DNA of 59,965 nt from Prevotella sp. Its GTDB lineage: Bacteria; Bacteroidota; Bacteroidia; Bacteroidales; Bacteroidaceae. The translations under genes and the position numbers were made by a program. Location: NCBI GenBank assembly GCA_017443345.1, contig JAFSNR010000111.1, positions 1 through 59,965 on the forward strand. Direction: 5' to 3'. The notes beneath the pieces are model-generated. The model made no database searches, was not told where the DNA came from, and saw nothing but the letters and a program-made list of their open reading frames with translations. This document shows positions 1 through 59,965 of the stretch, one piece after another; positions within the stretch are counted from its first letter, which is position 1; each line of letters opens with the position of its first letter.

Positions 1-1677
1 ATTCGTCGTATAGGCCTTGCCATAGGGTGGGCGATACTTCAGGTCTGCCGTCGAGACCAGATACTTCAATACGATCTGCTGCCGCTGGGTCACACGGTCG
101 AACTCGTCGAGGTTGATGAGGCCGAAGGATGAGAGGCCCAGGTTCAGGTCGTTCTCATTCTTGAAATTGATGCGGTCGTTGTAGTAGTCCTGCATGTCGC
201 GAGGCAAGAGAATGCGGCAGAATGACGACTTTCCGCAGCCCTGCCTTCCTATTAATAAAGGTACGAGCGCGTTACCAGTCAACTGGCCCTTTCCCAGCCA
301 CATCGCCACCATCGAGCGCATCCAGATATGGAAAAGGTGCGTCCACTCCGTCCATTCTGTCGGTATCCGCTCTGCAAGTGCCGTCACCCGCTCCTTGCCG
401 TCCCAGCGGGGCAGATGCTCCAGATAGTCGTTCAATGGATCGTAACGCTCGATGTCATCGGAGTTCACATAGCGTCGGATGTCCTTGTCCCAGCAGCGGA
501 TGCCCTGTTCGAGGGCTCGCATGGTGATGGAGTTACGGGCCTCCTCCGTGAGATCCTGGAACGAGAAGCCTATGCCCGTCCTCATCCGATACTCCGCCAC
601 ACCCCGCATCACGTTCCTTCGCAGTTCGTAGTTGGAGTTCAGGAAGATGTTGATCTTCATCGTCAGCAGCGACTCGGGCGGAATGGTCTTGGTGCGCTGG
701 ATGCCCTTCCGCTGCATGTATTTCTTGACGTGCTCCTCGCGGTAGGTGTTCTCAAACACCTTCTTCACCAGGTCTCCATCGTCCCAGAACAGTGACTTCA
801 TCAACGCCTGACGCATGCAAGGCGCCATCGGGAGTCCCGTTTCCAGACAATACTGTGCCAGACGGGACAGAATGGCATGCTGCCGCTCCTCCTCGTCTGC
901 GATTCCCTCCGTGTCGTCGTAAGCCTTCGTGAGGTTGAACTCAAAGACGGTGTACATGCTCCTGTAACGCTCGTAATTGTTCGTCGGCTCCATCGTTGAG
1001 GGCTGGCGGTTCAGCGATTCCGTCGCCTTCTCCACCTTGGCATAGATAGGTGTCGCCAGGGGATTGTATATCAGGTCCTGGTCGTAGCTCATGTAGCAGA
1101 TGCGCTGGGGAATGGGATCGAGCTTCTCGATGGTCACGCCAAGCTGACCGTTATAGATCATACGGGCACGTTCGTACAGATTCTCATGGAAGAGGGCGAT
1201 GTCGTCGTCGTTGGATGGCAGCGTGTCGGCATCCAACCTCTTAGACTCATCAGGGAAGAGTTCGCCACGACAGACGATCTTTACCGATTGCCCGTCGGCA
1301 CCTACAAAGGCCATCAGTGTCTGGGGCATCTCGGCTGCACCCCGCCTGACGGCATTGGCCTCGTCGCGTCCCGTCAGGTTGTTCACCTCCAGCAAGACGA
1401 GTCCCGTATAGCCTTTTGTGACGCGCTCGCCCTTGCGGTTCTCCTGCTCCAGAGCGAAACAGATGCGAGGCAGGGTTTTGGGCCAACCGTCGTATCCGTC
1501 GAATGATCCGTCTGTACCGCGATGGGTATAGGTCATGAGGGGCAGTTCGTAGCGGAACTTGTCTACCTGTTCCAGATACTCGCCCTTGCGAATCGTGTCA
1601 GCCACTTCCTGCAGCTCCACAAGGCGCAGGGTCTCCTTATTTCTGTAGTTCTTGATAATCGTGCTTTTTGTTGCCAT
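1..1677 (-). CDS. VirE-family (BT4734-like) protein, C-terminus beyond window
   Basis: The frame is open from the ATG at 1677 down to base 1, giving 559 residues without a stop, so the C-terminus lies outside. The N-terminal half resembles the VirE N-terminal (BT4734-like) domain. The second half carries an NTPase core: a Walker A (GRQGCGKSS) at about residue 477 and a Walker B-like LINLDEFD at 520-527, as in the virulence-protein-E/D5-like helicase-primase superfamily. In Bacteroidales such genes commonly sit with HU-related and smalltalk genes, and both of those occur at the right end of this window. A Bacteroidota promoter lies just upstream (1701-1732). DNA processing is inferred from the family; the substrate and true function are unknown. 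Its GC content looks clearly above that of the AT-rich DNA before it. Confidence 0.8.
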   Translation of the reverse strand, partial: MATKSTIIKNYRNKETLRLVELQEVADTIRKGEYLEQVDKFRYELPLMTYTHRGTDGSFDGYDGWPKTLPRICFALEQENRKGERVTKGYTGLVLLEVNNLTGRDEANAVRRGAAEMPQTLMAFVGADGQSVKIVCRGELFPDESKRLDADTLPSNDDDIALFHENLYERARMIYNGQLGVTIEKLDPIPQRICYMSYDQDLIYNPLATPIYAKVEKATESLNRQPSTMEPTNNYERYRSMYTVFEFNLTKAYDDTEGIADEEERQHAILSRLAQYCLETGLPMAPCMRQALMKSLFWDDGDLVKKVFENTYREEHVKKYMQRKGIQRTKTIPPESLLTMKINIFLNSNYELRRNVMRGVAEYRMRTGIGFSFQDLTEEARNSITMRALEQGIRCWDKDIRRYVNSDDIERYDPLNDYLEHLPRWDGKERVTALAERIPTEWTEWTHLFHIWMRSMVAMWLGKGQLTGNALVPLLIGRQGCGKSSFCRILLPRDMQDYYNDRINFKNENDLNLGLSSFGLINLDEFDRVTQRQQIVLKYLVSTADLKYRPPYGKAYTTN

Positions 1678-1700
1678 GATGGATGTTCTATTTGTGGTTG

Positions 1701-1732
1701 CAAAGGTAATCAAAAATTTCGAGATCTGCAAA
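1701..1732 (-). promoter_or_regulatory. Promoter of the VirE-family gene
   Basis: Read on the minus strand, TTTG at 1729-1732 is followed 20 bases later by TACCTTTG at 1701-1708, matching the Bacteroidota -33/-7 pattern. The start codon at 1677 lies about 24 bases further on. Confidence 0.65.
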
Positions 1733-2228
1733 TTTTTGCATTATAATTATTTCTTAAAATATTATTTAAGCATACACTATAGACATTTATTAACTGATAT
1801 TCAGATAGATATATTGTGTATGTTAATATAATTAGCATACACTTGCCTATCACTTAAAACCATTATCTGCTTAAAAATGCGTCGATCTTGCCTTTCTTCA
1901 GATAATGGTTTCACTAAGTAATCATAGTTGGAACTATCAGTTCCTGAATTTATTACTATCAGTATCTAATAATTGAAACTATTAGTACCAGATACTATTA
2001 CTATTTATGAACTACTTGAATATCAGTTAAGTAATTATAATTTTGAATACTATATTGACTTCTTTTGATTTGATTTCTTATATAAGTGCTTGCTATAGTG
2101 TTAGCTCTATTAAATTGCTTACACAATATAATTACTTTATTATTAATAAGTTAATTAATATAGTGAATGTATTTATCAATTTTTTAAATATATTTCTTTC
2201 TTAAATATTTTGTAGTATCACATTTTTT
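1733..2228. other. AT-rich intergenic stretch with iterated short motifs
   Basis: No credible gene is visible in these roughly 500 bases, which are far richer in A and T than either flank. GCATACACT occurs directly at 1770-1778 and 1835-1843, with an inverted relative (TGTGTATG) at 1815-1822. Further on, short words related to ACTATCAG and ACTATTAG recur between about 1935 and 2000, and AGTATCT is mirrored by AGATACT. It could be a regulatory region, a recombination scar or the edge of an acquired segment; the sequence does not decide. Confidence 0.45.
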
Positions 2229-2231
2229 TAT

Positions 2232-2300
2232 GTAACTTTGGCTTCGCCGAAGTTACTGGCATTCGGAAATGAAAAGAAAAGCAAGCATTTCTTTTGCATT
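2232..2300 (+). repeat. Two-hairpin promoter-associated element
   Basis: A hairpin at 2232-2256 pairs GTAACTTTGGC with GCCGAAGTTAC around a TTC loop, with one wobble. A second, imperfect hairpin at 2267-2300 pairs AAAAGAAA with TTTCTTTT. TAACTTTG occurs both inside the first hairpin (2233-2240) and as the -7 box that follows (2316-2323). From memory, similar sequence blocks precede many Prevotella genes; that is recollection, not a search result. Confidence 0.5.
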
Positions 2301-2323
2301 CCCCTCATTTTTTCGTAACTTTG
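2293..2323 (+). promoter_or_regulatory. Promoter of the DUF6078-like gene
   Basis: TTTG at 2293-2296 and TAACTTTG at 2316-2323 are 19 bases apart, a good -33/-7 pair. The ATG at 2329 follows only five bases after the -7 box, so the transcript would be leaderless or nearly so. This favours 2329 over the in-frame ATG at 2269, which lies upstream of the promoter. Confidence 0.6.
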
Positions 2324-2328
2324 CCCCC

Positions 2329-2796
2329 ATGAAAGCAAAAGTAGAGAATCAGTCAGCGACTCTGTTGCAGGAAGAGGTCTTCCGCGAGAAGGCCGATCAT
2401 TATCTGGTATGTTTCATCGACAACTGTCCGCTTTGCGAGCAGTGTCTGCGATGGCTTGTGGGGCAGTATGCCGACACGACCCCGTTGGCGTATAACGCCA
2501 TCAATCCCCGCAATCCGAGGATTGGCGGTGAACAGTGTGAGATGTTCCGCAAGAACCAGCTTGTGATGATGAAGAAAGGGATGAAGAAACTATATCTGGA
2601 TATGCCAGGCCGTGTTGAGTACCAGATCCGTCGCCTGCTCATTCAGAAATGGGGCCGTCGCCAATATTTCGAGGCCCGTCGCGGCGATCGCCTCATCACC
2701 CCCGACATGCAGGACGATGTTCTCCATGCCTGCCGCCACTTCGGCTGGACCGGCCCCATCGTCTTCGACGGCGAGGAAGAATATTGGCTGTGGTAA
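2329..2796 (+). CDS. DUF6078-like protein
   Basis: A 155-residue soluble protein, counted from the ATG at 2329. It has a CPLCEQC motif near the N-terminus followed by a segment rich in NP and basic residues, a combination I associate with the Bacteroidales DUF6078 family of unknown function. The Cys pairs suggest metal binding or redox activity, but no reaction can be assigned. An in-frame ATG at 2269 would add 20 residues and was rejected because it precedes the promoter. The gene stands alone: AT-rich DNA lies before it and a minus-strand antitoxin/GNAT remnant after it. The family name is a recollection and moderately certain; the coding call is strong because of the codon pattern and promoter placement. 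Confidence 0.7.
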   Translation: MKAKVENQSATLLQEEVFREKADHYLVCFIDNCPLCEQCLRWLVGQYADTTPLAYNAINPRNPRIGGEQCEMFRKNQLVMMKKGMKKLYLDMPGRVEYQIRRLLIQKWGRRQYFEARRGDRLITPDMQDDVLHACRHFGWTGPIVFDGEEEYWLW

Positions 2797-2861
2797 GAAA
2801 AAAAGTAGACTCGAAAAAATGATTTTGCTAGCATTAAGGCCGGATGTCTACCTCCATCATG

Positions 2862-2957
2862 TCATAGAACATTATCTAACAGAAAATTATTCAGCTGTTC
2901 ATCGCCACAATCAAAAGGAGTCAATTCATAGTCGGAAGTAACGCGTACAAGTTTCAT
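2862..2957 (-). pseudogene. GNAT acetyltransferase stub (toxin remnant)
   Basis: An ATG at 2957, three bases after the stop of the preceding small gene, opens a 31-codon frame whose product contains SDYELTPFDCGDEQLNNFLL. This closely resembles the N-terminus of Bacteroidota GNAT N-acetyltransferases of 150-180 residues, where a small upstream gene is the usual partner. The frame stops at 2862 and the bases beyond show no recognisable acetyl-CoA binding loop, so the catalytic core is gone. I read it as a decayed toxin-like acetyltransferase. An alternative is a genuine short peptide, which seems less likely given the abrupt loss of similarity. Confidence 0.6.
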
Positions 2958-2960
2958 TGC

Positions 2961-3131
2961 TTAAATGCAGACATTGATATATTTTCTAGCCTTGTCAGCC
3001 AGTTCCTTCAGCTTACGGTAATTCTCTCTCCGCTGTTCCTTACTCATGTGGTCTACCGTCAACCTTCGCCATTCGAAGTTGAACGCATCTTCACCTTTCA
3101 GCACGGGTGTTTCTCTAATTGGTCTTGCCAT
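2961..3131 (-). CDS. Small antitoxin-like protein paired with the GNAT stub
   Basis: A 56-residue basic, helical protein beginning MARPIRETPVLKGEDA. A strong Shine-Dalgarno (AAAGGAGAT) precedes the ATG at 3131, and a minus-strand TAATTTTG box lies at 3159-3166. Proteins with this MARPI.ETPVL.GEDA opening typically precede a GNAT acetyltransferase in Bacteroidota, in an arrangement like a toxin-antitoxin pair. Here the partner is reduced to a 31-codon stub three bases downstream. The antitoxin role is inferred from the arrangement; no DNA-binding motif is certain. Confidence 0.65.
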   Translation of the reverse strand: MARPIRETPVLKGEDAFNFEWRRLTVDHMSKEQRRENYRKLKELADKARKYINVCI

Positions 3132-3158
3132 ATTAATATCTCCTTTAGTTTACGTTTG

Positions 3159-3166
3159 CAAAATTA
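3159..3166 (-). promoter_or_regulatory. -7 box of the antitoxin-like gene
   Basis: TAATTTTG on the minus strand, 28 bases before the start codon; no clear -33 box was seen. Confidence 0.4.
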
Positions 3167-3316
3167 GTCAAAAATCTCCATTCTTGCCAGGAATTGGAAG
3201 GATTTCTTCCAAAAAGAATAAAAATGAGGGATAAATTGCAGAAATATGGCCAGTGAATAAGAAAATTATGGAGCAGAAATAGAAATAGCTTCGCTAGTTC
3301 TTTTTTTTCTTGAAAA

Positions 3317-3348
3317 TTTGGTGGTTTCGGTGAAAGTGTGTATCTTTG
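3317..3348 (+). promoter_or_regulatory. Promoter of the thrS operon
   Basis: TTTG at 3317-3320 and TATCTTTG at 3341-3348 are separated by 20 bases. The leader to the thrS ATG would be about 30 bases and is very AT-rich. Confidence 0.65.
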
Positions 3349-3381
3349 CAGGCTGAAAATTATATATATAATAAATAAGGT

Positions 3382-5325
3382 ATGATTAACATTACATTCC
3401 CAGACGGATCTGTTCGCTCGTATGAGCAGGGCGTGACTGGCTATCAGATTGCAGAGAGCATCTCTCCGGCTCTCGCACGCAGCGTTGTCAGCTGTGGAGT
3501 AAACGGTGAGACCGTAGAGCTGAACCGTCCCATCAACGAGGACGCAACGATTGCGCTCTACAAGTTTGACGACGAGGAGGGTAAGCACACCTTCTGGCAC
3601 ACTTCTGCCCATCTGTTGGCAGAGGCCTTGCAGGAGTTGTATCCTGGCATCCAGTTCGGTTTCGGACCTGCTGTCGAGAATGGTTTCTTCTATGACGTCT
3701 TGCTGAAGGACGGCGAGAGCATCAAGGAGAGTGATTTCCCCAAGATTGAGGCTAAGATGAAGGAACTGGCAGGTAAGAAGGAGCCAGTGGTTCGCAAAGA
3801 GGTTGCTAAGGCCGATGCCCTGAAGCAGTTTGCTGCCGATGGTCAGACCTACAAGTGTGAGCACATTGAGCAGGACTTGGAAGACGGTTCTATCACAACT
3901 TATACTCAGGGTAACTTCACTGATCTGTGTCGTGGTCCGCACCTCGTGGATACTGGCGAGATCAAGGCTGTAAAGCTGACTTCAGTAGCTGGTGCGTTCT
4001 GGCGTGGCGATGCCACAAGAGAGCAGATGCAGCGTTTGTATGGTATCTCGTTCCCCAAGAAGAAGATGCTAGATGAGTACCTCGAGATGCTGGAGGAGGC
4101 TAAGAAGCGCGACCACCGTAAGATTGGTAAGGAGATGGAACTCTTCATGTTCTCGGACAAGGTAGGTAAGGGTCTGCCCATCTGGTTGCCGAAGGGTACA
4201 GAGCTTCGTCTGCGCCTGCAGGACCACTTGCGTAAGGTTCAGAAACGTTTTGGCTATCAGGAAGTTATTACTCCACATATTGGTTCTAAAAATCTCTATG
4301 TGACCTCTGGTCACTATGCTCACTACGGCAAGGATTCGTTCCAGCCCATCCATACCCCCGAGGAGGATGAAGAGTACATGCTGAAGCCCATGAACTGTCC
4401 TCACCACTGCGAGATCTTCGCCTGGAAGCCCCGTTCATATCGTGACCTGCCTCTGCGTATCGCTGAGTTTGGTACGGTTTATCGTTATGAGCAGAGTGGT
4501 GAGCTGCACGGACTGACCCGTGTACGTTCGTTCACGCAGGACGACGCCCACCTGTTCTGCCGTCCTGACCAGGTGAAGCAGGAGTTCCTGAACGTCATGG
4601 ATATTATTGGTATCGTGCTGACTGCCTTCGGATTCAACTTCGAGGCACAGATTTCTCTGCGCGATCCTAACGACCACGAGAAATATGTAGGTACAGACGA
4701 GGACTGGGCACTGGCTGAGAAGGCTATCGTCGAGGCTTGTCAGGAGAAGGGCCTGCCCGCAAAGGTTGAATATGGCGAGGCTGCTTTCTATGGTCCTAAG
4801 CTCGACTTCATGATCAAGGATGCCATTGGTCGTCGTTGGCAGCTTGGTACCATCCAGGTAGACTACAACCTGCCAAAGCGTTTCCAGTTGGAGTATACTG
4901 ATGAGGACAATACGAAGAAGACCCCTGTGATGATTCACCGTGCACCATTCGGATCACTTGAACGTTTCTGCGCTGTATTGATTGAGCACACCAGTGGTCA
5001 CTTCCCCCTCTGGCTCACACCTGATCAGGTGGCTATTCTGCCACTTTCTGAGAAATACAATGACTATGCTCAGGAGGTTGCCAAGAAGTTTGATATGGGT
5101 GGTGTCCGCGCAACGATTGACCTTCGTAACGAGAAGTTGGGTCGTAAGATCCGTGACAACGAGTTGAAGCGTATTCCTTATATGGTTATCGTCGGTGAGA
5201 AGGAGCAGCAGGATGGAACTGTTGCTGTACGTCCTCAGGGCGGTGGCGAACAGAGCGTGAAGACCATCCAGGAGTTCATCGACGAGGTGAACGCCCGTGT
5301 AGCTGAAATGACGAAAGACTTTTAA
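3382..5325 (+). CDS. thrS: Threonyl-tRNA synthetase
   Basis: A 647-residue class II synthetase that charges tRNA-Thr with threonine in the cytoplasm. The N-terminal TGS domain is followed by the editing domain with HTSAH and, later, CRGPH. The catalytic core contains [10 protein letters not shown], whose Cys339 is the expected zinc ligand, the motif 2 region [16 protein letters not shown] and the motif 3 region [13 protein letters not shown]. An anticodon-binding domain forms the C-terminus. Length is normal for bacteria. It opens the conserved cluster thrS-infC-rpmI-rplT, although a -7 box before infC suggests a second transcription start inside the cluster. Confidence 0.98.
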
Positions 5326-5330
5326 AGTTG

Positions 5331-5433
5331 AGAGTTTATAGTTTAAAGTTTGTAGTTTATAGATGATATGATTGGTGAAAGGTTAAATTTTCATAAAATT
5401 GTAATCATCTGTAAACTATAAGCGATAAACTCT
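5331..5433. repeat. Long imperfect inverted repeat between thrS and infC
   Basis: The arm at 5331-5366, built of AGTTTATAG-like words, is mirrored at 5405-5433. AGAGTTTAT pairs with ATAAACTCT and AGTTTATAGATGA pairs with TCATCTGTAAACT apart from one base. A related word cluster follows panC (8734-8768). It may fold as a terminator or processing site, or be a dispersed intergenic repeat. Confidence 0.5.
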
Positions 5434-5446
5434 AAACAAAAATTAG

Positions 5447-5454
5447 TAATTTTG
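5447..5454 (+). promoter_or_regulatory. -7 box upstream of infC
   Basis: TAATTTTG, 26 bases before the infC ATG, just beyond the inverted repeat. No TTTG -33 box is evident. Confidence 0.45.
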
Positions 5455-5479
5455 CAGCCGATTTTATAAAAAATAGTGG

Positions 5480-6190
5480 ATGAAGAATGACAAAATGAAG
5501 AGTCAGTACCGAATCAACGAACAGATTCGAGTACGTGAAGTACGCATCGTAGGCGATGAAGGTTCGTCCGTAGTTCCTACTCGTGATGCACTCAATATGG
5601 CCCGTGAGCAAGGCGTTGATCTTGTAGAGATTTCGCCGAATGCCAATCCGCCCGTTTGTCGTCTTATCGACTACTCCAAGTTCCTTTACCAGCAGAAGAA
5701 ACGCCAGAAGGAAATGAAGGCTAAGCAGGTGAAGGTGGAGGTGAAAGAAATCCGATTCGGACCTCAGACCGACGAGCACGACTATCAGTTCAAGCTCAAG
5801 CATGCCAAGGAGTTCCTGGAGGAAGGAAACAAAGTACGTGCATACGTATTCTTCCGTGGACGTTCCATCCTGTTTAAGGAGCAGGGCGAGGTGTTGCTTC
5901 TCCGTTTCGCCAACGATCTGGAGGAAGTTGGAAAGGTAGAGTCGATGCCCTCACTCGAAGGTAAGAAGATGTTCCTCTATCTGGCTCCCAAGAAGGCTGG
6001 TTCAGCCAAGAAGAGTCAGCAGGCTCGTGACCGTGAGGCTGCAGAGGCAGAGGCCAAGGAAGCCAAGAAAGCTCAGCAGGAGAAGGCTCCTCAGACAGAG
6101 ACAGCGTCAGAGATGCCAGCCAACGGAGGGCTTTTCGCCAATGCCAAGATCAGTGCTGATGCGCTGAAGAAACTCACTGAGGAAAAGTAG
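5480..6190 (+). CDS. infC: Translation initiation factor IF-3
   Basis: IF-3 binds the 30S subunit, keeps it apart from the 50S and monitors start-codon pairing. The N-terminal domain contains [16 protein letters not shown] and the C-terminal domain contains FRGRS and the closing LAPKK. At 236 residues it is longer than the usual ~180, owing to an Ala/Glu/Lys-rich tail after about residue 175; such tails are familiar in Bacteroidota. An ATG at 5495 (residue 6) is an alternative start. Unlike many infC genes it begins with an ordinary ATG, so the AUU-type autoregulation known in E. coli is not indicated. rpmI and rplT follow. Confidence 0.97.
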
Positions 6191-6234
6191 AAAGGTAAAA
6201 GGGTAAAAAGGTAAAAAAGTAAAAAAAGAAGGTG
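6187..6234 (+). repeat. Purine-rich GTAAAA tract after infC
   Basis: Several slightly varying units of the type AAAGGTAAAA follow the infC stop codon directly. Similar degenerate purine tracts appear after panD (9162-9196). Their origin and role are unknown to me. Confidence 0.5.
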
Positions 6235-6292
6235 GCGCGCCCGGTATATGCGTTGCCATCGGATATTAATAACAATTTAAATTTTTTAAACA

Positions 6293-6490
6293 ATGCCAAA
6301 AGTAAAGACAAACTCCGGTGCTAAGAAGAGATTCACATTCACCGGTACAGGTAAGGTTAAGAGACGTCACGCTTACCACAGCCACATTCTCACGAAGAAG
6401 ACCAAGAAGCAGAAGCGTAACTTGGTAGGTACAACTATCGTTGATCCATCAAACATGAAGCAGGTTCGCGACCTGTTGTGTCTCCGTTAA
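6293..6490 (+). CDS. rpmI: Ribosomal protein bL35
   Basis: A 65-residue basic protein of the large subunit with the family opening [14 protein letters not shown] and the KTKKQKRNL segment. Length and position between infC and rplT are canonical. In other bacteria this cluster is autoregulated by L20; no equivalent leader structure was recognised here. Confidence 0.97.
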
Positions 6491-6522
6491 CCCTATTGTC
6501 GAACATTTAAAGTCAAGAAATT

Positions 6523-6867
6523 ATGCCAAGATCAGTAAATCACGTTGCTTCAAGAGCAAAGCGTAAGAACATTTTGAAGTTGACCCGCGGTTACTTCGGT
6601 GCCCGTAAGAATGTTTGGACAGTAGCCAAGAACACATGGGAGAAGGGTTTGACCTATGCCTATCGTGATCGTCGTAATAAGAAGCGCAACTTCCGTGCCT
6701 TGTGGATTCAGCGTATCAACGCTGCCGCTCGTCAGGAGGGTCTGAGCTACTCAGTATTCATGGGTAACCTTGCTAAGGCAGGTATCGAGATTAACCGTAA
6801 GGTTCTCGCCGACCTCGCTATTAACAATCCCGAGGCTTTCAAGGCCATCGTGGAGAAGGTAAAGTAA
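6523..6867 (+). CDS. rplT: Ribosomal protein bL20
   Basis: A 114-residue protein that binds 23S rRNA early in large-subunit assembly. It has the family signature [15 protein letters not shown], the GYFGARKN segment and the C-terminal region with [16 protein letters not shown]. It ends the thrS-infC-rpmI-rplT cluster and is followed 24 bases later by a clear hairpin terminator. Confidence 0.97.
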
Positions 6868-6891
6868 GGAAATTACGAGTCTTTATCACTT

Positions 6892-6928
6892 ATAATCCCT
6901 GTCCCAATCGGACGGGGATTATTTTTTT
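6892..6928 (+). terminator. Terminator after rplT
   Basis: ATAATCCCTGTCC pairs with GGACGGGGATTAT around a five-base loop, followed by a run of T to 6928. Confidence 0.9.
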
Positions 6929-6969
6929 GTCAGAAAAAGGACGAAAAAGTATAAAAAAGTTGACGTAAA

Positions 6970-7001
6970 TTTGCAGATATAAAAATAAAGGTCTACCTTT
7001 G
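6970..7001 (+). promoter_or_regulatory. Promoter of the pantothenate/CoA operon
   Basis: TTTG at 6970-6973 and TACCTTTG at 6994-7001, 20 bases apart, give an almost ideal Bacteroidota promoter about 40 bases before the panB ATG. Confidence 0.7.
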
Positions 7002-7040
7002 CACCCCGAAAAGATTGTTTTTAACAACTGATTAGGAATA

Positions 7041-7883
7041 ATGAGAACAACGATTTTCGATTTGTTGGGACGTAAGGGTGGCAAACCTGTGAGTATGCTG
7101 ACCGCTTACGACTACAACACAGCCCGCACGATTGATGAGGCGGGAATTGACATGATCCTTGTAGGCGATTCGCTTGGCAATGTCATGTTGGGTTATGAAA
7201 ACACATTAGCAGTCACCGTTGAGGATATGATCCATCACGGAAAAGCTGTTTGCCGAGGTGCAAAGCAGGCTTTCGTGGTGGTGGATATGCCGTTTATGTC
7301 CTATCAGACTTCGGTGGAAGATGCTGTGCGCAATGCAGGACGCATTATGAAGGAGACCAACTGTCAGGCGGTGAAACTGGAAGGCGGTGTAGAATATGCA
7401 GACCGTATCAAGGCCATCGTTCAAGCAGGTATTCCTGTTGTGGCACATATCGGACTGACTCCACAGTCAGTGAACGCGATGGGCGGTTACAAGGTGCAGG
7501 GTAAGTCGTTGGCACAGGCCAGGAAGTTGCTCAAGGATGCCAAGGCCGTAGAGAAGGCTGGAGCATTCGCTATTACCCTCGAGTGTGTGCCTGCTGCACT
7601 GGCTTCGATGGTAACAGAGCAGACCACTGCGCTGACTATCGGCATTGGCGCAGGTAACGGCTGTGACGGACAAGTGCTCGTCTATCAGGATATGTTAGGT
7701 TACACTGGCGGTTTTACACCCAAGTTCGTGAAGCAGTATGCCGATCTGCATCGTGTTATGTTGGAGGCTTTCAAGCAGTACAAGCAGGAGTGCGAGAGTC
7801 GCTCATTCCCTGAGGTAGGGCAGACCTATGCTATCAGTGAGGAGGTGATGCAGGAACTTTTTGAACCGGAAATGGCATTATAA
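7041..7883 (+). CDS. panB: Ketopantoate hydroxymethyltransferase
   Basis: A 280-residue TIM-barrel enzyme that transfers a hydroxymethyl group from methylene-tetrahydrofolate to 2-oxoisovalerate, giving ketopantoate, the first committed step to pantothenate. Family landmarks are SMLTAYDYNTARTIDEAG, the metal-binding VGDSLGNVMLGYENT, VVDMPFMSYQ, VKLEGG and HIGLTPQSVN. Length is normal. It is the first gene of a five-to-six gene operon; panC starts 15 bases after its stop. No panE or ilvC follows directly, but a DUF2520 protein ends the operon. Confidence 0.97.
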   Translation: MRTTIFDLLGRKGGKPVSMLTAYDYNTARTIDEAGIDMILVGDSLGNVMLGYENTLAVTVEDMIHHGKAVCRGAKQAFVVVDMPFMSYQTSVEDAVRNAGRIMKETNCQAVKLEGGVEYADRIKAIVQAGIPVVAHIGLTPQSVNAMGGYKVQGKSLAQARKLLKDAKAVEKAGAFAITLECVPAALASMVTEQTTALTIGIGAGNGCDGQVLVYQDMLGYTGGFTPKFVKQYADLHRVMLEAFKQYKQECESRSFPEVGQTYAISEEVMQELFEPEMAL

Positions 7884-7897
7884 AGGAAAGTGAAGAG

Positions 7898-8737
7898 ATG
7901 AAAGTAGTCAAGACAGTCAAAGAAGTAAGAGATATCGTATCGGCTTGGAAGAAAGAAGGGCTGAGTGTTGGACTGGTACCCACGATGGGATTTCTGCATG
8001 AAGGTCATCAGAGTCTGATCAGTAAGTCTGCCAGTCAGAACGATCGTACAGTGGTATCCGTATTCGTGAATCCGATTCAGTTTGGTCCCAATGAGGATCT
8101 GGAGGCCTATCCACGCGATTTGAATCGTGATATGGAGAAGGTAGAAGAGGCTGGGGGAGATCTTATCTTCAACCCAGAGCCGGAGGAGATGTATCCGGGA
8201 CATTTCACCTCGTTTATCGACACGACGGAGACGACGGAGTTGCTTTGTGGTGCCGTGCGTCCTGTTCATTTCCGTGGGGTTTGTACGGTAGTGGGTAAAC
8301 TGTTTAACATCGTTCAGCCAGACCGTGCCTATTTCGGACAGAAGGATGCCCAGCAGTTGGCAACAGTGAAGCGTTTTGTGCGTGACCTGAACTTCCCTTT
8401 GGAGATTGTGCCTTGTCCTATCGTAAGAGAGGAAGACGGTTTGGCAAAGTCGAGTCGTAACACCTATCTGAACCCAGAGGAACGGAAGGCTGCCCTTATC
8501 CTCTCTCAGAGTTTAAAGAAGGGTCGTGAGGCTATTGAGCAGGGTGAGCGTGATTCGCAGAAAATCATCAGCATCATCCGTGAGAACCTCGAGACAGAGC
8601 CTTTGGCTCGTATCGACTACGTAGAGGTGGTTGATTTTGAGAATATCCAACGCACCCAGAAGATTGAGGGAGAGACACTCGTTGCTATTGCCGTGTATAT
8701 TGGTAAGACACGGCTGATTGATAATTTTATAGTTTAG
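7898..8737 (+). CDS. panC: Pantothenate synthetase
   Basis: A 279-residue ligase that joins pantoate and beta-alanine with ATP through a pantoyl-adenylate. The nucleotide-binding HIGH-like motif is in [15 protein letters not shown], the core contains [10 protein letters not shown], and the KMSKS-like loop is GLAKSSRN. Length is typical. It sits between panB and panD, and its product meets the products of both in the pathway. Confidence 0.97.
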
Positions 8738-8768
8738 AGTTTAAAGTTTATAGCAGAGGGTTTAGAGT
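8734..8768 (+). repeat. AGTTTATAG-type repeat after panC
   Basis: Words such as TTTAGAGTTTAAAGTTTATAG overlap the panC stop codon and lie before panD. They share sequence with the arms of the inverted repeat at 5331-5366. Confidence 0.45.
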
Positions 8769-8772
8769 TGAA

Positions 8773-9162
8773 ATGGAATTAACACTGTTGAAAGCCAAGA
8801 TACACCGTGCTACGGTGACACAAGCCGACCTTGATTACGTGGGTAGTATTACTATTGACTCAGAGTTGCTTGTTGAGTCAGGTATCATGGAATATGAGAA
8901 GGTGGCTATAGCCGATGTCGACAACGGTAGCCGCTTTGAGACCTATGCCATTGCAGGTGAAGCAGGTTCAGGTATCATCTGTCTGAATGGTGCTGCTGCT
9001 AAGTGTGTGAATGTGGGCGATAAGGTGATAATTATGGCCTATGCACAGATGACTCCAGAGGAGGCCAAGAGCCATAAGCCTATTGTTCTCTTCGTTGATG
9101 AGAATAACAAGATCGCTCGTAAAGCCAATTACGAGAAGCACGGTCTGCTGAGAGAACAATGA
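8773..9162 (+). CDS. panD: Aspartate 1-decarboxylase precursor
   Basis: A 129-residue pyruvoyl enzyme that decarboxylates aspartate to beta-alanine for pantothenate synthesis. The proenzyme self-cleaves between Gly24 and Ser25 in YVGSITID, the same position as in E. coli, leaving a pyruvoyl group on the alpha chain. Other landmarks are the N-terminal [18 protein letters not shown] and [16 protein letters not shown]. It is the third gene of the pan operon. No separate maturation factor gene is seen nearby. Confidence 0.97.
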
Positions 9163-9196
9163 GAAGTGAAAGGTGAAAAGTGAAAGGTGAAAAGGG
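9160..9196 (+). repeat. AAGGTGAAAAG-type purine tract before coaBC
   Basis: Repeated units of the type GTGAAAGGTGAAAA fill the gap between panD and coaBC. A GTG at 9187 lies within the tract and makes an apparent upstream start, but the ATG at 9199 is preferred. Confidence 0.5.
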
Positions 9197-9198
9197 AT

Positions 9199-10389
9199 AT
9201 GCTGACAGGAAAGACCATCGTGTTAGGCGTGACGGGTAGCATTGCTGCCTATAAGATTGCCAATTTGGCTTCGATGCTGGTGAAGTTGAATGCCGATGTG
9301 CATGTGATCATGACACAGAATGCCACGAAGTTCATCACCCCGATGACCTTTGAGACCCTGACGAACAACAAGTGCATCGTCGACACCTTCGATCGCAACT
9401 TCAGCTTCGATGTCAAGCATGTCTCGCTGGCCAAGCGAGGCGACCTCTTTATGGTTGCCCCCTGTACTGCCAATGTCATCGGTAAGGTGGCCGGCGGCAT
9501 CTGCGACGATATGCTCACCACAACCATTATGGCTACGAAGGCTCCTGTGCTCTTTGCTCCTGCTATGAATACAGGTATGTGGGAGAATCCAATCTTGCAG
9601 GATAATCTGAATAAACTGAAGCACTATGGTTATCATATCATCGAACCGATAGTAGGTCGTCTGGCCTGTGGTGATACAGGTAGTGGAAAGATGCCGTCGG
9701 AGGAGACGCTCTTAGAACATATCCTTCTGCATCTGGCGAAGGAGAAGGACCTGAAAGGCAAGAGAATCCTTGTGACAGCAGGTCCCACGCAGGAAGCTAT
9801 CGACCCTGTTCGCTTTATCAGCAACCACTCATCAGGTAAGATGGGCTATGCCATTGCGAAGATGGCTGTGCTTCGTGGGGCAGAGGTAACCCTCGTTTCA
9901 GGACCCGTCAGTATTCAGCCTTTTGCAGGTATCGAGAAGGTCGATGTCAAGAGTGCACAGGAGATGTTTGAAGCCGTCACTTCGAGAAGTGTTGATCAGG
10001 ATGTGATCATCATGTGCAGTGCTGTTGCTGATTATAAGCCGGCATTCTGTGCTGAACAGAAAGTGAAGAAGAGCGATGACGATATGCGTATCGAATTGAC
10101 TCGTACACAAGATATTCTGGGTTATCTGGGTGAGCATAAGCAGAAGGGGCAGTTGCTCGTAGGTTTCTCGATGGAGACAGAGAACCTTCTTGCAAACTCT
10201 CGTGCCAAACTCGAGAAGAAACATGCAGATCTTATCTGTGCCAACTCCATCGCAAGTGATCAGACTGGTTTCGCAGTAGATACGAATCAGGTGACGCTCA
10301 TCTCTCAGCAGGAGATGAAGGAACTACCTCTTTGTTCTAAAGAAGAGACGGCTGATATGATCCTCGACAGTCTCAAAGATCTTCTGTAA
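9199..10389 (+). CDS. coaBC: Bifunctional phosphopantothenoylcysteine decarboxylase / phosphopantothenate-cysteine ligase
   Basis: A 396-residue bifunctional enzyme carrying out the second and third steps from pantothenate to CoA. The N-terminal flavoprotein (CoaC) half has [10 protein letters not shown], the active-site His in [12 protein letters not shown] and the [11 protein letters not shown] substrate motif. The C-terminal CoaB half begins near [18 protein letters not shown] and has the SSGKMGYA nucleotide-binding segment. The start was placed at 9199 because the upstream GTG lies in a low-complexity tract. coaX follows three bases after the stop, so two CoA enzymes are joined to the complete panBCD set. 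Confidence 0.96.
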
Positions 10390-10392
10390 GCG

Positions 10393-11154
10393 ATGCATAT
10401 CCTCATAGATATCGGTAATTCTACCATTGTGGTTGCCATCGCCAATCGTGAAGGCAACATCACAAATACCTGGCGTTTCAAGACCCGTAAGGAGGAAACC
10501 GTGAGTTTCTTTCGCTACGAACTGAAGCAAGGACTGAGAAAGTATGGTGTTGAGTTGTCAGATGTGGCAAGTGTGACGATCTCATCAGTTGTTCCTGAGG
10601 TGGATGACGATATCGCTCAGGCTATCAACGATCTGACGGGTATCGTACCCCATTTCTTCAGTATTGAAGATGCGCAAGGACTGATGACTATCGATATAGA
10701 ATCGCCCTCCCAGTTGGGTAAAGATCGTTTAGCAGATGCCTTGGGAGCAGTGACTTGTTATGGGGCGCCAGCTATCATTATCGATTTTGGAACTGCTACG
10801 ACCTTTGGTGTTGTCGATGAACACAGGTCTTTCAAGGGCGGACTTATCATTCCTGGTGTGAAGACCTCTCTGAATGCCCTCAGCCAGCGGGCTTCACAAT
10901 TGCCTTCCATCCATTTAGAGAAACCCAAGAATCTCGTTGGACGTAATACGTTGGAGTGTATGCAGAGTGGTATCCTCTATGGTACGGCGAGTATGGTAGA
11001 CGGACTTATCGACAAACTTCTGCCTACGTTTTCTGAACCAGTGCATATCGTCGCCACTGGTGGTATGGCGAAGGAGATCGTACCTCTTTGCCATCATCAG
11101 ATTGAATACGACAAATACTTGCTGTTTAAAGGACTTTTCAAAGCAACCCATTAG
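10393..11154 (+). CDS. coaX: Type III pantothenate kinase
   Basis: A 253-residue ASKHA-fold kinase that phosphorylates pantothenate, the first step towards CoA. It has the phosphate-binding DIGNSTIVVAIA at the N-terminus, the DFGTATTFGVVD core and a GRNTLECMQSGILYG segment. The type III class is insensitive to CoA feedback in characterised members. It lies between coaBC and the DUF2520 gene, with gaps of three and two bases, so translation is probably coupled. Confidence 0.95.
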   Translation: MHILIDIGNSTIVVAIANREGNITNTWRFKTRKEETVSFFRYELKQGLRKYGVELSDVASVTISSVVPEVDDDIAQAINDLTGIVPHFFSIEDAQGLMTIDIESPSQLGKDRLADALGAVTCYGAPAIIIDFGTATTFGVVDEHRSFKGGLIIPGVKTSLNALSQRASQLPSIHLEKPKNLVGRNTLECMQSGILYGTASMVDGLIDKLLPTFSEPVHIVATGGMAKEIVPLCHHQIEYDKYLLFKGLFKATH

Positions 11155-11156
11155 GC

Positions 11157-11936
11157 ATGAAAATCGTTATTATAGGCTCAGGCAATCTGGCCACTCAATT
11201 ATCGCTGGCATTCAAGGCTGTTGGCAAGGATGTTGTGCAGGTATTTAGTCGTACAGAAGAACATGCCAAAGAACTGGCAGATAAGATTGGTTGTAACTAT
11301 ACAACCCTTACAGAGGACATCCGCCAAGATGCTGATGTCTATATCTTTTCAGTGAAGGACGATGCGCTCAGTGGTCTGGTTGCCTCTATCTGTCATAAGC
11401 GTCCCAACGGTCTTTTCCTTCATACAGCTGGTAGCATGCCGATGGATATCTTTAGAGGTCATGCTTCACGATATGGCGTGCTCTATCCCATGCAGACATT
11501 TTCTAAGAATCGGAAGGTGGATTTTCGTGAGATCCCTTGTTTCGTAGAAGGTTCGGACGAAGAAGTCTTATCGGAAATCCGATTGATGGCAGCGAGTATC
11601 TCAGACCATGTTGTTGATTGCGATTCTGAGAAACGTAAGAAAATGCATCTCGCTGCAGTATTGGCTTGCAATCTTACCAATCACTGTTATCGTTTGGCAG
11701 AGCGTTTGCTTGAATCTGAGCAGATTGACTTTCAGCTGTTCTTCCCATTGATAGAGGAAACAGCCCGTAAGGTCAAGGACATGTCGCCCAAAGATGCTCA
11801 GACAGGACCGATGGTGCGATACGATCAGAACGTCATGCAGATGCAGATGAGTATGTTGTCTGATGAACGCACACGAGAGATCTACCGTCTTATGGCTGAG
11901 AGTATCCACGAAGACCATAAGTCTTCATCACGTTGA
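11157..11936 (+). CDS. DUF2520 Rossmann-fold oxidoreductase; candidate ketopantoate reductase
   Basis: A 259-residue protein with an N-terminal NAD(P)-binding glycine motif (IIGSGNLATQLSLAF), a central segment HTAGSMPMDIF and a helical C-terminal DUF2520 domain containing LACNLTNHCY and GPMVRYD. The architecture matches the ketopantoate reductase/6-phosphogluconate dehydrogenase superfamily. Its place at the end of panB-panC-panD-coaBC-coaX, which has no panE, makes it a candidate for the NADPH-dependent reduction of ketopantoate to pantoate, like the PanG enzyme described in Francisella. In other Bacteroidota DUF2520 genes often precede kdsC and maf, so the context is not unique. Its 3' end overlaps the convergent carboxypeptidase gene by 47 bases. 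Confidence 0.85.
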   Translation: MKIVIIGSGNLATQLSLAFKAVGKDVVQVFSRTEEHAKELADKIGCNYTTLTEDIRQDADVYIFSVKDDALSGLVASICHKRPNGLFLHTAGSMPMDIFRGHASRYGVLYPMQTFSKNRKVDFREIPCFVEGSDEEVLSEIRLMAASISDHVVDCDSEKRKKMHLAAVLACNLTNHCYRLAERLLESEQIDFQLFFPLIEETARKVKDMSPKDAQTGPMVRYDQNVMQMQMSMLSDERTREIYRLMAESIHEDHKSSSR

Positions 11937-12837
11937 AACCATAGTCGAGTAGGATGGCCGATTCTGTAAAACGTGATGACATGCTGCGACTATTGAGAAG
12001 GACGAGATAGAGTGTCGTACCATTCCGAGTAGCAGCAGATGCGAGGCAATTGCCTGCCAGACGGGTAAAACCAGTTTTGATTCCCAAACAGCCCTCATAG
12101 GTCTTGAGAAGCGCATTGGTGTTACGACAAGGCATGTGGCGTCCATCTAGGAGAGGCACGTCTTTTTCAACAGTTCCCACAATTGCTGCAAAGAGACTGT
12201 CGCGCATACAGTATCTAGACAGTCTGACCAGGTCGCTAGCCGTACTATAGTTGTTAAGATTTGGCATACCATTGGGATTGGCGAAGTGGGTGTGCGTCAT
12301 CCCCAGATAAGCCGCTTTCTCATTCATCATGTCGCAGAATTTCAGCGTATCGCCACCAATGTGTTTTGCCAGTGCATAAGCAGCATCGTTATCGCTCAGG
12401 AGCATCATTTCGTCAATCAGATGGCGCATCGTATATTTGTCGCCTAACTTCACTCGAGAGTCTTTAGCGATATAGACATCCTGGGTAATTTCGATGGTGT
12501 CGTTCATTTGTCCGTTCTCAAGTGCCAACAGGCAAGTCATCATTTTGGTTATAGAAGCCATCTGTCTCTGTTCGTCAGCGTTCTTCTCGCTGATGATGCA
12601 ACCAGTGGAATCGTCGATGAGCATCCAAACATCGGCAGTCAGAGAACTTAATTGCTCAAATCCATCTATTGAATCAAGGTTAACTACCTCGCTAAGTGAT
12701 GTGCTATCAATCATATTGATTCTCGCCAGACGTTCCTGCTCAGGGCTGAGCATACGGCCTCCAAAAGAATCTCCAGATGTACATGAAACGATGGTTGCGA
12801 CGATTAGCAGCAACCCATATATAACAGTTTTCTTCAT
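11890..12837 (-). CDS. Lipoprotein D-alanyl-D-alanine carboxypeptidase (PBP5-like)
   Basis: A 315-residue serine-type peptidoglycan carboxypeptidase (peptidase S11). A lipoprotein signal ends in IVSC with Cys19 as the lipidated residue. All three active-site motifs are present: S95-I-T-K98, S148-D-N150 and K254-T-G256. The C-terminal beta-domain of PBP5 is absent, so it is a short member, presumably anchored by lipid rather than by an amphipathic helix. It follows tex after only four bases and is probably co-transcribed with it. Its 3' end overlaps the convergent DUF2520 gene by 47 bases. Confidence 0.92.
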   Translation of the reverse strand: MKKTVIYGLLLIVATIVSCTSGDSFGGRMLSPEQERLARINMIDSTSLSEVVNLDSIDGFEQLSSLTADVWMLIDDSTGCIISEKNADEQRQMASITKMMTCLLALENGQMNDTIEITQDVYIAKDSRVKLGDKYTMRHLIDEMMLLSDNDAAYALAKHIGGDTLKFCDMMNEKAAYLGMTHTHFANPNGMPNLNNYSTASDLVRLSRYCMRDSLFAAIVGTVEKDVPLLDGRHMPCRNTNALLKTYEGCLGIKTGFTRLAGNCLASAATRNGTTLYLVLLNSRSMSSRFTESAILLDYGFNVMKTYGLRGYSQP

Positions 12838-12841
12838 TTTC

Positions 12842-15010
12842 CTATATTCCTTTTAGTGAGAGAGAGATGCGATTGCGTCTATGGTCTACTTCAATCACTC
12901 TGACGCGAAGGTGTTGATGTAGTTTCACCACATCTGTTGGGTGGGCAATGCGACGATTGGCCATCTGAGAGATGTGGATAAGACCATCCTGATGTACGCC
13001 GATATCTACGAAGGCCCCAAAGTTAGTGATGTTGGTAACGATACCAGGCAGGATCATGCCTTCTACCAGATCGTCAACCGTAGAGACATTCTTATCGAAC
13101 TCAAACTCCTCAATCTGTTCGCGAGGGTCGCGACCAGGTTTCTCAAGTTCCTTCATGATATCCGTGAGGGTGGGGATGCCCACTTCTGCTGTGACATAGC
13201 GCTGGATATCAATGGCCTCGCGTTTCTCCTTAATATTAATGAGGTCGGCAACAGAACACCCTTGATCTTTAGCCATATGCTCGACGATGTCATAGCTCTC
13301 TGGATGGACAGCAGAATTATCGAGTGGATTCTTGGCTCCAGGAATACGAAGAAAGCCTGCGCATTGTTGGAAGGCAGCAGGACCAAGACGTGGCACCTTC
13401 TTGAGTTGGGCACGTGATGTAAAGGCACCATTCTCGCGACGATAATCCACGATGTTCTTGGCCAATGTGGGACCAAGTCCACTGACGTACATCAGCAGAT
13501 GCTGAGAGGCCGTATTAAGATTGACACCAACAAGGTTGACACAACTCTCAACCGTCTGATCCAGTGAGTGCTTGAGTTTGGCCTGGTCCACATCATGCTG
13601 ATACTGACCTACGCCGATACTCTTGGGATCGATCTTCACCAGTTCTGCGAGTGGATCCATCAACCTGCGTCCTATGGAGACAGCTCCACGAACAGTCACA
13701 TCCTCATCGGGGAACTCATCGCGAGCAATCTTTGAGGCAGAATAGACAGAAGCACCATCCTCGCTGACGGTGAATACTTGAGGACGCTCTTCCTCGCGCC
13801 GTGAGGGAGAAAGATCATATCGGCCAGCGAGGACATCCTTGATGAAATCATTTGTCTCACGGCTGGCAGTACCGTTACCTATAGAGATGGCTTCAATCTG
13901 GTATTTCTTGATCATCTTGGTCACAGCTGTGGCTGCCTCCATCCGTTTATTGACAGGCGGGTGGGGGAAGATGGCCTCATGATGTAGCAGATTTCCCTGA
14001 GCATCGAGACAGACAACCTTACAACCAGTACGGAAACCAGGATCGACGCCCATGACCCGTTTCTGACCTAGTGGTGCACCAAGAAGCAATTGTCTCAGAT
14101 TCTCTGCAAAGACGCGTATGGCCTCTTCGTCGGCTTTCTCCTTGCTGAGAGCAGAGAACTCTGTTTCGATGGCAGGTTTAAGCAATCGCTTATATCCATC
14201 CTCGACAGCTTCAGCTACCAGTTTTCCACAAGGTGTGTTGGCATAGACATAATGACGTTTCAGACGCTCAGTAGCCTCTTCGTCGTTAGGAGAAATACTG
14301 ATACGGAGGATGCCTTCGTTCTCCCCTCGACGCATGGCCAAGAGACGGTGGGATGAACAGCGTTTCAGAGGCTCTTCCCAATCAAAATAGTCACTATACT
14401 TAGCTGCTTCATCCGTGTCAGCTTTGTTCTTCACCACTTTGGAGGTGATGAAAGCCTGACGTCTGAAGGCATTGCGAAGCTGCTGGCGACTACGTTCATC
14501 CTCGCTGACGATTTCAGCGATGATATCCTGAGCGCCTTTGATGGCTGTTTCAGCATCTTTTACGTTGTCATTGATATATCGCTCAGCCTGGCGCTCTGGG
14601 TCACGTTCTCTTTGGAGCAGAAGCATCTGGGCAAGAGGTTCCAGGCCTTGTTCTCGAGCCACTTGAGCACGTGTCCGTCGTTTGGGCTTGAAAGGCAGGT
14701 AAATATCTTCCAGTTCCGTTGTATCCCAACAGTCTTCAATACGTTTTTCCAGTTCAGACGTCATTTTCCCCAGATCGGTGATGGTCTTGGTGACCGTCTC
14801 TTTACGTTTCTGAATCTCCTTGAACTTGTCGTATCTGTCGCTGATACCAGCAATCTGAACTTCGTCGAGCCCACCTGTACGTTCCTTCCTATAACGCGAG
14901 ATAAAGGGGATGGTACAGCCTTCATCGAGAAGGGCAAGTGTATTGGCAACAGCTTTCTCCTGAAGGTTCATTGCTGTGGCAATCAGTTTGGCAAATATGT
15001 TCTTTTCCAT
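12842..15010 (-). CDS. tex: Tex family RNA-binding / transcription accessory protein
   Basis: A 722-residue protein with the conserved Tex opening (NIFAKLIATAMNLQEKAV, then LLDEGCTIPFISRYRKERTG), a YqgF-like fold containing GVDPGFRTGCKVV, helix-hairpin-helix segments (LLMYVSGLGPTLAKNIVDYR) and a C-terminal S1 domain (GIVTNITNFGAFVDIGVHQDG). Tex proteins bind nucleic acid and influence transcription in other bacteria. The start at 15010 was chosen because a minus-strand TATTTTTG box lies at 15042-15049; the longer in-frame start at 15061 lies upstream of it. Transcribed away from the LolA-like gene. Confidence 0.95.
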   Translation of the reverse strand: MEKNIFAKLIATAMNLQEKAVANTLALLDEGCTIPFISRYRKERTGGLDEVQIAGISDRYDKFKEIQKRKETVTKTITDLGKMTSELEKRIEDCWDTTELEDIYLPFKPKRRTRAQVAREQGLEPLAQMLLLQRERDPERQAERYINDNVKDAETAIKGAQDIIAEIVSEDERSRQQLRNAFRRQAFITSKVVKNKADTDEAAKYSDYFDWEEPLKRCSSHRLLAMRRGENEGILRISISPNDEEATERLKRHYVYANTPCGKLVAEAVEDGYKRLLKPAIETEFSALSKEKADEEAIRVFAENLRQLLLGAPLGQKRVMGVDPGFRTGCKVVCLDAQGNLLHHEAIFPHPPVNKRMEAATAVTKMIKKYQIEAISIGNGTASRETNDFIKDVLAGRYDLSPSRREEERPQVFTVSEDGASVYSASKIARDEFPDEDVTVRGAVSIGRRLMDPLAELVKIDPKSIGVGQYQHDVDQAKLKHSLDQTVESCVNLVGVNLNTASQHLLMYVSGLGPTLAKNIVDYRRENGAFTSRAQLKKVPRLGPAAFQQCAGFLRIPGAKNPLDNSAVHPESYDIVEHMAKDQGCSVADLINIKEKREAIDIQRYVTAEVGIPTLTDIMKELEKPGRDPREQIEEFEFDKNVSTVDDLVEGMILPGIVTNITNFGAFVDIGVHQDGLIHISQMANRRIAHPTDVVKLHQHLRVRVIEVDHRRNRISLSLKGI

Positions 15011-15041
15011 AAGTCTTGCAGTAAATTCGTTAATTTGTGTG

Positions 15042-15049
15042 CAAAAATA
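15042..15049 (-). promoter_or_regulatory. -7 box of tex
   Basis: TATTTTTG on the minus strand, about 32 bases before the chosen tex start; the divergent plus-strand box lies within 30 bases. Confidence 0.5.
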
Positions 15050-15071
15050 ATGAAATTCCACGAGAAATTAG

Positions 15072-15079
15072 TACTTTTG
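15072..15079 (+). promoter_or_regulatory. -7 box of the LolA-like gene
   Basis: TACTTTTG, 20 bases before the ATG at 15100, giving a short leader. Confidence 0.5.
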
Positions 15080-15099
15080 CAACTTGAAACTAAAAAAAG

Positions 15100-15714
15100 A
15101 TGAGAAATAAGCTCGTTTTGATATTGATAATGCTCCTGATGACGCTCTGTTCTGTGCATGCTCAGGACACACCTAATTCGCGTCAGGCAAGGCGTGTCTT
15201 CAATCAGGCCTACAACCAAGTGTTTGGGCCAGATGGGGCAACCCTGCATTACGATGTGAATATCATAGGTATCTACAAGACTAATGGCACGATATGGATT
15301 AAGGAGAAAAAAAGTAAGTTTGAGGATGCCAAGATGAAGTCCTGGAATGATGGTACAACCGTCTATACCGTCAAGAGAAAGAAGCGGGAAGTGGAGATCT
15401 ATAGTGCTGCAAACAATAAGCAGGATAAGCATTCGCGTAAGTTCAAGTTCGATCCTGAGAATTTTGATTACAGTATTGCAGAGGATCCACAAGGATTGAA
15501 GCTCACGCTCAAAGCCAAAAAGGGTGTCAAGGGCATCAAGGAAGCCCATGTCGTGCTGACCCGTAAGACCTATTATCCCATCAGTGTGAGGATAAAGATT
15601 GCCTTTATCTGGACGACCATCAAGATCTCAGACTTCCAATTGGGTGTTACAGACGAGATTCTTCTTTTTCCTAAGGAGAAGTATAAGGACTACAAATTCG
15701 TGGACAAGCGATGA
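15100..15714 (+). CDS. LolA-like putative outer-membrane lipoprotein carrier
   Basis: A 204-residue exported protein with a typical signal peptide (basic start, hydrophobic core, cleavage likely after Ala21, SVHA/QDT). The mature part is a basic beta-rich chain with alternating hydrophobic residues, resembling the LolA-like half-barrel proteins of Bacteroidota, which ferry lipoproteins or lipids across the periplasm. No catalytic motif is visible. The match is by overall pattern, not by a diagnostic motif. Its stop overlaps the start of the ABC-F gene (ATGA), so the two are translationally coupled although no functional link is obvious. Confidence 0.75.
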   Translation: MRNKLVLILIMLLMTLCSVHAQDTPNSRQARRVFNQAYNQVFGPDGATLHYDVNIIGIYKTNGTIWIKEKKSKFEDAKMKSWNDGTTVYTVKRKKREVEIYSAANNKQDKHSRKFKFDPENFDYSIAEDPQGLKLTLKAKKGVKGIKEAHVVLTRKTYYPISVRIKIAFIWTTIKISDFQLGVTDEILLFPKEKYKDYKFVDKR

Positions 15715-17705
15715 TATCTGTAGAAGGACTGAAAGTGGAGTTTGGCGTGAAGCCATTGTTCGTTGATGCCAGTTTCGTCATCAACGACAGAGATCGTATT
15801 GCCCTTGTTGGAAAGAACGGAGCTGGCAAGTCGACGATGCTGAAGATCCTGTGTGGTCAGCAGAAAGCGACATCAGGAACGGTGAGTATTCCTAACGACT
15901 GTAGAATCGGCTATCTGCCTCAGGTGATGAATCTTCAGGACGATACCACCGTTCGTGAGGAAGCCCAGAAGGCTTTTGCTGACATCACGAAGATGAAGGA
16001 ACGCCTGGATCGGATGAATCAGGAACTGGCCGAACGTACTGACTATGAGAGTGAAAGCTACTTGGCTCTGATTGAGAAGTATACCACTGAGCATGAGCGT
16101 TTCCAGATGATGGGAGCTGAGAGTCGTGAGGCAGAACTTGAGCGAACGTTGACAGGGCTAGGATTCCTGCGTACAGATTTCGAGCGTCCCACCTCAGAGT
16201 TCTCAGGTGGTTGGCGCATGCGTATCGAGTTGGCTAAGATCCTGCTTCAAAAGCCAGATGTTCTGTTGCTCGACGAGCCTACGAACCATCTCGATATCGA
16301 GTCCATTCAGTGGTTAGAGCAGTTCCTTGCACAAAGTTCGAGTGCAGTCGTACTCGTCAGTCACGACCGTGCATTCATCAACAATATCTCGAATCGTACG
16401 TTGGAGATTTCTTGTGGGCGAGTTATCGACTACAAGGTAAAATACAATGAATACGTCGTGCTACGTCAGGGGCGTCGTGAACAGCAGTTGAGAGCCTACG
16501 AGAACCAGCAGAAGGAAGTGGCAGAGATGAAGGACTTCATCGAGCGTTTCCGCTACAAGGCTACGAAGGCCGTGCAGGTACAACAGAAAATCAAGCAGCT
16601 CGAGAAAATCGTGCCCATTGAGATCGACGAGGTCGATAACTCTGCGATGCATCTGAAGTTCCCACCATGTCTTCGTAGTGGCGATTATCCTGTTATCTGT
16701 GACGAAGTCCGCAAGGATTATGGTGCCCACACTGTCTTCGACCATGTGACGCTGACTATAAAAAGAGGTGAGAAAGTCGCCTTTGTGGGAAAGAATGGTG
16801 AAGGAAAATCAACGCTCGTAAAGTGTATTATGAGTGAGATTCCATTTACTGGTGAGCTCAAGATTGGCCATAATATTCAGATAGGCTATTTTGCCCAGAA
16901 CCAGGCGCAGCTATTGGATGAGGATCTGACCGTTTTCCAAACGATAGACCATGTGGCCAAAGGCGATATCCGACTGCGTATCAATGACATACTCGGTGCC
17001 TTCATGTTTGGTGGCGAAGAATCAGATAAGAAAGTGAAAGTGCTCAGTGGTGGCGAGCGCAGTCGTCTGGCGATGATTCGTCTGTTGCTGGAACCTGTCA
17101 ATCTTCTGATTCTCGACGAGCCCACGAACCATCTCGATATGCCATCGAAGGATGTGCTGAAGGAAGCTATTAAGGCTTTTGATGGTACTGCGATTATCGT
17201 CAGTCATGATCGAGAATTCCTCGACGGTTTGGTTACCAAAGTCTACGAGTTTGGTGGTGGTAAGGTCAGGGAGCATCTCGGAGGCATCTACGACTTCCTT
17301 CAGGCTAAGAAGATAAGCGAGCTTAATGAACTAGGACGGGAGTCGTCTGTCAGCGTAGCCAAGCAGGCTAATAGTCCCATGGGGTGGGACAAGAAGTCCC
17401 ATGGGGTGGGACAAGTTGTCCCAGGGGATGGGACAAATGACGAGGCTCTTTTAAAAACTCTTTCCTATGCCGAGCGCAAAGAGCAGCAGAAGCGCAGAAA
17501 TCGTGCAGAGAAGGCTGTGAAGGAGTCGGAGGCCAAGATCGAGAAGATGGAACAACGATTGAAAGAGCTCGACGAACTGCTGATGCAGCCTGAGAATGCC
17601 TCAGATATGGTGCTCGTGACAGAATACACCTCGACAAAGAGTGCTCTCGACGAAGAAGTAGAACGTTGGGAGAAGCTAAGTGAACAATTAGAAGAATTTC
17701 AATAA
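15711..17705 (+). CDS. ABC-F family ATPase
   Basis: A 664-residue soluble protein with two ATP-binding cassettes and no membrane segment, the layout of ABC-F translation factors. Walker A motifs are GKNGAGKST and GKNGEGKST; the signature motifs are FSGGWRMR and LSGGERSR; both Walker B motifs read LLLDEPTNHLD or LILDEPTNHLD. A charged C-terminal coiled coil follows. Members of this family act on ribosomes as translation factors or in antibiotic protection; which applies here cannot be told. In the linker after the second cassette a run of three 22-base repeats (17374-17438) inserts Gly/Trp/His-rich residues. Confidence 0.93.
   Translation: MISVEGLKVEFGVKPLFVDASFVINDRDRIALVGKNGAGKSTMLKILCGQQKATSGTVSIPNDCRIGYLPQVMNLQDDTTVREEAQKAFADITKMKERLDRMNQELAERTDYESESYLALIEKYTTEHERFQMMGAESREAELERTLTGLGFLRTDFERPTSEFSGGWRMRIELAKILLQKPDVLLLDEPTNHLDIESIQWLEQFLAQSSSAVVLVSHDRAFINNISNRTLEISCGRVIDYKVKYNEYVVLRQGRREQQLRAYENQQKEVAEMKDFIERFRYKATKAVQVQQKIKQLEKIVPIEIDEVDNSAMHLKFPPCLRSGDYPVICDEVRKDYGAHTVFDHVTLTIKRGEKVAFVGKNGEGKSTLVKCIMSEIPFTGELKIGHNIQIGYFAQNQAQLLDEDLTVFQTIDHVAKGDIRLRINDILGAFMFGGEESDKKVKVLSGGERSRLAMIRLLLEPVNLLILDEPTNHLDMPSKDVLKEAIKAFDGTAIIVSHDREFLDGLVTKVYEFGGGKVREHLGGIYDFLQAKKISELNELGRESSVSVAKQANSPMGWDKKSHGVGQVVPGDGTNDEALLKTLSYAERKEQQKRRNRAEKAVKESEAKIEKMEQRLKELDELLMQPENASDMVLVTEYTSTKSALDEEVERWEKLSEQLEEFQ
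17374..17438 (+). repeat. Three tandem 22-base repeats inside the ABC-F gene
   Basis: Units start at 17374, 17396 and 17418. Each opens with GTCCCA and contains TGGGAC, so each is itself a short inverted repeat. Because 22 is not a multiple of three, each copy is read in a different frame, yet three copies total 66 bases and keep the gene open. Confidence 0.85.
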
Positions 17706-17720
17706 ATAAACAATAAAAGT

Positions 17721-19754
17721 ATGAAACGAATTATTACAATGATGGCAATGGCATCAATTTCTATGATGACAATGGCTCAGGAACCACTTCGTTCAGGTCT
17801 GGATCAGACAGACTTCGACATGAGTGTTCGTCCTGCTGATGATTTCTACGGCTATGCATGTGGTGGTTGGATGAAGAAGAATCCTCTGCCTGCTGCTTAT
17901 TCCCGTTATGGCAGTTTTGATCAGCTGCAAGAGAACAATGACAAGCGTATCAACGGTATCCTTGCAGAATTGCAGGCCAATACCTATGAAGTGGGTACGA
18001 TTGAGCAGAAACTCAGTGACCTCTATAAGTTGGCAATGGACTCTGTTCGTCGTAATCAGGAGGGCGTCAGTCCTGTGATGCCTCTGATTAAGAAGCTTGA
18101 GGCTGCCAAGACTAAGCAACAGCTTCTCAACATTCTGTTAGAGCGGGCTCCCTATAGTGGCAGTCAGTTCTATTATGCTGGTTTGGGGGCTGACGACAAG
18201 AACGCCACGCAGAACATCCTGAACATTTATCAAGGTGGACTATCGTTGGGCCAAAAGGAGTATTACCTCGATAACGATAAGGCTACGGCGAATATTCGCG
18301 AAGCCTTTAAGAAACACATAGTCAACATGTTCCAGCTTTTTGGCTTCAGTAAAAGTGTAGCCACCAAGAAGATGCAGAACATCATGAAGATGGAAACTGC
18401 ACTTGCCAAGGTCAGCAAGTCGCGTACAGAGCTTCGTGACCCAGAGGCCAACTATAACAAGATGACGCTTCAGGAGTTCGAGACAAAGTATCCAAATCTG
18501 CCTCTGGAGAAACTGATGAATGCCAAGGGTATCGATAGTAAGTATATTCAGGAGATGATTGTCGGACAGCCTGATTTTATGGCAGGTGCCAATGCTTTGG
18601 CAGGTTCGATGAAGCCTGCAGAATATCGTGACGTGATGGAGTGGGATGTTATCTCTTCAGCTGCTAATCTCCTGAGTGACGATGTGATTGCTGAGAGTTT
18701 TGATTTCAATGGACGTATCCGTTCAGGTCGAAAGGAGAATCATCCGCTTTGGAAGCGCAGTACCAGTCAGGTTGAGGGTGTGATGGGTGAGGCTCTTGGC
18801 AAGATTTATGCTGAGAAGTATTTCCCAGAGTCATCCAAGCAGCGTATGGCTGTGTTGGTTAAGAATCTGCAGATTGCCCTTGGTGAGCGTATTGCTGCTC
18901 AGGACTGGATGGATGATTCAACTAAGGTAAACGCTCTGTTGAAGCTGAATACGTTCTACGTAAAGATCGGCTATCCTGACAGATGGACTGATATCTCGGC
19001 TCTTCAGATTGACCCTAAAAAATCTTACTATGAGAATATGGAGGAATGCCATAAATTCTGGAATGCTTGGAATATCGAGCATCGTGCAGGCAAGCCCGTT
19101 GATCGTGATGATTGGCACATGACTCCTCAGACGGTGAATGCCTATTATAATCCGACAACCAACGAAATCTGCTTCCCTGCTGGCATTCTCCAGTATCCGT
19201 TCTTTGAGCCAACTGCAGATGATGCCTTTAACTATGGTGCCATCGGAGTGGTTATCGGCCATGAGATGACACATGGATTTGATGATCAAGGCCGTCGTTT
19301 CGATAAAGATGGAAATATGCATGACTGGTGGAAAGAGGCAGATGGAAAGAACTTTACAGAGAGAACGGACAAGTATGCCGATTTCTTCTCTGCGATTAGT
19401 GTGCTTCCTGATTTGAAGGCTAATGGCCGTTTGACGCTTGGTGAGAATCTGGCAGATCATGGAGGTCTGCAGGTGGCTTTTGCTGCTTACAAGAATGCGA
19501 CTAAGCGTAATCCATTAGGTGAGAAAGACGGACTGACTGCAGATCAGCGTTTCTTCCATGCCTATGCAGGTGTATGGGCCAATAATATTACCGAAGAAGA
19601 GATTCGCAATCGTACGAAGAGCGACCCTCACTCATTAGGCCGTTGGCGTGTTAATGGAGCTCTTCCCCATATTGATGCGTGGTATGAAGCATTTGGTGTG
19701 AAAGAAGGCGACAAGATGTTTATTCCGCAGTCAGAACGCTTGCAATTGTGGTAA
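17721..19754 (+). CDS. M13 family (PepO/neprilysin-like) metallopeptidase
   Basis: A 677-residue exported zinc endopeptidase. A signal peptide covers about the first 19 residues (MTMA/QEP). The zinc site is H514-E-M-T-H518 in VVIGHEMTHGFDDQG, with Glu575 in GENLADHGG as third ligand; upstream NAYYNPTTNEICFPAGILQ is the family substrate-binding strand, and the end of the chain has the conserved HSLGRWRVNGAL. Such enzymes cut peptides, usually below about 40 residues, in the cell envelope. It lies 15 bases after the ABC-F gene and is followed by a strong terminator. Confidence 0.95.
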   Translation: MKRIITMMAMASISMMTMAQEPLRSGLDQTDFDMSVRPADDFYGYACGGWMKKNPLPAAYSRYGSFDQLQENNDKRINGILAELQANTYEVGTIEQKLSDLYKLAMDSVRRNQEGVSPVMPLIKKLEAAKTKQQLLNILLERAPYSGSQFYYAGLGADDKNATQNILNIYQGGLSLGQKEYYLDNDKATANIREAFKKHIVNMFQLFGFSKSVATKKMQNIMKMETALAKVSKSRTELRDPEANYNKMTLQEFETKYPNLPLEKLMNAKGIDSKYIQEMIVGQPDFMAGANALAGSMKPAEYRDVMEWDVISSAANLLSDDVIAESFDFNGRIRSGRKENHPLWKRSTSQVEGVMGEALGKIYAEKYFPESSKQRMAVLVKNLQIALGERIAAQDWMDDSTKVNALLKLNTFYVKIGYPDRWTDISALQIDPKKSYYENMEECHKFWNAWNIEHRAGKPVDRDDWHMTPQTVNAYYNPTTNEICFPAGILQYPFFEPTADDAFNYGAIGVVIGHEMTHGFDDQGRRFDKDGNMHDWWKEADGKNFTERTDKYADFFSAISVLPDLKANGRLTLGENLADHGGLQVAFAAYKNATKRNPLGEKDGLTADQRFFHAYAGVWANNITEEEIRNRTKSDPHSLGRWRVNGALPHIDAWYEAFGVKEGDKMFIPQSERLQLW

Positions 19755-19779
19755 TTTAACCATAAATTAGAAGAATTTG

Positions 19780-19812
19780 CCGTCGTAAATATAAATTTAC
19801 GGCGGTTTTTTT
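19780..19812 (+). terminator. Terminator after the M13 peptidase
   Basis: CCGTCGTAAAT pairs with ATTTACGGCGG around a short AT loop, followed by eight T. It separates the M13 gene from the kinase/AAA/FHA operon. Confidence 0.9.
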
Positions 19813-19841
19813 TGTCCATTAAGTTTTTTTTTGTAATTTTG
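19811..19841 (+). promoter_or_regulatory. Promoter of the kinase-AAA-FHA-PP2C operon
   Basis: TTTG at 19811-19814 and TAATTTTG at 19834-19841 are 19 bases apart. The next good start, ATG 19871, lies 30 bases on. No other promoter-like site was seen at the gene junctions of the operon. Confidence 0.6.
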
Positions 19842-19870
19842 CACCTAACTTAAGTTATTTGCTTGTTTTT

Positions 19871-20809
19871 ATGAATGATGATATTACTCTGAATCCAGAA
19901 CGTACGAACAGCAGCTCTCGTCAGTTGCAACGTGATGAGCTGACTCGTGAGAGGACTGTTGATACGCAGACACAACAGGCGATGCAAATGCATTCGGCAC
20001 AGGGTATTCAGTGTCCCCATTGTGGTACGATAAATGAGCCTGAGGCCATGTTCTGTGCATCTTGTGGTAGTCCTATTGGTATGGCAACCTGCCCCAATTG
20101 TGGTGCTGACATAGAACCTGATGCAGATTTCTGTGAAACCTGTCGCCATTACATACGCAAGGATGTATGCTCCTTCTGTGGCTCTCAACTGACGGGCCAT
20201 GAGGCTTTCTGTCCTGAGTGTGGAAGTCCGCGAGGTGGAATTGTTTGTCCTGTCTGCCGTACGTTGAATGACTTCTCTTTCTGCAAGCAGTGTGGCACTC
20301 CTCTGACAGATGAAGCACGTCAGCTGATGGAGCGTGTCAGAGAGACTCCTGAGTTCAAGGAGATGCAGCGTCTGGCCAGTGAGATACAGAAACTGGAGAT
20401 GACGATTCCCTATAGCTCTGAGCGTGAGGTTCTTCGTGATCAGAAAAACATCAAGCTTCGCGAGCGGGTTTTGACGCTCCTTGCGCAGGATCGTGGCATA
20501 GCTCACCCCGTCATCCCTGAATCCACCAACAAGCGTCTGAGCAAGGAAGAATATGATGCCAAGAAACAGGAGCGTCTGAACAGACTCACGGAGATATTGG
20601 AGCAGATGGCTCAGCAACCTCAACCCAAACCGGCTCAGGTGCGTAATTACGCGATGGCCTGCAAACCTTCGGGTGTCAGACTTGCGTGGGAATGTAATTT
20701 CAAGCACGCCCTTCATTCAAGTCCCTGTGGATGCGCCAAGCCCCAGATGGGAGGAAAATGGATTATACTTGGTAAGAATTCGAAAAAGGAAATTAAAGAC
20801 GATATTTAA
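19871..20809 (+). CDS. Multi-zinc-ribbon protein, first gene of the phospho-signalling operon
   Basis: A 312-residue soluble protein. After a Ser/Thr-rich N-terminus it has a run of CxxC pairs from about residue 47 to 145, including CPHCG, CASCG, CPNCG, CETC, CSFCG, CPECG, CPVC and CKQCG, forming around four zinc ribbons. A charged, probably coiled-coil region follows, then a C-terminal segment with WECNF and further Cys and His. No enzyme motif is visible; such ribbons usually act as protein- or nucleic-acid-binding adaptors. The start was set at 19871, not the upstream TTG at 19859. The kinase ATG follows its stop directly. Function unknown; a scaffold for the kinase module is inference. 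Confidence 0.85.
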   Translation: MNDDITLNPERTNSSSRQLQRDELTRERTVDTQTQQAMQMHSAQGIQCPHCGTINEPEAMFCASCGSPIGMATCPNCGADIEPDADFCETCRHYIRKDVCSFCGSQLTGHEAFCPECGSPRGGIVCPVCRTLNDFSFCKQCGTPLTDEARQLMERVRETPEFKEMQRLASEIQKLEMTIPYSSEREVLRDQKNIKLRERVLTLLAQDRGIAHPVIPESTNKRLSKEEYDAKKQERLNRLTEILEQMAQQPQPKPAQVRNYAMACKPSGVRLAWECNFKHALHSSPCGCAKPQMGGKWIILGKNSKKEIKDDI

Positions 20810-23800
20810 ATGAGCACGGAAAGAACCTTCGATAATGGAAATACAACCAATGGCGATTCAACCATCCGTCCTTCCGGACTTGATGGCACCATTCGCCCTG
20901 CAGAACTCGACGGGACCATACGACCAGCCGAATTAGATGGGACCATCCGTCCTTCGACCATGGATGGTACTATCCGTCCTGCAACTCTGGATGGTACGAT
21001 CCGTCCTGCTGAGATGCCTGTTGCTTCAGATATGGGTGGTACGGTCAGGGCTGATGGAATGACATCACAGCATGAGACGGCGTATGGTGACGATTTCATC
21101 CTCAAAGGCGTCAATTATCATAAGATTCAGTGCTTGAGCGACAATTCTGGTGAGGCTCAGGTCTTTCTGGTGGAGCGTGATCATGAAGAATACGTCTTGA
21201 AGATTTACTATCCAAGTTTTGACGTCAATAAGAAAATTCTTCAGACTGTTCTGAACTTTGATTTTGAGATGATTGTCCATGTGTTTGACTATGGCAAGAC
21301 CTATGTCGATGGCAAGCATCGTTATTATGAACTCATGGAGTATCTTCGTGGAGGATCAATGGCAGAATACAAGTTGAATGGCGATCTTGACAAGTTCCGT
21401 CGTATTGCCTTGCAAGGTGCTGCAGCACTGGCTTACTGCCATGAGTGTAACATTCTTCACAAAGATGTCAAACCAAGCAATTTCTTTTTCCGTGACAAGG
21501 AACACACAGAACTGGTTCTTGGTGACTTCGGAATCTCAAGTATCCTGGAGCAGGACGGTAAGTCGCATAAGACGACACAGGCTCGTACCCCTATTTATGC
21601 CGCTCCAGAGATGTATTCAGATGTGATTGACGGAGTTGTGGAGGTTTCGCCTTCTGCCGATTTCTATTCTTTGGGTATGTGTCTGATGGCGCTTTGGTTG
21701 GGTGAGAACCCGATGAGTTCGAATGAGCGCATTATGATGCGTCAGAAAAACGAAGGTCGTATTCCACATATTAAAGAACTGCCTGATCGTGTCCGCATGA
21801 TTGTACAAGGACTTACGGTGGTTAATCCTCTGAATCGTTGGGGATATGAAGAAGTAGAACAGTGGTTTGAAGGCGGAAGTCCGAAGGTGGACCTCTCTTC
21901 ACCATTTCTTAAATATAAGAGCTTTATTGTCGATCCAGACAGAAATCTGGTTGCTGATAACATCCACGAACTCGTTCCCTTGCTTCTTGATAATGAGAAG
22001 GTGGCCATTGGTTATCTGTATAATGGCAAGATCAGCTCATGGTTGGAGTCGTGTGGCAATGAGAAACTCAGTACGATTGTGAAGGATATCGTAGTGAACC
22101 GTTATCCTGTAGACCAGAAGGCTGGACTGTTGGCATCAGTTTACGTCATGGAGCCCACCTACCCTTATAAAGATGTCAAGGGAAATCTCTGTGACGATAT
22201 TCACAGTATGGCCATCTCGCTTTTGAGCTACCAGAGTGACTACGGATTATTGTTGACGAATCCCAATGATTCGCTATTCCTCTATCTGGAATCACATACG
22301 AAGTGCGATGTTGATCGTCTGCGTTCATATTTCACTCACACGACGAATAAGGATGAGCTCCGAATCGCCATTATGCGCTTGGTCTTTGAGATTGATCCAG
22401 AGATACCTCTGCTGGCCAAATATCCATCTTCCGATTTGAAGGATATCGTTAAGACTTTCGGCAGGGAAGCATTGACTGAGGATGACTGGCATAGTCTGAC
22501 AGACGGCCGTCTGCTTTCATGGATGTACAGTCATGAGGACCGTATGGCCTGTGAAAGTCTCCGTATCATGACGAAGGATCAGCCTTACTCTTCGACTTTG
22601 GCTTATAAGGTGCTGTACAATCTTGATCGTGAGGCTGCTTATGATCTGAGGAGTGCTTTCACACCGATGCAGGTAGGCGAAAAACTCTGTGAACGTTTGA
22701 AAAATGCTGAGCATCTGGGCGAGAAGGAGTTTGCAGACGAGATGGAAGATATCGTAGCACTAGAAGGAAGGTTCACCTATTATGCCCAACTTCATGGTTG
22801 GACTGAGTTGTTTGGTGAGCATACCCGCTGCTTTGATTTCAAGAGTGAAGAGAATCGGGAGCGTTTAGGTGCTTATGATGTGAAGACTGCCGTCTATCGT
22901 TTCTGTAGGATTCTGGGAGTTACTCCTGTATATCTGATGCCTGACGGAACAGAGATGACAGACGGAAAGAGTATCGATGCAAGAAACTATTCACAACTTC
23001 GTGGTGAAATCAGAAACGGTTCATTCTCCCAGTGGATGTCTGTATTCTATCATGAAGATCCCTTTGCGGATTTCTCTGAAGAATATGCCTATGAGCATGC
23101 TTTGGAGGAGTGGCTGATGGCACTTGGACAGATTGATGCTACCCAGCGTTACTATAAGCGTTTTGTTGATGCCCGTGAGGAAACGTCAGCAAGAATCAAG
23201 GAAGTACGTAGTAATTGGCAACGTGCGAGGGCAAAGGAAAAGATGTGGCGTATGATATTCTATGGACTTTGCGGCATCTGGCTTTTGCTGGTGTTGATCA
23301 TTGGTGTTAAAGACCGCACGTTCCTGTTAGGACATACCTTCCTGTCTATTGGTTTGCCTTTAGGAGGTATGACTGCCATCATCGTTGGCACCAGAGCTTT
23401 CTTCCGTGGCTATGATTTTATGTTCTCTTGCCTGTGGGGATTGTTAGGAGCTCTATCCTCCTTTATACCTATTATAATATTAAAGTATATGGGACAGTCT
23501 CATCCCTCGCTCTTTAATATTACTATTGTTGTCATCTCATTGGTTTACATGTTAATATGTCATCTGACAGATTTCCGTGGTGACCAGAAGGCTGACAGTA
23601 AACTGATTTCTGAAGTTCTTCAGAATGATATCAAGTCAACATTGCTTGAACCGTTGTATTACACGTTCAAGACAAAGTCATACAGATTTAAGGGCTCGAA
23701 GTTCGGTTTGTTGAATGATGTGACGGATCAAGTTCGCTCCATCAGTGGCGAGAGTGTGCTGCACTATATCCTCTGGAGTGTACTGGTGCTGGTCTTTGTC

Positions 23801-23914
23801 CTCGATTTCATCATTTTCAGTCCGAGTCTTCTTAACGTCAGCAATCCTGATGTTAATCACATGAAGGCCAGCCCCTCTGCAATAATTAAGCAATTAGAAC
23901 GAGACGTAGAATAA
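20810..23914 (+). CDS. Membrane Ser/Thr protein kinase with N-terminal TIRP repeats
   Basis: A 1034-residue Hanks-type kinase. Residues 18-71 hold six 9-residue repeats of the form TIRPxxxDG, with a seventh related TVRA near 78. The kinase domain (about 95-340) has Lys131 in VLKIYY, the catalytic loop H217-K-D-V-K-P-S-N224, D239-F-G241 and A265-P-E267. A long middle region of unknown fold follows, then about five membrane segments between residues 814 and 1005, so the kinase should face the cytoplasm. The repeats look like multi-copy phospho-acceptor sites for the FHA protein encoded downstream (inference). Its stop codon overlaps the AAA gene start (TAATG). Confidence 0.92.
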   Translation: MSTERTFDNGNTTNGDSTIRPSGLDGTIRPAELDGTIRPAELDGTIRPSTMDGTIRPATLDGTIRPAEMPVASDMGGTVRADGMTSQHETAYGDDFILKGVNYHKIQCLSDNSGEAQVFLVERDHEEYVLKIYYPSFDVNKKILQTVLNFDFEMIVHVFDYGKTYVDGKHRYYELMEYLRGGSMAEYKLNGDLDKFRRIALQGAAALAYCHECNILHKDVKPSNFFFRDKEHTELVLGDFGISSILEQDGKSHKTTQARTPIYAAPEMYSDVIDGVVEVSPSADFYSLGMCLMALWLGENPMSSNERIMMRQKNEGRIPHIKELPDRVRMIVQGLTVVNPLNRWGYEEVEQWFEGGSPKVDLSSPFLKYKSFIVDPDRNLVADNIHELVPLLLDNEKVAIGYLYNGKISSWLESCGNEKLSTIVKDIVVNRYPVDQKAGLLASVYVMEPTYPYKDVKGNLCDDIHSMAISLLSYQSDYGLLLTNPNDSLFLYLESHTKCDVDRLRSYFTHTTNKDELRIAIMRLVFEIDPEIPLLAKYPSSDLKDIVKTFGREALTEDDWHSLTDGRLLSWMYSHEDRMACESLRIMTKDQPYSSTLAYKVLYNLDREAAYDLRSAFTPMQVGEKLCERLKNAEHLGEKEFADEMEDIVALEGRFTYYAQLHGWTELFGEHTRCFDFKSEENRERLGAYDVKTAVYRFCRILGVTPVYLMPDGTEMTDGKSIDARNYSQLRGEIRNGSFSQWMSVFYHEDPFADFSEEYAYEHALEEWLMALGQIDATQRYYKRFVDAREETSARIKEVRSNWQRARAKEKMWRMIFYGLCGIWLLLVLIIGVKDRTFLLGHTFLSIGLPLGGMTAIIVGTRAFFRGYDFMFSCLWGLLGALSSFIPIIILKYMGQSHPSLFNITIVVISLVYMLICHLTDFRGDQKADSKLISEVLQNDIKSTLLEPLYYTFKTKSYRFKGSKFGLLNDVTDQVRSISGESVLHYILWSVLVLVFVLDFIIFSPSLLNVSNPDVNHMKASPSAIIKQLERDVE
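20861..21022 (+). repeat. Six 27-base coding repeats (TIRP motif)
   Basis: Codons for TIRPxxxDG recur with an exact 27-base period, with Thr at residues 18, 27, 36, 45, 54 and 63. Silent differences between copies show that the protein motif, more than the DNA, has been kept. Confidence 0.9.
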
Positions 23915-26900
23915 TGGTTTGCGAGAAATGTCATAAGGAAAACAGAAGCATTGCTAAGTTCTGCAAGTGGTGTGGTCAGCCGCTTGTAAGTCAGGATCTG
24001 CTCGATAAGTTGGTAGGTCTTGATGAAGTTAAGCAGCAGTTAAAGACCATTGTTGATACCTATACATATCTTCGTTCTCGTAAGGACATTGCTAATGTCC
24101 GTATATCTGTCAACGCCATTGTGATAGGAGAGACTGGAACAGGAAAGACTGCTCTTGCTGAGATTCTGCGCGATTACTTCTATCAGCACAAGATCATCGA
24201 AAAGCCAAAGTTGACGATGGTAGATGCTGTAGACTACCAGCGCTTTGTTGACAAATGGGATGACAATATCAAGAAAGCCAAGAATGGTATTCTCTTTTTC
24301 GATAATGTCCAAAAGCTCCTACCCGATAAATATTCTAATCAGGTTAATCCGCTTGACAAGCTCTTTGTGGAGATGGATAAATGGGAGGATAATCCTATTG
24401 TTATTATCTCTGGCTTGACCAAGGGCTTGGAGGACTTCCTGGAGAGTAATCCTGCCGTAGCTAATCGTTTCAAGTATACATTCCGTATGACTACACCTGG
24501 TTATCAGGAGTTGACGGATATATGTAAACTGAACCTACGTATCAAGTATGGTATTACTGAGTTCTCAGAAGAGGCAGATAGTCAGTTGTCGCGTTTCTTC
24601 AAATATCAGGTGAAGATTAAGGATGAGACATTTGGAAACGGACATCTGGCCACAAAGACTGCAGAAGATATCTTCACACAGTTCATCAGCCGTGGTGCTG
24701 ATGCCAAGCAGGTAGAGAAGTCGGATATCAAGGGTTATGTACCAGAAGAACGTTCCGTAGAAGATATCCTGAAAGACCTTGATACCTTCATTGGTATGGA
24801 TGAGGTAAAGGCGGCTGTGAAGGAAATGGCCTATTCTGTTCAGAATGCCATGCAGCGTGCTGAGCGCGGACTGGGTGAGCAAGAGAAGATGTCGATGCAT
24901 ATTATCCTGACGGGTAATCCAGGAACGGGTAAGACAACGATAGCCCGCAAGCTTGGCGAAATACTTGCCTCTATAGGTTATCTTGACAGTGGCCATGTTG
25001 TGGAAGTGGACCGAGCCAAGATGGTCAGTCCTTATCAGGGTGAAACGCCAAAGGTCGTAGATCGCTTATGTGATAAGGCCAAAGGTGGTATCCTCTTTGT
25101 CGATGAGGCTTATACTTTGGCTCCGCTTAGTGCCTCTGGTGATCGTGACAATCAAGGAGCTCAGGCTCTGGAGAAGCTGATGAAACGCATGGAGGACGAT
25201 CGTGGTCAGTTCATTGTGATTGCGGCAGGCTATCGTACTGAGATGGAGAACCTGTTCCGTGTGAATCCAGGTTTCCGCAGCCGCTTCAACTATTTCCTCG
25301 ATATTAAGGATTACTCGCCCGAGCAGTTGTTCGAGATCATGCTTGTCTTTGCTAAGGGCAAGAAATATATCTTCTCGCCAGAAGCAGAGGAATTGACGAA
25401 GAAGATGGTTACGGAGATGTACAACTCTCGTGACAAGGACTTTGCCAATGGTCGTACGATGCGTACGCTCTTTGACCAGATCTGTAAGAAACAGGCGCAG
25501 CGTCTGCAAGGAGTGGATATTTCCTCGATGAGCAACGAAGAGCTGATGACTATCAGACAAGAGGATGTTCCTTACGAGGCTCCAAAGTCAGTCAATGTTG
25601 GCGACTGTCTGAAGAAGTTGGACGGTCTTGTTGGATTGGGAGGTGTCAAGAAGGAAATTTCGAACCTGACAGCATTCCTCAATCTGCAGATCAGACGTGG
25701 CGAGACCAATACATTCCAGGGCAAGCACTATGTGTTTACAGGAAATCCAGGTACAGGAAAGACGACTGTGGCACGTATTATGGCAGATATCTTCAAGACT
25801 TTGGGTGTTGTGGCTCGTGGTCAGTTGGTAGAGGCCGATCGTGCTAAACTTGTGGCAGGCTATTCTGGTCAGACAGCTATCAAGACCAATCAGCTTGTAG
25901 ATCAGGCTCTTGGTGGTGTGCTCTTTATTGATGAGGCCTATACTCTGAAATCAAGTGATGGTGATACCTTTGGTGCAGAGGCTATCGATACGTTGTTGAA
26001 ACGTCTTGAGGATGACAGAGGTAAATTTATATGTATTGTGGCAGGCTATACTGACCAGATGCATGACTTCATTGACACCAATCCAGGCTTGAAGAGTAGG
26101 TTTACTCAGACTATCCATTTTGACGACTATACACCAGATGAGCTGACAGAGATATTCCTCCATCTTGCTGAGGGTAAGAATTTCACGATTGATGAGGATA
26201 CCCGTGCCGCTATCCATAGACAGTTTGAACAACTGTATCTGCGTCGGGATAAGAACTTTGGTAATGCTCGTGAGGCTCGTCGTATTTTTAATGAGGCTGT
26301 GGAACGTCAGAGTCAGCGTCTTGTGAAGTTGATGGGTGATCCAGGCTTCAAGGAAAGCGACATGTATAGTCTGACAAAAGAAGACTTGCCGATGGCTCAG
26401 AGTGAGGCAGCTCGTCCGTTGGATGAGGTTCTTAATGAACTTGACGAATTTATCGGCATGCGTGGTGTCAAGAATTCCATCCGTCGACTGGCCGTACAGA
26501 GCATGTTTATGAAACAGCGTGCCGCAATGGGTGCAGGAAAGGTTCAGCAGATGTCGATGAACTTTATTCTGACAGGTAATCCTGGAACGGGAAAGACATC
26601 TATTGCCCGTAAGATGGGTGAGATTCTCCAGTCAATGGATATTCTGCCCACTTCACGTGTCATTGAAGCAAGTCGTGCCACTTTAGTTGGTAAGTATATG
26701 GGAGAGACCCCCAAGATTGTCAATAATATGTGTGACAAAGCTATGGGTGGTATTCTTTTCATAGATGAAGCTTATACGCTCAGTGATGGTGGCGACCAGT
26801 ATGGTAAGGAAGCTATTGATACTCTCATGAAGCGCATGGAGGATGATCGTGGTAAGTTCGTTGTCATTGCAGCAGGTTATAAGGACAAGATGGATGAATT

Positions 26901-27219
26901 CCTGCAGATGAATGCAGGACTCGCCAGTCGATTTACTCATAAACTGCATATTGAGGACTACAATGAAGATGAGCTCCTTGCCATCTTCAAGCATATGGCT
27001 CAGAAAGAGCAATACACCTTATCGGCCGCAGCTGAGTTCAAGGCACTTGATACGATCTATAAGATGGTGCTTGCCAAGAACGAGTCGTGGGGTAATGCCC
27101 GTGAAATGCGTAATCTGCTTGATGTCACCATACAGAAACTCTCGGAACGTGTATCAAAGATGCCGCCAGAACAAGTGACTAAGGAAACATATCAGATAAT
27201 ATTACCAGAAGATTTATAA
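23914..27219 (+). CDS. Zinc-ribbon protein with four CbbX/CfqX-like AAA+ modules
   Basis: A 1101-residue ATPase. An N-terminal zinc ribbon (Cys3, Cys6, Cys17, Cys20) precedes four AAA+ modules. Walker A motifs begin near residues 72 (GETGTGKT), 334, 610 and 888 (all GNPGTGKT). Modules 2-4 have the CbbX-type Walker B ILFVDEAYTL or a close variant, and pore-like segments such as PYQGETPK. Module 1 reads ILFFDNVQK, lacking the catalytic Glu, so it probably binds but does not hydrolyse ATP well. CbbX-type ATPases remodel protein complexes, and EccA of type VII secretion is related. In this operon it is the likely effector or remodeller under kinase/phosphatase control (inference). Confidence 0.92.
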   Translation: MVCEKCHKENRSIAKFCKWCGQPLVSQDLLDKLVGLDEVKQQLKTIVDTYTYLRSRKDIANVRISVNAIVIGETGTGKTALAEILRDYFYQHKIIEKPKLTMVDAVDYQRFVDKWDDNIKKAKNGILFFDNVQKLLPDKYSNQVNPLDKLFVEMDKWEDNPIVIISGLTKGLEDFLESNPAVANRFKYTFRMTTPGYQELTDICKLNLRIKYGITEFSEEADSQLSRFFKYQVKIKDETFGNGHLATKTAEDIFTQFISRGADAKQVEKSDIKGYVPEERSVEDILKDLDTFIGMDEVKAAVKEMAYSVQNAMQRAERGLGEQEKMSMHIILTGNPGTGKTTIARKLGEILASIGYLDSGHVVEVDRAKMVSPYQGETPKVVDRLCDKAKGGILFVDEAYTLAPLSASGDRDNQGAQALEKLMKRMEDDRGQFIVIAAGYRTEMENLFRVNPGFRSRFNYFLDIKDYSPEQLFEIMLVFAKGKKYIFSPEAEELTKKMVTEMYNSRDKDFANGRTMRTLFDQICKKQAQRLQGVDISSMSNEELMTIRQEDVPYEAPKSVNVGDCLKKLDGLVGLGGVKKEISNLTAFLNLQIRRGETNTFQGKHYVFTGNPGTGKTTVARIMADIFKTLGVVARGQLVEADRAKLVAGYSGQTAIKTNQLVDQALGGVLFIDEAYTLKSSDGDTFGAEAIDTLLKRLEDDRGKFICIVAGYTDQMHDFIDTNPGLKSRFTQTIHFDDYTPDELTEIFLHLAEGKNFTIDEDTRAAIHRQFEQLYLRRDKNFGNAREARRIFNEAVERQSQRLVKLMGDPGFKESDMYSLTKEDLPMAQSEAARPLDEVLNELDEFIGMRGVKNSIRRLAVQSMFMKQRAAMGAGKVQQMSMNFILTGNPGTGKTSIARKMGEILQSMDILPTSRVIEASRATLVGKYMGETPKIVNNMCDKAMGGILFIDEAYTLSDGGDQYGKEAIDTLMKRMEDDRGKFVVIAAGYKDKMDEFLQMNAGLASRFTHKLHIEDYNEDELLAIFKHMAQKEQYTLSAAAEFKALDTIYKMVLAKNESWGNAREMRNLLDVTIQKLSERVSKMPPEQVTKETYQIILPEDL

Positions 27220-27222
27220 AAG

Positions 27223-27780
27223 ATGATTATTTGTCCAGCTTGTAAAGAAGAGATAGAAGACGACTCCCATTATTGTGATCAATGTGGACAGGCTTTGTTG
27301 TTCTGCAATCAGTGCGGTCGTGTCGGACTAGGACGACGCTGTACTCATTGTGGTGGACTGATGGTTTCTCCTGGCGATCGACAGGCAAATCAGCAAAACG
27401 AATCTCCCAGCGTTGCAGCCTTCTCTTCAAATATATCTACGGGAATGGGTATTTCCCACACAGGTCAGCCCCGCAGCGGTATGCCAGTACTGACGTTAGC
27501 CAACGATAGTCTGAATATCCGTATTGTAGCTATGAATGGTGCCATTATCGGACGTCGAAAGGGACCATATACCCAATTCTTTGAGCAGCAGGCTTATGTT
27601 TCAGGTGTTCATGCCCAGTTAAAATACAAACCGAACTCAGGATGGTGTGTGACAGATAAGCATTCTTCGAATGGAACGAAAGTAAATCAGCGAGCTATAC
27701 AGCCAGATGTTGATATGACATTGAACAACGGTGACATCCTCACCATTGCAAATGTGAATCTGCAAGTAATAATTAGATAA
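27223..27780 (+). CDS. Double zinc-ribbon FHA-domain protein
   Basis: A 185-residue soluble protein. The first 45 residues carry Cys4, 7, 18, 21, 28, 31, 40 and 43, a double zinc ribbon. After a Ser/Gln-rich linker, an FHA domain occupies about residues 88-183, with the phospho-threonine pocket residues in place: G110-R111-R112, S127 and H130 in YVSGVHAQL, and N150-G-T in HSSNGTKVN. FHA domains bind phospho-threonine peptides, so this is the reader of the module; the TIRP repeats of the upstream kinase are the obvious candidate ligand. It lies three bases after the AAA gene and four before the PP2C gene. Confidence 0.93.
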   Translation: MIICPACKEEIEDDSHYCDQCGQALLFCNQCGRVGLGRRCTHCGGLMVSPGDRQANQQNESPSVAAFSSNISTGMGISHTGQPRSGMPVLTLANDSLNIRIVAMNGAIIGRRKGPYTQFFEQQAYVSGVHAQLKYKPNSGWCVTDKHSSNGTKVNQRAIQPDVDMTLNNGDILTIANVNLQVIIR

Positions 27781-27784
27781 TAGA

Positions 27785-28528
27785 ATGATCAGTTTACATA
27801 TAACCGCAGCTAGTAGAACTGGCTGTGTGAGACATCAGAATGAAGACATGATACTTGTGGGGAATCATTTCATTCGGAATGACGAATTTCAAGCACATGT
27901 AGAATTAACGAAAAGCGACCGACTCCTTATTGCTGTTGCTGATGGTATGGGAGGTCATAATCGTGGAGATATTGCCAGTAGTGACACTCTGAACAATTTG
28001 CACTTTTTTTTCCATGATCTTCCAACTGGTCTGGAACCTGGTGGTTTTAATGAAATGATTGTTGATTGGCTTGAGTCCATTAATAATTTTATTGCTTCGA
28101 AGGGACGTGCTGATGAGCAATTTAAGGGAATGGGCACAACATTAGTTGCTCTAGCCTACTATGAAGGGGAGTTTTATTCGATGAATTGTGGCGACAGTCG
28201 CCTTTATCGATTACGTGAAGGCCATCTGGAGCAATTGACTACAGATCATTCACTCAGCAACCTGTTGGGAACAGAGAAACGTACCAGTGTCATTACGAAT
28301 TGTATTGGTGGTGGTTGTACATCGTCGTACATTGATATAGTGAAAATGACAACCGATATTATGTTGGGAGATTGCTATTTGTTATGTAGTGACGGTCTTT
28401 CTGATATGCTGAAAGATGAGAATATTTCTGCCATTTTGTCGGAGGGAGGCGAGGCCAATGAATTGTGTGAAGCAGCTATTGCCCATGGAGGTCTCGATAA
28501 TGTATCCTGTTGTGTTATTAAGATTTAG
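27785..28528 (+). CDS. PP2C-type Ser/Thr protein phosphatase
   Basis: A 247-residue cytoplasmic PPM phosphatase. Motifs in order are RTGCVRHQNED (metal-binding Asp21), VADGMGGHNRGD (Asp53), MNCGDSRLYR, LLCSDGLSDML and GGLDNVSC. Length matches bacterial PppA/PrpC/PstP catalytic domains without membrane anchor. As last gene of the five-gene module it is the natural eraser for the kinase encoded upstream. metA follows eight bases later and may be read through from this operon, since no terminator is visible between them. Confidence 0.95.
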   Translation: MISLHITAASRTGCVRHQNEDMILVGNHFIRNDEFQAHVELTKSDRLLIAVADGMGGHNRGDIASSDTLNNLHFFFHDLPTGLEPGGFNEMIVDWLESINNFIASKGRADEQFKGMGTTLVALAYYEGEFYSMNCGDSRLYRLREGHLEQLTTDHSLSNLLGTEKRTSVITNCIGGGCTSSYIDIVKMTTDIMLGDCYLLCSDGLSDMLKDENISAILSEGGEANELCEAAIAHGGLDNVSCCVIKI

Positions 28529-28536
28529 TTTCAACA

Positions 28537-29454
28537 ATGCCACTTAGATTACCGGATAGACTTCCTGCCATAGATATTCTGAAGAATGAGAATATCTTTG
28601 TAATGGATAACTCGAGGGCGACGACGCAGGATATACGTCCTTTGCGTATCGTCATTCTCAATTTGATGCCTCTGAAGATAACAACAGAGACAGACTTGAT
28701 TCGTCTGTTGTCCAATACACCGCTTCAGTTGGAAATCAGTTTTATGAAGTTGAAGAGTCATACTCCCAAGAATACCCCGATAGAGCACATGATGATGTTT
28801 TATCGCGATTTTGAAATGATGCGTCAGGAGAAGTATGACGGTATGATTATTACTGGTGCTCCAGTTGAGACGTTGGAGTTTGAGGACGTGACCTATTGGG
28901 ATGAGATAACGGAAATATTTGATTGGGCTCGCACCCATGTCACGAGTACCTTGTATATCTGTTGGGCAGCTCAAGCAGGTCTGTATTATCATTATGGTAT
29001 TCCTAAATATCCCTTAGTGAAAAAGATGTTTGGTATCTTCCCTCAGGTACCCATAGAGACACCTCTTCCAATCTTCCGTGGATTTGATGATGTATTTATG
29101 ATGCCTCATAGTCGTCATACCGAGGTTCATCGTGAAGATATCCTGGCCAACCCCGATCTGAAGCTGATTGCAGAGTCTCCAGATTGTGGGGTCAGTATGG
29201 TAATGGCTAGAAACGGACGTGAATTCTATATTACAGGGCATCTTGAATATGCACCTAATACGCTGGACAATGAGTATAAGCGTGATCGAGGTGTTCGTGA
29301 TGATGTTGATTTGCCAAAGAATTACTATCGTGACGATAATCCAGAAAACCCGCCCGTAGTTTCCTGGCGTGCTCATGCCAACCTGCTCTATGCCAACTGG
29401 ATTAACTATTACGTTTATCAGGAGACTCCGTATAACATTGACGAAATACGATAG
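28537..29454 (+). CDS. metA: Homoserine O-acetyltransferase (MetA type)
   Basis: A 305-residue member of the MetA family that activates the hydroxyl of homoserine in methionine synthesis. The nucleophile is Cys142 in YICWAAQAGLYYHYG. Residue 111 in TGAPVETLEFEDV is Glu, which in studied MetA proteins goes with acetyl-CoA use, while Gly at this place goes with succinyl-CoA; this one is therefore predicted to acetylate. The motif reads CWAAQA where CWGAQA is usual. No SAM riboswitch is visible ahead of it, and it seems to share the transcript of the PP2C gene. Confidence 0.95.
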   Translation: MPLRLPDRLPAIDILKNENIFVMDNSRATTQDIRPLRIVILNLMPLKITTETDLIRLLSNTPLQLEISFMKLKSHTPKNTPIEHMMMFYRDFEMMRQEKYDGMIITGAPVETLEFEDVTYWDEITEIFDWARTHVTSTLYICWAAQAGLYYHYGIPKYPLVKKMFGIFPQVPIETPLPIFRGFDDVFMMPHSRHTEVHREDILANPDLKLIAESPDCGVSMVMARNGREFYITGHLEYAPNTLDNEYKRDRGVRDDVDLPKNYYRDDNPENPPVVSWRAHANLLYANWINYYVYQETPYNIDEIR

Positions 29455-29460
29455 GCGACA

Positions 29461-31263
29461 TTGAGAGCACTCGAACTTTTAGCTCCGGCAAAAAACTTAG
29501 CATGCGGCATAGCGGCCATTGACCACGGTGCCGATGCTGTGTATATTGGGGCACCTAGCTTTGGGGCACGTGCTGCAGCAGGGAATAGTATCGATGACAT
29601 CCATAGTCTCTGTAACTATGCCCATCAGTTCGGAGCAAAGGTATATGTCACTTTGAACACGATTATTTACGATGATGAACTAGAGCAACTCCAACAGTTG
29701 GTTCTTTCATTAACAGATGTTGGGGTAGATGCCATTTTGGTACAGGATATGTCGTTATTGGAACTCTGTCCGTCAACGTTGCCTCTTCATGCATCAACCC
29801 AGACTGACAATCGTACAGCGGAGAAAGTAAGATGGTTGCAGGATGTTGGTTTTTCTCGTGCCGTCCTTGCCCGTGAATTATCTGTTGATGAAATTGCAGC
29901 CATCCATCAGGAAGTGCCAGAAATGGAACTTGAAGTATTTGTACATGGTGCTCTTTGTGTCAGTTATTCTGGTATCTGTTATGCTTCTCAATATTGTTTC
30001 CGACGTAGTGCGAATAGGGGAGAGTGTGCCCAGTTCTGTCGCATGAAGTTCTCTTTATTTGATGCTAACGGGATGGAAATCGAACACGAACGATATCTGC
30101 TTTCTTTGAAAGATATGAACCAAAGCGAGAATCTGTTGGAGCTTATAGAGGCAGGAGCAAGTTCGTTTAAGATTGAAGGACGTCTGAAGGATGTGCCATA
30201 TGTCAAGAATGTGACAGCAGCCTACAGTGAAAAACTCAATGAGATTGTACGTCGCTATCCAGACAAATACTGTAGAGCATCCTTCGGACAATGTGTATAC
30301 AGTTTCAAGCCTGATTTGAGGCGAACCTTCAATCGTGGCTATACCTCTTACTTTGCTCACGGACGACAATCGGATATAGCATCATTTGATACGCCAAAGG
30401 CTATCGGAGAGTTTGTCGGAACAGTGAAGGAGATACGACATGACTCTTTCAATGTGGCTGGCGTATCCAGTTTTACCAATGGTGACGGACTTTGTTTCCT
30501 GAATGCAGACCGCCAGTTTGAGGGACTTCGTGCCAATCGTGTCGTGGGAAATCGTATTTATCCTTATAGGATGCCCAAGGGATTGCGTCCAGGAATGTCT
30601 TTGTTCCGAAATAACGACCAAGAGTTCGAAAGGATCCTTTCCAAGCCAAGTGCTCAACGCAAGATTCCTGTATCAATGTCACTTCGTGCTACAGAAGATG
30701 GTTTTTCACTTTATGCTACTATTCACCATCAGACCTGTAGTGTGAAGATCTCGCAAGAGCATCAGATAGCTCAGAAATCTCCTCGTGAGAATATCATTCG
30801 TCAACTGACAAAGCTTGGAGATACCATATATACCTGTTCAGAAGTAGAGATTCCTTCAGATTTCAACTTCTTTATCCCTAACAGCGTACTGTCTGAGATG
30901 AGGAGACTACTTGTAGATCAACTTTGTCAACTGAAACTGACACATGATTCCGGATCCATTCCTTTGAGGGGCCGTAACGAGATTTCGTCCCCTGACGATC
31001 CTTATCCTTATCTTTATAATATATCAAACCATCTTTCTCAGAAGTTCTACAATGCGGAAGGATTGACAGCTTATGAGTTGAATGGTGGGGATGGTCCTTT
31101 GATGCAGTGTCGTCATTGTATCCGTTATAGCCTGGGCTATTGTGTTCGCAGGGGTGGTAAACATCCAGAATGGAAGGAACCACTTTATTTGCAGTTGGGT
31201 GACGGACGTCGATTCCAATTAGAGTTTGATTGTAAGAACTGTCAGATGAATGTCTATGCGTAA
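29461..31263 (+). CDS. U32 family protein (RlhA/YegQ-like)
   Basis: A 600-residue protein with a TTG start at 29461, fitting the family opening RALELLAPAKNLACGIAAIDHGADAVYIGA. The U32 signature is present around residues 158-180 (VFVHGALCVSYSGICYAS), followed by a Cys cluster (CFRRSANRGECAQFC) and a second Cys-rich segment at the C-terminus (CRHCIRYSLGYC, CKNCQ). Members once called collagenases include RlhA, which hydroxylates C2501 of 23S rRNA, and other iron-sulphur-linked hydroxylases; the Cys clusters fit an Fe-S role better than protease activity. Its 3' end overlaps the next gene by 14 bases. Confidence 0.88.
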   Translation: MRALELLAPAKNLACGIAAIDHGADAVYIGAPSFGARAAAGNSIDDIHSLCNYAHQFGAKVYVTLNTIIYDDELEQLQQLVLSLTDVGVDAILVQDMSLLELCPSTLPLHASTQTDNRTAEKVRWLQDVGFSRAVLARELSVDEIAAIHQEVPEMELEVFVHGALCVSYSGICYASQYCFRRSANRGECAQFCRMKFSLFDANGMEIEHERYLLSLKDMNQSENLLELIEAGASSFKIEGRLKDVPYVKNVTAAYSEKLNEIVRRYPDKYCRASFGQCVYSFKPDLRRTFNRGYTSYFAHGRQSDIASFDTPKAIGEFVGTVKEIRHDSFNVAGVSSFTNGDGLCFLNADRQFEGLRANRVVGNRIYPYRMPKGLRPGMSLFRNNDQEFERILSKPSAQRKIPVSMSLRATEDGFSLYATIHHQTCSVKISQEHQIAQKSPRENIIRQLTKLGDTIYTCSEVEIPSDFNFFIPNSVLSEMRRLLVDQLCQLKLTHDSGSIPLRGRNEISSPDDPYPYLYNISNHLSQKFYNAEGLTAYELNGGDGPLMQCRHCIRYSLGYCVRRGGKHPEWKEPLYLQLGDGRRFQLEFDCKNCQMNVYA

Positions 31264-32209
31264 ACTGTCTGTTTCTTTCCTGATATGTTTCCTGTCGATG
31301 ATGCTGGCAGGTTGCTATAATCGTGGCCCGATTACGCCAGACGCATGGGATTTGACTGCACAGCAGTTAGATTCTATCTCTTTCTATACGACTCATCACT
31401 ATACTCAGAACTATAATTTTGTTGTTACTGGTGACTCGTTGGTTGTTGTTGCTCAGCAGCCAGAAGATATGGCCATTCCTGACGTGGTTTCTTCCGAGAT
31501 AGAAACAGTAGGTGTGGAAATGCAGAAAGACTCCATCACACTTAGGAAGAATGAGCATATTGTTGTAGCTGATATCAAGACCGTTCCTGCTGACACGATA
31601 GATTCTGTATGGGTAAAGGTTGCACGTGACCAACTGACATTTGGTTGGATTCATGAGAATGAGCTGTTGGCAAAGGTTTCTCCTGATGACCCCATCAGTC
31701 AGTTTATTGATTTCTTCTCTGATGCCCACATGCTGATTTTCTTGGCATTTTGTGTAGTAGTTGTTGCTGCCTATGGTGTTCGCAGATTGATGAAAAGAGG
31801 AGCAAAGATTGTACATTTCAATGATATCCCCTCGTTCTATCCTACCACATTGTGTCTTCTGATAGCATCCTCCGCTGTGCTATATAGCTCAATTCAGTTG
31901 TTTGGTCCCGAGTCGTGGCGACATTTCTATTATCATCCTTCTTTGAACCCATTCGCGTTGCCTCTCCATTTAGGTTTGTTTGTATCTTCTGTATGGGCTA
32001 TTGTCATTGTGGCCATAGCTACGGTTGATGATGTAACGAAGAAGCTACCTTTAGGTGCTGCTGTCCTGTATCTGAGTGGGCTGACTGCAGTCTGTGCTGT
32101 ATGCTATGTAGTTTTCAGTATTACGACCTTATATTATATAGGCTATCCTTTGCTGATTGCCTATTATGTCTTTGCTATCAAGCGCCTTTTACGTTTGCCT
32201 TCTCTTTAA
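31250..32209 (+). CDS. Lipoprotein-signal membrane protein of unknown function
   Basis: A 319-residue protein, or 317 from the second ATG at 31256. It starts with a lipoprotein-type signal ending in LAGC (Cys22), followed by about 140 residues that may form a small beta domain (SH3-like spacing around WVKVARDQLTFGWIHENEL) outside the cytoplasm. Five hydrophobic segments then span the membrane: one near 161-176, a pair around 197-250, and two more near the C-terminus. No family was recognised. It overlaps the U32 gene by 14 bases and converges on hemW with a 4-base overlap. Confidence 0.75.
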   Translation: MSMRKLSVSFLICFLSMMLAGCYNRGPITPDAWDLTAQQLDSISFYTTHHYTQNYNFVVTGDSLVVVAQQPEDMAIPDVVSSEIETVGVEMQKDSITLRKNEHIVVADIKTVPADTIDSVWVKVARDQLTFGWIHENELLAKVSPDDPISQFIDFFSDAHMLIFLAFCVVVVAAYGVRRLMKRGAKIVHFNDIPSFYPTTLCLLIASSAVLYSSIQLFGPESWRHFYYHPSLNPFALPLHLGLFVSSVWAIVIVAIATVDDVTKKLPLGAAVLYLSGLTAVCAVCYVVFSITTLYYIGYPLLIAYYVFAIKRLLRLPSL

Positions 32210-33303
32210 TCTACCCAGACTAGTTCGCTCATAATCATGTCGCTGACGAAGAGTCCTTTTCTTGTTAGTGCCAGTTGATGGTCGTTCGTGTGTAGCAGTC
32301 CATCGTCAATAAAGCGACAGGCGTTTTTCAGACAATAATCTCTGTGCCTTTCTGAGAGATGATCCAGGCAAATGCCTTCTTTAGTACGTAAACCAACGGT
32401 GATGGTATCGTTGTATCTGGTATTCTCGTCGATGAGTTCCTCTTCAAAAAGTCTTTTCTCTTGCTCAATGCCTTCTATATACTGTCTGATATTTGCCACA
32501 TTCCAACTGCGGCTTTTGATATCATAGGAGTGTGCTGCTGCACCAATGCCGATATAGGGAGTACCATCCCAATAGCTGGAGTTATGTCTGGAACGGAAAC
32601 CTGGCTTTGCAAAGTTTGATATTTCATAGTGCTCATAGCCTGCAACTGCCAGTTTGTCGATAAGCCTTTCGTACATCAGCCTCTCAAGTTCTTCCTCCAG
32701 AGGTTCTGTCTGCATACGATAGAGTGGAGTGCCTTCCTCTATCATCAGGCAATAGGCTGAAAGATGTTCTGCTTCCAACGATAAAGCCTTCTCGATATCA
32801 TCTTCCCATTCTGATAAGGTTTCTTCAGGAAAGCCATACATCAGGTCGATGCTGATATTCTGGATACCAGAATCCCTGAGTCGATTAACTGCATCAAAAA
32901 CTTGAGAGGAGGTATGTCTTCTATGTAGGAATCTGAGTCGCTGGTCGTTGAATGTCTGTGCTCCCATGCTAACCCTGTTAACAGGAAGATGACTTAGACC
33001 TTCTGCGAATCCCTTGGTTACATCGTCTGGGTTACATTCTATTGTTATTTCTGCATCAGTTTCCACCTTATTATATATATATATAGCGTCGAAAATCTGT
33101 TGAAGTTGTGAAATGGTCAGTTGTGAAGGTGTTCCTCCTCCAAGATAAATGGTCCTGATGGGGGCTTGCTGGCATACCAGAATCATCTCCTTACAAAGGG
33201 CATCAACGTATCTCTGACGGAGCTCTAACTCAGTCGTCGAATAGAAGCCGCAATAGATGCAACGACTCCTGCAAAATGGAATATGGATGTATAAACCTGC
33301 CAT
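32206..33303 (-). CDS. hemW: Radical SAM protein HemW
   Basis: A 365-residue radical SAM protein of the HemN/HemW family. The cluster motif C11-R-S-R-C15-I-Y-C18 is followed by GF, so the extra Cys that marks true coproporphyrinogen dehydrogenase HemN is missing; this and the length point to HemW, a heme chaperone. YLGGGTPSQL and the late MYGFPEET segment are also conserved. It is transcribed alone on the minus strand; a TATTTTTG box at 33312-33319 lies eight bases before the ATG, so the transcript is close to leaderless. Confidence 0.92.
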   Translation of the reverse strand: MAGLYIHIPFCRSRCIYCGFYSTTELELRQRYVDALCKEMILVCQQAPIRTIYLGGGTPSQLTISQLQQIFDAIYIYNKVETDAEITIECNPDDVTKGFAEGLSHLPVNRVSMGAQTFNDQRLRFLHRRHTSSQVFDAVNRLRDSGIQNISIDLMYGFPEETLSEWEDDIEKALSLEAEHLSAYCLMIEEGTPLYRMQTEPLEEELERLMYERLIDKLAVAGYEHYEISNFAKPGFRSRHNSSYWDGTPYIGIGAAAHSYDIKSRSWNVANIRQYIEGIEQEKRLFEEELIDENTRYNDTITVGLRTKEGICLDHLSERHRDYCLKNACRFIDDGLLHTNDHQLALTRKGLFVSDMIMSELVWVD

Positions 33304-33311
33304 TTTTATTG

Positions 33312-33319
33312 CAAAAATA
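33312..33319 (-). promoter_or_regulatory. -7 box of hemW
   Basis: TATTTTTG on the minus strand immediately upstream of the hemW start. Confidence 0.45.
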
Positions 33320-33419
33320 CTAATTTAGTTTAATATTTGAAACATTTTTTTGGCTATTTCTCAGAAAATGTCTAATTTAGCGACCTAAATAGAAATTATT
33401 TATCCTAAAACCAAAAGAT

Positions 33420-35579
33420 ATGAAAGTTTATCAAACTAACGAAATCAAGAACATTGCACTCATTGGCAGTGCGGGTAGCGGCAAGACTACTCTTGCCGAG
33501 TCAATGGTCTACGAAGCTGGCATCATCAAGCGCCGCGGTACCGTAGAGGGTAAGAACACCATGAGCGATTACTTCCCTGTTGAACAGGAGTACGGCTATT
33601 CGGTGTTCTCAACTGTTTTTCATGTGGAGTGGAATAACAAGAAGCTCAACATCATCGACTGTCCAGGAAGTGACGACTTCGTAGGTGGCTCTATCACCGC
33701 TATGAACGTTACTGATCAGGCTGTTATCCTCATCAACGGCCAGTATGGTCCTGAGGTTGGCACGATGAATGCTTTCCGCAACACTGAGAAGCTGAAGAAG
33801 CCCGTGATCTTCCTCGTGAACCAGCTGGATCGCGACAACTGCGACTTCGATCAGATTCTCTCACAGTTGAAGGATGTCTATGGACCAAACTGCGTGCCCG
33901 TTCAGTATCCTATCGCTACAGGCGCAGGCTTCAACAGCGTTATTGACGTGCTGCTGATGAAGAAGTACTCTTGGAAGCCAGAAGGTGGTGCTCCTATTAT
34001 CGAGGAGATTCCTGCTGATCAGCTGGAGAAGGCCAAGGAGATGAAGGCTGCCCTCGTGGAGGCTGCTGCTGCTGGCGATGACACGCTGATGGAAAAGTTC
34101 TTCGAGAGCGAGGATTTGACTGAGGACGAGATGCGTGAGGGTATCCGCAAGGGTCTCGTGACACGTTCTATTTTCCCAGTATTCTGTGTCTGTGCAGGTC
34201 GTGATATGGGCGTTCGTCGTTTGATGGAGTTCCTTGGCAACGTTGTGCCTTTCGTCAGCGAGATGCCTGTTATTAAGAACGCTGCAGGTAAGGATGTTCC
34301 TGCTGATGCTTCTGCTCCCACATCTCTCTATTTCTTCAAGACAGGTGTTGAGCCTCATATTGGAGAGGTATCATATTTCAAGGTGATGAGTGGAATCGTG
34401 AAGAGTGGTGATGACCTGACAAATGCTGATCGTGGCTCTAAGGAACGTATTGGTACTCTCTATGCTTGTGCAGGTGCTAACCGTATTCAGGTCGATGAGC
34501 TTCGTGCTGGTGATATCGGCTGTACAGTGAAGCTGAAAGATGTGAAGACTGGTAACACCTTGAACGGCAAGGATGTAGACAATAGATTTGACTTCATCAA
34601 GTATCCTAACTCTAAGTTCTCTCGTGCTATCAAGGCCGTTAACGAGGCAGAGACTGAGAAGATGATGGCTGCACTGGCCAAGATGCGCCAGGAGGATCCC
34701 ACATGGGTTGTAGAGCAGTCTAAGGAGTTGCGTCAGATTATTGTTCATGGACAGGGCGAGTTCCACCTTCGCACCTTGAAGTGGCGTATGGAGAACAATG
34801 AGAAGATCCAGATCGAGTATATCGAGCCAAAGATTCCTTATCGTGAGACTATCACAAAGATGGCACGTGCCGACTATCGTCATAAGAAGCAGTCAGGTGG
34901 TGCAGGTCAGTTTGGTGAGGTTCACCTGATTCTGGAGCCTTACACAGAGGGCATGCCTGATCCTACATCATTCAAGATCAACGGTCAGGAGTTCAAGATG
35001 AACATCAAGGGTAAGGAAGAGATTGACCTCGAGTGGGGTGGAAAGCTCGTATTCATCAACTCTGTAGTTGGTGGTGCCATCGACCTTCGCTTTATGCCTG
35101 CTATTCTGAAGGGTATCATGGAGCGTATGGAGCAAGGACCTCTGACAGGATCTTATGCCCGTGACGTTCGCGTGATTGTTTACGATGGCAAGATGCACCC
35201 AGTAGACTCTAACGAGCTTTCGTTCATGCTTGCAGCTCGTAACGCCTTCTCAGCAGCATTCAAGGAGGCTGGTCCAAAGGTACTTGAGCCAATCTATGAC
35301 CTCGAGGTGCTCGTTCCTGCAGACTACATGGGTGATGTGATGTCTGACCTTCAGGGTCGTCGTGCCATCATTATGGGTATGGATTCTGAGGCTGGCTATC
35401 AGAAGCTGAGTGCCAAGATTCCTCTGAAGGAACTTTCAAGTTACTCTATCGCTCTGAGTTCACTGACTGGTGGACGTGCTTCGTTCACGACGAGTTTCTC
35501 AAGCTACGAGCTTGTTCCGAACGATATCCAGCAGGCTCTGATTAAGCAGCATGAGGAGGAGATGAAGGAAGAGGATTAA
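33420..35579 (+). CDS. EF-G paralogue (EF-G2-like) with degenerate GTPase motifs
   Basis: A 719-residue translation elongation factor G paralogue with all five EF-G domains. The P-loop is GSAGSGKTT instead of AHVDAGKTT. G3 reads D80-C-P-G-S84-D, so the catalytic His of DTPGH is Ser, and G4 reads NQLD where NKMD is standard. Switch I, usually RGITI, reads YGYSV. Bacteroides thetaiotaomicron has an EF-G2 without GTPase activity that supports translocation during starvation, and this protein fits that type. The ordinary EF-G gene must lie elsewhere. A hairpin follows the stop codon. Standing alone, it is probably separately regulated; no promoter box was clearly placed. Confidence 0.93.
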   Translation: MKVYQTNEIKNIALIGSAGSGKTTLAESMVYEAGIIKRRGTVEGKNTMSDYFPVEQEYGYSVFSTVFHVEWNNKKLNIIDCPGSDDFVGGSITAMNVTDQAVILINGQYGPEVGTMNAFRNTEKLKKPVIFLVNQLDRDNCDFDQILSQLKDVYGPNCVPVQYPIATGAGFNSVIDVLLMKKYSWKPEGGAPIIEEIPADQLEKAKEMKAALVEAAAAGDDTLMEKFFESEDLTEDEMREGIRKGLVTRSIFPVFCVCAGRDMGVRRLMEFLGNVVPFVSEMPVIKNAAGKDVPADASAPTSLYFFKTGVEPHIGEVSYFKVMSGIVKSGDDLTNADRGSKERIGTLYACAGANRIQVDELRAGDIGCTVKLKDVKTGNTLNGKDVDNRFDFIKYPNSKFSRAIKAVNEAETEKMMAALAKMRQEDPTWVVEQSKELRQIIVHGQGEFHLRTLKWRMENNEKIQIEYIEPKIPYRETITKMARADYRHKKQSGGAGQFGEVHLILEPYTEGMPDPTSFKINGQEFKMNIKGKEEIDLEWGGKLVFINSVVGGAIDLRFMPAILKGIMERMEQGPLTGSYARDVRVIVYDGKMHPVDSNELSFMLAARNAFSAAFKEAGPKVLEPIYDLEVLVPADYMGDVMSDLQGRRAIIMGMDSEAGYQKLSAKIPLKELSSYSIALSSLTGGRASFTTSFSSYELVPNDIQQALIKQHEEEMKEED

Positions 35580-35601
35580 TCTTCAGCATATTTCAAATTG
35601 A

Positions 35602-35631
35602 AAAGAGTGGGGCAATCTTGTCCCACTCTTT
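35602..35631 (+). terminator. Hairpin after the EF-G2-like gene
   Basis: AAAGAGTGGG pairs perfectly with CCCACTCTTT around a ten-base loop. Only a few T follow, so termination may be partial. Confidence 0.7.
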
Positions 35632-35666
35632 CATTATGTAAGTTGTTATCCTTATCTTTGTTTTTG

Positions 35667-35747
35667 AATTCTCTAGAGAATTTCGGCGTTAAGAGGCACT
35701 TATCGCCTCGTTTACTTACTGTTGGCTCTCGAATTCTCTAGAGAATT
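35667..35747. repeat. Pair of identical 16-base palindromes
   Basis: AATTCTCTAGAGAATT, a perfect palindrome, occurs at 35667-35682 and 35732-35747, 65 bases apart. Each copy is followed within a few bases by a related AAGAGGCACTTAT or AAGAGCACTTAT. The rest of 35632-35940 holds no convincing gene. Confidence 0.85.
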
Positions 35748-35945
35748 AAAAAGAGCACTTATTGATGGCATCAACTAAGTGGCAAGAAACCAGTATGCGA
35801 GATAGGCTATCAAGAGGCAAGAGCTTCTTTTCGTTGGCCTTTCCTGTAGTTACAAATAGTTAACCAAGAAGTTGTAGATATGTTAAATTCGCTAAAATTC
35901 GATAAATTAATTAACATAATAGGCGTGTCTTATTAAGAATTCCAT

Positions 35946-35953
35946 TACCTTTG
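35946..35953 (+). promoter_or_regulatory. -7 box of the rprXY-like operon
   Basis: TACCTTTG, nine bases before the histidine kinase ATG at 35962, implying an almost leaderless message. No -33 TTTG was seen. Confidence 0.45.
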
Positions 35954-35961
35954 CTGACGAT

Positions 35962-37524
35962 ATGAAGAAAAGTACGATTTGGATCATAGCAATAGTCATG
36001 GGACTCTCGTTCGTGGGACTCCTCCTCCTGCAGATTTCGTACATCGAAGAGATGGCGAAGATGAAGAAGGAGCAGTTCGATGAGTCTGTCAATCGTAGTC
36101 TCTATCAGGCTTCGCGTAATCTGGAGATGAATGAGACTTTGCGTTATTTAGAAAAAGATGTGAAAGAGACAGAACGTAAGGCCTACAAGCAGGATTCCAT
36201 GATGATTGACGGACTTGACGGAACAATAAAGCACAGTCATCAGTTTGCTGTAGCAGCAGATGACGGGACTGTTTATTCAAGTTTTGAGCTGAAGACATTT
36301 GCCATTAAGCCAGCCAATGTTCCTAAGGGTATGATCCTGAGGACGGACAAGAACTCTATTTCAGAGGCCTCTAAGTCTCTTCAGGAGATTGTGCGCAATC
36401 GTTATGTATATCAGAAAGCCTTGCTCGACGAGGTGGTCTACAATATTCTTTATACAGCTTCAGACAAGCCGTTGAAAGAGCGAATCAACTTTAAATTGCT
36501 AGATCAGGACATCCGTGCAGAGTTGATGAACAACGGCATCAATATTCCTTACCATTTCCGAGTGGAGACTGCTGACGGACGTGAGGTTTATCGTTGCCCT
36601 GACTATACAGACGAAGGCGAAGAGTATACCTATAAGCAAACCCTGTTCCGTAATGACCCGTCATCAAAGATGGGTGTCGTTAAAATTCATTTTCCGGATA
36701 TGGGCTCTTACATCTTCTCAAGTGTCAGGTTCATGATTCCTGCGATGGTGTTTACGGTTGTTCTTCTGATTACGTTTATCTTTACAATTGTAGTTGTCTT
36801 CCGTCAGAAGCGCTATAATGAGATCAAGAACGACTTCATTAACAACATGACCCACGAATTGAAGACACCTATCTCGAGCATCTCGTTGGCAGCTCAGATG
36901 CTGAATGATGATTCTGTCACTAAGAGTCCTTCGATGCTTAGTCATCTGGGTGGTGTTATCAATGATGAATCGAAGCGTCTGCGCTTCCTGGTGGAGAAGG
37001 TGCTTCAGATGTCGATGTTCGACAAACAGACTGCAACGTTTAAGAAGAAGGAGTTGGATCTGAATGAGTTATTAGAATCGGTTGCCTCAAGTTTCTCTCT
37101 TAGAGTGGAACATACGGGTGGAAAGATCTATACTGAGATCGAAGCCGTTGATTCTGCCATTTTCGTGGACGAGGTTCATTTCCAGAATGCCATCACCAAC
37201 TTGATGGACAATGCTGTGAAATATCGTAAGCCTGAGCAACCGCTTGACATTTACATCAGGACCTGGAATGATAAGGGTCGTCTGTGCTTTAGTATTCGAG
37301 ATACTGGTCTTGGGATCAAGAAAGAAAACGTTAAGAAAATATTTGATAAGTTCTATCGCGTCCATACAGGTAATGTACATGATGTTAAAGGTTTTGGGCT
37401 CGGTTTGGCTTATGTCAAGAAGATTATTACCTTGCATGAAGGTGAGATCAAGTGTGAGAGTGAATTAGGTAAGGGTACCACTTTTACTGTGTCGTTGCCA
37501 ATTCTGGAAGAGGATAATTCATAG
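35962..37524 (+). CDS. rprX: Sensor histidine kinase (RprX-like)
   Basis: A 520-residue membrane kinase. A transmembrane helix at about residues 6-26 and a second near 255-277 enclose a periplasmic sensor of some 225 residues. The HisKA domain has FINNMTHELKTPISS with phospho-acceptor His298, and the ATPase domain has NLMDNAVKYR (N box), DTGLGIKKENV (G1) and FGLGLAYVKK (G2). Overall layout and partner match RprX of Bacteroides, where the pair was found through altered tetracycline resistance. The response regulator gene follows 28 bases later. Confidence 0.9.
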   Translation: MKKSTIWIIAIVMGLSFVGLLLLQISYIEEMAKMKKEQFDESVNRSLYQASRNLEMNETLRYLEKDVKETERKAYKQDSMMIDGLDGTIKHSHQFAVAADDGTVYSSFELKTFAIKPANVPKGMILRTDKNSISEASKSLQEIVRNRYVYQKALLDEVVYNILYTASDKPLKERINFKLLDQDIRAELMNNGINIPYHFRVETADGREVYRCPDYTDEGEEYTYKQTLFRNDPSSKMGVVKIHFPDMGSYIFSSVRFMIPAMVFTVVLLITFIFTIVVVFRQKRYNEIKNDFINNMTHELKTPISSISLAAQMLNDDSVTKSPSMLSHLGGVINDESKRLRFLVEKVLQMSMFDKQTATFKKKELDLNELLESVASSFSLRVEHTGGKIYTEIEAVDSAIFVDEVHFQNAITNLMDNAVKYRKPEQPLDIYIRTWNDKGRLCFSIRDTGLGIKKENVKKIFDKFYRVHTGNVHDVKGFGLGLAYVKKIITLHEGEIKCESELGKGTTFTVSLPILEEDNS

Positions 37525-37552
37525 TATTAACAATTAATTATAAAGAACGATT

Positions 37553-38251
37553 ATGGAAGAAAAGTTGAAAATCTTGCTTTGTGAGGATGACGAAAACCTC
37601 GGAATGTTGCTTCGTGAGTATTTGCAGGCTAAAGGCTATGTTGCAGAACTCTGTGCTGATGGTGAGGCAGGCTTCAAAGCTTTCCTCAAGACTAAATTCG
37701 ATATTTGTGTACTCGACGTGATGATGCCCAAGAAGGATGGTTTCACCTTGGCTCAGGAGATTCGTTCTGCCAATGCCGATGTACCCATCATCTTCCTGAC
37801 TGCCAAGACGTTGAAAGAGGATATACTTGAAGGTTTCAAGCTGGGTGCTGATGACTATATTACCAAACCATTCTCAATGGAAGAGCTTGTGTTCCGTATT
37901 GAAGCCATCCTCCGTCGTACCAAGGGCAAGAAGACGAAGGAGTCTACACTCTATCACATCGGTAAGTTTACCTTCGATACTCAGAAGCAGTTGCTGATCA
38001 TTGGCGATAAGCAGACCAAGTTGACTACGAAGGAGAATGAACTCCTGGCCTTGCTTTGCAGTCATGCCAACGAGATCCTTCAGCGCGACTTTGCCCTGAA
38101 GACCATCTGGATTGACGATAATTATTTCAATGCGCGCTCGATGGATGTTTACATCACCAAGCTGCGTAAGCATCTGAAAGATGACAAACAGATTGAGATT
38201 ATCAACATTCACGGCAAGGGTTATAAACTGATTACCCCTGAGGAGGAGTAA
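37553..38251 (+). CDS. rprY: OmpR-type response regulator (RprY-like)
   Basis: A 232-residue DNA-binding regulator. The receiver domain has the acidic pair E11-D12-D13, phospho-acceptor Asp55 in CVLDVMMPKKDG, Thr83 in FLTAKT and Lys105 in DYITKPF. The C-terminal winged helix includes LTTKENELLALL and ARSMDVYITKLRKHL. It is the cognate partner of the upstream kinase. A strong AGGAGG within its last codons serves the small membrane protein gene that starts two bases after its stop. Confidence 0.93.
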   Translation: MEEKLKILLCEDDENLGMLLREYLQAKGYVAELCADGEAGFKAFLKTKFDICVLDVMMPKKDGFTLAQEIRSANADVPIIFLTAKTLKEDILEGFKLGADDYITKPFSMEELVFRIEAILRRTKGKKTKESTLYHIGKFTFDTQKQLLIIGDKQTKLTTKENELLALLCSHANEILQRDFALKTIWIDDNYFNARSMDVYITKLRKHLKDDKQIEIINIHGKGYKLITPEEE

Positions 38252-38252
38252 C

Positions 38253-38429
38253 ATGCATTTGAGACCATATCTTGGATTGGCGCTGGTTTTTACTGGCGCC
38301 ATCCTTTTAATCATCAGCTATCTTTTAGGATGGACCACCAGTAATTATGTGTTATTGGGAGGCTTCTTTATTATTATAATAGGTGTCATATTGCATGTTA
38401 GGGCGCAGAAAAGGACCGAAAAGTATTAA
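38253..38429 (+). CDS. Small two-helix membrane protein after rprY
   Basis: A 58-residue protein with two hydrophobic segments (about residues 6-25 and 32-50) joined by a short WTTSNY turn and a basic tail (RAQKRTEKY). The ribosome site AGGAGGAG ends six bases before the ATG, and the gene begins one base after the rprY stop, so it is almost surely translated with it. I do not recognise a family. Its position suggests a partner or modulator of the RprX sensor, which is inference only. Confidence 0.75.
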   Translation: MHLRPYLGLALVFTGAILLIISYLLGWTTSNYVLLGGFFIIIIGVILHVRAQKRTEKY

Positions 38430-38488
38430 ATTTAGTTAAAGATTGGGGTAATCTTCATGTCGCAATCTTCAATCTACAATAAAAGTTG

Positions 38489-38496
38489 TACCTTTG
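38489..38496 (+). promoter_or_regulatory. -7 box of the rpsF operon
   Basis: TACCTTTG followed by a leader of about 45 bases before the rpsF ATG. Confidence 0.5.
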
Positions 38497-38543
38497 CACC
38501 CGCTTTAAGCAAAACATTAATTAATTTATCATTTTAACGTAGT

Positions 38544-38888
38544 ATGAATCAATACGAAACCGTTTTCATTTTAACTCCCGTTTTGTCTGATGAACAGATG
38601 AAGGAAACGGCCGCAAAATTCAAGAAGGTCCTGACCGATAAGGGTGCAGAGATCATCAACGAAGAGGCCTGGGGATTGAAGAAGATGGCTTATGCTATTC
38701 AGAAGAAGTCTACAGGTTTCTACTGCCTCGTAGAGTTCAAAGCTGAGCCAGAAGTTATTAAGACATTGGAGACCGCTTTCCGTCGTGATGAGAAAGTGAT
38801 TCGTTTCCAGACAGTTAAACTTGACAAGTATGCTGCAGAGTACGCAGAGAAGCGTCGTAGCAAGCTTGGTAAAAAAGAGGAGGCTTAA
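38544..38888 (+). CDS. rpsF: Ribosomal protein bS6
   Basis: A 114-residue small-subunit protein that binds 16S rRNA together with S18. The opening [15 protein letters not shown] and the [11 protein letters not shown] segment are typical. Length is slightly above that of many S6 proteins because of a charged tail ([12 protein letters not shown]). First gene of the rpsF-rpsR-rplI operon; rpsR starts three bases after its stop. Confidence 0.96.
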
Positions 38889-38891
38889 ACT

Positions 38892-39158
38892 ATGGCAGAA
38901 CAGAGTGAAATCCGTTATTTGACTGCTCCTTCTATCGACACCAAGAAGAAGAAGTATTGCCGTTTCAAGAAGAGCGGTATCAAGTACATTGACTACAAGG
39001 ATCCCGAGTTCCTGAAGAAGTTCCTCAATGAGCAGGGTAAGATTCTTCCCCGTCGTATCACTGGAACATCTCTGAAGTACCAGCGTCGCGTGGCTCAGGC
39101 CGTTAAGCGTGCCCGCCAGATCGCACTGCTGCCTTACGTAACCGATTTGATGAAATAA
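38892..39158 (+). CDS. rpsR: Ribosomal protein bS18
   Basis: An 88-residue basic protein, partner of S6 on the platform of the small subunit. Signature segments are [33 protein letters not shown] and [14 protein letters not shown]. Length is normal. Between rpsF and rplI as expected in Bacteroidota. Confidence 0.97.
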
Positions 39159-39180
39159 TTAAAGAGGAGGACGCAAGATT

Positions 39181-39768
39181 ATGGAAATTATACTGAAAGA
39201 AGATATTATCGGTCTGGGATTCAAGAACGATATCGTGAATGTTAAGTCTGGCTATGGCCGTAACTATCTGATCCCTCAGGGTAAGGGCGTTATTGCCAGT
39301 CCTTCAGCAAAGAAGATTCTCGCAGAGAACCTGAAGCAGCAGGCCCACAAGCTGGCTGCCCAGAAGGCTGCTGCTGAGGAGAAGGCTGCCGTATTGAACG
39401 GTGTGGCTCTTGAGATTGCTGCTAAGGTTAGTGCTACAGGTCAGCTCTATGGTTCAGTAGGTGCTGCTCAGGTTGCTGAGGCACTTGCCAAGCTTGGTAA
39501 GGAGGTTGATCGCAAGATTATCACCATGAAGGATGCCAAGAAGCTTGGTGACTATGTTGCTCTTGTACACTTCCACAAGGAGGTAACTGTTGAGATTCCT
39601 GTTAAGGTAGTTGCAGAGAATGCTGCTGAGCTGAAGGCTGCTGCTGATGCAGAGGCTGCTATCAAAGCTGCTGCTGACGCAAAGGCCGCTGCTGCCGCTG
39701 CTGCTGAGGCAGTTGAGGAAACTGAGGAAGGAGTTGCAGAAGCAGAAGAGGCACCAGAAGAGGCTTAA
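39181..39768 (+). CDS. rplI: Ribosomal protein bL9 with extended tail
   Basis: A 195-residue large-subunit protein. The N-terminal domain begins MEIILKEDIIGLGFKND and has GYGRNYLIPQGKG; a connecting helix and C-terminal domain follow. Typical L9 has about 150 residues; here an additional 45-residue tail is very rich in Ala, then Glu, and likely disordered or helical. A good ribosome site (AGAGGAGGA) precedes it. A terminator lies about 80 bases downstream. Confidence 0.96.
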   Translation: MEIILKEDIIGLGFKNDIVNVKSGYGRNYLIPQGKGVIASPSAKKILAENLKQQAHKLAAQKAAAEEKAAVLNGVALEIAAKVSATGQLYGSVGAAQVAEALAKLGKEVDRKIITMKDAKKLGDYVALVHFHKEVTVEIPVKVVAENAAELKAAADAEAAIKAAADAKAAAAAAAEAVEETEEGVAEAEEAPEEA

Positions 39769-39845
39769 AACAGAACTTTTTTTAAATCAATAAACAATTA
39801 ATAATTAATCACGCTGTAAGGCATCATTATTTATTATAACACAAC

Positions 39846-39877
39846 GTCCCGTTGGTAACAACCAGCGGGGCTTTTTT
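39846..39877 (+). terminator. Terminator after rplI
   Basis: CCCGTTGG pairs with CCAGCGGG around TAACAA, followed by six T. The T run overlaps the 3' end of the convergent metallophosphoesterase gene. Confidence 0.88.
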
Positions 39878-41360
39878 ATTTGATTATTTGTTTATGTCCT
39901 TGGTAGATATACACTCCAGGATGTTGAGGTTTCTCTGATAGCTGGATACCTTCAAGTGTATACCAAAGTGATTTCTTAGACTCATCACTTCTGATTTCTT
40001 CAATTCCATCAGTAAGCGAGGGCATCTGGATTGTCAGTGTTCTGTCGTTAACAATATTATGCTTGTCACTCTCTGAAGGATAATCACCCAAGATGCTTTT
40101 CATGGAGAGACTAATGTTCTCAATAATCTCTGCATTGTTAAAATTGTGATTTTTCATATAATATAGAAGGTCTTCAAAGATCTGAACAGCCTCTTTTGAT
40201 TCTGGATTCTGAGGCTCATTCCCTTCAGCATGTATTGTGAATGAATTTGACAAAGCCTGTGAAATAACATTGATCATCAAGTTGTTACTTCCAAATTCTT
40301 CATCTTCTACATATTCAAAGCCCGTTTTCTCAGCCAACCACTTTTGAGTCCAGTTTCTGACAGACTCTTTCAGGCGTTCTTTCGCATAAGAAGGAAAATC
40401 GGGATATCCGTTGAGAGTTGTCAAGGATTTTGTTGTAATAGAAAGCTTGGAGAACGTATCGTTGAAAGTCAATACCCTGTAATCGCAAGGGTAGGAGATT
40501 GGCGATCCTGTGCATATGTCGTAAAGCTCTGTTCCTGAAGCATCGATATAACGCGTGATGTCAGAAACATGTGAATGTCCTGACAATACAACCTTGATGC
40601 CAGCTCGCATGAATTTCTCGCGAATATCAGGATAGTCTGTGGGAATAGAAAGTTCGAAGATATTGTTCTGATAATAATAATGTGGCATGAGCATGTGGTG
40701 CATCATGACCAGCACTTGATTTCCCTTTGCCTGGGCGGCTTTTGCTTTCTCGTATACCCAGTCGATGCTACCTTCCCTGAATGTGCACCATATGCCAGAA
40801 TCTATACAAATAATGGTTAGCCCAGGGAATGGCTCTACCAAATAATTAAGGGTAGAACCATATCTTTCTGTGTTAGAGCCATATCCATAGTCTGCATATA
40901 GTTTTCCGAAGCCATCATTGTCGATGGTCTCTGCAACTATGCAAGTGTCATTTTGATACTTGAGCGCACGTTGCATCCATCCTCTGTCGTGATTACCAGG
41001 AATAACAAAAACAGGAATATTGGCCTGCTTAAATTTTGTCAACTTATTTAACACGTAATCGTGACTTTCTACTTCGCTGTCTTTGGTCAGGTCTCCAACA
41101 ATGAGGAGCAGATCTGGTTTTTCGAGAATGATTCTGTTAATGATGGCGTCGAATATCGGAACACTTAAGTCTGTCATTGACTTGCTCGTCTTCAGATAAT
41201 CCTGCCATTCTATATTGTTTTCATCATCGATGAGTGATGGAGCCATCACATGCATGTCAGCAAGAACACAAATTTTCTTGTTGGCAGCAAGACTAACTGT
41301 GCTTAAAAAGCACAGAGGTAAAATGATGTTGAGCCGAATGATCAGTTTTGTTAAGTTCAT
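39876..41360 (-). CDS. Secreted calcineurin-like metallophosphoesterase with sorting-like tail
   Basis: A 494-residue exported phosphoesterase. A signal peptide ends near Ala26 (VSLA/AN). Metal-binding motifs follow in order: D35-M-H37, G-D90, G-N-H-D125, MMHHM and SGHSH. The C-terminus reads YTLEGIQLSEKPQHPGVYI followed by YQGHKQIIK, matching the shape of the short Prevotella-type tails (YdL.G.....GiYI..GkK...) linked to type IX secretion or surface sorting. Substrate is unknown; related enzymes act on phosphodiesters or nucleotides. Transcribed from a minus-strand TACCTTTG box at 41387-41394. Confidence 0.88.
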   Translation of the reverse strand: MNLTKLIIRLNIILPLCFLSTVSLAANKKICVLADMHVMAPSLIDDENNIEWQDYLKTSKSMTDLSVPIFDAIINRIILEKPDLLLIVGDLTKDSEVESHDYVLNKLTKFKQANIPVFVIPGNHDRGWMQRALKYQNDTCIVAETIDNDGFGKLYADYGYGSNTERYGSTLNYLVEPFPGLTIICIDSGIWCTFREGSIDWVYEKAKAAQAKGNQVLVMMHHMLMPHYYYQNNIFELSIPTDYPDIREKFMRAGIKVVLSGHSHVSDITRYIDASGTELYDICTGSPISYPCDYRVLTFNDTFSKLSITTKSLTTLNGYPDFPSYAKERLKESVRNWTQKWLAEKTGFEYVEDEEFGSNNLMINVISQALSNSFTIHAEGNEPQNPESKEAVQIFEDLLYYMKNHNFNNAEIIENISLSMKSILGDYPSESDKHNIVNDRTLTIQMPSLTDGIEEIRSDESKKSLWYTLEGIQLSEKPQHPGVYIYQGHKQIIK

Positions 41361-41386
41361 GAATATTCAATCACCATTTGTTGTGG

Positions 41387-41394
41387 CAAAGGTA
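41387..41394 (-). promoter_or_regulatory. -7 box of the metallophosphoesterase gene
   Basis: TACCTTTG on the minus strand, 27 bases before the start codon at 41360. Confidence 0.5.
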
Positions 41395-41481
41395 ATATAA
41401 TTTTTCCGAATTACCACTCTTTATATACATTTTTTTTGTGAAATTATGCCTTTTTTTCTGCTGATTGTCGAGAAATCTTTG

Positions 41482-41489
41482 TAACTTTG
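41482..41489 (+). promoter_or_regulatory. -7 box of the polysaccharide locus
   Basis: TAACTTTG, about 190 bases before the upxY start. It implies a long untranslated leader. Confidence 0.55.
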
Positions 41490-41510
41490 TGCCGAAAAAC
41501 CACGTATCTC

Positions 41511-41660
41511 ATCCTAAAAGGATGGTTTTAAAGACCAGATGGGAAGTGGTGCCGGTACTCAGATGTCGCTGAAAGCCAGTGCAATATGAATACTGTACTT
41601 GATGGAACAGAGACTAATTTTCACCGCATTCAGAGGGGCGGTGTCCCCCTCTTTTATCTT
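41511..41660 (+). promoter_or_regulatory. Structured leader with attenuator-like terminator upstream of upxY
   Basis: Within the leader, CATCC and GGATG form a small hairpin at about 41511-41526. Further on, AGAGGGG (41632-41638) pairs with CCCCTCT (41646-41652) and runs into TTTTATCTT, the form of an intrinsic terminator placed before the first gene. In Bacteroides, UpxY proteins prevent premature termination in the leader of their own capsule operon. The hairpin is therefore a plausible site of attenuation. Confidence 0.65.
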
Positions 41661-41677
41661 GTAATGATTGGTCAATA

Positions 41678-42256
41678 ATGACTCAGACAGACATAATTCA
41701 TTGGTTTCCGATGCGTGTCACGTATTCACGTGAGATGTTAGCTAAGGATTATCTCGATACGATTGGGATTGAGAGTTTCATTCCGATGCAATATGAACAT
41801 GTAAAAGGGAAACATCCTCGTCATCGTGAGTTGAAGCCAGCTATCCGGAATTTGATTTTTGTTCATTCAAGTCAGAAGATAATCACTGAGCTCAAAATGA
41901 CCAAAAAGGAACTTCAGCCTTTACGATATATGATGCATCCAATTTATGATGATGGCAACAATTACTTGCGTCATGACATTCTGACCATACCAGATAAGCA
42001 AATGGACAATTTTATCAGGGTGGCATCAGTCTTGGATGATCGCATCTTCTATATGGAAAACCTGAAATTTGCAGGAAAACCGGGTCAAAAAGTGAAAGTG
42101 ATAGAAGGCGATTTCGCTGGTGTTGAAGGAACAATCAAACGTGTGAAGAAAAACAAGTGTGTAGTAGTTCAGATTGAGAATGTTGCAGCTGTTGCAATCG
42201 CTTTTTTGCCTGCAGCCTTCCTCACACCATTGAATGATGATCAAGAACAAGAATAA
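41678..42256 (+). CDS. upxY: UpxY-type NusG-like antiterminator
   Basis: A 192-residue NusG paralogue. The NGN domain opens with HWFPMRVTYSREMLAKDYLD and a C-terminal KOW segment reads KPGQKVKVIEGDFAGVEGTI. This is the layout of UpxY proteins, which act on RNA polymerase to read through the leader of the adjoining polysaccharide operon. It is the first gene of the locus and lies behind a leader with a terminator-like hairpin. No UpxZ inhibitor gene follows, unlike in Bacteroides fragilis capsule loci. Its last codons overlap a possible earlier start of the Wzz-like gene. Confidence 0.9.
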   Translation: MTQTDIIHWFPMRVTYSREMLAKDYLDTIGIESFIPMQYEHVKGKHPRHRELKPAIRNLIFVHSSQKIITELKMTKKELQPLRYMMHPIYDDGNNYLRHDILTIPDKQMDNFIRVASVLDDRIFYMENLKFAGKPGQKVKVIEGDFAGVEGTIKRVKKNKCVVVQIENVAAVAIAFLPAAFLTPLNDDQEQE

Positions 42257-42275
42257 TAATTTCTACCTAAAAGAT

Positions 42276-43394
42276 ATGGACGAACAGAAGAATAGTCTCC
42301 AGGAGTCTCAGGAGCAAAAAACAAATTCAGAGAAAATTCTGTCTGCAATCAAAAAGCACAAGAAGCTATATTATAAGACGCTTCCCATTGCTTTTATTGC
42401 GGCATGTCTCATTACGTTGGGGATGCCCAATTATTATAAGTGCGAGGTGACATTGGCCCCAGAGACTGGAAGCGGCAGTAGCTTCAGCGGTCTGGCTTCG
42501 TTGGCCAGTAGCTTCGGCTTTAACATTGGAAGCAGTTCAAATAAGTCTGGTGATGCTATTACGCCTAATCTATATCCAGATCTGATGCGTTCTGTTGATT
42601 TCAGGACTTCTATGTTCAATGTCAAGGTTAAGATGGAAAACGATGATCGCGTGATGACTTATTATGACTATTTGGACAATGAGCAAAAGTCTCCTTGGTG
42701 GACTGCTGGTTTGAAGGCTTTCTTTGGTCTGTTTAAGTCAAGCGATAAAAATCAGAAAGACGCTAAGAAGGATTCTGTTGATAATTTCCGTTTGACACCT
42801 GCCCAGCAGAGTATTGCTAATGCCGTAGCTGGTAGTATCGAATGTAAAATAGACAAGAAGACTGATGTGATTTCAATTGTTGTAACAGATCAGGATCCTC
42901 TGGTCGCAGCAACGATTGCTGATTCCGTTAAGGTGCGTTTGCAATATTTCCTTACAGAATATCGAACGAAGAAGGCACGTCATGATTTGGCTTATATAGA
43001 GACTCTTTATAAGGATGCCAGAAAGAATTATGATCGGGCTTGTGAAATATATGCTGATTTTATGGATACCAATCAGGATCTTGTATTAGAATCAGTAAAA
43101 TTGAAGCAGACGAAGCTCGAAAACGAGATGCAGCTTCAGTATAACAACTATAACGCCATTGGTGCTCAGCTTCTGGCAGCCAAAGCAAAAGTACAGGAAG
43201 ATACGCCAGCTTTTACGACTCTTCAGACTGCTACGGTACCTTTACGTAAGGCAGGACCCAAGCGTAGTCGTATTGTACTCATATTAGTCTTATTGGTTTT
43301 CCTCTGTACTACAGGTTGGATTTTGCATAAAGAAGGCGAATTGATGTTCTTGTTAGGACTCGACAAGAAAAAGAAAGAGATAGCACATGCCTGA
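42276..43394 (+). CDS. Wzz-like polysaccharide chain-length determinant
   Basis: A 372-residue inner-membrane protein with two transmembrane helices, near residues 35-55 and 336-354, enclosing a long periplasmic part with coiled-coil character (ARKNYDRACEIYADFMDTNQ). It belongs to the Wzz/PCP group that sets polymer length together with Wzy. It lacks a C-terminal tyrosine kinase domain. The start at 42276 was chosen; an in-frame ATG at 42234 would overlap upxY and add 14 Asn/Lys-rich residues. A Ser/Gly-rich segment follows the first helix. Its end overlaps the DUF4910 gene by eight bases. Confidence 0.88.
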   Translation: MDEQKNSLQESQEQKTNSEKILSAIKKHKKLYYKTLPIAFIAACLITLGMPNYYKCEVTLAPETGSGSSFSGLASLASSFGFNIGSSSNKSGDAITPNLYPDLMRSVDFRTSMFNVKVKMENDDRVMTYYDYLDNEQKSPWWTAGLKAFFGLFKSSDKNQKDAKKDSVDNFRLTPAQQSIANAVAGSIECKIDKKTDVISIVVTDQDPLVAATIADSVKVRLQYFLTEYRTKKARHDLAYIETLYKDARKNYDRACEIYADFMDTNQDLVLESVKLKQTKLENEMQLQYNNYNAIGAQLLAAKAKVQEDTPAFTTLQTATVPLRKAGPKRSRIVLILVLLVFLCTTGWILHKEGELMFLLGLDKKKKEIAHA

Positions 43395-44676
43395 AATGAA
43401 CGACGCAGGTAGAAATATGTACGAACTGGCGGGAAGGCTTTTTCCCATCTGTCGCAGCATCACAGGCAACGGCTTCCGTCGGTCGTTGGAGATGATACGA
43501 GAGATTGTACCAGAGATACAGGTCTTTGAGATACCTTCAGGAACTTCCGTCTTTGACTGGACTGTACCAAAGGAATGGAATATCCAAGGAGGTTGGATCA
43601 AAGACATGCAGGGTAAGACGATTATTGATTTCAAGGATTGTAATCTGTATGTGATGGGTTATTCTATTCCTGTGCATCAGATGATCAGTCGTGAGGAATT
43701 ATTGAATCATGTATACACCCAGCCTGAGCAGCCAGAATGGATTCCCTATGTAACTTCTTACTATAAGGAGCGTTGGGGCTTTTGCATGAGTGAGCGTCAG
43801 AAGCAGGCTTTGACTGATGCAGAATATGAGGTTTGTATAGACAGCACGTTAGAAGACGGTTATCTGACCTATGGAGAATTGATTTTACCAGGTGATACTG
43901 ATGATGAGATATTCTTTTCTACCTATCTCTGTCATCCTTCGATGGCGAATAATGAATTGTCTGGCCCCTGTGTACAGACAGAACTGATCAAGTATTTGAA
44001 GTCTCTGTCTCATCGCAGGTATACATATCGATTTGTCTTTATTCCAGAGACTATAGGTTCAATTACTTATCTCAGTAGAAACCTTGAGGTACTCCAACAA
44101 CACGTTAAAGCTGGCTTCGTGTTAAGTTGCGTTGGCGATAATAGGACATATTCTATGGTGTCTACAAAATATGAAGACACATTAGCTGACCGCGTTTTGA
44201 ATAATGTCCTGAAATTCCACTATCCAGATTATATTCGATATTCGTTTATGAAGAGAGCCTCCGACGAACGTCAATATGGTTCGGCTGGTGTTGATTTGCC
44301 AGTATGTGCCTTTTGTCGGAGCAAGTATCATGAGTATCCGGAATACCACACTTCGGCAGACAATATGGACTTGATCAGTCCAGAGGGTTTGTCTGGTGCA
44401 TATGAAGTGATGGTGAAGGTGATTAATGCCTTGGAGAACAATACTTTTTACCAGATGCAATGTAAGTGCGAGCCACAGTTAGGCAAACGCGGCTTATATC
44501 CCACTGTCAGTCAGAAGGGGACCAAAGGTGATGCCCGTTTCATGCAGGATTTCATTGCCTATGCAGATGGTAGAAATGATCTGATTGGAATCAGCAATAT
44601 ACTCGACATTCCTGTTGATAAGCTTATCCCAATAAAGGACCAATTAATAAAACATCATTTATTAGCTGTCAAATAG
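43387..44676 (+). CDS. DUF4910 aminopeptidase-like protein
   Basis: A 429-residue soluble protein of the DUF4910/DUF2172 group, which has an M28-like zinc peptidase fold. Conserved segments are LFPICRSITGNGFRRSL, STYLCHPSMANNELSGP with candidate metal ligands, PETIGSI and YHEYPEYHTSADN. A C-terminal winged-helix-like region ends the chain. Such genes recur in polysaccharide loci, but their substrate is not established; a peptidase or amide hydrolase acting on sugar or amino-acid substituents is possible. Overlaps the Wzz-like gene by eight bases and precedes the flippase by two. Confidence 0.88.
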   Translation: MPEMNDAGRNMYELAGRLFPICRSITGNGFRRSLEMIREIVPEIQVFEIPSGTSVFDWTVPKEWNIQGGWIKDMQGKTIIDFKDCNLYVMGYSIPVHQMISREELLNHVYTQPEQPEWIPYVTSYYKERWGFCMSERQKQALTDAEYEVCIDSTLEDGYLTYGELILPGDTDDEIFFSTYLCHPSMANNELSGPCVQTELIKYLKSLSHRRYTYRFVFIPETIGSITYLSRNLEVLQQHVKAGFVLSCVGDNRTYSMVSTKYEDTLADRVLNNVLKFHYPDYIRYSFMKRASDERQYGSAGVDLPVCAFCRSKYHEYPEYHTSADNMDLISPEGLSGAYEVMVKVINALENNTFYQMQCKCEPQLGKRGLYPTVSQKGTKGDARFMQDFIAYADGRNDLIGISNILDIPVDKLIPIKDQLIKHHLLAVK

Positions 44677-44678
44677 GG

Positions 44679-46097
44679 ATGTCGACCAGAAAGATTGTTG
44701 CAAATACCATTTATTATGGGGTGGTGCCGAAGTTGACAATGTTGTTGAGCATTGTGATTCTGCCACTTACAACACCATTTCTGACGACATACGACTATGG
44801 TATATATGGCGTTATGACTTCTTATACCAGCTTATTTATTTCGATCGCTCCTCTCGGTTTGCATGTTCATCTGACGAACAGTTACTTTGAGTATCCTCGC
44901 AACTATAACCTTGTGTGGGGTAGGGTTCTCATGCTCATGCTTTTGTCATCATTATGCTTTGGCTTGTTGAACATGGGTATATTGCTCTTTACATTGCCGA
45001 TGGAGCTGTCTTTGGGCAAATTGGTATTGTGCGCTATTGGTTCTATGCCCATATTCCTCTTGGCTAATGGCCTGTTGGCCCAGCATCTGTTCCCTTTACG
45101 TGAGACTCCGAAACCACTGGTGTTCACGAACCTTCTGGGATCAGTCACAGGTATGTTGGTCTCATTTGTGATGATCTATTATTTCCGACTGGGTTATTGG
45201 GGATTGATTGCAGCAGGAGCCATCTCTGTAACCTTTACGTTTTCGGTGTTCCTGAAATTCGTATGGGTTGATTTTGATATTCGTCCGATATTAGATCGTA
45301 ACTGGCAGCGTATCAAGCAGATGGTAAAGATAGCCTTACCATTGGTTCCACATACATTGGGTTTTGTCCTCTTGACGAGTTCTGCCCGTATTGTGATGAG
45401 CCAGTATCATATTTCATACGATGAGATAGGTCTGTTCAGTCACGGAGGTACGATGGGTGATTATGCTGTTGTGATAACTACCGCATTAGTGACAGCTCTC
45501 ATGCCTCAAATGCAGCGTGCCTATAGAAATACCGACTTTAAGACATATCGGAAATTGTATTTCCTTTGCCAGGCAGTAGCTTTGACATCCACTTTCTGTA
45601 TATGTATCTGGATGCCTGAGATTTATGCCCTGCTCATCAGGAATGCCAATTTGGCAAAATCGTGCGATATTGCCAGTTTGTTGTGTTTTGCTAATGTCGT
45701 GTTTTCATTCTATGCTTTCATGAGTGCGCCTGCCTTCATTGAGAAAAAGACGATGCAGCTTCTTTGGCTGGTTTTTGTACCAGGCATTTTGAATTTTGTG
45801 CTCTGTTATGCACTGATTCCCTTTTTCGGATATCGGATAGCTATATATTCGACTATTGTTTCATATTGGACTCAGATGATGATACCGTTTTTTGTCGGAT
45901 ATTATAAGAAGACAGTATGCGAATGGCTTGGTGATCGTAGGTTGATAATATTAGTTTTAGCTATTATCCTTGCCGATTTGATACTTGCTAATGCACTGAT
46001 GTATACCGCCATTTGGATGAAAATAATATTAACGCTTCTGACTGCTGCCAGTCTGTTCCTCTTTTATCGCAGGTACAGACTGAATGAGTTGGTTTGA
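44679..46097 (+). CDS. Oligosaccharide flippase (Wzx-like)
   Basis: A 472-residue membrane protein with about twelve to fourteen hydrophobic helices and almost no soluble domain. The opening (RKIVANTIYYGVVPKLTMLL) and the segment PLTTPFLTTYDYGIYGVMTS are typical of the MATE/MVF-like polysaccharide transporters that flip lipid-linked repeat units to the periplasm. Together with the Wzz-like and Wzy-like proteins it defines a Wzx/Wzy-dependent assembly route. Confidence 0.9.
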   Translation: MSTRKIVANTIYYGVVPKLTMLLSIVILPLTTPFLTTYDYGIYGVMTSYTSLFISIAPLGLHVHLTNSYFEYPRNYNLVWGRVLMLMLLSSLCFGLLNMGILLFTLPMELSLGKLVLCAIGSMPIFLLANGLLAQHLFPLRETPKPLVFTNLLGSVTGMLVSFVMIYYFRLGYWGLIAAGAISVTFTFSVFLKFVWVDFDIRPILDRNWQRIKQMVKIALPLVPHTLGFVLLTSSARIVMSQYHISYDEIGLFSHGGTMGDYAVVITTALVTALMPQMQRAYRNTDFKTYRKLYFLCQAVALTSTFCICIWMPEIYALLIRNANLAKSCDIASLLCFANVVFSFYAFMSAPAFIEKKTMQLLWLVFVPGILNFVLCYALIPFFGYRIAIYSTIVSYWTQMMIPFFVGYYKKTVCEWLGDRRLIILVLAIILADLILANALMYTAIWMKIILTLLTAASLFLFYRRYRLNELV

Positions 46098-46110
46098 TAG
46101 AAGAATCAGT

Positions 46111-47607
46111 ATGAAGAAATTTTACTATAGTTCCTGTTCTCTGGCAGCTCCCCATGTGGGAATCATCTTGGATGATATTGTGACGAGCAGAAAAGAGGGC
46201 GATACTGTTTACTTTGGATATTGTCATTGCGCACTGGCGTCATGTTTTATGAATCTTAGCGGACATGTGAGCACCTGTAGATTCTGCCATTATATGTATC
46301 GCCAATATCAGAAGAAATATGGTGAAGGTGTTCATTTCATGCCCATAAAGGAGACTGATTTAAAGCATGAGGCTCGACATTTGGATCTGCACAATTCGGA
46401 AGATATTAAAGCCGTGAAGTATCGCCAGGTGGAAGTTGGCAGTTCCGTGCTCTCCATGTATTATGATATCTCACGCGACCTTGATATGGCTAACTGGGAT
46501 GGCTTTATCGGATGGGCACTTCCCTTGATTGAGAACCTCTGCGACTTTGTAGACTATGTCTATCAGTTACTGGAAGAACTGAAACCTGATCAGGTCCTAA
46601 TCTATAATGGACGTCTTTTCGAGAACCGTCTCTTCTATGATATTGCCAAGAGCATGGGCATTGAATTTGTTTCGCTAGAAGGAGTCGGAGGACATATAGA
46701 ACCCTACAAGAAGATTCGTTTTGTAGGCGAATGGCCGTTGAATATCGAACTTTATGGACGTATGGTGGAAGATTTATGGAAACAATCTCCACAAACGTTG
46801 GAGGAAAAGACGCGTCAGGCTTCTACATTCTATGAGAAGCGCCGCAATGGTATTCTTGTCTTCGATACAAAGGTTTATACAAAGGATCAACAGAAGGATC
46901 TTCTTCCTAAAGGTTTCGACAGTTCAGCAACTAATATCGCTATCTACAATTCTTCTCAGGATGAGATTGCTGCTTTAGGTGATGAGTGGCAGAAGGGTAA
47001 TTTATTCCCTTCTCAATACGAGGCTATTGAGTTCATGCTCCAGCATGCCGATCCTGGTATCCATTTCTATTTGCGTGTTCATCCCAATCTGAAAGGCGTA
47101 ACACATAAAGCCCACATGGAACTATACGACCTGCAGAAATATCCCAATATCACGGTGATTCCACCAGAGAGCAAAGTCAGTTCCTATGCCTTGATGGACG
47201 CCTGCAATAAGGTGGTAACCTTCGGATCTTCTACAGGTGTTGAGGCCAGCTATTGGGGTAAGCCTTCCATTCTGGTAGGACGCTCTTTCTATGAGATGAC
47301 AGGTGCCTGCTATCACATGAAAAGTAAGGACGAGCTAGTATCGGCTATTAATGGAGACCTTCCCGCCAAGGACCGTATTGGAGCCCTGAAATATGCTTAT
47401 TTTGTGTTGGATCGCCAGTATTCTGTAGATGAAAGCAACTTTGACATTGATGTCAAATATCGTCATATGCGCTGGGATTTCTTCTCTACCTCCTATTTTA
47501 AGATCTTTGGCTCCGATTTCCTCTTTCAGTTGTGTTACTTCTGCAGTTGTATTCTAGGTCCCAAATTCAGTAAGGCCCGATTAAAGTTCCCTTGGCCCAA
47601 ACGATGA
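46111..47607 (+). CDS. Capsule-type glycosyltransferase-like protein
   Basis: A 498-residue soluble protein. The C-terminal half has IHFYLRVHPNLKG, TVIPPESKVSSYALMDACNK and FGSSTGVEASYWGKPS, the kind of nucleotide-sugar-binding GT-B lobe found in capsule polysaccharide proteins of the KpsS/KpsC or polysialyltransferase-like type. The N-terminal half has scattered Cys and His residues (GYCHCALASC, STCRFCHY) which could bind a metal. The start at 46111 was preferred over 46084, which overlaps the flippase gene more. Donor and acceptor are unknown. Confidence 0.75.
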   Translation: MKKFYYSSCSLAAPHVGIILDDIVTSRKEGDTVYFGYCHCALASCFMNLSGHVSTCRFCHYMYRQYQKKYGEGVHFMPIKETDLKHEARHLDLHNSEDIKAVKYRQVEVGSSVLSMYYDISRDLDMANWDGFIGWALPLIENLCDFVDYVYQLLEELKPDQVLIYNGRLFENRLFYDIAKSMGIEFVSLEGVGGHIEPYKKIRFVGEWPLNIELYGRMVEDLWKQSPQTLEEKTRQASTFYEKRRNGILVFDTKVYTKDQQKDLLPKGFDSSATNIAIYNSSQDEIAALGDEWQKGNLFPSQYEAIEFMLQHADPGIHFYLRVHPNLKGVTHKAHMELYDLQKYPNITVIPPESKVSSYALMDACNKVVTFGSSTGVEASYWGKPSILVGRSFYEMTGACYHMKSKDELVSAINGDLPAKDRIGALKYAYFVLDRQYSVDESNFDIDVKYRHMRWDFFSTSYFKIFGSDFLFQLCYFCSCILGPKFSKARLKFPWPKR

Positions 47608-48587
47608 AAATCTCAATTGTTATACCGGTTTATAATGTAGCTCCTTATATTGAGGACTGCCTGCGTAGTGTCATGAATCAAACTTGGCAGGACAGTTTAG
47701 AGTGCATTTTGGTTGATGATTGTGGAACTGACGAGAGTATGCGTCTGATAGAACAAATGATGGAGACATATACGGGTAAAGTAGATTTCAGGATCATACG
47801 TCATCCACAGAATCGTGGACTCTCTGCTGCCCGTAATTCTGGCATTGATGCTGCTACAGGCGATTATGTCTTTTTCCTCGATAGTGATGACGAGATCACG
47901 CCAGATTGCATCGAGCGATTGACAAAGCCTTTGCAGGATAAGGATTACGACTTTGTTGTTGGAGGCTATCAGATTATAGGCAGTCAGATCCAGATGGATC
48001 CCTTACGTCTGAAAGATGGTGCCGTACTTGATGGGGACGAGGTGTTAAAGGCCTATCGTGTCAAAGATTGGTACCTGATGTCAGTCAACAAGCTCTATCA
48101 GGTTTCATTCCTAAATCGTCATCACCTTCGTTTCCAGGAGGGGATTATTCATGAAGACGAACTTTGGAGTTTCCAGATTGCATGTTTGGCTAAATCTTTA
48201 TACGCTGTTGGACATGTGACATATCTTTATAAGATTCGCGAGGGTAGTATCACGGTTAAGAAGAACTACGAACGTAGCTGTACCTGCATCAATTTGATAC
48301 TAAAAGAGATGTGCAACTTCTCTCGTCATCATCACTTGGAACAGAATCAGGATGTTCATAACCTGATTCAGAATTTCCAGATGATCACGCTCAACTCTCT
48401 TCACACAGAGGCACCTTCTCTGTTCAGGTCCTTCTATGCGGAGCAGCGTAGAGTCATGACAAGATCATGGAGAGAATGTAGCCAACTCGATGGCGTTGAT
48501 ATTCGCAAGCAACTGCGTGATCTGCATCTTCTTTTGCCAATTCCCTTGGCAGTGACTTATCTGAAGTTGTTGTTCCGTTTTATGTAA
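47604..48587 (+). CDS. GT2 family glycosyltransferase
   Basis: A 327-residue GT-A fold enzyme. It opens with MKISIVIPVYNVAPYIEDCL, has the nucleotide-binding ILVDDCGTDES and the metal-binding DxD-like FLDSDDE. The start is an ATGA overlap with the previous stop. The C-terminal helical part has no second domain. Donor sugar unknown. Confidence 0.9.
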   Translation: MKISIVIPVYNVAPYIEDCLRSVMNQTWQDSLECILVDDCGTDESMRLIEQMMETYTGKVDFRIIRHPQNRGLSAARNSGIDAATGDYVFFLDSDDEITPDCIERLTKPLQDKDYDFVVGGYQIIGSQIQMDPLRLKDGAVLDGDEVLKAYRVKDWYLMSVNKLYQVSFLNRHHLRFQEGIIHEDELWSFQIACLAKSLYAVGHVTYLYKIREGSITVKKNYERSCTCINLILKEMCNFSRHHHLEQNQDVHNLIQNFQMITLNSLHTEAPSLFRSFYAEQRRVMTRSWRECSQLDGVDIRKQLRDLHLLLPIPLAVTYLKLLFRFM

Positions 48588-48596
48588 TTGATTTCA

Positions 48597-49457
48597 ATGG
48601 GCAAGTATAAAAAACCAATCGTATCCATCATTGTTCCTTGTTTTAATCAGGGAAAGTATATTCTCGAAACATTGGAGAGTGTCAGCAGACAGACTTTTAC
48701 CAATTTCGAGTGTATCGTTGTGAATGATGGGTCTACGGACGACTCATTGGTGAAGATGAAATCGTTCTGTGAAGATGATGCGCGTTTCCACTATATCGAT
48801 AAGTTCAACGAGGGAGTCAGTGTGGCTCGTAATACAGCTATACGCCAGAGTCAGGGTAAATATATCCTGCCTCTCGACGCAGACGATATGATAGCTGAAA
48901 CCTATCTGGAGAAGACGGTTGCCTATATTGAGGAGCACCCTGAAGTAAAGGTCGTTTGTACGAACACACGCCTCTTTGGTGCCAAGAATACGGACTATGA
49001 TCTTCCTGAATATGATTATAACCGGATTATCTGCCGCAATGTCCTGGTTTGTACGGCTCTCTATCGCAGGAAAGACTTTGATAAGACTACGGGCTATAAT
49101 CCCAAGATGGTAAAGGGTCTTGAGGATTGGGACTTTTGGCTGACTTTCCTCAATGAGGAGGATATTGTTCACCGCATTGATGAGTATCTGTTCTTCTATC
49201 GTATGAAGTACGAGTCGCGTAATCGTAATTCCTTTAAGTCCTATGCCAGAATCCGTCGTCAGATCTGGGAAAACCATAAGGAGATTTATGCCAATCACTT
49301 TTTCAATCCGGTGGAGAGTGATGAGTATCAGACACTGATTAACAGCAAGGAATATAAGATCGGTAAGAAGCTGTCGCCCATTCTTAATATGCGATGGTGT
49401 TATTATCTGATAGGATTCTTTAAACGAGATGGTAGAAAGTCACCTTACAGACAATAA
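48597..49457 (+). CDS. GT2 family glycosyltransferase
   Basis: A 286-residue GT-A enzyme with PIVSIIVPCFNQGKYI, VVNDGSTDDS, SVARNTAIRQSQGKYI and the metal-binding LPLDADD, and a later GLEDWDFWLTF acceptor/catalytic segment. The ATG at 48597 is preferred to an upstream TTG at 48588. The 3' end overlaps the polymerase gene by 29 bases. Confidence 0.9.
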   Translation: MGKYKKPIVSIIVPCFNQGKYILETLESVSRQTFTNFECIVVNDGSTDDSLVKMKSFCEDDARFHYIDKFNEGVSVARNTAIRQSQGKYILPLDADDMIAETYLEKTVAYIEEHPEVKVVCTNTRLFGAKNTDYDLPEYDYNRIICRNVLVCTALYRRKDFDKTTGYNPKMVKGLEDWDFWLTFLNEEDIVHRIDEYLFFYRMKYESRNRNSFKSYARIRRQIWENHKEIYANHFFNPVESDEYQTLINSKEYKIGKKLSPILNMRWCYYLIGFFKRDGRKSPYRQ

Positions 49458-50631
49458 GTACGTCAGGTACTTTTGCTATGTCATGCTCTTTGAGTTGTTT
49501 CTCTTGGGCAGTGGACAGGATCTGCCGTTGGCGGGCGGACTCACATTGCGCTGGCTGAATTTTTTCATTGGGGTTGGGGCTAGCGTCTATATGTTTGTCC
49601 GTTCTGATGATTTTCCAAAGTCTATTCTGGCATTTATCCTGGTGTATACCATCCAGTTGCTGATAGGATGGATGATGGCTTTCATCTTCGACTCAGAGCC
49701 AGCTTATCTGATGGTCGACTTTAAGCCCTTGCTCTATTTCTACATCGTATTGTTTTTCTATTATATTATGAGTTCTGAACTAATGATCAAGCGGGTAGTG
49801 GATATTTTATTGCTCTGTGTGAAGATCATGACGGTTCTTTATCTCATCTATATGACACTGACTGATATACTAGGACTATTCTCTATGACGGGTGAGAACT
49901 ATCATTCTGTTGATGATTCGGGCTCTTTCATGTTTCGTGGTATCGGCAGTTCTCTATTTTATAAAGGATTCGTTTATCTTCCTATTGGTGCATTGGGATT
50001 TTTCTGGAGGAAACAGTATGTGTGGATGTGTCTTACCATTCTGGCCATCTATTTCACTTATACCCGAGGATTGTATGTTCTGCTTGCATTCGGATTGCTG
50101 GCTTTCTATCTGAAGACTCATGAGGTGAACATTTTCAAGATAGTCGGACTCATGTTGGTTGTCTTGCTATTATATGAGGTCGCAGAGGTGTTCGAGGTAT
50201 TCACGTTTGACGATACTTATATGGAAAATCGTGAAGAGAGTGATTCTGTGCGACTGATAACTATCGATCAGGTTTTCGAACGTATCACATGGTGGTCCTT
50301 ATTGATAGGTCACGGTTTCGGGCAAGGTGTGCCCGAACGTGCAGCTCACATGGAGATCTCTTATCTTGATATCTTCCATCATCAAGGTCTTTTTGGCCTT
50401 TCATTTTGGGTGGCATTATTTATTGCCATTCTGAAGTATGGAAACTCAGCTGCTGAGAAATATAAGGAAGAGGCAGCTTTCTTCATGACTGCTGCCATGA
50501 TGATATATCTGCAGTCGTGTTTCAATCCTTATATCAACAATTCGATAGGCATGAGTATCACGCTGCTGGCGTTTGTCATCTGTTACAGGCTTTCGCAAGA
50601 TGAATATTTTACCAGTCGTAGTACTGTATAA
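49429..50631 (+). CDS. Wzy-like polysaccharide polymerase / O-antigen ligase-like protein
   Basis: A 400-residue membrane protein with ten to twelve hydrophobic helices. It contains a GGLTLRWLNFF opening loop and a large extracytoplasmic loop followed by AHMEISYLDIFHHQGLFGL, which resembles the conserved loop of the Wzy/WaaL group. In a locus with flippase and Wzz, it is the only polymerase candidate. Overlaps both neighbours (29 and 32 bases). Confidence 0.82.
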   Translation: MVESHLTDNKYVRYFCYVMLFELFLLGSGQDLPLAGGLTLRWLNFFIGVGASVYMFVRSDDFPKSILAFILVYTIQLLIGWMMAFIFDSEPAYLMVDFKPLLYFYIVLFFYYIMSSELMIKRVVDILLLCVKIMTVLYLIYMTLTDILGLFSMTGENYHSVDDSGSFMFRGIGSSLFYKGFVYLPIGALGFFWRKQYVWMCLTILAIYFTYTRGLYVLLAFGLLAFYLKTHEVNIFKIVGLMLVVLLLYEVAEVFEVFTFDDTYMENREESDSVRLITIDQVFERITWWSLLIGHGFGQGVPERAAHMEISYLDIFHHQGLFGLSFWVALFIAILKYGNSAAEKYKEEAAFFMTAAMMIYLQSCFNPYINNSIGMSITLLAFVICYRLSQDEYFTSRSTV

Positions 50632-51403
50632 TATAGATTTCAGGAAGACGAATGCCTTCCTGACACTGTTGAGTCAGCAGAATGATTGTCGGATTCTGCT
50701 CTATGAGAACTCGCCAGAGCCGATGAACAAGTCTTACGCGAGTGAGACGGTCTATTATTATCATGATGCTCAGAATGGAGGTGTCTCTGCGGCCTATAAT
50801 TATGGCGCAGAACTCGCAGACCGATTAGGCGACGTTGAGGCTTTGCTTTTGCTCGATGAGGATACACGTTTCGAGGCTGATTATCTTTCCAAACTTCAAT
50901 CCGCGATGACTCAGAATCCAGATGTGAACTTGTTTGTTCCCCAGGTCTTGTATGCAGGCGAAGAACCGTTCTCTCCGATTCATCGTGGACTTCGCTTGAA
51001 GCGAGGTGCTTTGTTGGGGGAGGGAAGATATAGTCTGAAGCAATATCTGCCAGTCAATTCTGGAGCATGTATCCGTCTGTCAGCATTCCGTCAGATAGGA
51101 GGCTATCATCCTTTCATCCGTCTCGACTTTGCTGATTTTGATTTCTTCTCGCGATTGGCAGTGGTCTCAGATACTTTTTATCGGGTAGACAGTGTGGCCC
51201 GTCAGTCGTTCTCAAACGAAGAGACGCAGGCAGACAGGCTTTTCCGCAGATATCAGTTCTATCTCGAAGGGGCTAGCGTCGCTTCTAAGAATAAGCTGAT
51301 TTCCTCGATGGTTACTGTCGAAGTTTTGCGTCATGTACTGGCATTGACCTGTCGTACTCGCAGTCTGCGTTTCATAACGGAACTAATCAAGCGTTTCAAA
51401 TGA
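50600..51403 (+). CDS. GT2 (rhamnosyltransferase-like) glycosyltransferase
   Basis: A 267-residue enzyme beginning MNILPVVVLYNIDFRKTNAF. NGGVSAAYNYGAE and LLLLDEDTRF (metal-binding) follow, then NSGACIRLSAFRQIGGY, a set shared with rhamnosyl- and galactofuranosyl-type GT2 enzymes. The start lies inside the polymerase gene. The 3' end overlaps the next gene by ATGA. Confidence 0.88.
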   Translation: MNILPVVVLYNIDFRKTNAFLTLLSQQNDCRILLYENSPEPMNKSYASETVYYYHDAQNGGVSAAYNYGAELADRLGDVEALLLLDEDTRFEADYLSKLQSAMTQNPDVNLFVPQVLYAGEEPFSPIHRGLRLKRGALLGEGRYSLKQYLPVNSGACIRLSAFRQIGGYHPFIRLDFADFDFFSRLAVVSDTFYRVDSVARQSFSNEETQADRLFRRYQFYLEGASVASKNKLISSMVTVEVLRHVLALTCRTRSLRFITELIKRFK

Positions 51404-52101
51404 TTTCAGTATGTTTGGCCACCTATAACGGACAGCGTTTCATCAAGCGGCAGCTGAAGAGTATTCTGACTCAGTTAGGTGCTGAAGATGAAGTTGTAGT
51501 GGCCGATGATGGTTCTACTGATGATACTTTATCCGTTATCAGAGGGATTAATGATCCGCGCATCCGTATCATCGACGGTGCCCATCGCCATTCTCCGATA
51601 TGGAACTTCGAAAAGTCGCTGGCTGCTGCCAAGGGAGACTATATTTTCCTGTCTGATCAAGATGATGAATGGATGTCTGATAAGGTGGCTGTTACGATGC
51701 GCTATCTACAAGACTATGATTGTGTGGTTAGCGACAATACGGTGGTATCGCCTGATGGACAGATCATTGCTCCCTCGTTCTATGCCGTCAACGGCACGCG
51801 TTTAGGGCGCTACTATAACCTGTTGGTAAAAAACGGTTACCTGGGTTGTTGTATGGCCTTTCGCAGGAACGTCTTGGAGTCATCCTTGCCCTTCCCTGCA
51901 GATATCCCTATGCACGACATCTGGATTGGCAATGTGGCGGCTTTCCGATACACGGTTTGCTTTATTCCTGAAAAACTGATGACCTACAATAGACACGGTG
52001 ACAATGCCTCTTCGGCCTCGAGTCCCAGCGCCTATTCTTTCTTCGAAAAATTACGTTTCCGCTGGGTCGTGATTCGCGACCTTATGCGATTAAAAAGATA
52101 A
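51400..52101 (+). CDS. GT2 family glycosyltransferase
   Basis: A 233-residue short GT-A enzyme: MISVCLATYNGQRFIKRQL, VVADDGSTDDTL and FLSDQDDEW, the DQDD form seen in many alpha-L-Rha or Glc side-chain transferases. It is coupled to the preceding gene by ATGA and separated from the next by six bases. Confidence 0.9.
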   Translation: MISVCLATYNGQRFIKRQLKSILTQLGAEDEVVVADDGSTDDTLSVIRGINDPRIRIIDGAHRHSPIWNFEKSLAAAKGDYIFLSDQDDEWMSDKVAVTMRYLQDYDCVVSDNTVVSPDGQIIAPSFYAVNGTRLGRYYNLLVKNGYLGCCMAFRRNVLESSLPFPADIPMHDIWIGNVAAFRYTVCFIPEKLMTYNRHGDNASSASSPSAYSFFEKLRFRWVVIRDLMRLKR

Positions 52102-52107
52102 TACTCA

Positions 52108-52869
52108 ATGCTGAAAATAACGATTATCACTGCCACCTATAATAGTGAGGCTACTCTACGCGACACGATGGACAGCATCTTGCGCCAGACGTGGCAAGGC
52201 TATGAATATATAGTGGTGGACGGTGCCTCTACTGACAGTACGCTCGACATTATCAAGGAGTACGAGCCGAAGTTCGAGGGTAAGATGAAGTATATCAGTG
52301 AGCCCGATCGCGGCATCTATGATGCGATGAACAAAGGCTTTGCGATGGCCACAGGCAGTGTCATCGGTATCCTGAACTCCGACGATTTCTATACCTCTGT
52401 CGATGTGCTTCAGACGATTGCCGGAAACTTCCTGTTGGGCGAGATGGATGCCGTCTATGCCGATATCCATTATGTCAAGAACGACGATGTCACGAAGAGT
52501 GTACGTTATTACTCTTCGGCCATCTTCCGTCGTCCGCTTATGCGTTTCGGCCTGATGCCTGCTCATCCCTCGTTCTATTGCAGTAGGGCAGTCTATGAGA
52601 AGTATGGCGGATTCGATACGTCCTACAGCATTGCATCCGATTTTGAGAATCTGCTTCGCCTCATCTATATCCACCGTATCAAGACCAAGTATATCAGGAA
52701 GGACTTTGTAACGATGCGTGTGGGAGGTGCCTCTACGGCTGGCATCCGCAGCCGTCAGATGATTATGAAGGAACATCTTCGGGCTTTGCGGGCTCATGGA
52801 GTCCACTCCAACATCTTCCTGCTCAGCCTTCGCTATTTTTACAAACTTCACGAGTTTATCAAGAATTAA
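52108..52869 (+). CDS. GT2 family (WcaA/WcaE-like) glycosyltransferase
   Basis: A 253-residue enzyme with MLKITIITATYNSEATLRDT, YIVVDGASTDST, SEPDRGIYDAMNKG and the metal-binding GILNSDDF, followed by PAHPSFYCSRAVYEKYGGF. This is a very common Bacteroidota capsule transferase. From here on the coding sequence is visibly richer in G and C than the first half of the locus. The next gene starts at the base after its stop codon. Confidence 0.92.
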   Translation: MLKITIITATYNSEATLRDTMDSILRQTWQGYEYIVVDGASTDSTLDIIKEYEPKFEGKMKYISEPDRGIYDAMNKGFAMATGSVIGILNSDDFYTSVDVLQTIAGNFLLGEMDAVYADIHYVKNDDVTKSVRYYSSAIFRRPLMRFGLMPAHPSFYCSRAVYEKYGGFDTSYSIASDFENLLRLIYIHRIKTKYIRKDFVTMRVGGASTAGIRSRQMIMKEHLRALRAHGVHSNIFLLSLRYFYKLHEFIKN

Positions 52870-54000
52870 ATGCTGTACCTGTCGATGATGGTGCCACTGC
52901 TGCTGTCAGTAGCCTTGGCCATGTATATTATTCCGCGCATCCTGATGGTGAGCGTGAAGAAGGAGCTGAACCTCCCACCGCGTCTGAGTGACAAGAGTAA
53001 GCGAACCGTTCCGCGACTGGGGGGCGTGTCGCTCTTCCCGATCATGGTTATCAGTGTGGGAGCCGCTATAGTGGCGTGTATGATGGATTTGGAAGGTGAG
53101 CAGACGCTGTTTGTCGGCCAGAGCGAGTCGACGTTCGTGCAGTATATGTTTGCCATCGCCGGACTGACTACCATGTACCTTCTGGGTGTGATGGACGACC
53201 TGATCGGTGTGTCCTTCCTCTCCAAAATCAGCATTCAGTTCCTGGCTTCACTGCTTATACCTATTTCAGGCCTGTACATCGACGATCTGCATGGATTGCT
53301 GGGTATTTACGAATTGCCTGCCTGGTTAGGTGTTCTCGGTACGATGGTAACCATCTGGTTCATCTCGAATGCTATCCCGATGCTTGACGACATCGACGGT
53401 TTGGCATCAGGACTGGCGATGTTGGCCTTTTCCGTCTTAGGCATTCTGGCCTTCATCGCGTCGCAGCCGTTCCTGTTGATGATCTGTGCGTCAATGGTAG
53501 GAATGCTCATACCTTTCTTTTTGCGCAATGTGATGGGCTGGCGCATCGGCTGGCGTAACATCTATCTAGGCGATACGGGTGGTCTTACCATTGGCTATAT
53601 GCTGGCCTTTGTGGTAGTGGCCCTGAGCCGCCAGGGAGGCAGCACCCTGCCCGAGGGCATCATCATGGTGTGCTTCGGAACCTTGTTGCTGCCTATGTTC
53701 GACGTTGTCCGTGTGGCTATCATGCGTACTGTCAACAACCGTAGTGTGTTTGATCGCGATAACAACCATATTCACCACCGTCTGATGATGGGAGGCATGA
53801 GCCCGGGCCATGTCCTGATCACTATCATCCTTGTAACGGCCTTCTTCGTGCTGCTCAATGTAGTGGGTGTCTGGCTCGAGTGGAACCTGTCGCTGTTGCT
53901 GATAGGTAATGTGACGTGTTGGCTGATGCTGCAAGTCGTGATTAGCTATTTCAAGAATAAGAACCGTGATAAGATTGACCAACAATGGATGAATTTCTGA
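52870..54000 (+). CDS. WecA/MraY-like sugar-phosphate transferase, atypical paralogue
   Basis: A 376-residue protein with about ten membrane helices, of the family that transfers sugar-1-phosphate to undecaprenyl phosphate. It keeps the front Asp pair (LGVMDDLIG) and the late NHIHHRLMMGG. The core motif, however, reads NAIPMLDDIDGLASG (residues 167-181) where the family and the next gene have NAINLIDGLDGLASG, so the second Asn is Pro170 and the first Gly is Asp174. Both places adjoin catalytic or metal-binding residues. It may be inactive, have another substrate, or work as a partner of the next protein, whose gene overlaps its end by 16 bases. Confidence 0.88.
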   Translation: MLYLSMMVPLLLSVALAMYIIPRILMVSVKKELNLPPRLSDKSKRTVPRLGGVSLFPIMVISVGAAIVACMMDLEGEQTLFVGQSESTFVQYMFAIAGLTTMYLLGVMDDLIGVSFLSKISIQFLASLLIPISGLYIDDLHGLLGIYELPAWLGVLGTMVTIWFISNAIPMLDDIDGLASGLAMLAFSVLGILAFIASQPFLLMICASMVGMLIPFFLRNVMGWRIGWRNIYLGDTGGLTIGYMLAFVVVALSRQGGSTLPEGIIMVCFGTLLLPMFDVVRVAIMRTVNNRSVFDRDNNHIHHRLMMGGMSPGHVLITIILVTAFFVLLNVVGVWLEWNLSLLLIGNVTCWLMLQVVISYFKNKNRDKIDQQWMNF

Positions 54001-55106
54001 TAACTGTCTATTCGATAGTAACTTCGTTCCTGCTGTCAGCGGTGCTGGGATGGCTCTTCATACCGAGAGTCCTGATCCTGAGTCATCGCAAACGACTGTT
54101 TGATATGCCTGATGACCGTAAGATGCACGACACGCCTATCCCGCGACTGGGCGGCATTACCTTCCTACCCATTTTGCTCATCTGCGTCTGTCTTGTCATA
54201 GGTTTCTGGGTCATGATAGGTATCCCTTATCAGCAAACTGATCTGACGACGATGTTCATCCGCTTTGTGTTGCTCTTTGTCGGTATGATGATGCTGTATC
54301 TCGTCGGTGTTGTCGACGACCTGATCGGTGTGTCTTATCAGGCTAAGTTCATGGTGCAGATTGCCTGCGCTTTGTTGTTCCCGTTGTCAGGACTTTGGAT
54401 TCACGACCTTTCGGGACTCTTTTGGATCAACGAGGTTCCCGCCTGGGTGGGTATCCCTGTGACGGTCTTTGTCGTCGTCTATGTCACGAATGCCATCAAC
54501 CTGATCGATGGTCTCGATGGTCTGGCATCTGGCATCTGTTCTGTTGCCCTTTCCACGTTAGGCTTGGCTGCATCTGTTCGGGGGCAGCACCTGTTCCTCG
54601 TTCTGGCCTTCGGTATGCTGGGCATCCTTTTGCCTTTCTGGGTTTACAACGTCTATGGCAATGTAGCGAAGGGACATAAGATCTTCATGGGCGATACGGG
54701 CAGCCTCACGTTGGGCTATCTGGTCAGCTTCCTGTTGATCTATATGGTGGGTGATTCCTCTATGACCTTCCCTCGTGAGATGCTGATTATCGGCCTCTCC
54801 ACGATGCTGTTGCCTATGTTTGATATCGTACGCGTGGTGATTGTCCGTCTGCGTAATCACCACAATCCCTTCCTCCCCGATAAAAACCATATTCACCATA
54901 AACTGCTTCGTACGGGCTTGAGTTCCCGCTGGGCGATGGGTGTTCTCATCTTCATGTCGCTGGTCATTGTCCTGGCCACGATTCTGGGCGTGAAGGCCCA
55001 GGTTGGCGCCATGTGGATCTTCTTCATCGACCTGGCCGTATGGCTGATATTCGATTATACCGTGAATATCTTCATCTTCAAGAACAACCGCCAGCGTTAC
55101 GAATAA
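53985..55106 (+). CDS. WecA/MraY-like undecaprenyl-phosphate sugar-phosphate transferase
   Basis: A 373-residue polytopic enzyme, paralogue of the previous gene. All family motifs are standard: RKMHDTPIPRLGG, VGVVDDLIG, NAINLIDGLDGLASG (169-183), MGDTGSLTLG and KNHIHHKLLRTG. It should start the lipid-linked repeat unit by moving a sugar-1-phosphate, probably HexNAc, onto undecaprenyl phosphate. It is the last plausible member of the polysaccharide locus. Confidence 0.93.
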   Translation: MDEFLITVYSIVTSFLLSAVLGWLFIPRVLILSHRKRLFDMPDDRKMHDTPIPRLGGITFLPILLICVCLVIGFWVMIGIPYQQTDLTTMFIRFVLLFVGMMMLYLVGVVDDLIGVSYQAKFMVQIACALLFPLSGLWIHDLSGLFWINEVPAWVGIPVTVFVVVYVTNAINLIDGLDGLASGICSVALSTLGLAASVRGQHLFLVLAFGMLGILLPFWVYNVYGNVAKGHKIFMGDTGSLTLGYLVSFLLIYMVGDSSMTFPREMLIIGLSTMLLPMFDIVRVVIVRLRNHHNPFLPDKNHIHHKLLRTGLSSRWAMGVLIFMSLVIVLATILGVKAQVGAMWIFFIDLAVWLIFDYTVNIFIFKNNRQRYE

Positions 55107-55114
55107 CCTTTCCA

Positions 55115-56050
55115 ATGAAGATACTCTTCTGGCTTCTCTTAGCCTTCATGCCGCTTTCGGCTCAGGCTGAGAAATTCGTCTTTACCACCGCCTGGACGGC
55201 TCAGGCACAGTTTGCCGGCTACTATGTGGCCAAGGAAAAGGGTTTCTACAGCGAGATGGGGCTCGACGTCGTGATCCAGCATCCCTCGCTGACTAACTCT
55301 GCCTTTCAGCGTCTGCAGACCGATCAGTGCGATGCTGCCATGTTCTCCATGATGTCGGCGATGGATTTTATCTCGCAGGGCATTCCCTTGGTGAACATCT
55401 TCCAGGACTCCATGAACAGCAGCAACATCCTTGTTTCGCGTTGGAACAAGAATCCCATCGAGATGAAGGGCAAGAAGGTCGCTGTCTTCTACTCCGACCC
55501 CAACTACCTTATTTATATTATGAGCCGCAAGGACGGGCTCAACTATGAATGGGTGCCCTTCACGAGCAATATCAATGTCTTTCTTTCCGGAGCTGTCGAT
55601 GCCACGATGGTAGTCAGCTACAACGAGTTTATCCTACTACAGCAGGCAGGCTTCGATATGCCCGAAGAAAGTCTCTATCGCTTCAGCGATCACGATTACA
55701 ACATTCAGGAGAATGGCGTCTATGTCAAGCGCGACTATTTCCTGAAGCATCGCAACGAGGTGTCCCGTTTTGCTATTGCCAGCCGTCGTGGCTGGGAGTG
55801 GGTGGCTGCCCACCCCGACGAGGCGCTCGATATTGTGATGAAGTATGTGGAGGCCAGCAACATACCGACCAACCGCGTCGTTCAGAAACTGATGCTCAAG
55901 GAAGTTCTTCGTCTTCAGGTCGATCGCGAATCCAAGCGGCGTGAGTTCCGTGTAAGGGCTGATATGGTCGAGAAAGCCAGCCAACTTATGAACAAATACG
56001 GTATGCTGAGGCGCGAGGTCACTTATAGCGAACTGGTAGGCAGCAAATAG
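55115..56050 (+). CDS. NMT1/THI5-like periplasmic binding protein
   Basis: A 311-residue exported protein with a signal peptide cleaved near SAQA/EKF. The mature chain has the NMT1/THI5 and nitrate/sulphonate-binding fold pattern: TAWTAQAQFAGYYVAKEKGF, FYSEMGLDVVI, then FQDSMNSSNILV and LSGAVDATMV. Such proteins bind pyrimidines, thiamin precursors or sulphonates for an ABC transporter, but no permease or ATPase gene lies here. The next gene, four bases on, encodes a membrane SpoIIE phosphatase with a periplasmic sensor, so a ligand-sensing role is plausible. A longer frame from 55013 would overlap the transferase and lacks a leader signal. Confidence 0.9.
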   Translation: MKILFWLLLAFMPLSAQAEKFVFTTAWTAQAQFAGYYVAKEKGFYSEMGLDVVIQHPSLTNSAFQRLQTDQCDAAMFSMMSAMDFISQGIPLVNIFQDSMNSSNILVSRWNKNPIEMKGKKVAVFYSDPNYLIYIMSRKDGLNYEWVPFTSNINVFLSGAVDATMVVSYNEFILLQQAGFDMPEESLYRFSDHDYNIQENGVYVKRDYFLKHRNEVSRFAIASRRGWEWVAAHPDEALDIVMKYVEASNIPTNRVVQKLMLKEVLRLQVDRESKRREFRVRADMVEKASQLMNKYGMLRREVTYSELVGSK

Positions 56051-56054
56051 ACTT

Positions 56055-59000
56055 ATGGGAAAGAGATTTCAGAATATTGCCCGTCGATACCAGTGGCTGC
56101 TCATGCTCCTGGGAGCCCTGATGGCTGCGGGATCGGTGGCAGCTTTGGTCCTCACCCGTTCGCAGGTGCAGCAGATGGCGCTCGACACCTCCGTCAAGTC
56201 GCTGAAAGGCGTTGTGCGCGAGGCCTTCCTGATGATCGATCAGGTGGAGAAATCCGTTGAGAAGACGGTTACTGCCGTTGAGCAGCAGCTCGACGATCCC
56301 GATGCGATGTATGGCTATAGCCGCCAACTGTTGGAGCACCATCCCTATCTTTCGGGTTGCAGCATCTCCTTCGAGCCCGACTATTTCAAGTCCAAGGGCA
56401 AATACTTCTCTGCTCATGCTTACCGCGATGGCGACAGTATTGTCACCGAACAAGAGGGCAACGATCAGTATCAGTACTTCTACACCGACAAGTACCTGAT
56501 CCCTCGCCAACTGGACAAGAAACACTGGGTAGAGCCCTTCGCCCAATACAACTCCGACGGCAGCCGGCTGATGGCCATCATGACCTCCTGTTGTCTGCCT
56601 CTCCACAATCCCCAGGGCAAGGTGGTTGGCGTGCTCTCGGTTGATATGCCGATGAAGCGGCTCTCCGACACCATCCTCGTCCGCCACCCGTTCCCGCAGT
56701 CCTATTGCATGATGCTGGGTAGGGGAGGGGCCTTTATCGTTCATCCCGACAGCTCGCGCCTGATTGTCAAGAGTGTCCTGACAGATGCGCTCGTCGAGGA
56801 CGATCCTGCCCTGACTGAGCTGGGACGTGCGATGCTGAATGGCGAGACGGGACGGCAGGCGCTTCGTTTCGACGGTATCCTGAGCCACGTGTTCTATATG
56901 CCCTTTGCCAAGACCGGCTGGAGCCTGGCTCTGGTCTGCCCCGACTTCGTGCTGATGAAGCGCTTTTACCTCTATGCGTGGGGGCTTGTTTTCCTGACCA
57001 TTATCTCCTTAATCATTATGTTAACTCCCCTTTGGAATTATCTTCAGCGTCGTAAATCTCGCGCGCTGACGGGCTCCAGTGCCCTCCTGCTGATGCTCTT
57101 GTGTCTTTCCCTCGGCTCCTGTAGTCAGGAGAAAGCCGGCTCAGGCAACACCTCCGGGCAGCTGACCAATGTAACTAACGGTAAGAATGACGCTTTGGAA
57201 GCAGTGCGCGACAGGCTCGCTCTTTTAGGACAGGACTTTGATCCCAACTATTTCAAGGTGGTCGACAGCCTCCAGGATGCCTCAGCCATCTCTGCTGCAG
57301 AGGCCGATTATTGGCGAGCCAACCAGTATCAGGAACTGCAGAAGACGCGTACGTCGATTCTTTATTATAAGAAAGCCCTGGCCAACGACCAGCTGAAGAC
57401 CGAATCGCCCGAATTCTATTATATGGCCAATCAGGGTCTGTATACCGCTTCCATCAACTCCTCCAACGTTCAGGAAGCGATGGCGGCAGCCACCCGAGGC
57501 TATCAGGTCGCTTCCGAAGATACTACCGCGATGGGGCAGAAGTGGGCCAGCGTCTTCATGTCGGCCATCGCCAGCTCCCAGCTGAAGTTGGGCAACATCG
57601 AGGATGCCGAGAAGAACTTCGCCCAGGCCCGCGAGGGAATCGAGCGCCTGGCTATGGCCCATCCCGATGTGGCCGACTACCAGCGCACGTGCCTCACCAT
57701 CGCCAGCAACATCCTCAACATGTATCTCAATCGTCGTGAATTCGAGAAAGCCCTGCCCTGGGAGGACATGTTGGAGCAGGCACTCGAACGGCTCGCAGCC
57801 ACCGACGCACCGATGGATGACTACAGCACCTTCTGTGCCACCGCCATCAGCAACAAGGCCGTGCTCTATGCGATGACGGGTCACCCCGAGGAAGCTGAGG
57901 CCGAATATCAGAACTATCTCGCCACCGACTATGCCAATACCTATAGCGGCATCTACGATCAGGCTTACTATCTGGAGATTACTGAACAATGGGACAAGCT
58001 GCTCGATATCCAGCTGCGTATCGACTCCTCCGAGGTGGCTGAAGGCGTCACCCCCAGCCTCGACTACCTGATTGAGAGTCCTGTCACCACCTTTAAGGCG
58101 CTCGAGAAGACAGGTCGCAAGGACGAAGCCCTGAAGAAGGCCGATCAGATTATCCAGCTGCTTGATACCGTGAAGGCCTACCAGCACAACAACGATGCCG
58201 AGGAGCTGGCTGCCATCTTCGAGACCCAGCAGAAGGAGGAGCAGATAGCCCGTCAGCAGGCCGAACTGTCGCAGCAGAAGTTCAAGTGGTTTGCCGTGCT
58301 GCTGGTGCTGCTCGTGGTGTTTTTCTTCGTCTATACCCAGATGCAGCGTCGCGCCGAGCGTCGCCTGTCGAGCATGAAGGCTGCACAGGATCGCATCGAG
58401 GGAGAACTGAAGATTGCCCGCGACATCCAGATGTCTATGGTGCCCCACGACTTTCCCCGTCGCGACGGGCTCGATATGTATGCCTCGATGACACCTGCCC
58501 GTGAGGTCGGAGGCGACCTCTACGGCTATGTGCTCCAGGGCGACAATCTCTACTTTGCCATCGGCGACGTCTCCGGCAAGGGAGTGCCCGCCTCGCTCTT
58601 TATGGCCCAGGCCACGAGTCTTTTCCGCACGCTCGCCTCTCAGGGCATCGCCCCCGCCGACATCTGTACCCTGATGAACGACACCCTTTCAGGCGACAAT
58701 AACGAGAGTGGCATGTTCGTCACCTTCTTCCTCGGCCTCCTCAATCTGAAGACCGGCCACCTCTCCTTCTGCAATGCCGGCCATAATCCCCCAGTCATGG
58801 GCGGTGATGCCGATCATGGCAACTTCCTCCAGATGGAGTCCAATGCCCCCATCGGCCTGTGGCCCGACCTGAAGTATGTCGGCGAGGAAATCGAGAACGT
58901 CAAGGGCCATCCCCTTTTCATCTATACCGACGGATTGAACGAGGCCGAGAACCGCCAGCAAGAGCAGTTTGGCGATGACCGTCTGCTCAGCATTCTCCGC

Positions 59001-59120
59001 AATACCCGTTTCGACTCCTCCCACCAGGTCATCGAGACCCTCGCAGCCGAGGTCGAGAAACACCGCGCCGGCGCCGAGCCCAACGACGACCTTACCATGA
59101 TGTGCATCGACATCAAATAA
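56055..59120 (+). CDS. PDC-TPR-SpoIIE transmembrane phosphatase
   Basis: A 1021-residue protein. A helix at 13-33 and another at about 304-325 enclose a PDC/Cache-like periplasmic domain. A second export-type segment follows, ALLLMLLCLSLGSC, ending at Cys356, which looks like an internal lipobox. Residues 370-690 are helical with TPR-like repeats, presumably periplasmic. A helix at about 745-763 leads to a cytoplasmic linker (RIEGELKIARDIQMSMVPHDF) and a SpoIIE/PP2C domain with AREVGGDLYGY, IGDVSGKGVPASLFMA, NAGHNPP, YTDGLNEAE and PNDDLTMM. Metal-binding Asp residues are kept. It probably dephosphorylates an anti-anti-sigma-type or similar partner encoded elsewhere. Confidence 0.93.
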   Translation: MGKRFQNIARRYQWLLMLLGALMAAGSVAALVLTRSQVQQMALDTSVKSLKGVVREAFLMIDQVEKSVEKTVTAVEQQLDDPDAMYGYSRQLLEHHPYLSGCSISFEPDYFKSKGKYFSAHAYRDGDSIVTEQEGNDQYQYFYTDKYLIPRQLDKKHWVEPFAQYNSDGSRLMAIMTSCCLPLHNPQGKVVGVLSVDMPMKRLSDTILVRHPFPQSYCMMLGRGGAFIVHPDSSRLIVKSVLTDALVEDDPALTELGRAMLNGETGRQALRFDGILSHVFYMPFAKTGWSLALVCPDFVLMKRFYLYAWGLVFLTIISLIIMLTPLWNYLQRRKSRALTGSSALLLMLLCLSLGSCSQEKAGSGNTSGQLTNVTNGKNDALEAVRDRLALLGQDFDPNYFKVVDSLQDASAISAAEADYWRANQYQELQKTRTSILYYKKALANDQLKTESPEFYYMANQGLYTASINSSNVQEAMAAATRGYQVASEDTTAMGQKWASVFMSAIASSQLKLGNIEDAEKNFAQAREGIERLAMAHPDVADYQRTCLTIASNILNMYLNRREFEKALPWEDMLEQALERLAATDAPMDDYSTFCATAISNKAVLYAMTGHPEEAEAEYQNYLATDYANTYSGIYDQAYYLEITEQWDKLLDIQLRIDSSEVAEGVTPSLDYLIESPVTTFKALEKTGRKDEALKKADQIIQLLDTVKAYQHNNDAEELAAIFETQQKEEQIARQQAELSQQKFKWFAVLLVLLVVFFFVYTQMQRRAERRLSSMKAAQDRIEGELKIARDIQMSMVPHDFPRRDGLDMYASMTPAREVGGDLYGYVLQGDNLYFAIGDVSGKGVPASLFMAQATSLFRTLASQGIAPADICTLMNDTLSGDNNESGMFVTFFLGLLNLKTGHLSFCNAGHNPPVMGGDADHGNFLQMESNAPIGLWPDLKYVGEEIENVKGHPLFIYTDGLNEAENRQQEQFGDDRLLSILRNTRFDSSHQVIETLAAEVEKHRAGAEPNDDLTMMCIDIK

Positions 59121-59150
59121 TCCAAGATTATTAATCCTTCTCCTTGATAT

Positions 59151-59183
59151 AATCCCCGTTAGATTTTTGGTCTAACGGGGATT
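59151..59183. terminator. Bidirectional terminator between the SpoIIE and smalltalk genes
   Basis: AATCCCCGTTAGA is perfectly mirrored by TCTAACGGGGATT around a seven-base loop. It can serve the plus-strand SpoIIE gene and the minus-strand smalltalk gene. Confidence 0.88.
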
Positions 59184-59192
59184 TCTGTTTGG

Positions 59193-59294
59193 TTACACTC
59201 CCATGCACGACGTCGTGCCAAGGGCTGTCAGCACTGCTGAGATAATCGAAGCCAGTATCTGCAGCGTCCACTTAAGCGTTTCCTTCTTCGTCAT
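59193..59294 (-). CDS. Smalltalk protein
   Basis: A 33-residue peptide, MTKKETLKWTLQILASIISA followed by VLTALGTTSCMGV, with one hydrophobic helix and a Cys near its end. It matches the smalltalk family, very short Bacteroidales proteins usually located between an HU-related gene and an amidase gene. An almost ideal ribosome site (AGGAGGTGA at 59298-59306) precedes the ATG. Upstream lies the HU-related gene as expected, but downstream comes a terminator and no amidase gene. Function unknown. Confidence 0.9.
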   Translation of the reverse strand: MTKKETLKWTLQILASIISAVLTALGTTSCMGV

Positions 59295-59297
59295 AGT

Positions 59298-59306
59298 TCA
59301 CCTCCT
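59298..59306 (-). promoter_or_regulatory. Strong ribosome binding site of the smalltalk gene
   Basis: AGGAGGTGA on the minus strand, three bases before the start codon. Few genes in this window have such a complete anti-16S match, and it supports translation of the tiny frame. Confidence 0.85.
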
Positions 59307-59353
59307 TTTCTAAATTCAGAATTCTTCAATTTTTCAATTCTTCAATTCTTCAT

Positions 59354-59965
59354 TTAGTTGCCAAGGTCAAAGCCTCCGCTTTCGCCGCTCTTGGTGAAGG
59401 TCTTGCTGGTTACCTCAGAGGTCTCACCGTTGAGGATGGCGATTGCCTTGATGGTCGTGGTTGCGCTCAGCGTGATTGCCTCGCTATAGAGCGTACTCTC
59501 TGCCGACGGTGCGCTGCCGTCAGTGGTGTAACGAACCTCTGCGCCCTGAGGACCTTGGATGGTCACCTGAGTGGAGTCAGTGAACGGAGACGTTCCTGAG
59601 ATCTCTGGAGCCATCACGCTCTCGGTCTCTGAGCCCGTCGAAGAGCCTGAACCGCTGTTCTCAGAACCTGAACCGCCGTTCTGCTCTGAACCGCTGTTCT
59701 CAGACTCGCCATTCTCGTTCTCCTCGGGATCCTCTACGGTGCCGCTGTCACCAGAGGTTACACGCTTCAGGACGTTACCCTCCTCGTCGAGACAGGTGAT
59801 CTGGATAGCCGTGTTCTTCAGCTCGTCCTTCACGTCGACGTTGGGTGTAAATACGATACGACGGGTGGTGATCAGGTTGGCCTTCACGTCCTCCAGCTTC
59901 TCTACCGCCTTCGAGCGTACGCCGAAGCGCATGGTTCCCAGACCGGGCAGGGGAACGGAGTGACC
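59354..59965 (-). CDS. HU-related DNA-binding protein, N-terminus beyond window
   Basis: The frame runs off the right edge, leaving 203 residues. The first visible residues, GHSVPLPGLGTMRFGV, match the end of the HU-like domain in the Bacteroidetes HU-related (TIGR01201-type) proteins, so the ATG at 59932 is internal. After this domain come RRIVFTPNVDVKDEL, a long linker almost entirely of Glu, Asn, Ser and Gly, and a C-terminal domain resembling the chitobiase/beta-hexosaminidase C-terminal Ig-like fold (VRYTTDGSAPSAEST). The DNA-binding role is inferred from the family; the purpose of a surface-type fold on such a protein is not known. smalltalk follows on the same strand. Confidence 0.85.
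   Translation of the reverse strand, partial: GHSVPLPGLGTMRFGVRSKAVEKLEDVKANLITTRRIVFTPNVDVKDELKNTAIQITCLDEEGNVLKRVTSGDSGTVEDPEENENGESENSGSEQNGGSGSENSGSGSSTGSETESVMAPEISGTSPFTDSTQVTIQGPQGAEVRYTTDGSAPSAESTLYSEAITLSATTTIKAIAILNGETSEVTSKTFTKSGESGGFDLGN

Follow-up and report, generated by a model that had tools for sequence, protein, structure and literature searches.

A conserved five-gene operon of Prevotella and its relatives, joining a kinase with a threonine-motif tail to FHA, PP2C and multi-module AAA+ proteins, as a candidate phosphothreonine module

Five adjacent genes in the genome of a gut Prevotella, encoding a zinc-ribbon protein, a membrane Ser/Thr kinase, an AAA+ protein, an FHA protein and a PP2C phosphatase, appear on balance, as judged from their sequences, to form a self-contained writer-reader-eraser module, in which the phosphorylated tail of the kinase would recruit the FHA protein and perhaps, through it, the AAA+ remodeller. 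The kinase tail, composed of repeated threonine motifs, is a new element that is absent from the first-pass annotation of this DNA; together with the conservation of the catalytic and phosphate-binding residues, it strengthens the phospho-signalling role proposed there.

Organization of the operon

The genes occupy positions 19871-28528 of the window (the whole stretch of DNA analysed, 59,965 nucleotides), and their presence, coordinates and tight spacing agree with what was first annotated. All five are intact and on the forward strand, and no gap exceeds 4 bases; the successive junctions are of 0 bases, a 1-base overlap, 3 bases and 4 bases. The features are as follows:

19811..19841, + strand: Bacteroides-type promoter TTTG-N19-TAATTTTG, pattern match, 29 bases 5' of the first ATG
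19871..20809, + strand: gene 1, zinc-ribbon protein, 312 aa (ORF and Pfam DZR, 3e-20)
20810..23914, + strand: gene 2, membrane Ser/Thr kinase, 1034 aa (ORF and Pfam Pkinase, 5e-28)
20855..21016, + strand: six 9-aa repeats D-G/S-T-I-R-P-x-x-x in the kinase N-terminal tail (sequence)
21914..22333, + strand: kinase middle region, first unit, residues 369-508 (second copy in five relatives)
23252..23821, + strand: kinase membrane region, residues 815-1004 (hydropathy)
23914..27219, + strand: gene 3, AAA+ protein, 1101 aa (ORF and Pfam AAA, 9e-62, four stretches)
23995..24723, + strand: AAA module 1 (limits approximate; FFDN as Walker B, GETGTGKT as Walker A)
27223..27780, + strand: gene 4, double zinc ribbon and FHA, 185 aa (Pfam FHA 3e-13, DZR 5e-7)
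27544-27747, + strand: FHA domain of gene 4, presumed phosphothreonine reader (Pfam)
27785..28528, + strand: gene 5, PP2C phosphatase, 247 aa (Pfam PP2C_2, 8e-11)

The start of gene 1 is taken as the ATG at 19871, with its stop at 20809, while the ORF list opens at an upstream TTG (19859). Regarding transcription, the promoter pattern has six matches in the window versus 0.94 expected, a number reached in none of 100 shuffles, and just past the preceding M13 peptidase gene lies a strong terminator-like hairpin (19779-19806). Between 19600 and 31300 there are 13 terminator-like matches, compared to 8.4 +/- 3.4 in shuffles; those inside the operon, on either strand, all fall within coding sequence, in keeping with the initial view that no internal terminator is present. 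At the other end, metA (28537) begins 8 bases past the PP2C gene and is followed by a U32 peptidase gene, so that transcription may continue into both.

Gene-order conservation and distribution

Gene order, which the first-pass annotation had proposed as a check, is conserved. Among the close loci (the best 80 of 231 confirmed stretches, from Prevotella/Prevotellaceae), 77 keep all five genes in order and strand, and in the remaining three (L043, L079 and L091) the contigs start within the kinase, L091 also being without PP2C. Outside the genus, eight of the 11 loci keep the full set in order and strand, and these eight are spread over five other families of the phylum (L121, L143, L146, L147, L148, L150, L220 and L221), the other three (L122, L144 and L149) being interrupted by contig ends. 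These 11 are the loci with a kinase-profile match after removal of L145, a spurious match (E 7.9e-4) having none of the five genes. The genes are therefore not scattered in the close loci or in the eight complete distant ones, and no description matching the cluster, whether within an established system or otherwise, was found in the open-licence PMC papers searched.

Within the genus, the surroundings are also stable, the M13 gene flanking the operon in 67 of 75 close loci and metA following PP2C in all 78 genus loci that extend far enough; meanwhile, M13, metA and U32 are found around none of the 11 distant loci. The divergence of the kinase and of gene 1 tracks that of M13 (Spearman 0.74 and 0.73; 60 loci, 0 of 500 permutations), indicating mostly vertical inheritance. 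Occurrence is patchy, with 7 of 393 sampled genomes at order level (own genome and spurious match included), 7 of 395 at phylum level (own included) and 11 of 35 same-genus genomes other than the own one. Of the other AAA loci of the own genome, as inspected, none is a copy of the operon. A SUKH gene is present in one relative (L146) and a DUF1963 gene in another (L121), both families being often near polymorphic toxins.

This distribution makes it unlikely that the operon serves in defence or conflict in the manner of TerY-P or MADS, with the AAA+ protein or a partner not seen here as effector: the site is fixed beside housekeeping genes within the genus, inheritance is largely vertical, and none of 72,556 plasmid and 50,697 phage records matches the C-terminal region of the kinase. 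The likeness to such systems lies in the proteins, besides the SUKH and DUF1963 genes of single relatives. The TerY-P triad, according to PMC11090510, couples a kinase with PP2C, and it shares the zinc ribbons and operonic layout; unlike it, the present operon has an FHA protein and a membrane-borne kinase, which ends in membrane helices instead of a C-terminal zinc ribbon, and no TerY. No vWA, nuclease or methyltransferase domain appears among the Pfam matches listed for the five proteins (for the AAA+ protein, the best 25 of 67). As for MADS, the best defence-library match of the kinase domain is MAD6 (PADLOC mad6, 1e-32), but MADS6 reaches 73.8 bits versus a family cut-off of 460 bits, the mad8 match of the AAA+ protein is weak (3e-15), and the unit contains neither methyltransferase nor nuclease; AAA matches also include TRIP13 and IetA. 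These defence-library matches, and those to NCBIfam, hold at domain level only and were rejected as system assignments.

The kinase, its threonine-motif tail and the FHA reader

The residues expected of a general phosphothreonine/FHA module are intact: the catalytic K, HxD, DFG Asp and APE Glu are invariant in 84 of 84 aligned kinases, the FHA phosphate-site G, R, S, H, N and G in 88 of 88 proteins, and the PP2C metal-site Asp occur in every sequence aligning there (81 to 87 of 87). At its N-terminus, the kinase has a disordered tail in which a threonine motif recurs, in the window in the form DGTIRPAEL, with a seventh motif, GTVRA, downstream of the six repeats. Across the six window repeats, the T-I-R-P codons differ 0, 0 and 32 times at positions 1, 2 and 3, all differences being silent, which shows at codon level that the array is held by selection.

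The repeats differ between lineages (DKTLKPD, SGTQRP and DDDKTIRP in relatives), and the threonine motif is mostly kept. The 84 tails compared contain 226 copies of T[IVLM]R, versus 8.5 +/- 2.9 expected (500 shuffles), with at least one in 78 tails and at least two in 68, and is missing from six; this comparison omits the truncated or broken L043, L079, L091 and L103, the intact L058, L064 and L120, and also L220 and L221. Its density per 1000 aa is 34 in tails, versus 0.14 in the kinase outside the tail; for the AAA, PP2C and zinc-ribbon proteins, it ranges from 0.3 to 1.0. The T-x-R form is missing or altered in L122, L144, L221 and the same-genus L151. A scan of the own genome with the strict motif gives 23 matches, versus 14 for a reversed control; six are in the kinase tail, and the other 17 lack a tandem array, two of them lying in frames longer than 600 aa. 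As a putative FHA ligand, the motif agrees with those of DgcB and OdhI (PMC6733907) solely in its acidic -2 residue, while its +2 Arg and +3 Pro/Ala are not known as an FHA preference.

In GarA, OdhI and DgcB, an FHA domain is able to bind a flexible-tail threonine that has an acidic residue at -2; here, the candidate ligand array of the window is in the kinase and not in the FHA protein. A self-ligand threonine in its own tail is absent from the window FHA protein and from 84 of 90 in total, the six exceptions, which end in TxR[VIL]-COOH, being all six FHA proteins of the distant families f135, f153 and f177, so that in those six relatives of another class the FHA protein could bind itself head to tail.

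Actinobacterial FHA proteins with self-ligand threonines inhibit enzymes, a precedent for a metabolic switch in which the FHA protein would inhibit enzymes, the kinase tail would only sequester it, and the AAA+ protein would be an enzyme repairer resembling Rubisco activase. The CbbX-like AAA modules and the constant position of metA in the genus fit with this reading, which nevertheless seems rather improbable, as metA is found around none of the loci outside the genus and no enzyme gene is common to the lineages in the neighbourhoods listed.

Beyond the tail, the middle region of the kinase has no Pfam match at E 0.001. As to the membrane region, the kinase was initially described as five-helix, a count that is plausible but not certain: a strict hydropathy cut-off gives four helices in the window kinase and five in 5 of 12 kinases scanned (range 2-6, two of the six-helix counts including a stray segment away from the membrane region). 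C-terminal additions vary among relatives, with an SH3 domain in one (SH3_3, L143, E 5e-11) and other stretches elsewhere; if the kinase is anchored by its C-terminal helices, they are probably outside the cytoplasm. A solved-structure search with the C-terminal region returned an optineurin segment as sole match (E 0.003), discarded as weak.

A membrane kinase with such variable additions, beside AAA modules that resemble CbbX/SpoVK and, more weakly, ClpA/ClpB, is compatible with quality control of the envelope or of membrane proteins, a narrower form of the preferred module in which the kinase would sense the envelope and the AAA+ protein would extract or unfold membrane clients. This form is possible although doubtful, the kinase topology being based on hydropathy and no client, protease or envelope gene being linked to the unit across lineages in the neighbourhoods viewed.

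Gene 1 carries several CxxC ribbons, a helical-looking middle and a C-terminal W-x-C...H...C...GG-x-W (about 20687-20761), whose Cys, His and Trp columns are invariant in the alignment. Its solved-structure search gave a short zinc-ribbon match (E 4e-5), with other matches above E 0.1. Its N-terminal DITxNP motif, a candidate further FHA ligand, is shared by 35 of the 87 proteins compared.

The AAA+ protein and the proposed mechanism

The 1101-residue protein was correctly recognized at first as having four AAA+ modules. They are CbbX/SpoVK-like and preceded by a zinc-ribbon-like start (CxxC...CxxC), read from the sequence and not among the best 25 of 67 Pfam matches listed. Module 1 never carries the catalytic Glu (DN in 87 of 88, EN in 1), while modules 2 and 3 have DE in 88 of 88 and module 4 in 87, one being unread by the pattern. 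Module 1 is thus probably ATP-binding but non-hydrolysing, and the three others are predicted to be active. EccA, SpoVK and CbbX likewise have an AAA module with AAA_lid_6, but the operon protein differs in its four or five tandem modules, its zinc-ribbon start and its first module. It scores above the NCBIfam cut-offs of all three families through the sum of four stretches (for EccA, 698.6 versus 466.65 for the whole protein), the best EccA stretch covering 273-551 of 557, which is the C-terminal ATPase part only.

This similarity, besides the use of the same trio by the type VI secretion system (T6SS), namely the PpkA kinase, Fha and the PppA phosphatase (PMC12607579, which reports PpkA condensates recruiting Fha in Acidovorax), raises the alternative of a stray control layer of T6SS or type VII secretion whose machine is lost or distant. 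It is very improbable: the T6SS sheath (PF05943) is found in none of 13 carrier genomes, with 1 of 14 control genomes positive (E. coli), and WXG100 (PF06013) also in none of the 13, with 2 of 14 controls positive (B. subtilis and T. maritima, one over the cut-off). The absence of these two markers is strong, not absolute, as several carriers are drafts (the own genome being 92% complete). Compared to PpkA-Fha1-PppA, which equally brings together a membrane Ser/Thr kinase, an FHA reader and a PP2C eraser, the operon adds the four-module AAA+ protein and the zinc-ribbon protein, and its kinase bears the threonine array.

In the writer-reader-eraser module that is preferred here, the whole unit would sit at the inner membrane, the kinase being anchored through its C-terminal helices and the C-terminal additions of relatives sensing the envelope. 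The active kinase would phosphorylate the threonine motifs lined up along its own tail, which is disordered, and the resulting phosphothreonines would be bound by the FHA protein; given several sites per tail, several FHA molecules could gather, producing a graded or switch-like cluster, until PP2C removes the marks. The zinc-ribbon and AAA+ proteins would be drawn to this cluster, perhaps via their zinc ribbons, where the AAA+ protein would remodel a client. We infer that the motifs are phosphorylated, that the FHA protein binds them and that the AAA+ protein is recruited and controlled, the last solely from its place in the operon and the zinc ribbons in common. That all parts act together as an undescribed machine, a membrane sensor kinase writing a multi-site phosphothreonine code on its own tail, clustering FHA and loading the four- or five-module AAA+ protein, with PP2C resetting it, is put forward tentatively.

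If true, this would be a stand-alone and widely conserved phosphothreonine/FHA module without T6SS, having an unusual physical basis in a repeat tail that varies by lineage with its threonine motif mostly retained, and lineage-specific repeats make ligand and reader comparable across species. It might also connect protein phosphorylation directly with an AAA+ motor, giving multi-module CbbX-like ATPases a possible role, and would be a bacterial counterpart of receptors whose phosphorylated tails recruit multivalent readers.

Organisation of the operon and conserved residues

The five open reading frames of the operon are present where the first-pass annotation had described them, and both their domains (by Pfam assignment) and its overlaps or gaps of at most four bases were confirmed, the junctions being 0, -1, 3 and 4 bases. 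A strong terminator-like hairpin precedes the operon start. As metA begins only 8 bases past the PP2C gene, the operon transcript may run into it. In base composition, the mean GC of the window (0.463) falls within the range of the five genes (0.41-0.50), which gives no sign of an island.

19811-19841, ahead of gene 1: Bacteroides-type promoter (pattern match)
19871-28528, forward strand: genes for a zinc-ribbon protein (gene 1), membrane Ser/Thr kinase, AAA+ protein with four modules, zinc-ribbon FHA protein and PP2C phosphatase
20687-20761, C-terminus of gene 1: compact pattern W-x-C-N...H...C...P...GG-x-W

The catalytic and binding residues are preserved among relatives: the phosphate-site G, R, S, H, N and G of the FHA domain in 88/88 sequences, the Lys, HxD, DFG and APE residues of the kinase in 84/84, and the metal-site Asp residues of PP2C in 81/87 to 87/87 depending on position, the remainder being alignment gaps. 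In the AAA+ protein, Walker B of modules 2 and 3 ends in DE in 88/88 sequences, as does module 4 in 87/88 (one unread by the pattern), while module 1 ends in DN (87/88) or EN (1/88), lacking the catalytic Glu; three proteins carry a fifth module. Two other stretches of the same genome, L214 3227-10821 (C77) and L215 4949-7399 (C196), encode further CbbX-like AAA proteins, which are not operon copies; one such pair lies near a protein with the TIR-like stretch DVFISYASEDF.

The residues of the gene 1 C-terminal pattern are invariant in a 61-sequence alignment and can be seen by eye in distant proteins too, with no Pfam match there. The kinase middle region likewise matched no Pfam family at E 0.001, and its first unit recurs in five distant loci, L146 to L150 (E 3e-9 to 3e-25).

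Conservation within and beyond the genus

Scanning species-level genome contigs with the AAA+ protein confirmed 231 related stretches. The best 80 were taken, and each carries the label Prevotella, Prevotellaceae or Xylanibacter, with isolates such as P. ruminicola KHT3 and X. ruminicola D31d among them. Gene-order conservation, proposed as a check in the first-pass annotation, was found by tblastn in 77 of these best 80, with all five genes in one order on one strand; in the remaining three (L043, L079, L091) the contig start falls inside the kinase. L091, a short MAG contig, has no PP2C between the FHA gene and metA. The kinase frame stays open for >900 aa in 76/80 close loci, the exceptions being these three cut loci and L103 (broken frame). 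Among 35 other same-genus genomes, 11 gave a kinase match beyond the catalytic domain.

Around the operon, metA and a U32 peptidase gene follow PP2C in 78/78 loci extending 1 kb further, and an M13 peptidase gene lies upstream in 67 of the 75 loci with >2.5 kb of sequence there (not found in L060, L061, L063, L065, L088, L098, L099 and L105). In a survey of the metA locus, covering the 30 best-scoring loci from matches in 55/60 genomes and thus biased to near kin, PP2C lies upstream of metA in 16/30 (window included), M13 directly upstream in 8/30, and neither within 1.5 kb in 6/30. Nine larger stretches, some from shared genomes, showed an ORF-free M13-metA gap of 123-262 bases in five, the operon in two and neither arrangement in the other two. 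Pairwise divergence across 60 loci correlated with that of M13 (Spearman: kinase 0.74, gene 1 0.73, AAA 0.70, PP2C 0.60, metA 0.44), and that of the kinase with metA at 0.56; 0/500 permutations reached each correlation. Because of this M13-matched divergence and the present/absent pattern at metA, the five-gene unit appears to be mostly vertically inherited, and gained or lost as a whole.

Beyond the genus, a profile of the kinase C-terminal region (A1) matched 7/393 genomes of the order, 7/395 of the phylum and 7/294 of a second class, in overlapping samples, the first two each including the own genome plus a second one from its genus; L145, an order match, was set aside as spurious. With local profiles built from the close loci and L121, all five genes were found with order and strand kept in 8/11 loci (L121, L143, L146, L147, L148, L150, L220, L221). 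The other three are cut short by their contigs and agree with this order as far as they can be read:

L122: gene 1 end, kinase, one extra ORF, AAA
L144: gene 1, kinase, AAA
L149: gene 1, kinase

Extra ORFs occur within the set in L121 (short AAA), L122, L221 and L146, where a SUKH (SMI1/KNR4) gene (5289-6080) separates gene 1 and the kinase. In L221 (7329-10216), the kinase frame has just 549 aa, and the separate ORF of 418 aa that comes after it gives the impression of a split-off middle region. M13, metA and U32 were found around 0/11 of these loci. L147 and L148 may be Ignavibacteria-like, as we infer from their kinship and from a single sequence in L148 that resembles a sorting signal. An unannotated protein family with YGIxWRSPxxMNP near the C-terminus adjoins the operon in two Bacteroidales relatives (L121 2805-3935, upstream and a weak match, and 15087-15893; L143 14971-15870), accompanied in L121 by a DUF1963 gene.

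Threonine motifs of the kinase tail

The N-terminal tail of the kinase is rich in T, P, A, D and S, with W, C, Y and F nearly absent. The 84 tails contain 226 occurrences of T[IVLM]R versus 8.5 +/- 2.9 in shuffles, the related loci not being independent, and Asp/Glu occupies position -2 in 186/312 TxR sites. The repeat unit varies by lineage, being DGTIRPAEL in the window, DKTLKPD in L121, SGTQRP in L143, DDDKTIRP in L146 and DKTIVA in L089, with departures from the TxR form in L122, L144, L151 and L221. Among the six window repeats, differences at codon positions 1/2/3 number 32/16/87 over all nine codons and 0/0/32 over T-I-R-P; as the latter fall at third positions alone, selection appears to hold the amino acids rather than the DNA repeat. 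Across the own genome, a degenerate pattern for D-x-T-[IVL]-R-P gave 23 matches versus 14 for a reversed control; six are kinase-tail repeats, and two of the rest lie in frames >600 aa.

In 6/90 sequences (L146, L147, L148, L150, L220, L221), comprising all those from families f135, f153 and f177, the FHA protein has TxR[VIL]-COOH as its exact C-terminus; 0 of the other 84 do. This match to the kinase-tail motif suggests self-binding or head-to-tail assembly. For DgcB and OdhI, PMC6733907 describes an FHA domain binding a threonine that lies in a flexible tail and has an acidic residue at -2.

Known systems and proposed mechanism

The kinase-FHA-PP2C trio resembles PpkA-Fha-PppA of T6SS; however, a T6SS sheath gene was found in 0/13 carrier genomes, and WXG100 in 0/13. 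TerY-P differs in requiring a vWA protein, according to an excerpt of PMC11090510, and no vWA domain was seen by Pfam in the five operon proteins (for the AAA+ protein, among the matches listed). The kinase-PP2C-vWA neighbourhoods in the excerpted text of PMC7159879 are also a different gene set, and matches to MADS, EccA, SpoVK and CbbX are at domain level. No description of the operon was found in the open-licence PMC papers searched, listed papers on FHA and kinases included. The operon finding is upheld, and is judged stronger than when first stated.

Gene set, order, residues, tail motif with its selection in the window and a module 1 without catalytic Glu are established from sequence. 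In the proposed scheme, the kinase tail would be phosphorylated and then recruit the FHA protein, forming clusters that would load the AAA+ protein, with PP2C as eraser. This outline is considered somewhat probable, while its strong version, multivalent loading, is rather doubtful. The kinase C-termini past the last helix differ among relatives, and that of L143 carries an SH3_3 domain. For the client, the leading guess is envelope or membrane-protein quality control, favoured because the kinase is membrane-bound with variable C-terminal parts, though this guess is itself unlikely. The operon belongs with known phosphothreonine/FHA signalling, and its AAA-loading mechanism would have a real chance of being new.
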